Positions 1-40,577 of a stretch of DNA of 40,577 nt are shown one piece after another. Source of the DNA: Rhodobiaceae bacterium (GTDB lineage: Bacteria > Pseudomonadota > Alphaproteobacteria > Rhizobiales > Aestuariivirgaceae); assembly GCA_009885825.1 (NCBI GenBank), contig VFJY01000013.1:1-40577 (forward strand), read 5' to 3'. The notes under the pieces were generated by a model, which was not told the DNA's origin, did not search any database, and saw nothing but the letters and a program-made list of their open reading frames with translations. Position 1 is the first letter of the stretch, and every line of letters starts with the position of its first letter. The position numbers and the translations under genes are program-made.

Positions 1-30
1 CCGGCCCCCTCCGCTATGGTCCGGCGCGCT

Positions 31-107
<77 letters not shown>

Positions 108-438
108 TATTTTTCAATTATTACAAGATATTACGTAGGTATCACGTCGTGCCGCATAGCAAGAGGCGACGACGGCAACCAATTGGCAACCAGCTACGCC
201 AATTTGACGCTTTGCAAGACTATCTCCAACCAATGGCCAATTCCCTTTACGAGAACCAACTTCTGCCTTTAGGAGTGGTCCGGACTGGATAGGCATTCCG
301 ATGGAGCACCAAAGAAAGGCGTTGTATCTTCGCCCATGGTGAAGACCTCGAGACTACGGTCCAAGAAGAGATTTTTCATCTCGCAAGCTCGTACATATCT
401 ACACTTCAAAGAAAACTTATTGCGGGCTGCTTCCGAAT
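108..438. other. Gene-poor stretch after the tRNA
   Basis: I see no convincing gene in this 331-base stretch. The only open frames are short, lack ribosome binding sites and look random in composition. Short repeats of the type CAACCAAT/TTGGCAACCA occur around 176-235, without a clear element boundary. No integrase remnant is recognisable. Confidence 0.5.
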
Positions 439-513
439 TTAACGCAGGCCGAAAAACGACAACACTGCCAAAATTATAACGACAGCGCCGACGAGGTAAA
501 CAATGCTGTTCAT
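439..513 (-). CDS. 24-residue single-span membrane microprotein
   Basis: This encodes a 24-residue peptide that is almost entirely one hydrophobic helix, starting MNSIVYLVGAVVII and ending with the short motif SFFGLR. Very short proteins of this pattern (one helix, then FFGLR) recur in Rhizobiales genomes, usually as hypothetical or missed genes; that is recollection, not a search result. The start is well supported: GGAGG lies 7 bases before the ATG at 513. An exact EcfG promoter (minus strand, 543-568, 17-base spacer) ends about 30 bases upstream, leaving a leader of roughly 20 bases. A role in envelope stress is inferred from the promoter alone. A longer frame reading through from 621 has no ribosome site and is not preferred. 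Confidence 0.75.
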   Translation of the reverse strand: MNSIVYLVGAVVIILAVLSFFGLR

Positions 514-542
514 GATGCAGCCTCCATTGATGACTGTTTCGT

Positions 543-568
543 AACGCAGCTTGAATGGAATTGGTTCC
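543..568 (-). promoter_or_regulatory. EcfG-type stress promoter for the 24-residue microprotein
   Basis: On the minus strand GGAAC (568-564) and CGTT (546-543) are separated by 17 bases. This matches the alphaproteobacterial general stress sigma factor consensus (GGAAC, 16-17 bases, CGTT). The start codon at 513 lies 30 bases downstream. Confidence 0.8.
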
Positions 569-658
569 ATACCAATGCTCCAAAATATTCTCTGTCTGAT
601 CGGTCTCCGATGCTGATGCATGTGTCTCCCATACGTGTGTAATTTTCGCCCCTGTCCA

Positions 659-683
659 GGAACCCATTTGGTTGGCGAACGTT
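659..683 (+). promoter_or_regulatory. EcfG-type stress promoter
   Basis: GGAAC at 659-663 and CGTT at 680-683, 16 bases apart, is an exact match to the EcfG consensus. It lies 85 bases before the start codon at 769, with no other gene between, so it should drive that membrane protein. Confidence 0.85.
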
Positions 684-768
684 ATAGGCCAACACCCCAT
701 GAACGCAGGTTCGTCACAGGCCTGTGGGTCACCTGCAACAGTGACACACTCAGTAAGGAGCTATGATT

Positions 769-1152
769 ATGGCCACAACTACCGACAATCAAAGGCGAAT
801 CAATCCGAATGCAGACATGCCACGCCAAGGTGAATCTGTGCAGCCCGACTTACATGTCAATCAGACCGCCATTCCATCTCAGTCATCAAGCAGCTCGCCG
901 GGTTTGATCGCGGTTGTTGTTGTAGTACTCGCCGCACTGGCGTTCGCAATGTATGTTTACTCTGGCCCCTCGGCAATGACACCTGATATAATCCAGAACA
1001 ATACTTCGCAATCGGCTCCCGAAGTGATTACGCCAGTTGTTGTTGCTCCGGACGCCACTGTCCAACCATCACAGCCTGATCCTGCAGTTCAACAACCATC
1101 AACCAATGGCCAGACAGAAACACCTGTTCCTGCGCCAAGCACCAACCCTTAA
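769..1152 (+). CDS. Single-span membrane protein with Pro/Thr/Gln-rich outer tail
   Basis: A 127-residue protein of no recognised family. It has a polar N-terminus (about 1-44) with a Ser run, one strong hydrophobic helix (about residues 45-65, with a run of valines), and a C-terminal tail rich in Pro, Gln, Val and Thr. By the positive-inside rule the tail probably lies in the periplasm; such low-complexity tails often act as spacers. Two start codons lie in frame six bases apart (763 and 769). AAGGAG is only 2 bases from the first but 8 from the second, so 769 is chosen. An exact EcfG promoter sits upstream, so the gene is probably a general stress effector. The function is unknown. Confidence 0.75.
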   Translation: MATTTDNQRRINPNADMPRQGESVQPDLHVNQTAIPSQSSSSSPGLIAVVVVVLAALAFAMYVYSGPSAMTPDIIQNNTSQSAPEVITPVVVAPDATVQPSQPDPAVQQPSTNGQTETPVPAPSTNP

Positions 1153-1361
1153 TGGGTTTGAATGCTATGACCGTGGTGTCGGCCCGGCATTCAATTTCAG
1201 TTATTTCGCGAAGCTCACCATAGATTCCCAGGGGAACTTTGCGATACGTGATAACGACATTGAGAAACACGTCAGTTTGCAACTGGCCTGCACGTCCAAC
1301 CGTTCCGCATCGCTTTCGGGTTGTTAGCCTTTCCGGCTGGCGAATGATGCGTGATTTGCGT

Positions 1362-1386
1362 GGAACTTCTTTTTCTGTTCCGCGTT
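1362..1386 (+). promoter_or_regulatory. EcfG-type stress promoter
   Basis: GGAAC (1362-1366), 16 bases, CGTT (1383-1386). This exact match lies 35 bases before the start codon of the secreted PRC-barrel protein at 1421. Confidence 0.87.
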
Positions 1387-1420
1387 CGGTAACCAGACCA
1401 CATAACAAAGGAGTTCGGTC

Positions 1421-2026
1421 ATGGAAGCTTTTAAATATTCCGCCGCAACGCTTGCCTTGCTGCTGGCATCGGGCATGGCCTATGCACAAGACTCAACGAC
1501 GATGACAATCCAGCCAACCGCAACTGTCGATTGCCCCATGGCCGGTTCTGTTCCTGAGGCCGAGCTGTCAATGGAATGCAAAGCGAAGTTGGGTTTGTCT
1601 ACTAACGCAGCGCCGAAGGCCGACAGCGACGCGACCACCACAGGCGCTGCCGAGGCCCCTGCGGTAATGCCCGATAATCAGGCGACCGGCTCCACAGAGG
1701 CTCCGGCCACAACAATTGCGGGCGCTGCAACCAGCCCTGCAAACTCCATTTTGGCCTCCGAGTTCATTGGCCAGGTCGTTTATTCGGCAGCCAATCAGAA
1801 TATTGGCGAAATTAACGATCTGGTGATGGGCAAAGATCAAAACGGCAGCGCCGTAGCCATTATCGGGGTGGGTGGTTTCCTCGGACTGGGTGAGAAGGAT
1901 GTGGCGATTCCATTCGCCGACATCGGCGTCACCCGGGACGAAAACAACATGATGCACCTGACAATCGCGGCCACCAAGGAACAGCTTGAGGCGGCACCGG
2001 CCTTTGATCGCACGGCTTTGAAGTAA
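1421..2026 (+). CDS. Secreted PRC-barrel domain protein
   Basis: A 201-residue protein with a cleavable signal peptide (hydrophobic core at about 7-20, likely cleavage after AYA near residue 22). A short Cys-containing segment (Cys38, Cys53) follows, then an Ala/Thr/Pro-rich linker to about residue 110. The C-terminal PRC-barrel (about 112-195) carries the typical strand pattern IGEINDLV and the GVGGFLGLGEKDVAIPF core. PRC-barrel proteins are small beta-barrels used as adaptors; this one should sit in the periplasm or at the outer membrane. The start is supported by AAAGGAG 8 bases upstream and by the exact EcfG promoter at 1362-1386. It resembles the cytoplasmic PRC-barrel protein at 4814, which also has an EcfG promoter, so the two may be differently located versions of one stress function. 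Confidence 0.85.
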   Translation: MEAFKYSAATLALLLASGMAYAQDSTTMTIQPTATVDCPMAGSVPEAELSMECKAKLGLSTNAAPKADSDATTTGAAEAPAVMPDNQATGSTEAPATTIAGAATSPANSILASEFIGQVVYSAANQNIGEINDLVMGKDQNGSAVAIIGVGGFLGLGEKDVAIPFADIGVTRDENNMMHLTIAATKEQLEAAPAFDRTALK

Positions 2027-2060
2027 CATTTCTCCGCGGCGCCCGCCAACGGGCGTTGCG

Positions 2061-2085
2061 GGAACCATTTTGCTTCAAGTGCGTT
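2061..2085 (+). promoter_or_regulatory. EcfG-type stress promoter
   Basis: GGAAC (2061-2065), 16 bases, CGTT (2082-2085). This exact match lies 32 bases before the start codon at 2117. Confidence 0.87.
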
Positions 2086-2116
2086 GACATCCAACTGAAA
2101 TCAAAAGGAGTCTTCC

Positions 2117-2461
2117 ATGAATCGTTTACTTCTCGCCTCAGCTTTTGCTGCCTCGCTGGCTTTCGCCCTGCCAACGGCAGCCGAAGCGAAAACCAACATC
2201 CAGATTTATCTGGGCTATCCACACTATGATTATCAGGTTGGCCCCAACTATCGCTTCCGTGATGGTTATGGCTGGTACAGGCCAGTCTACCGCGGACGCC
2301 TTTCTTGCAACCAGGCCAAGCGGCAAGTCATTGACCGTGGCTTCCGGAGGGTTTCTACGATCGAATGTCGCGGCGCCACTTACACTTTTAGGGCAATTCG
2401 CCGCGGGGACCCGGTGAGGGTTTACGTGAACGCCCGGACTGGTGCCGTTTGGCGCGGCTAA
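2117..2461 (+). CDS. Small secreted basic protein, PepSY-like tail
   Basis: A 114-residue secreted protein. The signal peptide covers about residues 1-24 (cleavage near AEA-KTN). A Tyr/Gly-rich segment follows (about 28-60), then a basic C-terminal half with two cysteines (about 64 and 85) that could form a disulfide. The end pattern, VRVYVNARTGAVWRG, recalls the last strand of PepSY-like domains, but the match is too short to assign a family. The start has AAAAGGAG 8 bases upstream. It has its own exact EcfG promoter at 2061-2085 and a strong hairpin after the stop codon, so it is probably a single-gene stress unit. The function is unknown. Confidence 0.78.
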   Translation: MNRLLLASAFAASLAFALPTAAEAKTNIQIYLGYPHYDYQVGPNYRFRDGYGWYRPVYRGRLSCNQAKRQVIDRGFRRVSTIECRGATYTFRAIRRGDPVRVYVNARTGAVWRG

Positions 2462-2472
2462 CAGCCAATCCC

Positions 2473-2498
2473 AACTGTCCGGTTTTGGCCGGACAGTT
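2473..2498 (+). terminator. Hairpin terminator after the 2117 gene
   Basis: A perfect 10-bp inverted repeat, AACTGTCCGG (2473-2482) and CCGGACAGTT (2489-2498), encloses a 6-base loop 11 bases after the stop codon. The following T content is weak (CTATTC), so termination may be partial. Confidence 0.6.
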
Positions 2499-2585
2499 CT
2501 ATTCGGCTGTGGGTTGCGCACCGCCTAGAACTTGAACTAACGATGCGGGCTGCTGACGCAAATTAGGGGACTTCCGCAGAACCCA

Positions 2586-4322
2586 ATGAACCAGGACGCT
2601 AGACCGAACGATCAAGACCCTGATGGCACGGTGTTTCCGCTGCCTGATTCAGTGTGGCTGCGCCATGCCTTGAACGTGGCCAGAATGGTTTTTTATTCCT
2701 GTGAAGCTGCCACTGGCCATACGGTGAGGACGGGAAACTGCCTTGAGTTGATGGGCATCCCTTCCTCCGGGCCCACTGATCAGTGGTCAGAACTCGTGTT
2801 TCCCGACGACCGCCCCTATTTTGAGAATGCCATCAAATCGATTTCGCGCCGCAAACCGCGTTATGAAGTCGAGTATCGCGTGATGCACGGTGTTACCGGT
2901 GCTGTGTTCTGGGTCCTTGATCGGGGCGAAGGCGATTATGATGAAGCGGGCCAGTTGCGCCATGTTCGCGGCGGCATTGTGGAAATCAGCAGGAGAATAA
3001 AAGAAGAAGCGGAAAAAACTGCGGCTGCGCAGGTCTATGCGCTGGCCTTTGAAGCGGCGCGGATGGGGGCATGGCATCTCGATGTCGCCACGAAGACCAT
3101 GAGCTATACCGACGAACTGCTGGCGCTTGTCGGCCTCGAGCGCGAAGAATTCGATGGCACACCAGATGCCATCGACAAGATCATCCATCCGGATGATATC
3201 GGTCCATGGCGCGCCGCAAATGATGAATCGCTTGCGCCAGGCGGAAAACTGGAAATTGAGTTCCGGGTGAACCTGCCGCGCGATGGCACGCGGTGGTTTC
3301 TTTCACGCGGCGACGTCGTGCGCTCGGAAAATGGCGCCGCGCTCGAATGCTACGGCGTGCTGATCGATATTACCGAACGCAAGATCGCCGAGGCGGCGGC
3401 GGCGCGGCTTGCCGCCATTGTCACCTCGTCGGAGGACGCCATTGTAAGCACCGACCTCAGCGGGATTGTAACGAGCTGGAACGGCAGCGCAGAGCGTCTT
3501 TTGGGTTTCTGCGCCAAAGAAATGACCGGCCAGCCCATATCCCTGATTTTTCCGCCTGAAATGGTTGGCCACCCATCTATCGCAGCGAGCGCTGCCAGGA
3601 ACGGTGGAAACACGGCGCCTTACGAGTCCACCAGATTACGCAAGGACGGCAGCCAGGTTGACTTGCTGCTTACGGTCTCGCCAATACGTGATGCCCATGG
3701 CACGTTGTCCGGAACATCAACCATCGCGCGCGACATCACCGAACGCAAGACGTGGGAAAAGCACCAGGCCATGCTGATGCGTGAACTCAGTCACCGGGTC
3801 AAAAACACCTTGGCGGTAATCCAGGCGATGACGCGCCAAACGCTGCGGTCCACGTCGGATCCAAAGGCCTTTGCCGAGGCCTTCGAGGGCCGCATTCGCA
3901 GCCTGGCTGCCTCGCACGCTCTTTTGACGGACAGTGATTGGCGCGGCGCCAGCCTGGCCGCTGTCATCAAAGATCAGTTGTCGGGCGTTGCCGACGATTT
4001 TGACCAGCGTTTCAGTTTGCGCGGACCCGATGTTCTGCTGCCCGCCGAAACGGCGACGCAACTGGGGCTCTTGATGCATGAGCTTGCCACCAATGCGACA
4101 AAATATGGCGCTCTGTCCACCACGGCTGGCCGGGTTGGAATTGTATGGGCCGCCTCAAAGGGCAAACTGCGCCTCACATGGCGCGAAAGGGGAGGGCCAA
4201 AAATTGAAACGACTCCGCAGCGCACGGGCTTTGGCACCGCTCTCATTGACTCAAGTGTCGCCAGGATTCACCGCCGCTACGATCCCCTGGGCCTGATCTG
4301 CAGGATTCAACTTGCGCTTTGA
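2586..4322 (+). CDS. Cytoplasmic PAS-domain HWE-family sensor histidine kinase
   Basis: A 578-residue soluble kinase with no membrane span. Three PAS/PAC units can be seen: about 35-140, 145-265 (WHLDVATKTMSYTDELL) and 272-395 (IVSTDLSGIVTSWNGSAERL). The HWE-type dimerisation domain has the phospho-accepting His403 in ELSHRVKN. The ATPase domain has an N box (HELATNATKYG, about 498-508) and the W-x-E motif (LTWRERGGP, about 530) that gives the family its name. HWE and HisKA_2 kinases are the usual phosphodonors of PhyR-controlled stress responses, so this is a candidate input kinase for the PhyR encoded 6 kb away. A receiver gene follows 37 bases downstream. No EcfG promoter was found upstream and the ribosome site is weak. 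The signal sensed by the PAS domains cannot be inferred. Confidence 0.9.
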   Translation: MNQDARPNDQDPDGTVFPLPDSVWLRHALNVARMVFYSCEAATGHTVRTGNCLELMGIPSSGPTDQWSELVFPDDRPYFENAIKSISRRKPRYEVEYRVMHGVTGAVFWVLDRGEGDYDEAGQLRHVRGGIVEISRRIKEEAEKTAAAQVYALAFEAARMGAWHLDVATKTMSYTDELLALVGLEREEFDGTPDAIDKIIHPDDIGPWRAANDESLAPGGKLEIEFRVNLPRDGTRWFLSRGDVVRSENGAALECYGVLIDITERKIAEAAAARLAAIVTSSEDAIVSTDLSGIVTSWNGSAERLLGFCAKEMTGQPISLIFPPEMVGHPSIAASAARNGGNTAPYESTRLRKDGSQVDLLLTVSPIRDAHGTLSGTSTIARDITERKTWEKHQAMLMRELSHRVKNTLAVIQAMTRQTLRSTSDPKAFAEAFEGRIRSLAASHALLTDSDWRGASLAAVIKDQLSGVADDFDQRFSLRGPDVLLPAETATQLGLLMHELATNATKYGALSTTAGRVGIVWAASKGKLRLTWRERGGPKIETTPQRTGFGTALIDSSVARIHRRYDPLGLICRIQLAL

Positions 4323-4359
4323 CCTTGCCCGGCCCCGTGTACCCTGAAAGTTGGAATAG

Positions 4360-4746
4360 ATGCTCGATGATTTACGCATAATGTTGCTGGAGGATGAGCC
4401 GCTCGTCGCAATGGAGCTTGCGGAAATAATTTCGACCGCGGGAGGCACCGTTGCGGCCTCGATCCAGACTGCGCAAGAAGCCCTCGGATTTTCTGACAAA
4501 ACCAATATAGATGTTGCGATATTTGATGTTCACCTGCGCGCTGGAACCTCCTTCGAAGTGGCCGAAGCGTTGACGGAGTTGGAAATTCCTTTTGTTTTCT
4601 GCACAGGAGACGGCCAGGACCAGCGCCGTGTTGCGAACTGGCCAGACGTGCCTGTGATTGTGAAGCCTTACAGAGCCAGTGTGGTTGTTGAGACTCTTTC
4701 GGAGTTAATGCGGAATCGAAATCAGCGGCACCCGGGAACTGCCTGA
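4360..4746 (+). CDS. Stand-alone response regulator receiver
   Basis: A 128-residue single receiver domain. The acidic pair is Glu11/Asp12, the phospho-acceptor is Asp56 (VAIFDVHL), the switch residue is Thr82 and the conserved lysine is Lys102 (VIVKPY). Around Thr82 the sequence FCTGDG resembles the FATGYG-type signature of small regulators such as SdrG and MrrA, which relay phosphate in alphaproteobacterial stress signalling; the match is partial. There is no output domain, so it must act through protein contact or phosphotransfer. It lies 37 bases after the HWE kinase on the same strand and probably shares its transcript. It may act as a shuttle or phosphate sink between that kinase and PhyR. 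Confidence 0.87.
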   Translation: MLDDLRIMLLEDEPLVAMELAEIISTAGGTVAASIQTAQEALGFSDKTNIDVAIFDVHLRAGTSFEVAEALTELEIPFVFCTGDGQDQRRVANWPDVPVIVKPYRASVVVETLSELMRNRNQRHPGTA

Positions 4747-4759
4747 GCGTTTGCGCGTT
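4735..4759 (+). promoter_or_regulatory. EcfG-type stress promoter
   Basis: GGAAC (4735-4739), 16 bases, CGTT (4756-4759). This exact match overlaps the last codons of the receiver gene and lies 55 bases before the PRC-barrel start codon at 4814. Confidence 0.85.
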
Positions 4760-4813
4760 TAGCCCGCGGGCAGCGCCGTTGCGCGGCTTAATTCAAATCA
4801 GGAGCACCATGCG

Positions 4814-5173
4814 ATGAACACAGCGCACCCCAATCATTCATTTATCTCAAGCGAAGACGTTGAAGGCACCGGAGTTTACGACCAGAACCGCAACCACATT
4901 GGCGACGTTGATCACATGATGATCGACAAGATATCGGGCAGGGTTGTTTATGCCGTGATCAGTTTTGGCGGCTTTTTGGGCCTTGGCCACAGCCATTACC
5001 CGTTGCCCTGGGCCAAGCTTTCCTATGACACAAAGCTCGGCGGTTTTCTCACCGATGTGAGCGAGAAGCAGCTGCGTGATTCGCCGGCTTTCAGCGACGA
5101 TTCATGGGAAAGCCGGGACTGGGAGAAAAACGTCCACAACCATTACAACGTGCCAACCTATTGGGGAATGTAA
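4814..5173 (+). CDS. Cytoplasmic PRC-barrel domain protein
   Basis: A 119-residue protein without a signal peptide. Most of it is a PRC-barrel: GVYDQNRNHIGDVDHMMIDK (about 16-35), a strand VVYAVISFGGFLGLG, then HYPLPWAKLSY and a C-terminal Trp/Tyr/His-rich tail (about 95-119). Small PRC-barrel proteins of this type are frequent members of rhizobial general stress regulons. The start is chosen for AGGAG 9 bases upstream. An ATG five bases earlier (4809) reads only ATG-CGA-TGA and its stop overlaps the real start, so ribosomes engaging there could be handed on. An exact EcfG promoter is at 4735-4759. Confidence 0.87.
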   Translation: MNTAHPNHSFISSEDVEGTGVYDQNRNHIGDVDHMMIDKISGRVVYAVISFGGFLGLGHSHYPLPWAKLSYDTKLGGFLTDVSEKQLRDSPAFSDDSWESRDWEKNVHNHYNVPTYWGM

Positions 5174-5229
5174 GCAGCCTCTGCTGGTCACGCGGGACGG
5201 TCACACCATGGCCGTCCCTGTCCAGCGGT

Positions 5230-5254
5230 GGAACCAATCGTCTGCTTGCGCGTT
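5230..5254 (+). promoter_or_regulatory. EcfG-type stress promoter
   Basis: GGAAC (5230-5234), 16 bases, CGTT (5251-5254). This exact match lies 40 bases before the start codon at 5294. Confidence 0.87.
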
Positions 5255-5293
5255 AACAATTCACAGATCACTTCATGTTGGGAGAAATAGGCT

Positions 5294-5719
5294 ATGGCTA
5301 CAACTTCACAGGCCCGAGGGCGCAACGGCGGCAAATCCCACGGTATTCTTGACGACGTGCTGGCCATGGCTGGAAGCCTTGCCAATAGCCGCAAGGATTC
5401 AGCTGCAGCAAAATTTGAAACCTTGGCCGAGTCAGTGCGCGAATGTTCAATCGCCATGCCGGAAATTCCACATTTAAGCGCTTACGCCAAAGCTGCCGCC
5501 GATAGTTTGGATGATTTGGCCAGTTATGTCTCGGAAAGCGACCTTCCCACCATGCTGACTGACGCCCGTGAGTTTTCGCGGCGTCACCCCATGGTAACCC
5601 TCACAGGCACCATCGCGGCAGGCGTGATAATCACCCAGTTAATGCAGGCAAGCGCCTCGCCGCAACGCGGCGCAGCCAGCCGTCGCCGCAGTCCGGCGCG
5701 GGCCCAGGCCAAGCAATGA
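5294..5719 (+). CDS. Hypothetical stress-associated protein with C-terminal membrane span
   Basis: A 141-residue protein of unknown function. The first 95 residues are mainly helical and amphipathic (for example KFETLAESVRECSI and YAKAAADSLDDLASYV). A RRHP motif near residue 97 precedes one hydrophobic helix (about 99-116), and the tail is Arg/Ala-rich. This layout, helices followed by RRHP-type residues and a single span, is shared with the proteins at 7061 and 7390 and suggests membrane-tethered helical proteins of the same broad type. The start has GGAG 9 bases upstream. The gene has an exact EcfG promoter before it and a strong terminator after it, so it is a single-gene stress unit. Confidence 0.8.
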   Translation: MATTSQARGRNGGKSHGILDDVLAMAGSLANSRKDSAAAKFETLAESVRECSIAMPEIPHLSAYAKAAADSLDDLASYVSESDLPTMLTDAREFSRRHPMVTLTGTIAAGVIITQLMQASASPQRGAASRRRSPARAQAKQ

Positions 5720-5783
5720 GTTTATAACACTTTTCCCCAGGCAAAGCCCTCCTTCCCCTGCAATCTTGCCTGCAACTTTGGAG

Positions 5784-5808
5784 CTCCGGCACGGTCCGGA
5801 GTTTTTTT
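5784..5808 (+). terminator. Rho-independent terminator
   Basis: CTCCGG (5784-5789) pairs with CCGGAG (5796-5801) around a 6-base loop, followed directly by seven T residues (5802-5808). It closes the gene that ends at 5719. Confidence 0.88.
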
Positions 5809-5926
5809 GTGCCAATGCCACGGGTTACAGAATTGTGAGGAACTTCCTTTCTTCCTTCATGCAACCTAATTCACATTCAAGCGTTTTACTTATCAGAACA
5901 TAAAAATTTGGTGAGAGGTGGACAAA

Positions 5927-6127
5927 ATGAAATACAGTGGCGCAATTGCGGTATTGACGATCATTTTTCTGTCGGCGGGCGCTTTTGCGGACAATGGAGC
6001 GTCCGTGCGCCCTTTTGAAAAGCTTGGCAGCGCCAATGTTACGGTCGTGAACAAGAACCAATCCTGGCCCGCGTCGAGCCTGATGACAATCGAGCCTTGC
6101 AACTATGTCCGTTGCATAGATGTCTAG
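5927..6127 (+). CDS. Small secreted protein of unknown function
   Basis: A 66-residue protein with a clear signal peptide (hydrophobic about 5-20, cleavage near AFA-DNG). The mature part is about 45 residues with two cysteines near the C-terminus (CNYVRC), which could form a small disulfide loop. No family was recognised. The ATG at 5927 follows GAGAGGTGG with suitable spacing; a GTG nine bases upstream is possible but lies inside that ribosome site. A GGAAC occurs at 5839-5843 but no CGTT follows at the right distance, so control by EcfG is not supported. A very strong hairpin follows the gene. Confidence 0.6.
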   Translation: MKYSGAIAVLTIIFLSAGAFADNGASVRPFEKLGSANVTVVNKNQSWPASSLMTIEPCNYVRCIDV

Positions 6128-6173
6128 GAAAATTCCGCTGGCGCGAGTCCCCCTCCACGCTGGCGAATAGTGA

Positions 6174-6219
6174 GGCGGAGCGGTTCGAAGCAAATGCCCC
6201 CCTTTTGAACCGCTCCGCC
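6174..6219 (+). terminator. Long hairpin after the 5927 gene
   Basis: A perfect 13-bp inverted repeat (6174-6186 with 6207-6219; arms begin GGCGGAGCGG) encloses a 20-base loop. No T tract follows, so it may protect the 3' end or act with Rho rather than as a simple intrinsic terminator. It stands between two small secreted-protein genes. Confidence 0.6.
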
Positions 6220-6257
6220 CACCAAACTGATCACAAACTGCGACCGGTATCACCAAC

Positions 6258-6584
6258 ATGACCAAGATAATAACCGCCTCACTCTTGTTGCTCCTCGTGA
6301 CTGGCGGCGCCAGCCAGGCCGATGTGCGCAGTTATTCAGCGCCCATGGTTGACGGGAGCTGGCTTGACGCATGTCTCACCGGAGACGGTGACTGTGGCAA
6401 GCCAGCCGCAGATGCCTTCTGCAGGGGGCAGGGATTTGAAATTGCGATTCTGTTCCAACGCCAAGCTGCTATCGATACGAAGCGCCTCGGCAGCGGCGAA
6501 TTCTGCGCAGGCGCAACTTGCACAGGCTTCAGGCAAATCAAGTGTTACACGTTGGCGGGCGATGCCGCCACTGTGCAGAACTGA
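6258..6584 (+). CDS. Small secreted cysteine-containing protein
   Basis: A 108-residue protein with a signal peptide (about 1-21, cleavage near SQA-DVR). The mature part has six cysteines (CLTGDGDC, FC, FC, TC, KC pattern) and the segment CGKPAADAFCRGQGF, a pattern I recall from small secreted rhizobial proteins without known function. The even number of cysteines suggests disulfide bonds in the periplasm or outside the cell. The ribosome site is weak. No EcfG promoter was found between the 6174-6219 hairpin and the start. The next EcfG promoter, at 6600, begins only 16 bases after its stop codon and serves the following operon. Confidence 0.68.
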   Translation: MTKIITASLLLLLVTGGASQADVRSYSAPMVDGSWLDACLTGDGDCGKPAADAFCRGQGFEIAILFQRQAAIDTKRLGSGEFCAGATCTGFRQIKCYTLAGDAATVQN

Positions 6585-6599
6585 TGCTTTTATTGCGAT

Positions 6600-6624
6600 G
6601 GAACTGATCGGGCGCTGCCCCGTT
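6600..6624 (+). promoter_or_regulatory. EcfG-type stress promoter for the holin-like operon
   Basis: GGAAC (6600-6604), 16 bases, CGTT (6621-6624). This exact match precedes a three-gene run (6676-7818) with gaps of one and two bases. Confidence 0.87.
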
Positions 6625-6659
6625 GCTCCTGCAGCATTCATTTTTATGAGGACCAATAA

Positions 6660-6683
6660 ATGGCCTGCCGTGCCCATGCCTAG
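6660..6683 (+). CDS. Possible 7-codon leader peptide
   Basis: GAGGA (6648-6652) lies 7 bases before an ATG at 6660 that opens a 7-codon frame (MACRAHA) closed by TAG at 6681-6683. The frame runs past the ATG at 6676 that I choose for the next gene, so translation of the leader would end 5 bases beyond that start. This is the best ribosome site in the leader region. The frame may serve translational coupling or control; it could also be chance, or a sign that the real start of the next gene is elsewhere. Confidence 0.35.
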   Translation: MACRAHA

Positions 6684-7059
6684 GAATACCAAGCAGGTTG
6701 ATGCGCCATCACGGGCTGACATTGGCGAGCTTCTGCATCGCGCGACCGCCCAGGGCAGGCTTTGGGTCGAGGTGGAAATGACGCTGGCGCGCACTGAATT
6801 AGCTGACCTGCGCCGCCGCTGTATTGCTGCGGCGATATTTGCGGTGATGGCAATTGCCACCATGCTCTGCGCACTCATTATCCTCGCCGAGGCCGGCGTG
6901 GCGGCTGCGGCGCAATATCTGGGCAGCGAAATAGGTGGCGGCTTGGCAATCGGCGCTTTGCTTCTTGCTGTGGCCTGTGGCTGCGTGATGGTCATTGGCC
7001 GGATGTTTGATTGGCGGCCGGAAAGCCTGCTTTTCCGCTGGATGAGGAAACGGACCTGA
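6676..7059 (+). CDS. Phage-holin-like (DUF1469 type) membrane protein
   Basis: About 127 residues. An amphipathic N-terminal region (about 10-45, with ADIGELLHRATAQGRLWVEVEMTLARTEL) leads to two hydrophobic spans (about 50-73 and 82-108) and a short basic tail. This layout, an N-terminal helix with LARTEL followed by a two-span hairpin, matches the phage holin superfamily III / DUF1469 proteins. These are common in alphaproteobacterial stress regulons and are not known to lyse cells. The start is uncertain: ATG 6676 overlaps a short leader frame, and ATG 6646 in the same frame has no good ribosome site. It is the first gene of a three-gene operon behind an exact EcfG promoter. Confidence 0.78.
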   Translation: MPRNTKQVDAPSRADIGELLHRATAQGRLWVEVEMTLARTELADLRRRCIAAAIFAVMAIATMLCALIILAEAGVAAAAQYLGSEIGGGLAIGALLLAVACGCVMVIGRMFDWRPESLLFRWMRKRT

Positions 7060-7060
7060 C

Positions 7061-7387
7061 ATGAAATCCCTTCCAAATGCCATGGCCGATGCGCGCGCCA
7101 GCCGGGCTGAGCTGACAAAGACCCTGCATGACTTGCGCGAAAAGCTCACTATATCAGAGCTTGCGGACGATCTGCTCAGCGCATTGGACCCGGAACTGAC
7201 ATTCCTCAACCGGGTGAAAGCGGGACTGAAACGGCGTCCACTTATCGCCGCAGGGCTGGTGGCGAGTGCTGGTTGGCTGGTGAACAGCCTGATGAGAAGC
7301 GGACGTCAGAGCGGCAGCAACCGGCCACTCAAATCTCGCCGCCGCAAAATCAAACCTGGAAATACCTACAACCCAAAAGGAGACTAA
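7061..7387 (+). CDS. DUF3618-like membrane-tethered protein
   Basis: A 108-residue protein. The N-terminal helix contains RAELTKTLHDLREKLTISEL (about 15-34), which recalls the DUF3618 motif of paired Arg/Thr/Leu helices. A KRRP motif then precedes a weak hydrophobic segment (about 65-82), and the tail is rich in Arg, Lys and Ser. It starts one base after the holin-like stop codon and ends two bases before the next start, so the three genes are co-transcribed and probably translationally coupled. It may interact with the holin-like protein at the inner membrane; this is inferred from linkage only. Confidence 0.72.
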   Translation: MKSLPNAMADARASRAELTKTLHDLREKLTISELADDLLSALDPELTFLNRVKAGLKRRPLIAAGLVASAGWLVNSLMRSGRQSGSNRPLKSRRRKIKPGNTYNPKGD

Positions 7388-7389
7388 CC

Positions 7390-7818
7390 ATGACAACCAA
7401 CACCACTTCCACCAACGGACAGATGCCATCAGCGAGCAAAAGCAAAGCCGCCAGTGGCTCCAAATCACCAAAACGCAGCGCGGCTGCGCGGCGTCCTGCC
7501 AAGCGGGCAGTGAAACGCACGGCTGCCCCAGGCGGTTACAGCGAGGCGGCCACACGACTGCTGTCGCGCGGCGCCAAAGCTGCCGGTGGAGCCTATGAAT
7601 GGGCGGTCGAGGGCGCTGAAAGGGCTGTTCCGATCGCGGCGCGCCACCTGCCAGACCAGCGGACTGTGCAGAGACTGGCTGATGAGAGGCCCTATATTCT
7701 CGGCGCCATCGGTTTAGGCATCGGCGCCGTGATAGGGCTGATGTTGCCAGCCCGTCTCATGGGCAGCACTGCATCACCGCCGCCCCGTCCGGTGAAACGC
7801 GCCAGCCTCAAGCGCTGA
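7390..7818 (+). CDS. Lys/Ala-rich protein with membrane span, stress operon member
   Basis: A 142-residue protein. The first 50 residues are Ser/Lys/Arg/Ala-rich and likely disordered. The middle is helical (SEAATRLLSRGAKAAGGAYEW, about 53-72). A Gly-rich hydrophobic segment (about 104-124) contains the repeated motif GLGIGAVIGLMLPA, followed by a basic tail. The N-terminus resembles histone-like or nucleic-acid-binding tails; the C-terminal half resembles the membrane part of proteins annotated as nutrient-deprivation-induced in rhizobia. The start has AAAAGGAG 8 bases upstream and lies two bases after the previous gene. It is the last gene of the EcfG-driven operon. Confidence 0.78.
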   Translation: MTTNTTSTNGQMPSASKSKAASGSKSPKRSAAARRPAKRAVKRTAAPGGYSEAATRLLSRGAKAAGGAYEWAVEGAERAVPIAARHLPDQRTVQRLADERPYILGAIGLGIGAVIGLMLPARLMGSTASPPPRPVKRASLKR

Positions 7819-7828
7819 CGAAACCTTT

Positions 7829-7857
7829 TCGGCGGCATGGCCAACCCGTGCTGCCGA
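7829..7857. terminator. Hairpin between convergent operons
   Basis: TCGGCGGCA (7829-7837) pairs with TGCTGCCGA (7849-7857), nine pairs including one G-T. It lies between the ends of the plus-strand operon (7818) and the minus-strand permease gene (7867). There is no clear T tract on either side, so its role as a terminator for both directions is an inference from position. Confidence 0.5.
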
Positions 7858-7866
7858 CACCCACCT

Positions 7867-9003
7867 CTAAACTTTTTCCACCGACACGGACGGCTCTGCT
7901 TGCCCGGTCGTTTCCGCTTCCGACTCGCCGAGAAACTCGCCAATTGGCGCCAGCGCATCGATGTGGCCGCTGAACACCTTCAGGATCACCAGAAGCGGCA
8001 CAGCGACGACAATGCCGACAATTCCCCAAATCCACCCCCAGAAGGCCAGTGCCAGCAAGATGGCGACGGCATTCAGCTGCAAGCGGCGGCTCAGGAGGTA
8101 TGGCGATATGAGCTGGTTCTCAACGGTAACAATCACTGTGTACAGGATTGGCGCCAGCAGGGCGTAGCTGAACGAATCGAATATCACGATTGAACTCAAA
8201 GCGGCGAGGAAAACTCCGGCCAATGGCCCGGCATAGGGGATGAAATTGAGAAAAAAGACGGGGAATGCCCAGAGATAGGCTGTCGGCATTCCGAGCAGGT
8301 AGAAGGCAGTGGCCACAGCCACGCCGACGCCCGCATTGATGGCGGTGAGCATGATGAGATAGGCCGATACCTGTCCCTCGACATCATGGACAAAGCGCAG
8401 GGCGTTCTTCTTGTCGGTGAAGGTGGGCATGACCCGCATGAGTTTTTCATAGAACAGGTCTCCTGATGCCATGAGAAACAGGGACAGGATGATCGCTCCG
8501 GTGAGCATGACGGTATAGCTTGCCGGATAGCCGGCGGCAGTCCACAGGAGCGCAGGCAATGCGGGCCCCCTGACGAAAACTTCCTGGGCACCGGCGCTGC
8601 CGGCTGGAGTGGCGGCATTCTGGATATCTTCGGCAATTCTTGCAAAACGCTCGAACGGTCCACTGATGCTGCGGATCTTCGCAATGAAAGTCCGCTGGAT
8701 TTCGGGTGCGTCGGCAATCCAGCCCGCGATCGGTCCGCTGACCAGATAGCCTGCCGCGAGACCTCCTGCCAACAGCATGACTGCAAAAGCGCTGGCGGTA
8801 ATCCAGGCAGGCACGCCGCGGCGGGCGAACCACCGGATCAATGGCCGGAAAGTCATCGCGATAAGACACGCGACGGTGACAGGGAGCAGGAAATCGCGGG
8901 CAAAATATATGGCAAAGGCAGCGCCGAGCAACAGTATTCCGATCAGCGCCGTCCGTGATTGCTTGAGATAAATGGCGGTATTATCCCGTTTTGCGGCCGC
9001 CAT
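7867..9003 (-). CDS. AI-2E family (PerM/TqsA type) membrane permease
   Basis: A 378-residue polytopic protein with about eight hydrophobic spans: a pair near 17-55, one near 66-88, a soluble segment about 95-170, and the remaining spans from about 175 to 345. The family features are the N-terminal helix pair with RPLIRWFARRGVPAW and the C-terminal FFLNFIPYAGPLAGV region (about 248-262). Members export small molecules or act as Na+/H+ antiporters; the substrate here is unknown. The start has GGAG 6 bases upstream. The gene follows the DUF3309 protein by 18 bases, and the pair share the EcfG promoter at 9216-9241, so it is a stress-induced transporter. Confidence 0.88.
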   Translation of the reverse strand: MAAAKRDNTAIYLKQSRTALIGILLLGAAFAIYFARDFLLPVTVACLIAMTFRPLIRWFARRGVPAWITASAFAVMLLAGGLAAGYLVSGPIAGWIADAPEIQRTFIAKIRSISGPFERFARIAEDIQNAATPAGSAGAQEVFVRGPALPALLWTAAGYPASYTVMLTGAIILSLFLMASGDLFYEKLMRVMPTFTDKKNALRFVHDVEGQVSAYLIMLTAINAGVGVAVATAFYLLGMPTAYLWAFPVFFLNFIPYAGPLAGVFLAALSSIVIFDSFSYALLAPILYTVIVTVENQLISPYLLSRRLQLNAVAILLALAFWGWIWGIVGIVVAVPLLVILKVFSGHIDALAPIGEFLGESEAETTGQAEPSVSVEKV

Positions 9004-9021
9004 GTGTTTCTCCGATCCCCT

Positions 9022-9180
9022 TTAGAGCTTGCCCATCAGAACCAGAACGAGGATCACGACCAGAACCAAGCCCAGGCCCCCCGATGGTCCGTAGCCCCAG
9101 CTTCGGCTGTGGCCCCAATTTGGCAGCGCGCCGACCAGGATCAGTATCAATATGATGATGAGAATAGTGCCGAGCGTCAT
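9022..9180 (-). CDS. DUF3309 small membrane protein
   Basis: A 52-residue protein of two hydrophobic helices (about 3-18 and 34-51) joined by a polar loop containing NWGHSRSWGYGPSGG. This loop is the hallmark of the DUF3309 family. The real start at 9180 has GGAGGAGA a few bases upstream; the longer frame starting at 9309 is not supported. The -10 element of the EcfG promoter (CGTT at 9219-9216) lies 36 bases upstream. The AI-2E permease follows 18 bases downstream. No biochemical function is established for the family. Confidence 0.9.
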   Translation of the reverse strand: MTLGTILIIILILILVGALPNWGHSRSWGYGPSGGLGLVLVVILVLVLMGKL

Positions 9181-9215
9181 GTTGTTCTCCTCCGGCCGAT
9201 TTCGACCACCGAGGG

Positions 9216-9241
9216 AACGCATTGCCACCCGATTTGGTTCC
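9216..9241 (-). promoter_or_regulatory. EcfG-type stress promoter for DUF3309 and AI-2E permease
   Basis: On the minus strand GGAAC (9241-9237) and CGTT (9219-9216) are separated by 17 bases. This is an exact match, 36 bases before the start codon at 9180. It lies just after the end of ecfG, so the operon has an independent promoter. Confidence 0.83.
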
Positions 9242-9265
9242 ACCACCGGCAAGTGGCGGTTGCAA

Positions 9266-9826
9266 TCAGGATTTGGGCGGCATTTCCACAGCATCGAGGC
9301 GCTTGTCAAAAGCCCCGGGTGTTGGCCCGTCTCCGCCGAGGAGCTGGGCGAGTTTTTCGCGCGCGCGACTGACCCGGCTTTTCACCGTGCCTACTGCTAC
9401 GCCGCAGATCCCAGCTGCTTCCTGGTACGAGAAACCAGACGCGCCGACCAGAACTATGGCTTCACGCTGATCATCCGGCAATTGGGCAAGCGCCACTTGC
9501 AATTCAGCCATTTCGAGATGGCTTTCCTGCCCGCCGGAAACCGCGACCGCGCCGGCATACACGCCATCGGCATCCTCGACCTCGCGGCGGCGCTTGCGGA
9601 TGTGGGTATAGAATTCATTGCGGAGGATCGTGAAAAGCCAGGCCCGGAGATTGGTGCCCAACTGATAACTGTCGTGGTGGTTCCATGCCTTCATCAGTGT
9701 TTCCTGCACCAGATCATCAGCCCGGTCGGGTCGCGCGGTGAGCGACATGCCAAAGGCCCGCAGGCCCGGTATTGCCGCGATCAGTCCATCACGGAATTCG
9801 CTGGATACAGGCGATTTGCCTTCCAA
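9266..9826 (-). CDS. ecfG: EcfG-type general stress sigma factor
   Basis: A 186-residue ECF sigma factor. Region 2 (about 14-80) has RADDLVQETLMKAW (about 35-48) and LRAWLFTILRNEF. Region 4 (about 103-152) has LPDDQREAIVLVGASGFSYQEAA and VGTVKSRVSRAREKL, the helix-turn-helix that reads the -35 GGAAC. The ECF15/EcfG assignment rests on this sequence and on linkage to nepR and phyR. Its targets should be the GGAAC-N16/17-CGTT promoters listed here. The start codon is TTG, preceded 9 bases away by AAGGA, which lies in the last codons of nepR (five-base gap); no ATG is available. Translation is therefore coupled to nepR and probably inefficient, which would keep the sigma factor at or below its anti-sigma factor. 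Confidence 0.95.
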   Translation of the reverse strand: MEGKSPVSSEFRDGLIAAIPGLRAFGMSLTARPDRADDLVQETLMKAWNHHDSYQLGTNLRAWLFTILRNEFYTHIRKRRREVEDADGVYAGAVAVSGGQESHLEMAELQVALAQLPDDQREAIVLVGASGFSYQEAAGICGVAVGTVKSRVSRAREKLAQLLGGDGPTPGAFDKRLDAVEMPPKS

Positions 9827-9831
9827 GTTGA

Positions 9832-10047
9832 TTAATCCTTCTTGGCCGTTTTGGCTTCCAGCTGTATCAGCAGATCCATAAATCGATCCGGCACTGGCTG
9901 TTTTGCAACATCGTCGTAATAATCGCGCAGGCGACTTCCAATGATGTCATAGACCGGCGGCTTGCTGCCTGTTGCGCTCGTAGTACCTGTCCGGTCAGTC
10001 ATTTTTCTGGACTTGCCTTTTGCTTTATTCTCTGTTTCAGTCATCAT
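9832..10047 (-). CDS. nepR: NepR anti-sigma factor
   Basis: A 71-residue protein. The N-terminus (1-30) is polar and likely disordered. The conserved core spans about 35-64 and includes IGSRLRDYYDDVAKQPVPDR, the two-helix NepR signature that binds EcfG or the sigma-like domain of phosphorylated PhyR. In the partner-switch model, NepR holds EcfG until PhyR~P captures it. Two ATG codons open the frame (10047 and 10044); AGGGGA fits the second slightly better. The gene is first in the nepR-ecfG operon, divergent from phyR across 192 bases, with a near-consensus EcfG promoter upstream that suggests autoregulation. Confidence 0.95.
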   Translation of the reverse strand: MMTETENKAKGKSRKMTDRTGTTSATGSKPPVYDIIGSRLRDYYDDVAKQPVPDRFMDLLIQLEAKTAKKD

Positions 10048-10113
10048 TCCCCTGCCAAGGTTAATTTATTGTACTGGCCCCTTCGGCAGGCGGAAACCTG
10101 CTGACTGGACCTC

Positions 10114-10138
10114 AATGACTGCAAGCGCGACAAGTTCC
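10114..10138 (-). promoter_or_regulatory. Near-consensus EcfG promoter for nepR-ecfG
   Basis: On the minus strand GGAAC (10138-10134), 16 bases, then CATT (10117-10114) where CGTT is the consensus. One base deviates. Position and spacing fit an autoregulated sigma factor operon. Confidence 0.6.
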
Positions 10139-10166
10139 GTCTTTGCAAAAATAATCTAATCCAGGC

Positions 10167-10191
10167 GGAACCTTTTATTAACTTTTGTGTT
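10167..10191 (+). promoter_or_regulatory. Near-consensus EcfG promoter for phyR
   Basis: GGAAC (10167-10171), 16 bases, then TGTT (10188-10191) in place of CGTT. It lies 49 bases before the phyR start codon. Its -35 element is 28 bases from that of the divergent nepR promoter. Confidence 0.6.
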
Positions 10192-10239
10192 TACGTATCT
10201 AATAGGCTTGCAAATTCAGGTCAATTCAAGGGGAATCAC

Positions 10240-11055
10240 ATGAGTCTTGCCACGGATATATTGCCACATTTGCCCTACTTGAGGAGATATGCGCGAGCCC
10301 TTAGCGGCACGCAAAAGGGGGGCGACGCCTATGTGGCGGCGGTTCTTGAGGCCTTGATCGACGATCCGAACGACTTCGACACCTCGTTGGATACCAAGGT
10401 GGCGCTGTACCGCGCCTTTTGCCGGTTGTGGGAATCTGTAACGCTTAATCTCACACTGCATCCAGGCACATCGGATATTCCGGTCAACTCGCCAAAATGG
10501 GCCAAACTGGCGGAACATCGGGTTGCAATAATTCCGCCGCGGGCCCGTGAGGCCTTCCTGTTGGCGGCGGTTGAAGGTTTTTCGCGGCCGGCGATTGCTG
10601 CGATATTGGGCCGCGATGAAGCAGGTGTGGCGAAACTGATTGAGGAGGCTGCCCAAGCCATTGTCGATCAGGTGGCGACCAGCGTGATGATCATCGAAGA
10701 CGAACCACTGATCGCCTTGGATATCCAGTCCATAGTCGAGAATCTCGGCCATACTGTTACAGGCGTTGCCCGCACCCATCGCCAGGCCACGGCGCTGGCG
10801 TCGCAGAATCGGCCAGGTTTGATCCTTGCCGATATTCAGCTCGCTGATGGAAGTTCCGGCATCGAAGCCGTTGACCAAATTCTTACGTCGTTTGAAGTGC
10901 CGGTGATCTTTATCACCGCCTTTCCGGAACGGCTCTTGACGGGTGAACGGCGAGAGCCCGCCTTTCTCATCACCAAGCCGTTTACGCCAGAGATGGTGAA
11001 AGCCGTGGTCAGTCAGGCTCTTTTCTTCGATACGGCGGCGATGATCGCCGCATAA
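10240..11055 (+). CDS. phyR: PhyR anti-anti-sigma response regulator
   Basis: A 271-residue protein in the inverted order typical of PhyR. An N-terminal sigma-like domain (about 1-140: sigma2-like LPYLRRYARALSGTQKGGDA, sigma4-like PPRAREAFLLAAVEGFS) is followed by a C-terminal receiver (about 147-262). In the receiver the acidic pair is Glu153/Asp154, the phospho-acceptor is Asp198 (LILADIQL), Thr226 is in FITAFPE and Lys246 in LITKPF. All key residues are intact. On phosphorylation the sigma-like domain opens and sequesters NepR, freeing EcfG. The start has AAGGGGA 7 bases upstream. Two sensor kinase genes lie within 10 kb; the HWE kinase at 2586 is the more likely phosphodonor by family precedent. 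Confidence 0.97.
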   Translation: MSLATDILPHLPYLRRYARALSGTQKGGDAYVAAVLEALIDDPNDFDTSLDTKVALYRAFCRLWESVTLNLTLHPGTSDIPVNSPKWAKLAEHRVAIIPPRAREAFLLAAVEGFSRPAIAAILGRDEAGVAKLIEEAAQAIVDQVATSVMIIEDEPLIALDIQSIVENLGHTVTGVARTHRQATALASQNRPGLILADIQLADGSSGIEAVDQILTSFEVPVIFITAFPERLLTGERREPAFLITKPFTPEMVKAVVSQALFFDTAAMIAA

Positions 11056-11111
11056 ACTGCCGCGACGGGATTCCACACCGAACTGGAGTGGGAAAATGGA
11101 ACACTCTCGCG

Positions 11112-11136
11112 GGAACCCTATCTTACCTGAGCCGTT
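11112..11136 (+). promoter_or_regulatory. EcfG-type stress promoter for the CsbD pair
   Basis: GGAAC (11112-11116), 16 bases, CGTT (11133-11136). This exact match lies 57 bases before the CsbD start codon. Another GGAAC at 11098 has no partner at the right distance. Confidence 0.87.
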
Positions 11137-11192
11137 ACTCCAGCGCCGGCCGCCGCGAGGCTGGTTTACAACTATGACATAAGGAGAATGCC

Positions 11193-11390
11193 ATGAACTG
11201 GGATCGCATTGAAGGAAATTGGAAAGAGAATAAAGGCCTCATTAAGCAGAAGTGGGCGGAGCTCACCGATGATGATCTGCTGGCCATTGAAGGCAGCAAG
11301 GACGAACTCGTCGGCCGGCTGCAACAGCGCTACGGCTTGGCCAAAGACAAGGCGAAGCAGGAGATTGACAGCTGGCTGGATGCCGCCTGA
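11193..11390 (+). CDS. CsbD family stress protein
   Basis: A 65-residue hydrophilic helical protein. It matches CsbD along its whole length: MNWDRIEGNWKENKGLIKQ at the start, WAELTDDDLLAIEGSKDELVG in the middle and a final helix with AKQEIDSWL. CsbD proteins are abundant general stress proteins in many bacteria; their molecular role is unsettled. The start has AAGGAGA 7 bases upstream. It is the first gene of a two-gene unit behind an exact EcfG promoter. Confidence 0.95.
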   Translation: MNWDRIEGNWKENKGLIKQKWAELTDDDLLAIEGSKDELVGRLQQRYGLAKDKAKQEIDSWLDAA

Positions 11391-11395
11391 GTCCC

Positions 11396-11665
11396 ATGGT
11401 TTATACTGCCAAGGACTATGATCGCGCGTTGCTCGCACCTGAGGAAGTGTTTGAATCGCCAATGGATGTGGTCAACACGGAGTCGCTGACTCCTGAACAA
11501 AAACTGAAAGTTCTCCAGCATTGGGAAGCCAATGGGCGCGACTTGCAGGTGGCCACCGAGGAAAGCATGACAGGACCGGGGCGTTCGCATCTCGGCGAAG
11601 TCAGGCGCGCAATCAACAAATTGTGCGAGACGGCGGATATAGATTTAAGCAGCGCTGCGGATTGA
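11396..11665 (+). CDS. Small conserved hypothetical protein paired with CsbD
   Basis: An 89-residue soluble protein without signal peptide or span. The pattern FESPMDVVNTESLTPEQKLK (about 19-38) followed by VLQHWEANGRDLQVATEESM and an EVRRAINKL helix matches a short protein family I recall from rhizobial stress-gene clusters: a residue stretch around PxDVxxxxxLTxxQKxxxLxxWExD. No function is known. It starts five bases after the csbD stop codon, so it is co-transcribed with csbD from the EcfG promoter. Two hairpins follow it, the second a clear intrinsic terminator. Confidence 0.8.
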   Translation: MVYTAKDYDRALLAPEEVFESPMDVVNTESLTPEQKLKVLQHWEANGRDLQVATEESMTGPGRSHLGEVRRAINKLCETADIDLSSAAD

Positions 11666-11699
11666 GTCTATTTTCGGTGAGTTGATCGCTATGCGTATG

Positions 11700-11733
11700 G
11701 CCCTCCCTCAGCTTGTCATCAGTTGGGGAGGGC
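11700..11733 (+). terminator. Inverted repeat after the csbD unit
   Basis: GCCCTCCC (11700-11707) pairs with GGGAGGGC (11726-11733) around an 18-base loop. There is no T tract. It may stabilise the transcript end ahead of the intrinsic terminator 20 bases further on. Confidence 0.45.
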
Positions 11734-11753
11734 TTCGGCGTTTGGCGTATTTG

Positions 11754-11776
11754 GCTGCCCTGCGGGCGGCTTTTTT
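11754..11776 (+). terminator. Rho-independent terminator
   Basis: GCTGCCC (11754-11760) pairs with GGGCGGC (11764-11770) around a 3-base loop, with six T residues directly after (11771-11776). It separates the csbD unit from the hybrid kinase. Confidence 0.83.
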
Positions 11777-11902
11777 GTTCTTGCAACATGATGCGGGTGG
11801 CTTACAACCAAAGGGAGCCGACTTGGCATAAATTGGCGGGCTCGAAAAATTTTTGCTGTTGAGGATGCCTTGGGAGTTTTGGGTTAGGTTTTCATAAAAA
11901 GC

Positions 11903-13738
11903 ATGTTCAAGCCGTGGATCATCAACCAGTTGCCAATCGTGGCCGGGGCACTGCTTGCGGTTGTGGTTGGATTGATGGTATTCTTGGGCTTGGAATACCG
12001 CCTGGAAGTTGGAGCTGTTCAGCGCACACTGGAAGTTGAGAAGAGGCTGTCGCGACTCCTGTCCTCCATTCAGCAAGCGGAGGCCAGCAATCGCGATTTT
12101 CTGCTTACCGGCGATGAAACCTATTTGCAAGGTTACAAAAAGGCTGCCGCCCAGGTCGGCGGCGAATTTGACACCGTAAAAGCGCTTGTTACGGATAACC
12201 CGGAACAAGGCCGCGTCTTAAATAATCTCTGGCCCACAATCGAAAGCCGCCTTGCCCTCTTGGAGGAGGGCATCGCCGTTCGCCGCAGCGGGGGCTTAGA
12301 GCCCGCTGCGCGGTTCGTACAAACCAACATAGGCCGCAATGTCATGATCGAGGTTGGTGCTGGCTTTGGCCAGTTGCAAGAAAACGAGGCCGAACTGCTG
12401 CGCTTGCGCCAAGCCAGCGCACAGCGCTTGATCAATGCGACGTCGATAACTTCGATCGTGGGAATCACTCTGGTCATCCTTTCCGTGGCAGCATGGATTT
12501 GGAGTGTCAGGCGCGACCAGCACCTTCTCATGGCAGCTACAAATGAGCGTCTGCGGGTTGAGGCCCAGATGCGCCAGATGCAAAAGATCGAGGCGCTGGG
12601 TCAGCTGACTGGCGGCATTGCGCATGATTTCAACAATATGCTGGCGGTCGTCATAAGCGGGCTCAGTCTCATCAAGCGTCGTCTGGCTGCTGGAAATACT
12701 GATGTAATGGAACTGGCCGATGCCACCATCGACGGCGCCAACCGCGCTGCTGCGTTGACCGCCAGGCTTATGGCATTCGCGCGCCAGCAACCCCTCGCAC
12801 CACAGGCTGTCGAAATGAACAAGCTGATCGGCGGCATGGGAGAATTGATTGACCGGGCAATTGGTGAAACCATCGCAGTGGAGTTTGTCGGCGGAAGCGG
12901 CTTGTGGCCGATATATGTGGATCCATCGCAACTCGAGAGCGCACTTCTAAATCTATGTGTCAACGCACGAGATGCCATGCCCGACGGGGGTAGGCTCACC
13001 ATTGAAACAAGCAACGACACAATCGACCAGCACCTTGCCCGGCAAATAGACATGCCGGAAGGCCAATACATTTGCATCAGGGTCAGCGATGCGGGCAGCG
13101 GCATGACCCAAGACGTTTTAGCAAGGGCCTTTGATCCGTTTTTCACCACCAAAGACGTGGACAAGGGAACCGGTCTCGGTCTGTCCCAGGTGCACGGCTT
13201 CGTCAAGCAGTCGAGTGGGCATATCAAAATCTATTCTGAGCCGGGACACGGAACAACCATTAAAATCTATTTGCCGCGTCATGACTATGCTGAAGCTGGT
13301 GAACAGCCGGAGGCCATTCCGGCAGCAATTGCTGATCATGGAAAAAATGGCGGCCAGGTTATCCTCGTCGTCGAGGATGACGCGAGGGTGCGCAAGATCA
13401 CCGTGGCGATGTTGCATGAATTGGGTCACACCGTAATCCATGCGGACGGAGCCGCAGCGGCAATGCGCCAGCTCGAGGCCCATCCTGAAATTGCCCTGAT
13501 GTTCACCGACGTGGTGATGCCGGAAACCAATGGCCGCCAGCTCGCCGATCAGGCGCTCATGCGTTGGCCCGACCTCAAAATTCTCTTTACCACAGGCTTC
13601 ACCCGCGACGTCATCCTCCAAGGGGGCGCGCTGAACGAAGACGTCAATTTAATCACCAAGCCTTTCAGTCTCGATCAATTGGCCGTCAAGGTGGGGGTCG
13701 CAATGGACGGCGACAGTCAGAGACAAAGTGCGATTTAG
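11903..13738 (+). CDS. CHASE3 hybrid sensor histidine kinase with receiver
   Basis: A 611-residue inner-membrane kinase. It has a first span (about 9-30), a periplasmic CHASE3-type domain (about 35-172, with the family motif ASNRDFLLTGDETYLQGY), a second span (about 178-201), and a HisKA domain with the phospho-accepting His near 240 in GGIAHDFNNML. The ATPase domain has NLCVNARDAMPDGG (N box), SDAGSGM and KGTGLGLSQVHG (G boxes). The C-terminal receiver (about 486-600) has the phospho-acceptor Asp in MFTDVVMPE (about 534) and Lys in LITKPF. This is the common alphaproteobacterial hybrid kinase that passes phosphate within the protein. The extracellular cue and downstream partner are unknown; its place inside the stress locus suggests an accessory input. 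No EcfG promoter was seen upstream, and the ribosome site is weak. Confidence 0.92.
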   Translation: MFKPWIINQLPIVAGALLAVVVGLMVFLGLEYRLEVGAVQRTLEVEKRLSRLLSSIQQAEASNRDFLLTGDETYLQGYKKAAAQVGGEFDTVKALVTDNPEQGRVLNNLWPTIESRLALLEEGIAVRRSGGLEPAARFVQTNIGRNVMIEVGAGFGQLQENEAELLRLRQASAQRLINATSITSIVGITLVILSVAAWIWSVRRDQHLLMAATNERLRVEAQMRQMQKIEALGQLTGGIAHDFNNMLAVVISGLSLIKRRLAAGNTDVMELADATIDGANRAAALTARLMAFARQQPLAPQAVEMNKLIGGMGELIDRAIGETIAVEFVGGSGLWPIYVDPSQLESALLNLCVNARDAMPDGGRLTIETSNDTIDQHLARQIDMPEGQYICIRVSDAGSGMTQDVLARAFDPFFTTKDVDKGTGLGLSQVHGFVKQSSGHIKIYSEPGHGTTIKIYLPRHDYAEAGEQPEAIPAAIADHGKNGGQVILVVEDDARVRKITVAMLHELGHTVIHADGAAAAMRQLEAHPEIALMFTDVVMPETNGRQLADQALMRWPDLKILFTTGFTRDVILQGGALNEDVNLITKPFSLDQLAVKVGVAMDGDSQRQSAI

Positions 13739-13750
13739 AAACCTGAGCCC

Positions 13751-13775
13751 GGAACCATGGTTTGGTTTCGGCGTT
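13751..13775 (+). promoter_or_regulatory. Orphan EcfG-type promoter
   Basis: GGAAC (13751-13755), 16 bases, CGTT (13772-13775): an exact match starting 13 bases after the hybrid kinase stop codon. No plus-strand gene follows before 14562. The next element is a perfect hairpin at 13828-13858, then the 3' end of a minus-strand gene. Confidence 0.8.
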
Positions 13776-13781
13776 TCGCCA

Positions 13782-13873
13782 GGTCAACTTATGGAGAAGT
13801 GCCAAGGGGCGCACCTCGCAGCCGGGCTGCCAGGGAGAAAGACTGTTTCTCCCTGGCAATACTGTGTATTTTT
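13782..13873 (+). ncRNA. Candidate stress-induced small RNA
   Basis: Ends are approximate. Transcription from the EcfG promoter at 13751-13775 would start near 13782 and reach the 13-bp hairpin at 13828-13858. A run of five T residues (13869-13873) lies ten bases after the hairpin. The product would be about 80-90 bases. The only frame in it opens at an ATG near 13790 without a ribosome site and continues antisense through the neighbouring gene, so a coding role is unlikely. A general-stress sRNA of this kind is known from Caulobacter (GsrN). The alternative is antisense transcription into the ferritin-like gene. Confidence 0.45.
13828..13858. terminator. Perfect 13-bp hairpin between convergent genes
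   Basis: TGCCAGGGAGAAA (13828-13840) and TTTCTCCCTGGCA (13846-13858) form a perfect 13-bp stem with a 5-base loop. It lies between the hybrid kinase (plus) and the ferritin-like gene (minus) and can act in both directions. Read on the plus strand, TTTTT follows ten bases later. Confidence 0.7.
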
Positions 13874-14363
13874 AAGCTGCCGCTTTCTGGTTCACTTCGG
13901 GATCTGCCAGTTGCGAAAGTTTTTTGTCCGCAGCGTGCTCCTCATCCAAGGTCATTTGCAGCAGGGACACGGCGTCGCTCATGTCGAGCTCACCGGCCCA
14001 ACACACAAGCGTACCGTAGCGCGCAATTTCATAGTGTTCGACGGTCTGGGCTGAGGCAATGATAGCTGCGTCTCGCGTGTTGGCGTCCTCGATTTCCGCC
14101 ATCACCTCATCGGCTTCCCTAAGCAAGCCGTCGAGGGCTTCGCACTTCTTCGCAACCGGTTTCCAACCCATGACGGAAAACACCTTCTCAAGGCGTTCAA
14201 CATGGGCCTCGGTCTCTCCCAAGTGGGCTTTGATCGCCGCCTTCAGTTCAGGGCTCGCGGCTTTAGTGGCCATTTTGGGAAGCGTCTTTACCAGCTTCTT
14301 CTCAGCGTAATAGATGTCCTTCAGGGTTTCGTGAAACAGGTCTTCCAGTGTTTTTACAGCCAT
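13872..14363 (-). CDS. DUF892 ferritin-like stress protein (YciE/YciF type)
   Basis: A 163-residue all-helical protein, full length for the DUF892 family. It opens with KTLEDLFHETLKDIYYAEKK (about 4-23). It carries the Glu/His metal-ligand pattern of ferritin-like four-helix bundles: helix 2 with HLGETEAHVERLEKVF (about 47-62), helix 3 with QTVEHYEIARYGTL (about 105-118), helix 4 with DEEHAADKKLSQL (about 139-151). Family members bind a di-iron centre and are induced by stress; a role in iron or peroxide handling is likely but unproven here. The start has AGGAGG a few bases upstream. A near-consensus EcfG promoter (TGTT -10) lies 86 bases before it. An exact EcfG promoter points at its 3' end from the opposite strand. 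Confidence 0.92.
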   Translation of the reverse strand: MAVKTLEDLFHETLKDIYYAEKKLVKTLPKMATKAASPELKAAIKAHLGETEAHVERLEKVFSVMGWKPVAKKCEALDGLLREADEVMAEIEDANTRDAAIIASAQTVEHYEIARYGTLVCWAGELDMSDAVSLLQMTLDEEHAADKKLSQLADPEVNQKAAA

Positions 14364-14448
14364 GACGGCCTCCTAAGTTGCGGGGTGAAATTCTGTCTGA
14401 TCTTCTCCAAGTGTCTCTGCAGGGGCCCAGAAGAACCCCGCTTCCAGC

Positions 14449-14473
14449 AACACATGGAGGAAGCGATAGTTCC
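14449..14473 (-). promoter_or_regulatory. Near-consensus EcfG promoter for the ferritin-like gene
   Basis: On the minus strand GGAAC (14473-14469), 16 bases, then TGTT (14452-14449) in place of CGTT. The same changed -10 is seen at phyR. The start codon is 86 bases downstream. Confidence 0.55.
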
Positions 14474-14503
14474 TGACCCGGAAAACAAAAGTTCACGCGC
14501 GGC

Positions 14504-14528
14504 GGAACGATTGGCCGGATGCGGCGTT
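14504..14528 (+). promoter_or_regulatory. EcfG-type stress promoter for the 25-residue microprotein
   Basis: GGAAC (14504-14508), 16 bases, CGTT (14525-14528). This exact match lies 33 bases before the start codon at 14562. Confidence 0.85.
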
Positions 14529-14561
14529 GTGGGTGAATAGATAATATTCTAGAGGTGCGTC

Positions 14562-14639
14562 ATGCGCGGAATACTTTTGTGGCTGGTTGGAATTCCCATT
14601 CCCATTATCATCGGCCTCTACCTTTTTGATATCCTGTAG
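14562..14639 (+). CDS. 25-residue membrane microprotein
   Basis: A 25-residue peptide, nearly all one hydrophobic helix, with the motif LLWLVGIPIPIIIGLYLF. Short proteins with the same IPIPII core occur widely in proteobacteria, generally without a name; this is recollection rather than a search. Start support comes from AGAGGTG 6 bases upstream and from an exact EcfG promoter placed to give a leader of about 25 bases. Its strand and spacing suggest co-transcription with the small gene at 14672. It is the second microprotein in the window with its own stress promoter. The function is unknown; insertion into the inner membrane is likely. Confidence 0.78.
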   Translation: MRGILLWLVGIPIPIIIGLYLFDIL

Positions 14640-14671
14640 CCCGGAAAACAACTTGCAGTGAGGAAACAATA

Positions 14672-14854
14672 ATGAACATATCAAATACAACCGAGGCCGC
14701 CTGCGACATCGGATTTTTCCGCACCACTGGCATTGCGCTTGCCGCGCTGACAGCGATCGCTGGCTCCATCACGCTCACATTAACACTTCAAGGGGATGAC
14801 AATACTCCGCAAATAGGCTTGGCAGACGCGGCCCAGCCAGTCGCCACGGACTGA
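14672..14854 (+). CDS. 60-residue single-span protein
   Basis: A 60-residue protein with a polar N-terminus (1-16), one hydrophobic helix (about 17-40, Ala/Leu/Ile/Thr-rich) and an acidic tail (about 41-60). It resembles a signal anchor with a short periplasmic tail. No family was recognised. The start has GTGAGGAA 7 bases upstream. It follows the 25-residue microprotein by 32 bases without a terminator, so it probably shares its EcfG promoter. A hairpin follows. It could also be a non-cleaved secreted peptide. Confidence 0.65.
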   Translation: MNISNTTEAACDIGFFRTTGIALAALTAIAGSITLTLTLQGDDNTPQIGLADAAQPVATD

Positions 14855-14874
14855 ACCACTGAGGCACGACAAAG

Positions 14875-14909
14875 CCCGGAGCTAGACGGCCGGTTCAACT
14901 CCGGGATTT
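14875..14909 (+). terminator. Probable terminator
   Basis: CCCGGAG (14875-14881) pairs with CTCCGGG (14899-14905) around a 17-base loop, followed by ATTTT. It closes the microprotein unit ahead of ndvB. Confidence 0.65.
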
Positions 14910-15024
14910 TCCTATCGAAACCCACTGGGATTTCCTGCGTTCTCGGTCTAGGGTCTTTGCGCGGCGGGAATGCTGCCCTGCATTACTTGCCAGGTAGGGT
15001 AGCCTTGAATGAATCGGAGTTGAT

Positions 15025-18000
15025 TTGGCGATGCTGCGATTGATTGAAAAACTCACCCAATCGCGCCGCCCGTCGCCCTGGGATGATGGCCAGCCAATCA
15101 GCGCGGAAATATTCGGGCAAGAGCGTTCAAGACAGCATGCGCGCAGCCTGGCTGAATCCCAGCGCGTGACCGATCACCCACTTCGGGTGCACGCAATTAT
15201 CGCCAGGATCATTGACAATGCTGATGCGCTGCACGGGGCCTACGTTCAAATATGCGCGGCCATCGCAGAAAACAAGACGGTTACGCCAGCAGCCGAATGG
15301 TTGATAGATAACTATCATCTCGTCGAAGAACAGATACGGCAAACGCGAGCTGACCTCCCACCCGGCTTCTATCGGCAACTACCTAAACTTGCCCAAGGGC
15401 CGCTGGCGGGGCATCCGCGAATCTTCGGCCTGGTGTGGGCCTATGTCGCCCACTCCGACAGCCGCTTTGACCCCGCGACACTGACAGATTTTGTCAATGA
15501 ATACCAAACGGTGCAGCCACTCACAATTGGCGAACTGTGGGCCGTTGCAATCAGCCTGCGCTTGATCCTCATCGAAAACCTGCGGCGCATCTCTGAGCGC
15601 ATCATGACGGCGAGGCGCGACCGGGAGGCAGCCGACAAACTCGCTGATCAGGTGCTTGATCTTGGGCGCAGGGAGACCAGTATCGCAAGCCTTTTCAAAA
15701 AATCAGGGGAACCGGCTGTCACACAGACATTCGCGGTGCAGCTCATTCAGCGGCTGCGCGACCATAATCACCTGGCAACCCAGACACTTGATTGGCTAAA
15801 GCTCAAGACGGACGCACTTGGCTACTCCTTCGAGGAGGCCGTCAATGGTGAACACCACCGACAGGCGGCTGCCAACGTCACAGTGCGCAATATTGTCACT
15901 AGCATGCGCTTCATTTCAGATGTCAATTGGGATGTTTGGTTTGACAGCGTCAGCCTTGTTGACAGGTTGCTGCGCACCCAGCCGACCTATGGTGAAATGG
16001 ATTTCCCAAGCCGCACCATCTATCGCACCGCAATTGAAGAATTGTCGCGCGGGTCTGCCCACAGCGAACTGGACATCGCGCAGCGGGCAATAGACGAAGT
16101 AATAACGGTGCAAGACCGGGAAAGCGACACTGCGGATAACACCGGTTTCAATCTCGTTGGCCCAGGCCGCCCGAAGTTTGAAACCGGGCTCGGTTTCAAG
16201 CCAGCGCCTCTATTGCGCTTGAGGATGGCGATCCGGTCGTCGGCGTTGTCAGGGTATGCAGGCAGCATTGCAATACTAACCCTTGTGATTGTTGTCGTTG
16301 GCTTCCTGCTGCTGCTCAAATCCGGCGCATCCCTGACCTTGTTGGTTCTGTTGGCGGCGCTTGCGTTTTTATCTGTCGCGGAACTGAGCACGGCGGTTGT
16401 CAATTTCACCATGACACGCCTGCTGGATGCGCCAATCATTCCAGGCCTGGCTTTGCGCGATGGAGTGCCCGAGCAGTTCCGAACACTTGTAGCAGTGCCG
16501 TCGCTTCTCACATCGCGCGACGACATTGAGGACTTAATCGACCGGCTCGAAGTCCACTATCTGTCGAATTCCGATGGGGAGGTGTATTTTGCTCTTTTGA
16601 CAGACTGGACAGATGCGCCGGACGAGCATGCGCCCCACGATTCCGAGTTTCTTGCTTTGGCATTGGAGGGAATTTCGCGCCTCAACGCGCGCCATGACAC
16701 CAACCGCCTCATTCTCTTGCACAGGGCACGGAAATGGAATCCCCAACAAAATATATGGATGGGCTGGGAACGCAAGCGCGGCAAGCTCAATGAATTGAAC
16801 CGCCTGTTGCGCGGTGCGGTTGACACAACTTTCATGATCATCGGCGGCAGGCTCCCGGAGGCGGTCCGGTTTGTCATAACGCTTGATGCCGACACAAAAC
16901 TTCCACGTGATGCGGCGCGCCGACTTGTTGGAAAATTGGCGCATCCGCTAAACCGGCCAAGGTTTGACCCAGAATCCGGCAGAGTGATGGAGGGCTATGG
17001 CGTATTGCAACCACGCGTTACGCCGTCGCTGCCGGTTGGTCACTACGGTTCTCTCTTTCAACGCCTTTTCTCCTCCACTCGCGGCATTGACCCCTATGTC
17101 TTTGCCGTTTCCGACGTGTACCAGGACTTGTTTGGCGAAGGTTCTTTCGCGGGAAAAGGCATCTATGACATTGATGCGTTCGAATCCGCTTTGGCTGGCA
17201 GGGTTCCTGAAAACTCCATGCTGAGCCACGATCTTTTTGAAGGCGTCTTCGTGCGCGCCGCGCTGGTGACGGATGTGGAAGTCGTGGAAGAATATCCGGA
17301 GCGTTACGGGGTGGCAGCCGCCCGGCAACATCGTTGGGTGCGCGGTGACTGGCAGTTGCTGCCCTGGATGCTCGCCAGGCTTTCGACAGGGCCGCGTGGC
17401 CCTGCCGAGCGCGTGCCAGCGTTGGGCCTGTGGAAAATGTTTGACAACCTGAGGCGCTCGGTTACGCCGATAGCAACGCTTCTGAGTCTTTTTGCGGGCT
17501 GGCTTTGCCTGCCTGTCGCGCTCGCTGCAATATGGACTGGCTTCATCGTGCTCGTTGGTGTTGTTCCACCACTGCTTCCTGCTCTCGCGGGGGCCATTCC
17601 CAAGCGATTGCCACTCACTGTTGCCAGTCGCATCCAGTCGTCCTTGGTTGATTTTGCACACGCTGTGGCATTGACCGGCGCGAACCTGGTGTTTCTCGGC
17701 CATCAAGCAGGCCTTGTGGCCGATGCGATCGGGCGTACACTCTACCGTCTCATAGTCAGCCGGAGAAACCTTCTCGAATGGACAACAGCGGCGCAAGCCG
17801 CGGCGAGTCCTACTGCGAGTATTTCTGGCAACTATAGTTCGATGGCGTCCAGTTTGGCGGCTGGCATATTTGCGGTTTTCACAGCACTTTATCGAAGCGA
17901 TGATACTTGGATCATTGTTCTTCCCTTCGCCCTTTCTTGGTTTGCAGCGCCAGCGGTAGCCCTGTACATGAGTCGCTCGCCAAAATTGGAGGATGCTTTG

Positions 18001-21000
18001 GAGTCATCTCCCGATGACCGCGGAATATTGCGGGTGGTGGCGCGGCGCACCTGGAGATTTTTTGAAACCTTTGTCACTGCGGCTGAAAACATGCTGCCAC
18101 CGGATAATTTTCAGGAAGACCCCAAGCCGCTGGTGGCGCACCGCACGTCGCCAACAAATATCGGCCTCTATTTGCTGTCCGTGGCCAGCGCGCGGGAATT
18201 TGGCTGGATTGGCTTGGGCGACGCGATTGAAAAAATTGAGGCCACCCTCGCCACTGTCATGTGCATGGAGAAGTGTAGAGGCCACCTTTATAACTGGTAC
18301 GATACAACAAATTTGCATCCGCTGGAGCCTAAGTATGTGTCCACGGTCGATAGCGGCAATCTGGCGGGGCATCTGATCGCGTTATCGAACTCTTGCTCCA
18401 AGTGGACTGCCGACCCCGACAACGTCGATGGATGTCTTGACGGAATTGAGGATGTCCTCCAGATTCTCGAGCAGGACCTGGCCGCGATCCCCAACGACCG
18501 GCGCCAGCTCAACGCGGTCCGCAAAAAATTTGAACTGCAGGTGGCAGCCCTCAGAAAATCTCTCGACAAGGCGCGCCAGACGCCCGAGTATATTTCGGTC
18601 CGGCTTATCGAATTTGCGGTCCAGGCCAGCAACATTCACGCTACGGCGGAAGAGATCAACGTCGAGATCGGCATGGCCGCCAGCGGGCAGTTGCTGTCGT
18701 GGGCGGTTGCGCTGCGTGAAACGGTGGAAAGCCATTTCAAGGATCTGTCGGGGGAACAGATTGCGCGCAGGACAAAGCTGGAAAGTCTTATTGCCGGCAT
18801 GCGGGAACTGGCTCTTGGAATGGAATTTGGATTTCTGCTCGACCCGCAGCGCCTGCTCCTGTCGATTGGATATCGCGTGGCCGAGGCCATGCGTGACGAA
18901 AGTTGCTATGACATGCTTGCTTCTGAAGCGCGGCTGGCAAGTTTCTTTGCCATTGCGAAAGGCGATTTGCGAACGCGCCACTGGTTCAGGCTTGGGCGTA
19001 CGGTGACGGCCCTCAAGGGGGGCGCCGCATTGGTTTCGTGGTCTGGCTCAATGTTCGAATATCTCATGCCTTCCCTGGTGATGCGCGCTCCGAGCGCCGG
19101 CTTGCTCGATCAAACCACCCGGCTCGTGGTGCTTCGTCAAATCGCCTATGCTGATGCGTTTGGAATTCCCTGGGGCATCTCTGAATCCGCCTTCAACGCG
19201 CGCGATATCGAATTCACCTATCAATATTCGAATTTTGGCGTGCCGGGACTGGGACTGAAGCGGGGGCTTTCGGAGAATACCGTCATATCACCTTACGCGA
19301 CCGGCCTTGCGGCAATGGTGGCGCCGCGTTCGGCGGCCAAGAACTACGAAAGGTTGGCCCACGAAGGCGGTCGCGGGGAATATGGGTTCTACGAAGCACT
19401 GGACTACACGCCGGCGCGGTTGCGAAAGGGCGAGTCTGTCGCCGTCGTGCACGCTTACTTTGCCCACCACCAGGGCATGACGATTGTCGCCATCCTGAAT
19501 GCCGTGAAGAACGGTGAAATGCGTGATAGGTTTCATGCCGAGCCGATGGTGCGGGCAAGCGAGTTGTTGCTGCAAGAGCGCGCCCCCCGCGATGTTCCGG
19601 CGACGTACGCAAGGGCAGGGGCGTCGGGAGGCGGTGTGGCTGTTCGGGATGTCGTATCGCCAACGGCCAGAACATTCGGTATTTCGCGCATGGGCTCACC
19701 CGCCACTCATATTCTCTCGAACGGCCAATACAGTGTCATGATCACGGCGGCAGGCGCTGGATACAGCACGTGGAACGGACAGGCCCTGACACGTTGGCGC
19801 GAAGATGGCGTTTGCGACAATTGGGGTTTCTTTATTTACCTGCGTGATTCCAAGAGCGGCAAAATGTGGTCGACAGGTCACATGCCTGTAGCCGCCGCCG
19901 CAGACAGTTACGTTGCTTCATTCACCGAGGACAAGGCCGAGTTCATTCGCGTGGATGGAAATTTTACCACGACACTCGAATGTGTCGTTTCGCCAGAGGA
20001 CAATGCAGAGGCGCGGCGGGTCACCATCGTGAATTCAGGGTTGACCGCGCGCGACATTGAATTCACCTCCTACGCCGAGCTGGTTCTGGCTCCGCCCGCC
20101 GCCGATACGGCACACCCGGCCTTTTCGAAGATGTTCGTTGAGACACACTACATTCCCGAAATTCAAACGCTTCTCGCAACCCGCCGGCGCAGGTCGCCTG
20201 GCGACCCGGAAATCTGGATGGCCCAATTCATGCTCGTGCAAGGGTCCACCCTTGGGGATTTCGAATTCGAAACGGACCGCGCGCGCTTCCTTGGCATTTC
20301 CAACAGCACGCGGCTGCCAGCGGCCATGACCGGTGGTGAAAAGCTCTCAAACTCCGTTGGTGCGGTTCTTGATCCGGTATTTGCCATGCGCCAGACAGTC
20401 AGGGCACCTGCGGGGCGACAGGTTCGCTGCACGATTTGGACAGTGGTGGCGGACACGCGGGAGGCTGTTCTCGACCTTGTTGACCGGCATCGCCAGGCTG
20501 CTGCCTATGACCGGGCGCTCATGCTTGCTTGGACGCAGGCGCAGATTCAATTGCGCCATCTATCCATTGGCACCGAAGAGGCGCATCTCTACCAGGTGCT
20601 GGCTAGCCATCTCATTTATGCCAATGCAACATTGCGTTCGTCCGCGAAAACCCTGCTGCAGGGCATGGGACCGCAGTCAGCGCTCTGGTCCCAGGGAATT
20701 TCCGGAGACCGCCCGATCCTCCTGGTTCGCATCGATGAGATCGCGGACATAGAGCTCGTTCACCAGCTCCTGCACGCGTTCGAATACTGGAAAACCAAGC
20801 GACTTGTTGTGGATATTGTCATTCTCAATGATCGGATGTCGTCGTATGCGCAAGACCTGCAGGGCTCAATTGAAGCACTGGTGCGCAAGATCAACGCGCC
20901 GCGCGCACCGACGGGGCCGGGTGAAACGGGGCAGGTCTTTACCCTCAGGGCCGATCTTCTGTCGCAGGAGACTCTCCGTGTACTTCCCGCCATATCCCGG

Positions 21001-23550
21001 GTTGTGCTGTTCGGGCGACGGGGCGACCTTGCCAGTCAGCTCGCCCGTGTAAAGGAGGCCGCCGCGCTGCCTTCCGCGCAAGTCAAGGAACTACTCCGTC
21101 CACTGCCAAAATCAAAACAGCCATCGGCCAAACCGAACGACCTGGAATTTTTCAATGGTTTCGGCGGATTTGGCGCAGGTGGCGCGGAGTATGTGACAGT
21201 TCTTGAATCCGACCACCCCACTCCAGCGCCATGGATCAACGTTATCGCCAATCCCTCATTCGGATTTCAATGCGCCTCGGATGGGGCTGGTTACACTTGG
21301 TTTGGTAACAGCCGAGAGAACCAGATCACGGCCTGGAGCAATGATGCCGTCACCAACCAGATGGGCGAAGCGATTTATGTCCGCGATGAGATCGGCGGCT
21401 TTTTGATGGCGCCGACACTCGCGCCGATAAAATCAGGTGAAGGCACACACCTCGCGCGGCATGGTTTCGGCTACAGTGTCTTTGAGCGTGGCGTGCGCAA
21501 TCTGCGCATGGAGCTTTTGCAACTGGTGCCGCTGGCAGATTCCATCAAGCTCTCGCGATTGCGTTTGACCAACGACTCGCTGGCTACCCGGATACTCACC
21601 GTAACTTTCTATGCCGAATGGATTTTGGGAAACACGCGTGCCGCGACCGCGCCATTTGTCATTACGTCAATTGATGAACCAACGGGCGCGATGTTTGCGC
21701 GCAACCCGTGGAGCACCCAGTCTGGCGAACAGGTTGGATTTGCCGACATGGGCGGACTTCAAACGGGCTGGACTGGCGACCGGCGTGAATTTTTGGGTTC
21801 TTATGGCAGCCTTGCCGCACCAAGCGCCCTGACCCCAGGCATGACACTGTCGAACCGGATCGGGGCTGGATTGGATCCTTGCTGTGCGCTGCAAACAACC
21901 ATCACGCTCAAACCTGGAAGCTCGACCGATGTTGTTATAATGCTTGGCGCTGCGCCAAATGCATCAGAGGCCCAAGCCCTGATTGCGCGATACAGGACAA
22001 CGGATTGCGAAGACATTCTCGGCGATGTCAAAGGCTTTTGGGCCAAAACACTTGGCGCCGTTGAGGTAAAGACACCTGACCGTTCGCTTGACATAATGAT
22101 GAACGGCTGGCTTCTGTATCAAACCCTCAGTTGCCGCATGTGGGCAAGGTCAGGATTCTATCAGGCAAGCGGTGCCTACGGCTTCCGCGACCAGTTACAG
22201 GATTCCTGCGCCTTGCTGATTGCCCAGCCGGCCATTGCGCGACAACACATTTTGCGCGCGGCAGCCCGGCAATTTGTTGAGGGTGATTTCCAGCATTGGT
22301 GGCTTCCCGCCAACGGAATGGGGGTTAGAACCCGTATCTCGGATGACACTGTGTGGCTTGCAAACTGTGTCAACGAATACATCAAGGTCACCGCAGACTG
22401 GAGCATCCTCGACGAAAATGTGCCATTTCTTGAAGGTCAGTCACTTATGGAAGGCGAACACGACGCATTCTTTCAACCATCTTTTGCCGAAGAATCCGCA
22501 ACACTCTATGAACATTGCGCCCGCGCCCTTGATCGCAACCTGCCATTTGGCGCGCACGGTTTGCCACTGATTGGCACTGGCGACTGGAATGACGGAATGA
22601 ACCGGGTCGGTGACGGCGGCATGGGTGAAAGCGTTTGGCTCGGCTGGTTCCTGCTGGCGACCTTGAAGGCCTTTGAACCTGTGGCAGATAAACGCGGCGA
22701 CACCGTTCGCGTGGCTGCATGGCGACAGCGGATCAAGGAACTTCATGCGGCATTGGAACGAAACGGATGGGATGGGCGGTGGTATCGCCGGGGATTCTTC
22801 GACGACGGCACGCCGCTCGGCTCGGCGCAGAACGCGGAATGCCGCATCGATGCCATTGCCCAGTCGTGGGCCGTCCTGTCAGGTGGCGCGGCACCCGAGC
22901 GCGCCGCAACCGCAATGGCGGAGTCCTATCAACAACTGGTCCACCCGATAGACAAGATCATGCTGCTGTTTACGCCACCCTTCGACAAGACAACAAAGAA
23001 TCCGGGTTACATCAAAGCCTACCCACCGGGCATTCGCGAGAATGGCGGCCAATACACACACGGCGTTATTTGGTCAATCTTTGCCCACGCCAGGCTAGGG
23101 CAGGCGATGCGGGCCCGCGAACTTTTCTCGCTGCTCAATCCGGTCAATCACGCGAGAGATAAATTAGGTGTAAAAACCTATCGCGTTGAACCTTATGTCA
23201 TCGCCGCTGACGTATATTCCCTGCCACCGCATGTCGGTCGCGGTGGCTGGACGTGGTACACGGGATCGGCCGGGTGGATGTACCGGGCTGGATTGGAGGC
23301 AATTCTGGGCGTTACACGCGAGGCCAATATGCTGCGCATCAAACCCTGCGTTCCCGATGATTGGCAGGAATTCACGGTATCCATGCAATTTGGCACTACC
23401 CGCTATGAGATCAGATTGTCCCGAAGCGAAAGTCAGGCAGTGTCTCTGCCGCCGGGTACCCAGATTATCTCACCGGGCGAACACCTGATCGCTTTGGAAG
23501 ATGTTGGTGGAGTTCGTGAAATTGCACTGCCATTGGTTTCGGTGGGCTGA
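15025..23550 (+). CDS. ndvB: NdvB-type cyclic beta-1,2-glucan synthase
   Basis: A 2841-residue inner-membrane enzyme, the usual length for NdvB/Cgs. It polymerises UDP-glucose into cyclic beta-1,2-glucan for the periplasm, where the glucan supports osmoadaptation and host interaction. The first membrane spans are at about 413-460. The glycosyltransferase domain follows, with ITLDADTKLPRDAARRL near 618-634 and the QHRWVRGDW (QxxRW-like) motif near 766. More spans lie at about 816-855, 885-905 and 939-980. A glycoamylase-like domain contains YFAHHQGMT near 1476. Two GH94-type sugar-binding and phosphorylase regions end with GTGDWNDGMNRVG near 2517 and YTGSAGW near 2744. It starts at TTG 15025 (GGAG 5 bases away) or ATG 15031. 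No EcfG promoter was found upstream, unlike galU downstream. The frame is intact throughout. Confidence 0.96.
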   Translation: MAMLRLIEKLTQSRRPSPWDDGQPISAEIFGQERSRQHARSLAESQRVTDHPLRVHAIIARIIDNADALHGAYVQICAAIAENKTVTPAAEWLIDNYHLVEEQIRQTRADLPPGFYRQLPKLAQGPLAGHPRIFGLVWAYVAHSDSRFDPATLTDFVNEYQTVQPLTIGELWAVAISLRLILIENLRRISERIMTARRDREAADKLADQVLDLGRRETSIASLFKKSGEPAVTQTFAVQLIQRLRDHNHLATQTLDWLKLKTDALGYSFEEAVNGEHHRQAAANVTVRNIVTSMRFISDVNWDVWFDSVSLVDRLLRTQPTYGEMDFPSRTIYRTAIEELSRGSAHSELDIAQRAIDEVITVQDRESDTADNTGFNLVGPGRPKFETGLGFKPAPLLRLRMAIRSSALSGYAGSIAILTLVIVVVGFLLLLKSGASLTLLVLLAALAFLSVAELSTAVVNFTMTRLLDAPIIPGLALRDGVPEQFRTLVAVPSLLTSRDDIEDLIDRLEVHYLSNSDGEVYFALLTDWTDAPDEHAPHDSEFLALALEGISRLNARHDTNRLILLHRARKWNPQQNIWMGWERKRGKLNELNRLLRGAVDTTFMIIGGRLPEAVRFVITLDADTKLPRDAARRLVGKLAHPLNRPRFDPESGRVMEGYGVLQPRVTPSLPVGHYGSLFQRLFSSTRGIDPYVFAVSDVYQDLFGEGSFAGKGIYDIDAFESALAGRVPENSMLSHDLFEGVFVRAALVTDVEVVEEYPERYGVAAARQHRWVRGDWQLLPWMLARLSTGPRGPAERVPALGLWKMFDNLRRSVTPIATLLSLFAGWLCLPVALAAIWTGFIVLVGVVPPLLPALAGAIPKRLPLTVASRIQSSLVDFAHAVALTGANLVFLGHQAGLVADAIGRTLYRLIVSRRNLLEWTTAAQAAASPTASISGNYSSMASSLAAGIFAVFTALYRSDDTWIIVLPFALSWFAAPAVALYMSRSPKLEDALESSPDDRGILRVVARRTWRFFETFVTAAENMLPPDNFQEDPKPLVAHRTSPTNIGLYLLSVASAREFGWIGLGDAIEKIEATLATVMCMEKCRGHLYNWYDTTNLHPLEPKYVSTVDSGNLAGHLIALSNSCSKWTADPDNVDGCLDGIEDVLQILEQDLAAIPNDRRQLNAVRKKFELQVAALRKSLDKARQTPEYISVRLIEFAVQASNIHATAEEINVEIGMAASGQLLSWAVALRETVESHFKDLSGEQIARRTKLESLIAGMRELALGMEFGFLLDPQRLLLSIGYRVAEAMRDESCYDMLASEARLASFFAIAKGDLRTRHWFRLGRTVTALKGGAALVSWSGSMFEYLMPSLVMRAPSAGLLDQTTRLVVLRQIAYADAFGIPWGISESAFNARDIEFTYQYSNFGVPGLGLKRGLSENTVISPYATGLAAMVAPRSAAKNYERLAHEGGRGEYGFYEALDYTPARLRKGESVAVVHAYFAHHQGMTIVAILNAVKNGEMRDRFHAEPMVRASELLLQERAPRDVPATYARAGASGGGVAVRDVVSPTARTFGISRMGSPATHILSNGQYSVMITAAGAGYSTWNGQALTRWREDGVCDNWGFFIYLRDSKSGKMWSTGHMPVAAAADSYVASFTEDKAEFIRVDGNFTTTLECVVSPEDNAEARRVTIVNSGLTARDIEFTSYAELVLAPPAADTAHPAFSKMFVETHYIPEIQTLLATRRRRSPGDPEIWMAQFMLVQGSTLGDFEFETDRARFLGISNSTRLPAAMTGGEKLSNSVGAVLDPVFAMRQTVRAPAGRQVRCTIWTVVADTREAVLDLVDRHRQAAAYDRALMLAWTQAQIQLRHLSIGTEEAHLYQVLASHLIYANATLRSSAKTLLQGMGPQSALWSQGISGDRPILLVRIDEIADIELVHQLLHAFEYWKTKRLVVDIVILNDRMSSYAQDLQGSIEALVRKINAPRAPTGPGETGQVFTLRADLLSQETLRVLPAISRVVLFGRRGDLASQLARVKEAAALPSAQVKELLRPLPKSKQPSAKPNDLEFFNGFGGFGAGGAEYVTVLESDHPTPAPWINVIANPSFGFQCASDGAGYTWFGNSRENQITAWSNDAVTNQMGEAIYVRDEIGGFLMAPTLAPIKSGEGTHLARHGFGYSVFERGVRNLRMELLQLVPLADSIKLSRLRLTNDSLATRILTVTFYAEWILGNTRAATAPFVITSIDEPTGAMFARNPWSTQSGEQVGFADMGGLQTGWTGDRREFLGSYGSLAAPSALTPGMTLSNRIGAGLDPCCALQTTITLKPGSSTDVVIMLGAAPNASEAQALIARYRTTDCEDILGDVKGFWAKTLGAVEVKTPDRSLDIMMNGWLLYQTLSCRMWARSGFYQASGAYGFRDQLQDSCALLIAQPAIARQHILRAAARQFVEGDFQHWWLPANGMGVRTRISDDTVWLANCVNEYIKVTADWSILDENVPFLEGQSLMEGEHDAFFQPSFAEESATLYEHCARALDRNLPFGAHGLPLIGTGDWNDGMNRVGDGGMGESVWLGWFLLATLKAFEPVADKRGDTVRVAAWRQRIKELHAALERNGWDGRWYRRGFFDDGTPLGSAQNAECRIDAIAQSWAVLSGGAAPERAATAMAESYQQLVHPIDKIMLLFTPPFDKTTKNPGYIKAYPPGIRENGGQYTHGVIWSIFAHARLGQAMRARELFSLLNPVNHARDKLGVKTYRVEPYVIAADVYSLPPHVGRGGWTWYTGSAGWMYRAGLEAILGVTREANMLRIKPCVPDDWQEFTVSMQFGTTRYEIRLSRSESQAVSLPPGTQIISPGEHLIALEDVGGVREIALPLVSVG

Positions 23551-23766
23551 ATTTGGGCCTGACAGCCCTCTGCAGGGGCATAGGTCTACCTGCGCATCGA
23601 AGACGAATGGTCTGGCGTGTCCGGTGTTTTTAGATGTCAGCGAGGCAACCATGCCCCGCTGCAATATCATGATATGGAAAGCTTCAGCCGATACTGCCTG
23701 ACAGTAAATAATGTTTTTTGTCAGTAGCTTGCAGGATAACCTCTGCCGCAATCGATCAAGCTTCGG

Positions 23767-24030
23767 TCATGATTGCCCAGGCCGCCGGTCAGCCATCCTG
23801 TCAGGAAGTTTGTCAATGGCTTCTTCGGCACCCTGGTCAAGTTTTGTAACGCCTTCCCGCAAAATCCTTGTGGCAGCGTCTTGTTTAAGTTTAGGATAAG
23901 TGGGAATGGGCACTGTTTCTTGATCGGCTGTCACTCCATCCCTTACTGGCTGACCGTCGTGATTGCGGGCTACTTCGGCAAGTTTCGCAAGCGCTTCCGG
24001 CTGCGCACCTTTTGGATCGATCATGCTCAT
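23767..24030 (-). CDS. Small soluble hypothetical protein
   Basis: An 87-residue hydrophilic protein without signal peptide or span. The N-terminus reads MSMIDPKGAQPEALAKLAEV. A middle part is rich in Asp and Pro, and the C-terminal half (about 46-80) is helical (TRILREGVTKLDQGAEEAIDK). No family was assigned. ATG 24030 is preferred because AAAGG lies about 9 bases upstream; GTG 24033 and ATG 24024 are alternatives in frame. A near-consensus EcfG promoter (CATT -10) on the minus strand at 24061-24085 would give a leader of about 25 bases. It is divergent from galU. Confidence 0.65.
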   Translation of the reverse strand: MSMIDPKGAQPEALAKLAEVARNHDGQPVRDGVTADQETVPIPTYPKLKQDAATRILREGVTKLDQGAEEAIDKLPDRMADRRPGQS

Positions 24031-24060
24031 CACTTTTACCTTTCATGGCGTTCAGCGATC

Positions 24061-24085
24061 AATGCGGGGGAAAGTCAAGAGTTCC
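24061..24085 (-). promoter_or_regulatory. Near-consensus EcfG promoter for the 24030 gene
   Basis: On the minus strand GGAAC (24085-24081), 16 bases, then CATT (24064-24061) in place of CGTT. The same -10 is seen at nepR. It lies 31 bases before the start codon. Confidence 0.55.
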
Positions 24086-24109
24086 GCCCTTTGAATGAAG
24101 ACTGCCTTT

Positions 24110-24134
24110 GGAACCAAACACGGCCTGCGGCGTT
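24110..24134 (+). promoter_or_regulatory. EcfG-type stress promoter for galU
   Basis: GGAAC (24110-24114), 16 bases, CGTT (24131-24134). This exact match lies 27 bases before the galU start codon chosen here (24161). It also argues against the longer frame beginning at 24095, which starts upstream of the promoter. Confidence 0.87.
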
Positions 24135-24160
24135 GTGTGCTAAAATGGAGGACCAGGTAC

Positions 24161-25126
24161 ATGCATCGCCAGATCAGGAAAGCTGTGTTTCCAGTCGCAG
24201 GCCTTGGCACGAGGTTCCTGCCTGCGACCAAAGCCATTCCCAAGGAAATGCTGACAATCGTCGACCGGCCAGTGATACAAATGGCGGTGGACGAAGCTCG
24301 TGAAGCTGGCATTGAGCACTTTGTGTTCGTTACCGGACGCAACAAGAGCGCCATCGAAGATCACTTTGACAAACAATATGAGCTTGAATCGACGTTGCGC
24401 AAGCGCGGCAAATCTCACGCGCTTGACCTACTCGAAAACGACCTGCCGGCCGCTGGTGAAACAAGTTTCACGCGCCAGCAGGAGCCATTGGGCCTGGGCC
24501 ACGCGGTGTGGTGCGCGCGGCATATCGTCGGCGACGAGCCATTCGCATTGCTGCTGCCCGACATGATCATGCAGGCTAAACCCGGCTGTCTCAAAAGGAT
24601 GATGGATATCTATGCCCAACAGGGTGGTGGCAATGTTGTCGCGGTTGAAGAAGTGCCATGGAAAGATGTGAACCGTTATGGCGTGGTGGGTTTTGACCGA
24701 ACCAGCAATGGCGTGATGATGATCAACCAGATGATCGAAAAACCCCCGCGCGACCAGGCGCCGTCCAATCAGATCATCGCAGGCCGATACATTCTACAGC
24801 CGGGGATCTTTGAAAAGATCGCGGCTGCAAAAGCTGGCGCCGGCGGCGAAATCCAATTGACCGATGCGATGATTGCGCTGATGGCGGAGCAGCCATTCTG
24901 GGGCTATGAGTTCGCTGGCACAACCTTTGACTGCGGGGACAAGTTGGGCTTCCTGCTTGCAAATGTCGCTCATGGACTTGCTCGCGAGGATATCGGCCCA
25001 GTTTTCAGGGATGCGCTGGAAAAATTGCTGATAAGACATCGAGACTCACTGGTTGACGACGAGCCAGTTGCAGATTCGGATTTGCTGGAGAAAGTTGGCC
25101 GAAAGCGTACAAGGTCTGTGGCTTGA
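24161..25126 (+). CDS. galU: UTP-glucose-1-phosphate uridylyltransferase
   Basis: A 321-residue cytoplasmic enzyme that makes UDP-glucose from UTP and glucose-1-phosphate. The nucleotide-binding signature GLGTRFLPATKAIPKEML lies at about 14-31, followed by the conserved DRPVIQMAVDEAREAGI, LGHAVWCARH, the metal-binding loop in LLPDMI, VEEVPWKDVNRYGVV and MIEKP. Length and order are typical of GalU. The start at 24161 is chosen because GGAGG lies 9 bases upstream and because the EcfG promoter ends before it. Its product is the substrate of NdvB, encoded just upstream. EcfG control should raise UDP-glucose under stress for glucans and other polysaccharides. Confidence 0.94.
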   Translation: MHRQIRKAVFPVAGLGTRFLPATKAIPKEMLTIVDRPVIQMAVDEAREAGIEHFVFVTGRNKSAIEDHFDKQYELESTLRKRGKSHALDLLENDLPAAGETSFTRQQEPLGLGHAVWCARHIVGDEPFALLLPDMIMQAKPGCLKRMMDIYAQQGGGNVVAVEEVPWKDVNRYGVVGFDRTSNGVMMINQMIEKPPRDQAPSNQIIAGRYILQPGIFEKIAAAKAGAGGEIQLTDAMIALMAEQPFWGYEFAGTTFDCGDKLGFLLANVAHGLAREDIGPVFRDALEKLLIRHRDSLVDDEPVADSDLLEKVGRKRTRSVA

Positions 25127-26305
25127 ATCACTCCCGAAGTGGTGGAACATCGAATATAGAATTGAAGCCATATTCGTCGTTCGCGAAGGCTTGCCATACG
25201 GAATCGCACATGACTTCAAGCCAGATAGACAGTTTCTCGAGCGCTTGCGTTCACTCGTAGAAAGTTAGGCGCTCGAACGCTTCGCCAACATTCCACCTCG
25301 GCAAGTTGGTTCTAAGCCTGAGTAAGGAACTAAACTTGTCTTTCGTTCAGGCGCCAAAACTCATAGTTTACCTGATGCCGGATGCTTGGCGTTGAAATAT
25401 GAGACGGGCACTGTCGCAATTGCAACTTCCCGCGAGCACCTGTCAGTCTCGTGGCTGCGGATTGGGAATCTCAAACACCCTGCTATTTGGGGAAATTCCT
25501 GCTTGCGGCAACCAATTCGCTGCAAGAGATCCAAATTTCCCTGCTTAGTCAAGTAAGGAATTTGCCCTGTAAGTTACCGAATTCGGTGCAGTTTATTGCC
25601 AGGAGAACTGCCAAAACTGCCGCAAATCGTGAATTTTCCCTGTAGATTCGCTGTGAGCAGGGAATTCGCCGACTGAGACAAGTTTGCAGCAGTCTGCATC
25701 CACCGCCATTCTTTCCTAGATTTTCGGCATTTTTTCACTGATTTTTTGATTGTGCGCAAAAACCCCGCCAATTGGGGATCCATTGCGATGTGCACAATCG
25801 CAATTATTGAAGTGCACCGGAGAGAAGAGGATTTGGAGCCGGATCTGTCCCGAAATTCTCCGTTGGCCGTTTCCGTGGTCAACACGTCCCCAAGACATAA
25901 TCATGTTCTGATTCAACCAACAGGCACAATCATTTGCGATATTGGCGAAGGAATCTTGAACGGAGACTCATCACGCAATTCAAAGATTGCAGCGACCGGC
26001 GGCGTTGGTATTGTTTCAATACCAATTGATCAAGTCTTCGATTTGGGGAATTGGTTCGAAGCTATTTGTTGAAGCCAAGAACTGCGCGTTGACTTTGCCA
26101 GTCGACAGGGACGGTGCCAATTGACCGTAACTTATTCGCCGTCAATTCGACAGGTGAGGTTCCATCTGCTGCATCAACATCACACAATAGTGATCATCAC
26201 GCGGAAGGAGGGCTGGGATTTGGCACATATTCAATTTGTGATAGGAGATGATTTGATGCCCCGTGGGCGCAAATTCCTTGGCGGGTGCCATGTCATCTTA
26301 CCTTG
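25127..26305. other. Gene-poor 1.2-kb stretch with AATTT-CCCTG motifs
   Basis: No frame here has both a ribosome site and protein-like composition. Between about 25490 and 25670 the motif AATTT-(C/G/T)CCCTG recurs (AATTTCCCTG, AATTTGCCCTG, AATTTTCCCTG) together with the inverted form CAGGGAATT. I recall similar motif clusters in intergenic and insertion-flanking DNA of Rhizobiales; no transposase or terminal repeat is visible. The stretch is visibly richer in A and T than its neighbours. It separates the stress/glucan region from the autotransporter region and may be a remnant of an old insertion. Confidence 0.45.
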
Positions 26306-27952
26306 TTATCGTTTGACACAATACTCCGCCGGCGGACTTGTGGCGCAGGAGATTGTGCTGGCAAGATCGGCGGTCGCGCGCGTATGCGAGATCAGTTTGG
26401 TGGCTTTGACTTCAGGAAACGACAGGCTGTAGAGGCCTTGTGGCAGGGCCTTCGCCATGAGGGCCAGCAGGGCCGGGTCGATACCCATATCATCCAGATA
26501 TTCACGCAGCTTCGGTGAAACGCTGTCTTGTCTGTCTGGGGCAGCGGACGCTTTCGAAACCTTGGGCTTGTCTCCGTCAATCGCCAGAGTCTCGACACCG
26601 ATGCCATCCCTGTAATTGGTGAGCCGGATTGCGCCACCCGCCAAAACCAGCGTGCAGGCGGAATTGCAATAATCCTTGTTGTTCACCAGGGCGCCGCGCG
26701 AACGTCCATTTTTGTCAGGCTTGGAGCGGCAACCCAGTTTTGCGATTGAACAGCCTTCAAACATGGTTGTGCCTACGCCCACGATAAGCCGGCGCTCGCG
26801 AATCTTGCGTCCCATGGCCATGGCGGCGACAGGATCGCCGCCATCCGACCTGATGACAATCGGCAGTTTTCGGTTGCCGGTTTTCTTGAACAGCTTGTCC
26901 AGCAGGCGTGGTGTTTCCTTGTTGATTACGCCATCGGCGAATATCCATTCCGGGCAATTGGGTTCACAGCCGGCGATGCTGCTGCGCGCCAGAGTGAAGG
27001 TCATGGGATTGCCATAGGTGGTGCGCTGGGGTGGCGAGGCCTTCAGGCCCGCCAGGAAATCCTCCTCCACTTTGCAGTTATCCGCAGGCTGAGTGCTCTT
27101 GCAAAGGGCCGTATCAACCAGCGCATCTGACGGCAGAAAAAGTGTTGCCAGATAGACGGACTTCATTTCCTGGGTGGTCAGCTGATGAATTGATGATGGT
27201 GGCGCCTTATGCAGCATGTCCAACATGGCAACACCCACGCCCATTGTCTTCAAATAGGCCTTGAGTTTCCGGTCGAAAGACTTGCTCAGTTTCGTGGTGA
27301 CCTTGCCGACGATGTTTTTTCGGCTGACCTCCTTGCGGCTCAGAACCTTTTTCCTGCCGTTCACCATACGGTAGGTTTCGTAATATCTGATCCGCTGCGT
27401 AATGGGTTGCACCGATATTTCGTGAACGCCGACATAAGTGCCATCTCCGGCAAGGCGCCGTTGCCCGGCCGCCAGGATGAAGGGACAGGCGGAATTGCAA
27501 TAGCCGCGCACTGTCATGGCAAGCCCGCGGTAGACGCCGTTTTGCGATTTCGGCAGCTTGCATTTCTTGTCGAGCGGGCCGCAATCCGTATAAAGCGTCC
27601 AGCCAACGGCCACATCAAGCTTGCGCTGGCGGATCATCCCGCCGATGGCGAGCGCCGATGTCACATCGCCGCCCGGCGAGCTGATGATCACCGGCAGCCT
27701 GAGCTTTCCCACCTTCTTGAGGAATTTCCGGAATTGGCTGGCGGAGTTCGGCTTGACCTGGCCCTCGGCGGCGATCCACTGCGGGCAATTGGGCTCGCAG
27801 CCGGTGACGCTGCTGCGCACGATGTGGAAGGTCATGGCCGGAATTTCCGGTTCCTTGACAGCGGGTTTTTTCTGGGTGGCCGCTTCGCTCGCGCTCAACA
27901 GGCTGAACAGGCAAAGGGCCAGGAACACCACGCGCCAGACACAACACCCCAT
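26306..27952 (-). CDS. Secreted protein of two ClpP/crotonase-like halves
   Basis: A 548-residue protein with a signal peptide (about 1-24, cleavage near SEA-ATQ). Two homologous halves begin with near-identical blocks, SSVTGCEPNCPQWIAAEG and SSIAGCEPNCPEWIFADG, about 277 residues apart. Each half then has a GGD motif in a V/I-S-x-GGD-style strand turn, an alanine-rich helix and the block CNSAC, where Ser occupies the nucleophile position of ClpP-like folds. Half one has GVHE (possible catalytic His); half two has GVET at the same place. The layout resembles COG3904-type predicted periplasmic proteases. ATG 27952 is preferred; GTG 27976 in frame is possible. It follows the autotransporter on the same strand, 77 bases away (53 if GTG is used). 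Confidence 0.72.
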   Translation of the reverse strand: MGCCVWRVVFLALCLFSLLSASEAATQKKPAVKEPEIPAMTFHIVRSSVTGCEPNCPQWIAAEGQVKPNSASQFRKFLKKVGKLRLPVIISSPGGDVTSALAIGGMIRQRKLDVAVGWTLYTDCGPLDKKCKLPKSQNGVYRGLAMTVRGYCNSACPFILAAGQRRLAGDGTYVGVHEISVQPITQRIRYYETYRMVNGRKKVLSRKEVSRKNIVGKVTTKLSKSFDRKLKAYLKTMGVGVAMLDMLHKAPPSSIHQLTTQEMKSVYLATLFLPSDALVDTALCKSTQPADNCKVEEDFLAGLKASPPQRTTYGNPMTFTLARSSIAGCEPNCPEWIFADGVINKETPRLLDKLFKKTGNRKLPIVIRSDGGDPVAAMAMGRKIRERRLIVGVGTTMFEGCSIAKLGCRSKPDKNGRSRGALVNNKDYCNSACTLVLAGGAIRLTNYRDGIGVETLAIDGDKPKVSKASAAPDRQDSVSPKLREYLDDMGIDPALLALMAKALPQGLYSLSFPEVKATKLISHTRATADLASTISCATSPPAEYCVKR

Positions 27953-28029
27953 AATCGCCCCACCCCAGCAAATCACACCCGCCCAATATTGAACAGCGGT
28001 TGGAAAACTTCAAGCGGGCAATTGGGTCA

Positions 28030-31000
28030 TTAAAAGCTGTGGCTGAACATGATTTTGCCCGTGAGCGCATCCAGCCCTTCCGAGCCCAGGCCATCATAGG
28101 TGGCCTCGAGCGAGAGCTGCGAGGCGTTGGCCCGGATGTTGACGCCGGCCTTGAACTGCGGGCGCAGCTCATCGCGCGACGCCAATGCGCCGCCGACAGT
28201 CATCAGCCCCGGATTCTCGAAATCCCACAACAGGCGGGTGCCCACATAGGGCTCCAGCGCCGCGTCGCCAATTTCGCCCTGGTAGGAAATCGTAACACCG
28301 CCCGCCAGCCGCCCCAAATCAACGCTCTGCCCACCCACCAATACCGTGTTGACCCCGTCGGTGACACTATAGCTTTCCTGGCTTTCATGCATGTAGATCA
28401 GCGACATTTCCGGCGCGATGTCGAAATCCCCGGCCTCATGCTTGCCCGCGATCACCGCCTGGACCAGCCATCTCTCGGTGTCGAAGCCGCCCTCGTAGCG
28501 CGATCCCAGCACATCCTGAATGGCCGAGTTGTCGCTTTGCCCCCACAAGGCGCGGAGATCGACGAAAATATTGTCGACAGGTTCCGCCGACAGATAGGGC
28601 CCGGCCATCCAGCCCGTGCCGGAAACCACATTGATGCTGTTGGCTTGGCGGTCCTCGGCCCAGTCGATCTGGCCCATGACGCCGAGCAGAACGTGCTCGT
28701 TCACCCGCCAGTCGGCGCCCGCATAGCCCACGAAGAAATCGCCCGTCTGGGATTGGCCAGCGTCATCATCACGGTAAATCGCGAACTGGCCCTCAAGCCA
28801 GGCATTGAAGGCCGAGGAACTGTCCACCAGATCAGCCGCAGGCGAAATCGTCGCGCCCCCGTTTGAAGCCACTTCCAAGGCATGCGCGACGCCCTTGGCA
28901 TTCATCGCGAAGTCGCCCGTCAAATTGCCGTTCTCGCCCACGACAGTGAAGCCGCTGGAGCCGGTCTGGAACAGGCCCTTGTCGCGGTTGGCCAGGCGAT
29001 AGATCGACGGCTCGTGCGACGTGATGAGATCGCTGCGCCGCACGAGGAAATTGTGGGTCTGGGCCTTGAAGGCGTTGCCGACGGCAGTGCTGATCGCCGT
29101 GTCGTCATCGGCGATGGTGTTGGTGGCAACCACTGCCGCGCTCAATGTGCCAAGGCCGGAGGTGACTGCTATCAACGTCACAATCACGGTTTCAGAAGCT
29201 TCGATCGCAAGATCATTCAAGACTGTCACATCAAGTGTTGCGGTCAGCTGGCCAGCCAGAATGGTCACTGTCCCGGACAGGGCCACATAGTCGCCTCCCG
29301 CCGCCGCAGTGCCGGCAATGGTGTAGCTGATCACCGTGTCGCTGACGCTGATCGCCGTCTGCGAAACCGTCAGCGACCCGTTGGTGGCGGGCTCCGCGCC
29401 ATCAAGCGTGTTGCTGATGGAAACATCGGCCACGTCATTGTCGGCTATTGTATTGGTGGCGGTGAGCGGTGCTCCTGCTGTTGCAAGACCCGAGGTGATG
29501 CTGATGGTGACATCCACTGTCTCAGCACCCTCCACAATGGCATCGTCCACCATCGTAAGTGTAATCGTGGCGTTGAGCAAACCCGCTGGAATGGTGACCG
29601 AAGCGGGCCTGCCGTAATCAGTTACATTGGTGGCCGAGCCCCCGTAGGCCAGCGCGATCACTGTGTCTGTGGCACTTGCCAGGGTCTGCGTCACCGTCAA
29701 GGTGCCGGAAGCAGCCCCGGCCTCATTGCCATTGGCCGTGTTGGCAATCGAAACCGTGGCGCTGTCATCATCGGCGATGGTGTTGAGGGCGTTGAGGCTT
29801 GCTCCCAGGGTGACCGGGCCTGTGACATTGGTGACGGTGACGTCAACCGTCTCGGACCCCTCCACCACCAGGTCGTCGCTGACCGCCACCGCGATGTCGA
29901 AGCTGGTGGCCAGCGCCGGGATGAGGGCGGTGCCGGAAAGCGCCGTGTAGTCGGTTCCCGCCGTGGCCGATCCCGCCACCGTGTAGGTGACGGTGGTGGC
30001 TGTGGCGCTCGGGTTGGAGAGCGTCAGCCTGATCACCCCGTTGATGGCGGGTTCCGCCGCGTCCGAGATATTGGCGATGGTCACATTGGAGAGGTCATCA
30101 TCGGCGATGGTGTTGGTGGCCGAGCCTGCCGCCAAGATGGAGGGGTTGGAGGTGGCCGCCGTGAGGTTCACGATCACCGTTTCGCCGCCTTCGACAATCA
30201 GGTCCTGCAAGACTGGAATGGTGATGGTAGCCGTTGAGGTCAGCGCCGGAACCACTACCGTCAGGGGGAGTGCGGTAAAATCCGTGCCCGATGTGGCCGT
30301 GCCCGCGCCCAGCGTATAGCTCACCGTGGTGGCGGTGGAACTCTGGTTGGTCAGCGTCACCGTCATCGTGCCATTGGCCGGACCGACCTCCGTGCCATTG
30401 AGAGTATTGGCAATGGAAACAGCCGAAGTGTCATTGTCGGTGATGTTGACGGTGGGAAGCGCGCCAGTGACGCCCGCATAACCACCGCCTGCCGCCGTGA
30501 TTGAGGCGGGAGAGCAGGTATGCGCGCCTTCGACGATGGCGTCGTCAACAGGCGTGACTGTCACCGTCTGGGTCGTTGCAAAATTGGCAGGAGTGAATGT
30601 TAATGGAGTCGGTGCAAAGCCGCACTGGGAAGATACCCCAATAGTAACCGTCACGTTGGCAGAAGGAGCCAATCCAAGCCTGACTGTAAAAGCCCCGGTA
30701 TTGCCAGCGGTTTCGGTGGCGGCTCCGTCAGTTGTGGCAACAATAATCGTACCCGTGTCATTGTCAGTGATGTTGAAAGTGGGAGCAGTTCCAGTGGCGC
30801 CTGTGTATCCGCCCGTCGCCGATGCGGTAATTGCGCCAGTGGTGCAAGCATGGGCGCCTTCAACCACAGCATCATTGACGGCTGTTACAGTAAACGCCTG
30901 CGGAACATTCCAATTTGCGTTAGTAAAAGTGCGTGAAGCCGGCGCAAAAGTGCACTGGTCCGGCGTGGCCGGGTCCGCCGCCACGCTGACAGTCACATTG

Positions 31001-31596
31001 GCCGATGGCTGTGAAGTCAGCACCACTGAAAAATTTTGCGTCGCGCCTGCTTCGGTCACCGTGGAACCACCGCCTGCCACCGTGATGCCCGCGCGAATCA
31101 AAGTCAGTGTGTTGGACGTGGCAATATTGAAAATCGGACGGGCCACGTCATTGGCGGTGGCAGTGACAGTATATGAGGCTGCTGGTGCCCCAGGCGCCGT
31201 CCAGTTAATGGTGCAGGCACCTGTTCGAGTCGCTGGGCCACTATTGTTTGGAATATTGACAGCCGCGTTACAGGTCGCAGCAGCGAAAGTGCCGCCGGTT
31301 GGCGTAGGCGTTATGACAACAGTCTGATTGCCGCATTGACCTCCTGCTGCCGTAGACTGCACATTTGTGTAACTCACCGTAAAGGTTATTGGAATCGCCG
31401 GAACACCACCGCCCGGTGGATAGGCGGTTGAGGCCGAAGTAATAGTGAGAGTGCCAACGCCCAGCGTGCAGGCGGCCCAAGCCCCTCCCGACTCCACGAC
31501 CAGTGCAACCACAAGCAGCAGCATCCCAAGAGCATATCTCCTGGCCCTGCCCAAAACCCCTCTGCCCCAGGTCACGTCAATGCGCTTCCATCTCAA
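28030..31596 (-). CDS. Autotransporter with Calx-beta-like repeats
   Basis: A protein of up to 1188 residues. The signal peptide is near 18-41 (basic residues, then MLLLVVALVV, cleavage near AWA). An N-terminal beta-rich region with paired cysteines follows. The middle has two repeats ending NITDNDT and four Calx-beta-like repeats ending NTIADDD or NTIADND, with a DNA period near 330 bases. The C-terminal 270 residues form an outer-membrane barrel: alternating aromatic strands, RYEGGFDTERWLVQAVI, and a final Phe (SHSF). Such proteins (type V secretion) display adhesive or calcium-binding passengers on the cell surface. The TTG at 31596 has no clear ribosome site, so the true start may lie up to about 25 codons inside. 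A 16-bp palindrome lies about 170 bases upstream. Confidence 0.82.
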   Translation of the reverse strand: MRWKRIDVTWGRGVLGRARRYALGMLLLVVALVVESGGAWAACTLGVGTLTITSASTAYPPGGGVPAIPITFTVSYTNVQSTAAGGQCGNQTVVITPTPTGGTFAAATCNAAVNIPNNSGPATRTGACTINWTAPGAPAASYTVTATANDVARPIFNIATSNTLTLIRAGITVAGGGSTVTEAGATQNFSVVLTSQPSANVTVSVAADPATPDQCTFAPASRTFTNANWNVPQAFTVTAVNDAVVEGAHACTTGAITASATGGYTGATGTAPTFNITDNDTGTIIVATTDGAATETAGNTGAFTVRLGLAPSANVTVTIGVSSQCGFAPTPLTFTPANFATTQTVTVTPVDDAIVEGAHTCSPASITAAGGGYAGVTGALPTVNITDNDTSAVSIANTLNGTEVGPANGTMTVTLTNQSSTATTVSYTLGAGTATSGTDFTALPLTVVVPALTSTATITIPVLQDLIVEGGETVIVNLTAATSNPSILAAGSATNTIADDDLSNVTIANISDAAEPAINGVIRLTLSNPSATATTVTYTVAGSATAGTDYTALSGTALIPALATSFDIAVAVSDDLVVEGSETVDVTVTNVTGPVTLGASLNALNTIADDDSATVSIANTANGNEAGAASGTLTVTQTLASATDTVIALAYGGSATNVTDYGRPASVTIPAGLLNATITLTMVDDAIVEGAETVDVTISITSGLATAGAPLTATNTIADNDVADVSISNTLDGAEPATNGSLTVSQTAISVSDTVISYTIAGTAAAGGDYVALSGTVTILAGQLTATLDVTVLNDLAIEASETVIVTLIAVTSGLGTLSAAVVATNTIADDDTAISTAVGNAFKAQTHNFLVRRSDLITSHEPSIYRLANRDKGLFQTGSSGFTVVGENGNLTGDFAMNAKGVAHALEVASNGGATISPAADLVDSSSAFNAWLEGQFAIYRDDDAGQSQTGDFFVGYAGADWRVNEHVLLGVMGQIDWAEDRQANSINVVSGTGWMAGPYLSAEPVDNIFVDLRALWGQSDNSAIQDVLGSRYEGGFDTERWLVQAVIAGKHEAGDFDIAPEMSLIYMHESQESYSVTDGVNTVLVGGQSVDLGRLAGGVTISYQGEIGDAALEPYVGTRLLWDFENPGLMTVGGALASRDELRPQFKAGVNIRANASQLSLEATYDGLGSEGLDALTGKIMFSHSF
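28910..30450. repeat. Tandem ~330-bp coding repeats of the autotransporter
   Basis: The string GATGGTGTT or a close variant, which encodes the NTIADDD junction in reverse, appears near 29113, 29446, 29776, 30106 and, diverged, near 30440. The spacings are 330-334 bases. These are the Calx-beta-like units of the gene on the minus strand. The repeats have diverged in the interior, so they are old rather than recent copies. Outer limits are approximate. Confidence 0.75.
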
Positions 31597-31762
31597 GAAT
31601 TGGAATTGATAAAGCTTGCGTTAAAAACGCCTGCACAAACGCACGACAGACCAGATTCTATTTGGCGAAAACCCCCCGCTTTGCCTCAGCAACGCGCCCA
31701 AACAGCGAATCTCGTTATGACTCGGGGAGCTGGTTTAGGCAAGAGTCCTGCGGGTGACTATC

Positions 31763-31778
31763 TTACACTGCAGTGTAA
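31763..31778. promoter_or_regulatory. 16-bp perfect palindrome, operator-like
   Basis: TTACACTG followed by its exact complement CAGTGTAA forms a perfect 16-bp palindrome without spacer. It lies between the stop codon of the flavin monooxygenase and the start of the autotransporter, about 170 bases upstream of the latter. Uninterrupted palindromes of this length and base pattern are typical of TetR-family operators. No such regulator gene is in the window, so the binding protein is unknown. Confidence 0.45.
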
Positions 31779-31805
31779 TGCTTGAACCCTGGTGCAAAGA
31801 TGCCA

Positions 31806-33566
31806 CTAGGCCAGGTGATGCACCGCCGCCTTGCCGTAAACCGGGGTGGGAATGCCCTCTTTACGGGCTTTGAGCTGCAGCGACAAAAATTGCGAGTAAT
31901 GCCGCGATTGGTGCAGGTTTCCGCCATGGAACCACAGGTTATCCTGCTGGGTGGGCTTCCACATGTTGCGTTGCTCGCCTTCCCAGGGGCCCGGGTCTTT
32001 GGTGGTGTTGGAACCGAGGCCCCAGACCTTGCCAACCCGGTCGGCGACGTCCTGAGAGATGAGCTGGGCCGCCCAGCCATTCATCGAGCCATAGCCCGTG
32101 GCATAGACGACGAGATCGGCGGGAAGCTCCGTGCCATCGCTCAAGGCAACGCTGTTTTCCCTTACTTCGGCGACGCTGACCTTGGGCTTCAGCTTGATCT
32201 CTCCATCGCAGATCAGTTTTGATGCGCCAACGTCGATGTAATAGCCCGACCCCCGGCGCAGGTATTTCATGCCAAGGCCTGACTCGTCATCGCCAAAGTC
32301 ATGCATGAAGCCCACCTTCTCCAGACGCGCATAGAAATCCGCGTCGCGTTTTTTCATTTCCTTCACCCATTCAATGGCCCCCACATGCTTGATCCTGTAG
32401 GGCACGGCAGCGCCAATGAGATCGGCCTTGTTGACGTCAATGCCCCGCGCTACCGCGTCCTCCGAATAGGTGGGGCCAAGGTCAAGCTCCATCAGCGTCG
32501 CCGATTTGGCCACATGGGTTGACGAGCGCTGCACCATGGTGACATCGGCCCCCACTTCCCAAAGTGCTGCGCAAATATCATGGGCCGAATTGTTGGAGCC
32601 GATCACCACGCATTTTTTGCCGGCATATCTGTCAGGGCCCGGATGGGCGCTGGAATGATGCTGCTCGCCCTTGAATTTTTCCATGCCCGGAAATTTCGGC
32701 ATGTTGGGAACCGACGACATGCCGGTGGCGAGAACGAGATGCTTGGGCCGCAGTGTCACTGGTTTGCCGTTGCGGGTGACCTGCACCGTCCATTCCAGCT
32801 TTGCCGCATCGAAGGAAGCCTTCTCGCACAGCGTCGAGCCCCAGTAATTCAGCTCCATGACCTTGGTGTACATTTCCAGCCAGTCGCCGATCTTGTCCTT
32901 GGGCGAGAAGATCGGCCAGTGGTCCGGGAAGGGGATATACGGCATGTGGTCATACCACACGGGATCATGCAGGCAGAGCGACTTGTAGCGCTTGCGCCAG
33001 CTGTCGCCGGGCCGCTCGTTTTTTTCCACGATGATCGTTGGCACATTGAGCCGCTTCAGCCGCGCGCCGAGCCCAATGCCGCCCTGGCCGCCGCCGATGA
33101 TCACCACATAGGGCTGCTCCTCATGGCCGAGCCTGGCTTCTTCTTCGGCCTTGATCTGCGCCCAGTTCTTGCGGTTCTTGACGGCGGTGTGCTCAAGCCC
33201 AAGCTGGCGGCGCGGGCCCGCCTGCTCTTCGTGGCCCTTAAGTTCAACCATGGTGGTGAGCAGGGTGAAGCACTTGCCGTCCTTCAGCGTCAGCAATCCC
33301 CGCCCGCGCGAAACCGCTGTCTCAAAAGTGAACCAGCCCTCCCTGTCGCCTTCGACTTGCCAGTTGGAAGGCTTCACATGGCCCAGCGTTTCCCTGAGCA
33401 TGGCCTCGATTTCGGCCCGCCCCTCCAGCGTTTTGATGTTCCAGGTGAAGGACACCAGATCGCGCCAATAGCATTCCTCGCAGAAAAGCTGCGAAGCCGC
33501 CTTGGCATCCCCGCTGGCGAGGGCCGCGTCAAATTTCGAAAGCCAGTCGGAAACGGCTGAATGCAA
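31806..33566 (-). CDS. Flavin-containing monooxygenase with N-terminal SnoaL-like domain
   Basis: A 586-residue protein. Residues 1-115 form a SnoaL/NTF2-like domain (DWLSKFDAALASGDAKAASQ; EGRAEIEAMLRETLG). The FAD-binding site GGGQGG is at 158-163. The monooxygenase signature FKGEQHHSSAHPG is near 305-317. A second nucleotide-binding site follows in VVIGSNNSAHD, and a late YATGYGSMNGW motif is typical of FMO/YUCCA-type enzymes. It should use FAD and NADPH to oxygenate a small N-, S- or carbonyl-containing substrate, which cannot be named. The start codon is TTG with GGAG 8 bases before it; no ATG fits. It starts 14 bases after the stop of the TPR-like gene on the same strand, so the two are probably co-transcribed. 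Confidence 0.88.
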   Translation of the reverse strand: MHSAVSDWLSKFDAALASGDAKAASQLFCEECYWRDLVSFTWNIKTLEGRAEIEAMLRETLGHVKPSNWQVEGDREGWFTFETAVSRGRGLLTLKDGKCFTLLTTMVELKGHEEQAGPRRQLGLEHTAVKNRKNWAQIKAEEEARLGHEEQPYVVIIGGGQGGIGLGARLKRLNVPTIIVEKNERPGDSWRKRYKSLCLHDPVWYDHMPYIPFPDHWPIFSPKDKIGDWLEMYTKVMELNYWGSTLCEKASFDAAKLEWTVQVTRNGKPVTLRPKHLVLATGMSSVPNMPKFPGMEKFKGEQHHSSAHPGPDRYAGKKCVVIGSNNSAHDICAALWEVGADVTMVQRSSTHVAKSATLMELDLGPTYSEDAVARGIDVNKADLIGAAVPYRIKHVGAIEWVKEMKKRDADFYARLEKVGFMHDFGDDESGLGMKYLRRGSGYYIDVGASKLICDGEIKLKPKVSVAEVRENSVALSDGTELPADLVVYATGYGSMNGWAAQLISQDVADRVGKVWGLGSNTTKDPGPWEGEQRNMWKPTQQDNLWFHGGNLHQSRHYSQFLSLQLKARKEGIPTPVYGKAAVHHLA

Positions 33567-33580
33567 AATATCTACTCCGG

Positions 33581-34807
33581 TTAGTCGGTCAAAATGCCGC
33601 CGCGGCCAATATTGATGTCAGCTTCAAGCGTGTTTTCGGTCAAGCTGTATTTTTCCGATACTGAAATTCCAAGGTCATAGGCATTGGCCTGTTCCATCAC
33701 GGGCGAAACCCGGTCAAACAAATTGAGCTGCGCCTCGCCCTCGAAATTCAGCGCGATATCGCCGCGCGAGGGTTCCCAGCTGCCCTCCGTCTTGAGCCCA
33801 GCCTGGGCGGGACCAACCGAGGCAGCCGTCACTTTGATCTCGAAATCCACCCGCCCGTCGCCCTGCACAACCGCATGGATGGAGCCCCAGGGCGTGAGGA
33901 TTGAGAAGCCCGGATCAAGGCCTGGAATGAGAATGCCGAATTTCGGGATTTTGGCCTTGCAGTCAAAAAACCGCGCGAAGGGCTTGCGGTCCTGGCAGGC
34001 CGACTGGGCCGAGGATTCCGCGATTCTGCAGGTCACCAGGTCGATCTGGCCGATGATGCTCTTGGGGCACTTGGCATCGCAGGCAAAATTGATTTCGCAC
34101 ATTTTGCCGCTGCTGTTTGAAAGCGTCACATCGGCCAGCGGCCCGCCGGCGCGCCGCGCCATGACAACGGCGGGGTGCGCGCTGTTGAACAAATAGGCCG
34201 CCTCGAGAAATTTCGCCGCCGCCGAAGTCTCGCCGATCAGCGCCAGGGCCTCGGCCATGCGCACGTAGTAGATCACGTTCTGCGGATTGGCGGCGACCGC
34301 CTCATGGATGAGGAATGCGCCTTCCTCGATGACGGAGCGGTTTCCCTGCCTGGCGCCCAGGGCCGAGAGGGCCGAGCCCAGATTATTGGCGATCGCCGTC
34401 GACTTGCCATCAAGCTTGCGGGCCTCGCGCTGCAAGTCCACAATCGCCGCCAGCAAAGCTTCATCTGGTTTCGCGCCGGAAGGCAAGGTGACGCCTTCCG
34501 CCAGCAGCACGCCGAGCGAGGAATAGGGTCCGGCCAAGGCCCGGTCGCGCTCAATGGCCGCCGCGTAGGCCCACGCCCCGTGGGCGAAATGCCGCTTCAG
34601 CGTGAAGGCATGGCCAAGGCTGGCGAGCTCTGCCGCAGTCGTCGCCGGGCCGCCAGCCGCGCGCAGCATCGCAACGTCGCCAGGTTCCAGCCGCGCCTCG
34701 ATGTCAACCCGGGCCTTCGCCACCAGCATGACCGTGTCAGCGCGCGCGGCAATGCTTGCGAAGACAGCGAGGCAGACAATAATGAAGATGCGAAACATTC
34801 CAGCCAT
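33581..34807 (-). CDS. Secreted TPR-like protein of unknown function
   Basis: A 408-residue protein with a signal peptide (about 4-22, MFRIFIIVCLAVFASIAARA). The N-terminal half (about 45-235) is helical and alanine-rich and looks like TPR repeats (AWAYAAAIERDRALAGPYSSLGVLLAE; NPQNVIYYVRMAEALALIGE). The C-terminal half is beta-rich with several cysteines, including CEINFACDAKCPKS (about 247-260). The start at 34807 is chosen because AAGGAG lies 7 bases upstream and a signal peptide follows; the longer frame to 34996 overlaps the neighbouring gene. It sits between a membrane-anchored protein and the flavin monooxygenase in one orientation. No family was assigned to the C-terminal half. Confidence 0.72.
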   Translation of the reverse strand: MAGMFRIFIIVCLAVFASIAARADTVMLVAKARVDIEARLEPGDVAMLRAAGGPATTAAELASLGHAFTLKRHFAHGAWAYAAAIERDRALAGPYSSLGVLLAEGVTLPSGAKPDEALLAAIVDLQREARKLDGKSTAIANNLGSALSALGARQGNRSVIEEGAFLIHEAVAANPQNVIYYVRMAEALALIGETSAAAKFLEAAYLFNSAHPAVVMARRAGGPLADVTLSNSSGKMCEINFACDAKCPKSIIGQIDLVTCRIAESSAQSACQDRKPFARFFDCKAKIPKFGILIPGLDPGFSILTPWGSIHAVVQGDGRVDFEIKVTAASVGPAQAGLKTEGSWEPSRGDIALNFEGEAQLNLFDRVSPVMEQANAYDLGISVSEKYSLTENTLEADINIGRGGILTD

Positions 34808-34854
34808 GACCCGCTCCTTGTGATTCCGTTCCGGATGTTCGCCACAACACATTC

Positions 34855-35322
34855 TCAGCTCATATTCTGTGAGGGTAGACCGCCATTGACCACGGTGCGA
34901 AAACTTTTGGGGTAGTTGTTTTCCATGGACGTCCAGCTTGCCCGGAAGCCCGGTGCCTTCATGTAGTTTTTGAGGGCGTTGAAATAGGCATCCCATACTT
35001 CATCATCAATGAGCCGCTGCTCAAACTGAACGAAGGCACTATAGGTCAAGGACATCTGGGCACCCACAATTCTCTCAAACTTGAGTCTGTCCACCGCTGT
35101 CAGCTTGGACGTGCTGGCGCAGCCTTTGATATAGGTGTCCGCGTTGTCAGCCATCAGTGCAAAGACGTCTTTCTCGAAGCTCATGAGAGCCTGTACTGTT
35201 GAGCCTTCAATCGCCATTGCGTTTCGCCGGATCTGGAGGATCAAAAATACAACTGATACCAACCCGCCGACAACGCCAACGACAGACGAAATTGCCGTGA
35301 TCGTGCTCCAGTCCCAACTCAT
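34855..35322 (-). CDS. Membrane-anchored hypothetical protein
   Basis: A 155-residue protein with one N-terminal span (about 9-28, VVGVVGGLVSVVFLILQI) and a soluble helical remainder. The layout, short polar start, span, then LQIRRNAMAIEGSTVQALMS, is that of a common group of small bacterial proteins with a signal anchor and a helical domain containing a W-x-x-Y-xx-L segment (DAYFNALKNYM). Many are annotated DUF6082-like or hypothetical; no function is known. The start has GGAG 7 bases upstream. It may head the operon that continues with the TPR-like protein (47-base gap) and the monooxygenase. Confidence 0.7.
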   Translation of the reverse strand: MSWDWSTITAISSVVGVVGGLVSVVFLILQIRRNAMAIEGSTVQALMSFEKDVFALMADNADTYIKGCASTSKLTAVDRLKFERIVGAQMSLTYSAFVQFEQRLIDDEVWDAYFNALKNYMKAPGFRASWTSMENNYPKSFRTVVNGGLPSQNMS

Positions 35323-35457
35323 CTTCAGTCTCCAGTTGAGTTGGTTTCAGAGTAACCAGCCTCAATGACTATCCCATGGCACAATATACCAATGGCCTAT
35401 ACCTTGATATATAGGCATCGCGCGTGATTCGCCATTTCTAACAGGGGAATTTAATCC

Positions 35458-35486
35458 TTGACATCGCGCGGTGATTATGCCATAAA
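35458..35486 (+). promoter_or_regulatory. Probable sigma-70 type promoter
   Basis: TTGACA (35458-35463), 17 bases, CATAAA (35481-35486). It lies 38 bases before the start codon of the SRPBCC gene. The exact -35 and ideal spacing contrast with the EcfG promoters of the first 25 kb. Confidence 0.65.
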
Positions 35487-35524
35487 CGGCTATTCTCCAA
35501 AAATGTGAATCGAAAGGAAATGCC

Positions 35525-36052
35525 ATGCTGGTCATTCTGCTTGTCGTCGTCATTGCGCTTGCGGGACTGTTTTTCTACGCCTCCTCGCAACCGGACACTT
35601 TCACCGTTTCGCGGACTGCGAACATCAACGCAGCGCCGGAAAAGATTTTCCCGTTCCTCAATGATTTCAACATGTGGGGCCGCTGGTCGCCCTATGAAAA
35701 AATGGATCCCGCCATGCAGCGCATCGTTGCGAGCGCGGCAAGCGGCGTGGGCGCCACCTATGCATGGGCCGGCAACGGCAAGGTGGGGGCAGGCGATATG
35801 CGGATCACCACATCCACCCCGTCAACCCTGGTGGCGCTTGACCTTAACATGCTGAAACCGATGAAAGTCAGCAACAAGGTGAAGTTCACGCTTCAGCCGA
35901 AAGGCGCTGGAACCGACGTCACCTGGGCCATGGAAGGAAGTTCCCCCTTCATCGCCAAGTTCATGGGCGTGGTGATGAACATGGACAGGATAGTGGGCGG
36001 CCAGTTTGCGGAGGGGCTGGGAAATTTGAAGCGGGTGGTGGAGAAAACGTAA
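35525..36052 (+). CDS. SRPBCC-fold protein with N-terminal membrane anchor
   Basis: A 175-residue protein. An N-terminal hydrophobic helix (about 2-20) probably anchors it in the inner membrane. The rest (about 25-172) is an SRPBCC/polyketide-cyclase-type fold: FTVSRTANINAAPEKIFPFL (strand and helix), DFNMWGRWSPYE, then YAWAGNGKVGAGDMRIT and a long C-terminal helix. These domains bind hydrophobic ligands or act as chaperone-like cyclases; the ligand is unknown. The start follows AAGGAAATGCC. A sigma-70 promoter is visible upstream and a palindromic repeat follows the stop codon. It stands alone between divergent neighbours. Confidence 0.85.
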   Translation: MLVILLVVVIALAGLFFYASSQPDTFTVSRTANINAAPEKIFPFLNDFNMWGRWSPYEKMDPAMQRIVASAASGVGATYAWAGNGKVGAGDMRITTSTPSTLVALDLNMLKPMKVSNKVKFTLQPKGAGTDVTWAMEGSSPFIAKFMGVVMNMDRIVGGQFAEGLGNLKRVVEKT

Positions 36053-36055
36053 GGG

Positions 36056-36101
36056 CCCTCATCCACCCTTTGGGCACCTTCTCCCATCCTTTGGGAAGAA
36101 G
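36056..36101. repeat. Rhizobiales-type palindromic intergenic repeat
   Basis: The stretch CCTCATCCACCCTTTGGG followed by CACCTTCTCCCA...TGGGAAGAAG forms a short and a longer hairpin (CTTCTCCCA with TGGGAAGAAG, one bulge). Sequences of this pattern (CCCTCATCCG...CTTCTCCC...GGGAGAAG) are abundant intergenic repeats in rhizobial genomes, related to RIME-type elements. It starts directly after the SRPBCC stop codon and may serve as its terminator. Confidence 0.7.
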
Positions 36102-36534
36102 ATAAAATATGGATGTTTCACACAACATATTGATAAATAGCTATTATAATCTTTGCATTGGAATTGACACATTAGAAAGTAGCAAATAGGTAGCGCCCGA
36201 ATGCCCGGTGGTGGGTACAAAATTGCGGGGCGAAGGGGACAACTGCAAACGCCGACGCCCAAGAGAATGGCAACGTTTCAAAAGTGAAGACTGTGGCATG
36301 AGCCTTTTCCATTGGGTGCCGAGACGTCCGCTATCAGATGCACAGCAGACACGGCACAGGGGTTGTCTGACTTCGGCTTTTGACCCAAAGCAGACTTTGG
36401 CATTACATGCAGATGTCAGATCTTTAAGTCCACATCAGATAATCGAGCGACGGAAGTTCAGTTACGTTATCTGAAGAAGAAACCCCAGGCCAAGCTGTGG
36501 GCCTGGCCAAGGGTTCGTATTTGTCAAATGCGTA
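36102..36534. other. Intergenic DNA with a degenerate widespread repeat
   Basis: No convincing gene is present in these 433 bases. Around 36365-36420 the sequence CTTCGGCTTTTGACCCAAAG followed by CAGACTTTGG matches, as I recall it, a short sequence that recurs in intergenic DNA of many Rhizobiales and is often mis-annotated as a protein containing SAFDPKQTLAL. An A/T-rich segment lies at about 36100-36190. No insertion sequence ends were found. Confidence 0.5.
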
Positions 36535-36771
36535 TTACTTGTCGCCGCCCTCATCAGCTAGCATCATTTGCTTCAACAACCGCTGGTAATTGGTCAGTAC
36601 GGCTTCCCGCATTCTCAGCATTTCCATAGTGCTTTCATTAATCTGCATCATTACCTCGAATTTCATCTTGCGCAGTGCATCCATTTTGTTCATGTTTTCG
36701 AGGTTCTGGTCGGCAAAGGACGATGTTGAGAGCATTGCGAGTGTTGCTGCAGCGATTAAAAACTTCTTCAT
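36535..36771 (-). CDS. Small secreted methionine-rich helical protein
   Basis: A 78-residue protein with a signal peptide (about 1-20, cleavage near SFA-DQN). The mature part of about 58 residues is a single long amphipathic helix rich in Met (11 of 78 overall), Leu and Glu (NMNKMDALRKMKFEVMMQIN). It could be coiled-coil and could coordinate metal through Met, but no family or metal site was recognised. The start has GGAGA 5 bases upstream. It is separated by about 280 bases from the oxidoreductase upstream and appears to be a single gene. No EcfG promoter was found. Confidence 0.7.
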   Translation of the reverse strand: MKKFLIAAATLAMLSTSSFADQNLENMNKMDALRKMKFEVMMQINESTMEMLRMREAVLTNYQRLLKQMMLADEGGDK

Positions 36772-37048
36772 GTGTATCTCCTGTGGGTTTCATTTGGCTT
36801 GATGGACCTGAAATGATCTCATCTGTGGCCAATATCGCAAGTTCCTAAGTTGAACTGAAGTGCCGACTCGGCATGAATTTGATAGGTCAGCCACGTTGAT
36901 ACGAGAGGGATTGCCGCTAGGCGGCTGTCGCCGCAGGAAACTCAAGTCTCAAGATGGCGCTGGCACGCTTAAAAGTGAATCCGATCCAAGACAATGGGGA
37001 CTGGATATTGTCCCGCTGGCAGAATTTGCTCTTAGTGAGAAGAGCTAT
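36772..37048. other. Intergenic stretch without recognised features
   Basis: This 277-base stretch separates the oxidoreductase operon from the small Met-rich secreted protein. A GTTCC at 36841-36845 has no partner at EcfG spacing. No hairpin terminator with a T tract was found. Confidence 0.4.
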
Positions 37049-38428
37049 TCAATCCAGAGGCCGGAGATCTTCCAGCAGTGTTGGCAGATATTCGGCGACG
37101 GTGGGATGGATGTGCATGGTGCGCGAAATCGCGGTGTAAGGTGCGCCCACAGACATGATATCGAGAAATGCATGCACCACTTCGTCGCCATTCAGGCCCA
37201 GGATGGCAGCGCCAAGAACCTTCCTGCTTTCCGCTTCAACGACGACCTTCATGAAACCTTGGGTTTCGCTGCGCTCGCGAGCCCGACCAATCGACGTCAT
37301 CATGCGCTTGGCGACAAGCGCCTTGATGCCTTTGGCCTTCACTTCTTTTTCGGTCATTCCGACACGGCCCAAAGGAGGATCGACAAAGAGCCCATAACAC
37401 GGGATGCGGTCAGAAATTCTCCGCGGATCATCATCGAAGAGATTGGCGGCAACAATTTCAAAGTCATTATATGAGGTATGCGTGAAGGCGCCGCGGCCAT
37501 TGACATCACCGATCGCCCATACGCCCTCCACGTTGGTGCGGCACTGGTCGTCGACAGTGATGAAGCCCTTTGAATCTGTCACAATACCCGCCTTGTCGAG
37601 GCCGAGATCATCGGTATTGGGTTTGCGGCCAACCGCTACAAACAAATGACTGCCGTTGATGTGAGGTGCTCCTGCGCTACAGTCCAGACCCATGGAAATT
37701 GTGTTATTTTTCTTCTCTACGGACAAACACTTGGCATTCAGCCGCACGTCGATTCCTTCCGCTTCGAGAATTTCCCGTACCGCATCAGATACATCGGCGT
37801 CCTCGCGCGCGATCAGGCGCTCCGCCATCTCAACCACGGTGACACGTGAACCGAAACGGCGGAAAGCTTGGGCGAACTCGAGGCCTATGTAACTGCCGCC
37901 CACGATGAGAAGGTGCTCTGGGATATAGTCTACGTCCAGCAGAGAACTGTTGGTGAAATATGGAACGGCATCGAGCCCTGGCATGTCCGGCACGAAGGCG
38001 CGGCCACCGGTATTGATGAATATCTTGTCGGCCGCCAGAATCTCGCCATTGACGCTCACGGTTTTGGGGCCAATGAAGCGGGCGTGAGCACGGTAGACTT
38101 TGCCGTTTTCAAGACTTTCCATCCATTGCATTACGCCATCGCGCGATCTGGCAATAATGGCATCTTTCCGCGCCTTCACGCGCTTCATGTCGACTTTGAC
38201 TGTGTCACCGATATCAACGCCGTATTCCGCAGCTCGACGTGCCATGTGGGCAACATAGGCGCTGGCGACGTATGTCTTGGTTGGAACGCACCCCGAGTTG
38301 ACGCAGGTGCCACCAAAATTATTGCGTTCAATAACTGCGACCTTCTTGCCATTTTGTGCAAAGCGTTCGGCCAGTGACGGTCCGGACTGGCCCGAACCGA
38401 TTATAATGGCATCGAATTTAGTGGTCAT
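37049..38428 (-). CDS. Class-I pyridine nucleotide-disulfide oxidoreductase
   Basis: A 459-residue FAD enzyme of the mercuric/glutathione reductase superfamily. FAD-binding GSGQSG is at 11-16. The redox pair Cys42/Cys47 lies in GTCVNSGCVPTK. The NAD(P)-binding site is LLIVGGSYIGLEFAQ (about 174-188), and the second FAD site is VEGVWAIGDVNGRG. The dimerisation domain carries the His of HIHPTVAEYLPTLL near the C-terminus. Both cysteines and the C-terminal histidine are present, so disulfide exchange is plausible. No MerA-type N-terminal metal domain or C-terminal Cys pair is present, so mercury reduction is not supported. It overlaps the DUF1622 gene by 11 bases and is last in the operon. Confidence 0.9.
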   Translation of the reverse strand: MTTKFDAIIIGSGQSGPSLAERFAQNGKKVAVIERNNFGGTCVNSGCVPTKTYVASAYVAHMARRAAEYGVDIGDTVKVDMKRVKARKDAIIARSRDGVMQWMESLENGKVYRAHARFIGPKTVSVNGEILAADKIFINTGGRAFVPDMPGLDAVPYFTNSSLLDVDYIPEHLLIVGGSYIGLEFAQAFRRFGSRVTVVEMAERLIAREDADVSDAVREILEAEGIDVRLNAKCLSVEKKNNTISMGLDCSAGAPHINGSHLFVAVGRKPNTDDLGLDKAGIVTDSKGFITVDDQCRTNVEGVWAIGDVNGRGAFTHTSYNDFEIVAANLFDDDPRRISDRIPCYGLFVDPPLGRVGMTEKEVKAKGIKALVAKRMMTSIGRARERSETQGFMKVVVEAESRKVLGAAILGLNGDEVVHAFLDIMSVGAPYTAISRTMHIHPTVAEYLPTLLEDLRPLD

Positions 38429-38801
38429 GATCTTTCACCTTATGTGTATTCCTTGCAATTTGCCATGGCCAACGGCCATCGATTTCAACCACCAGAGTCC
38501 AGCTCAGAAAAGTCCGCACAGCGACGAGGCCGGCGAGTACGCCAATACTCATGAAGGTCGCTTCGAGGGCGATGGTCTTCACGATATCCGCAGCGACCAG
38601 CATCTCCAGTCCCAACAGCAAAGACCGGCCAATGCGCCCTTTGTAACTGTCATAGTGCTGCTCTTCCTTGGGCTGAAACAAAAAGTAGAACGTCGACCAG
38701 ATGATGCCGGCAACAATAATCACGACGCCGACGACGTCGATTCCGAGGCCAATGGCGCCAATCCAATTTTCGATCAATGCTTCGAGGGACAATACATTCA
38801 T
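38418..38801 (-). CDS. DUF1622 membrane protein
   Basis: A 127-residue inner-membrane protein with three hydrophobic spans (about 14-37, 64-82 and 86-105). The DUF1622 pattern is clear: GIDVVGVVIIVAG, then YKGRIGRSLLLGLEMLVAADIVKT and ATFMSIGVLAGLVAVRTFLSW. No function is established for the family. Its stop overlaps the oxidoreductase start by 11 bases and its start lies two bases after the patatin stop, so the three are translationally coupled. A link to membrane redox or lipid homeostasis is only inferred from neighbours. Confidence 0.9.
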   Translation of the reverse strand: MNVLSLEALIENWIGAIGLGIDVVGVVIIVAGIIWSTFYFLFQPKEEQHYDSYKGRIGRSLLLGLEMLVAADIVKTIALEATFMSIGVLAGLVAVRTFLSWTLVVEIDGRWPWQIARNTHKVKDHDH

Positions 38802-38803
38802 TG

Positions 38804-40027
38804 TCAGACCGTCGCTGCAGCACTTTTCGATGTTTCCGGTTGTGTCGTCGGTGTGGATCCATTCTGTTTGTAGTCTGTTTCATCGTTGCGCGCTGGATTG
38901 TGCAGAATAACTCCCTCAAGCGGGTCGAATTCTCCTACCCAAGGAGCACGTTCAATGGCGTTCAACGTGTTGGCATAGCCCGCCTCCCAGCGCTGACGGA
39001 TTCCTGAAGGGCTGAAATCAACATCCTTGGTATGATTTTCATTGGCAAGGCTGGGAGCCAGAAGCCGAACGATATGCATTTGCGTGACACAGCCCCAACC
39101 TGCCAATTCGCGCACAGCAGGGCTGCTGCGTTCGGGTTCCGGAATTTGCGCGGCCAACTGCTTGATGACGTGGCGCAGGCGATGAGTCTGCAACTGGCGT
39201 TCGATATGGTTTGCCACGCGGCTTGAATACTGAACGTCCTTCTGCCGGTGAAGCACTTCCCCAATGGTCTCGGGTTCAGGCCCCACGGGATTCCATACGT
39301 GAACCGCAAAAATCAGCGAATTCCGGCGCGGATTATCGTCAAATACGATTTCAGTCGGCGTGTTGGAGAGAATGCCGCCGTCCCAATAAAGCTCGCCGTC
39401 AACACGGACCGCAGGAAATGCCGGAGGTAGAGCGCCCGACGCCATGATGTGCTTGACCCCGAGTTCCATGTCACGGCCGTCAAAGTAGCGCATCTGGCTG
39501 GTGCACACGTGCGCGGCACCTACGGTGAGCCGTGGCTTGCAACGGTTGATTAGCTGGAAGTCGACGAGTTCAAGTAATGTCTTTTCAAGTGGCGCCGTCG
39601 AATAGTATCCGGCATGTTCCGCGCCGAGAACCGTGTTTTGCCCCAATGAAGCAGCAAGATTTGGAGTGAAAAAATTGGGAACGCCGCTGACCACTGTATT
39701 CAGGTATGACAATGATTGCGTAAGTTGCGGCCACGCCGATCCTGAATTCCAAATCGACTTGTGCGACATGCGCCGCCAGAATTCTTCAAGCCGTGGCAAG
39801 CGGTTTTTAGGTTCATTGCCCGCGATCAGGCTGGCGTTGATGGCGCCGATCGAGGTGCCGATGATCCAGTCCGGTTCAATGCCCGCTTCATGCAAGGCTT
39901 GATAAACGCCCGCCTGATAAGCTCCAAGCGCGCCACCGCCCTGAAACACGAGCACGATCTGCCCAGGACCCGATGCCGATTGTTTGCCATTGGCCGGTTT
40001 CGTCGTCGCTTTGAATTCGTTCTTCAT
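38804..40027 (-). CDS. Patatin-like phospholipase with DUF3734-type C-terminus
   Basis: A 407-residue protein. The patatin domain has the oxyanion loop QGGGALGAY (29-37), the nucleophile Ser59 in GTSIG (57-61) and the catalytic Asp216 in DGG (216-218); the dyad is complete. The C-terminal part (about 225-370), with FAVHVWNPVG and the Arg/His-rich HIERQLQTHRLRHVIKQL, matches the DUF3734 extension. Such enzymes hydrolyse phospholipid or polyester ester bonds. There is no signal peptide, so it acts in the cytoplasm or at the inner membrane. It lies 21 bases after 3-hydroxybutyrate dehydrogenase; this repeated pairing suggests a role in poly-3-hydroxybutyrate or lipid turnover, but the substrate is not shown by the sequence. 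Confidence 0.9.
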   Translation of the reverse strand: MKNEFKATTKPANGKQSASGPGQIVLVFQGGGALGAYQAGVYQALHEAGIEPDWIIGTSIGAINASLIAGNEPKNRLPRLEEFWRRMSHKSIWNSGSAWPQLTQSLSYLNTVVSGVPNFFTPNLAASLGQNTVLGAEHAGYYSTAPLEKTLLELVDFQLINRCKPRLTVGAAHVCTSQMRYFDGRDMELGVKHIMASGALPPAFPAVRVDGELYWDGGILSNTPTEIVFDDNPRRNSLIFAVHVWNPVGPEPETIGEVLHRQKDVQYSSRVANHIERQLQTHRLRHVIKQLAAQIPEPERSSPAVRELAGWGCVTQMHIVRLLAPSLANENHTKDVDFSPSGIRQRWEAGYANTLNAIERAPWVGEFDPLEGVILHNPARNDETDYKQNGSTPTTQPETSKSAAATV

Positions 40028-40048
40028 TTTACTCTCCCAATTCTATTT

Positions 40049-40577
40049 TTATTGAGCGGTCCAACCGCCTTCGATTGGCAATGCCGTACCGGTGATGGAT
40101 GCGGCAGCGCCAGTGCAGAGAAACACTGCAAGCGCGCCGATCTGCTCGGTCGTTACGAATTGCTTTGTCGGCTGGGCGTGCAGAAGCACATTTTTGATAA
40201 CTTCATCTTCGCTGATTCCGCGCGCCCTGGCCGTTTCCGGAATCTGTTTTTGAACCAGAGGTGTCAACACATAGCCGGGGCAAATCGCGTTGACAGTAAT
40301 CCCAAATTCCGCGGTTTCGAGCGCCACCGTCTTGGTCAGACCGAGCACGCCGTGCTTGGCCGCGACATAAGCTGATTTGAAGGGTGACGCCACGAGCCCG
40401 TGAGCGGAGGCGATGTTAATGATGCGGCCCCATTTCCGGGCCTTCATTTCCGACACGACGGCACGGATTCCATGGAAAGCGGAAGAAAGATCGATGGCGA
40501 TGATCGCATCCCACTTCGCCGGTGGAAATGTCTCGATTGCTTCGAAATGCTGGATTCCGGCATTGTTAACGAGAACG
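40049..40577 (-). CDS. bdhA: 3-hydroxybutyrate dehydrogenase (partial, start outside window)
   Basis: The C-terminal 175 residues are present; the N-terminus lies beyond the right edge. It is an SDR-family enzyme that interconverts 3-hydroxybutyrate and acetoacetate with NAD. Visible motifs are NNAG (at the window edge, LVNNAGIQHFE), the catalytic Ser in IINIASAHGLVASPFKSAY, the YxxxK pair in SAYVAAKHG, and ICPGYVLTPLV. The end (SITGTALPIEGGWTAQ) is typical of BDH. The motif IASAHGLVASP and the end together favour BDH over other SDR enzymes. The reading frame is open to base 40577. It is the first visible gene of the minus-strand operon continuing with the patatin protein. Confidence 0.92.
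   Translation of the reverse strand, partial: VLVNNAGIQHFEAIETFPPAKWDAIIAIDLSSAFHGIRAVVSEMKARKWGRIINIASAHGLVASPFKSAYVAAKHGVLGLTKTVALETAEFGITVNAICPGYVLTPLVQKQIPETARARGISEDEVIKNVLLHAQPTKQFVTTEQIGALAVFLCTGAAASITGTALPIEGGWTAQ

Follow-up and report, generated by a model that had tools for sequence, protein, structure and literature searches.

Non-coding RNAs under the control of the general-stress sigma factor EcfG, both small RNAs (sRNAs) and antisense RNAs, are already known (PMC3892343, PMC3616915). GsrN of Caulobacter is described as an RNA of about 100 nt that ends in a hairpin and acts by means of a C-rich 5' loop that contains six cytosines. Its predicted homologues are reported to lie typically near the general-stress (GSR) locus and to have the C-rich 5' loop in common; the proximity to ecfG-nepR-phyR is typical, but is not found in C. 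crescentus (PMC5869019). A closer precedent for the locus presented here is ReC64 of R. etli, an EcfG1-dependent RNA of 88 nt whose 5' end agrees with the consensus promoter and whose gene follows the kinase gene tcrY in the region of ecfG1 and phyR. ReC64 was characterized by Northern blot, 5' RACE, mutants and a reporter (PMC3892343), and a Northern blot is also presented in a second report (PMC2881028). For S. meliloti, 40 antisense RNAs and 23 sRNAs were described as having a sigma-E2 motif upstream (PMC3616915). Terminators between converging genes are reported to be frequently active on both strands in E. coli, and their overrepresentation is reported for Z. mobilis (PMC7566282).

The window, i.e. 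the whole stretch of DNA that was analysed (40.6 kb), is a GSR locus of the alphaproteobacterial type. The genes follow each other in the order DUF3309, ecfG, nepR, phyR, CsbD, small gene, CHASE3 kinase-receiver and DUF892. The last two are convergent, and the intergenic gap of 133 nt between them holds a putative promoter and a hairpin. The features are listed by position:

9022-9180, minus strand: DUF3309 gene
9266-9826, minus strand: EcfG sigma factor with sigma-70 regions 2 and 4, named from its position beside nepR and phyR
9832-10047, minus strand: NepR anti-sigma factor (PF18557, E 2.1e-14)
10240-11055, plus strand: PhyR anti-anti-sigma response regulator (PF22029, PF22233, PF00072)
11193-11390, plus strand: CsbD gene
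11396-11665, plus strand: small gene after CsbD
11903-13738, plus strand: CHASE3 - histidine kinase - receiver gene upstream of the putative promoter (PF05227, PF02518, PF00072; a PF00512 match is slightly below the cut-off)
13751-13775, plus strand: probable EcfG-type promoter GGAAC-N16-CGTT, exact consensus, with no gene close behind
13782-13827, plus strand: predicted 5' part of the transcript, unstructured, its start deduced from the promoter
13828-13858, no strand assigned: perfect 13-bp hairpin, TGCCAGGGAGAAA-GACTG-TTTCTCCCTGGCA, 13 of 13 pairs
13869-13873, plus strand: T run, 10 nt past the stem, extending into the DUF892 stop codon
13872-14363, minus strand: DUF892 gene, convergent with the kinase gene (PF05974, E 7.4e-58)
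14449-14473, minus strand: EcfG-like site of DUF892, GGAAC-N16-TGTT, differing from the consensus in one base

The DUF892 product is presumably ferritin-like, a label also used in the first-pass annotation of this DNA. The suggestion made there that the DUF892 gene is itself apparently under EcfG agrees with the EcfG-like site on its strand.

An exact EcfG promoter had been claimed at 13751-13775, and the consensus was confirmed letter for letter, beginning 12 nt past the stop codon of the sensor kinase; the GGAAC and CGTT elements are those used for sigma-T (PMC5869019). The absence of a plus-strand gene close behind it was equally borne out: the next predicted plus-strand CDS starts at 14562 and has an EcfG site of its own at 14504. 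A hidden small protein behind the promoter was considered and rejected; the frame from the ATG at 13791 (87 aa) is antisense to DUF892 and without a Pfam match. The relaxed pattern GGAAC-N15..18-CGTT occurred 13 times in the window versus a shuffle mean of 1.1. Exact N16 sites numbered 31 in the 3.28-Mb genome, compared to 94 for a reversed control pattern, and ten of the 31 were located in the window, which represents 1.2 % of the genome. The general-stress regulon resembles a compact island in this respect. The rate outside the window, 21 sites in 3.24 Mb, predicts approximately 0.26 exact sites per window and fewer in non-coding gaps. Twenty of these 21 sites were read, their placement being judged with a simple in-house gene finder: coding or open frames contained 15 of them, four were followed by a predicted CDS, and the last was located at a contig end. 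Among the ten exact sites of the window, the site at 6600 lies inside a predicted CDS, and the site at 4735 spans the end of a CDS and is followed by a gene. The remaining eight are intergenic, and seven of them precede a same-strand gene, the exception being 13751. The gene behind the site at 659 is a frame of 129 aa with AGGAG before its start, which the gene finder had missed.

Spacer and flanks of the sites were compared by a weight matrix that left out the fixed core and was derived from 25 gene-linked genus promoters. The site at 13751 scored 1.6, more than 16 of the 25 gene-linked promoters (leave-one-out) and more than any of the 14 outside sites located within coding or open frames (maximum 0.9). 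The matrix is small and separates weakly, with broadly overlapping sets: about 15 of the 25 gene-linked promoters did not exceed the top-scoring chance site. Scores of -5.9 or less were obtained for four further EcfG sites of the window, of which three precede genes. These results bear on a rival explanation, according to which the promoter-like site is inert and the hairpin is simply the 3' end of DUF892, perhaps also of the kinase gene. The site would then be a chance match, or the remnant of a promoter whose gene vanished when the kinase met DUF892. The low number of expected sites, the rank of 13751 above the chance sites despite the overlap of the sets, and the same-strand genes behind the seven other intergenic sites argue against this explanation. 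Mainly because of its rarity and its stress-locus context, the site 13751-13775 is judged to be probably a real promoter. In the window and 25 genus loci, 20 of 129 EcfG sites were flagged as orphans; several of these flags were gene-finder errors (phyR was misread in loci L119, L120 and L122), and a flagged site in locus L115 heads a small conserved peptide.

Several observations concern the stress regulon beyond this site. A membrane-like peptide of 25 aa, MRGILLWLVGIPIPIIIGLYLFDIL, is encoded at 14562-14639 (+) behind the EcfG site 14504-14528, divergent from DUF892, and had no Pfam match. By peptide pattern, relatives were found in seven of the 25 other genus loci (L110, L111, L115, L121, L125, L126 and L127), where an EcfG-like site precedes six of them; the 16 named loci scanned had none. 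The peptide is a candidate for a conserved general-stress microprotein. At 439-568 (-) of the window, an N17 EcfG site (543-568) was seen by eye before a tiny membrane-like peptide, MNSIVYLVGAVVIILAVLSFFGLR. PhyR was detected in 22 of 37 genus genomes (G000-G036; E <= 1e-40), several of which are incomplete. DUF892 exceeded the cut-off in 18 of the 37 genomes; each of these 18 also has PhyR, and the 15 PhyR-less genomes gave no DUF892 match above the cut-off. The stress system is apparently gained and lost together with part of its regulon.

The hairpin behind the promoter had been described as perfect, with 13 bp and a distance of about 50 bases; all 13 pairs were confirmed and the distance is 52 nt. 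A hairpin followed by a T run had also been proposed, and both are present, but the T run is located 10 nt beyond the stem and a terminator scan called no terminator at the hairpin on either strand. With the T run at this distance, the hairpin is not a textbook terminator. The stem is flanked by GCCCGG on the minus side and by ATACTGTGTATTTTT on the plus side, thus a U-tract directly after the stem is absent on each strand. Since the DUF892 side lacks a T run and the T run on the plus side is distant, termination is uncertain on either strand. The missing terminator call on the plus strand leaves room for a long antisense RNA that passes the hairpin and runs through DUF892; the small genes at 14562 and 14672 would then be served by the site as an additional, more distant EcfG promoter. 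These plus-strand genes already sit behind an EcfG site; however, this site, at 14504, is close to them. The exact arrangement occurred in no DUF892 copy examined, and a hairpin of 13 bp usually at least slows the polymerase. On this evidence a long antisense RNA is distinctly unlikely.

The predicted transcript of 92 nt folds at -39.4 kcal/mol (z -3.7). Its hairpin part has a z of -6.94 (200 dinucleotide shuffles) and was stronger than every shuffle tested, whereas the 5' part (13782-13827) has a z of 0.07, with 103 of 200 dinucleotide shuffles folding at least as well. All excess structure is therefore due to the hairpin, as the 5' part folds like shuffled sequence. An Rfam scan of the window at gathering scores identified a tRNA at 31-104 only and nothing for the transcript. 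The promoter would give rise to a short non-coding RNA, for which the function of a dedicated regulatory sRNA is possible. An overlap of the transcript with the 3' end of the DUF892 gene, as annotated before, would concern the 3' UTR, while the coding part would be barely involved, with only the stop codon (13872-13874) being touched. The hairpin starts 13 nt past this stop codon. A tail-to-tail overlap with the DUF892 mRNA of about 50 nt, in the 3' UTR, is predicted from the deduced ends of both RNAs.

Hairpins behind DUF892 are common in relatives. The genus set comprised 28 places, i.e. the window and 26 other copies after a copy in G014, which contains a stop, had been dropped; it omits further copies found in a separate DUF892 scan. 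In 20 of the 26 copies a hairpin starts 4-33 nt past the stop codon and is equalled by at most one of 40 shuffles. Two of the other six have a hairpin of this quality at 64-70 nt; for the remaining four the best hairpin is equalled by 5-20 of 40 shuffles. At the order level, 27 copies with locus were available from 39 places outside the genus. Sixteen have a hairpin within 35 nt that is equalled by at most one of 20 shuffles; eleven lack a close hairpin, four of these having one farther off. The shuffles for the DUF892 copies were mononucleotide shuffles, which keep the base composition only. The closest copy, in G023 (74 % identical), has the hairpin GGGAGAGGC...GCCTCTCCC followed by T's in the direction of DUF892, and its stem has the arm GGGAGA in common with the window hairpin. 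The copy in G012 (63 % identical) carries the hairpin GAGGAGAAGC...GCTTCTCCTC. The purine-rich arm common to these two hairpins and that of the window suggests descent. An EcfG-like site within 300 nt upstream was present for 16 of the 27 order-level copies.

The promoter was not found in the same places. An exact promoter behind DUF892 and pointing at the gene was absent from all 26 genus copies (146-287 nt read), where the single relaxed promoter, in G036, is a TGTT site that mirrors another EcfG site. It was likewise absent from the 27 order-level copies (400 nt read), with one weak N15/TGTT site in locus L180. The hairpin belongs with DUF892 and not with the promoter, because 20 of the 26 copies have the hairpin and none has the exact promoter. 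Most likely, the hairpin 13828-13858 is the 3' end of DUF892 itself; it is possibly active on both strands.

Behind relatives of the kinase gene, no exact EcfG promoter was detected in 83 loci, and N15 or N17 forms were present in three; one kinase was counted twice (L005 and L129), and many of these loci are from outside the Alphaproteobacteria, where EcfG is not expected. None of the relatives' loci examined had the kinase adjoining DUF892, which was observed in this genome only. A DNA search for the element matched none of 60 relatives and had matches in the own genome only, the second of which was the hairpin against its own reverse complement. The nearest PhyR of the genus is merely 68 % identical, thus the 60 relatives included no close one. 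On the best reading, the EcfG transcript is specific to this lineage. The lack of conservation also fits a chance or decaying site. The explanation by an inert site is further supported by the unstructured 5' part of the transcript and by a kinase-DUF892 neighbourhood confined to this genome among those examined; it is rather unlikely.

The explanation preferred here, with a probability as a whole of roughly 0.48, is an EcfG transcript that meets the 3' hairpin of DUF892 head-on and has a local effect. It starts from the observed promoter sequence and its rarity, the hairpin, the geometry and the hairpin equivalents in relatives; from these sequence features we infer promoter activity, start site, termination at the hairpin and an effect on DUF892. 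Under general stress, 13751-13775 would work as an EcfG promoter and a non-coding transcript would start at about 13782. It would head towards DUF892, which the same sigma factor would activate via the EcfG-like site of that gene, so both strands would be on together. Polymerases coming from both sides would meet at 13828-13858, where the hairpin would stop or slow transcription on both strands, and the outcome would be two RNAs overlapping by their tails. The effect would most likely be local, an insulation of the converging genes and a modest tuning of the DUF892 mRNA ends by collision or duplex formation.

A more far-reaching proposal is that EcfG fires both strands and that the opposing RNA pairs or collides at the 3' end, by which the GSR would limit its own ferritin-like product. 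This is unlikely; if true, the control of both strands by EcfG would amount to an incoherent feed-forward loop that makes use of a borrowed terminator. If the element is transcribed, it would add an EcfG-dependent non-coding RNA to a genome in which a rough search for GsrN-type patterns found none, and the 3' hairpin of one gene would have been co-opted by a new promoter on the opposite strand. The locus also calls for caution: promoter, hairpin and T run together mimic an sRNA gene, yet the hairpin by itself is most likely accounted for by the neighbouring gene.

For the comparison with GsrN and ReC64, the phyR regions of 16 named genomes were scanned and read by eye. Seven RNAs that resemble the GsrN type were identified in six of them (loci L220, L221, L222, L227, L230 and L233), namely in Rhizobium Leaf306, R. 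populisoli, Pararhizobium arenae, Rhodopseudomonas infernalis, Methyloligella GL2 and, with two RNAs, Microvirga pakistanensis. Each of the seven has an EcfG site, a stretch containing runs of C and a hairpin whose stem is followed by T's at a distance of no more than about 5 nt; the spacer is N17 in the Rhodopseudomonas RNA and in one of the two Microvirga RNAs. They align poorly, with a mean column identity of 40 %. The RNAs of Leaf306 and R. populisoli head towards the 3' end of an HWE kinase gene adjoining phyR and are, from their position, presumed homologues of ReC64. A rough test with the pattern of an EcfG site plus CCCCCNNNNCC had no match in the genome of the window. Gaps between the EcfG site after phyR and csbD were considered as GsrN sites and discarded, as those in loci L106, L107 and L110 hold a short reading frame, seen by eye. 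The C-rich EcfG matches in loci L236 and L239 were also dismissed as sRNAs since they look like gene leaders. In these two loci, from G017 and G001, the gene is preceded by a common leader that contains an EcfG site as well as a CGGACCCCC..AACCC stretch.

Like ReC64, the window RNA would have an EcfG consensus promoter, here an exact one, and would be intergenic and downstream of a histidine kinase gene, with ecfG-nepR-phyR nearby in the window. Its predicted length of 80-92 nt is close to that reported for ReC64. A trans-acting general-stress sRNA that ends at the hairpin and takes the role of GsrN or ReC64 would fit this resemblance in sigma factor, place and length (PMC3892343), and also the reported position of predicted GsrN homologues (PMC5869019). 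However, a C-rich unpaired 5' loop is absent from the window RNA, in which the longest C run has three bases and lies inside the stem, compared to runs of five and six C in the presumed ReC64 homologues. T's close behind the stem are missing as well, the gap of 10 nt standing against about 5 nt in the seven GsrN-type RNAs. Without C-rich loop and stem-proximal T's, the window RNA falls outside the GsrN/ReC64 class; GsrN itself was compared by description, and no sequence similarity is claimed. Furthermore, the window RNA would run away from a CHASE3 kinase gene, whereas the presumed ReC64 homologues approach an HWE kinase gene from its 3' side, the 5' part folds no better than shuffles, and Rfam gave no match at gathering scores. 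The sRNA in a GsrN-like role suggested by the first-pass annotation is supported in part, by a credible orphan EcfG promoter within the stress locus. That the hairpin forms part of an sRNA gene is not supported, the hairpin most likely being that of DUF892, and a trans-acting sRNA is quite improbable. The local role of a transcript meeting the DUF892 hairpin is considered likeliest over an action on distant mRNAs.

The antisense RNAs of S. meliloti offer another parallel. As with the sigma-E2 antisense RNAs, a general-stress sigma motif would drive an RNA against an opposite-strand gene, the promoter at 13751 (+) being directed at DUF892, 13872-14363 (-). The S. meliloti antisense RNAs have mapped starts, while the start of the window RNA is deduced from the promoter and its overlap concerns the 3' UTR and not the coding part. 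Unlike the S. meliloti antisense cases, the target in the window has an EcfG-like site itself. The arrangement also resembles bidirectional intrinsic terminators in presenting a single strong hairpin between converging transcripts, with transcription of both strands assumed, and departs from them in the distance of the plus-strand T run from the stem and in a minus side without a T run. The locus is likely a fresh case of the known type of EcfG-driven non-coding RNA.
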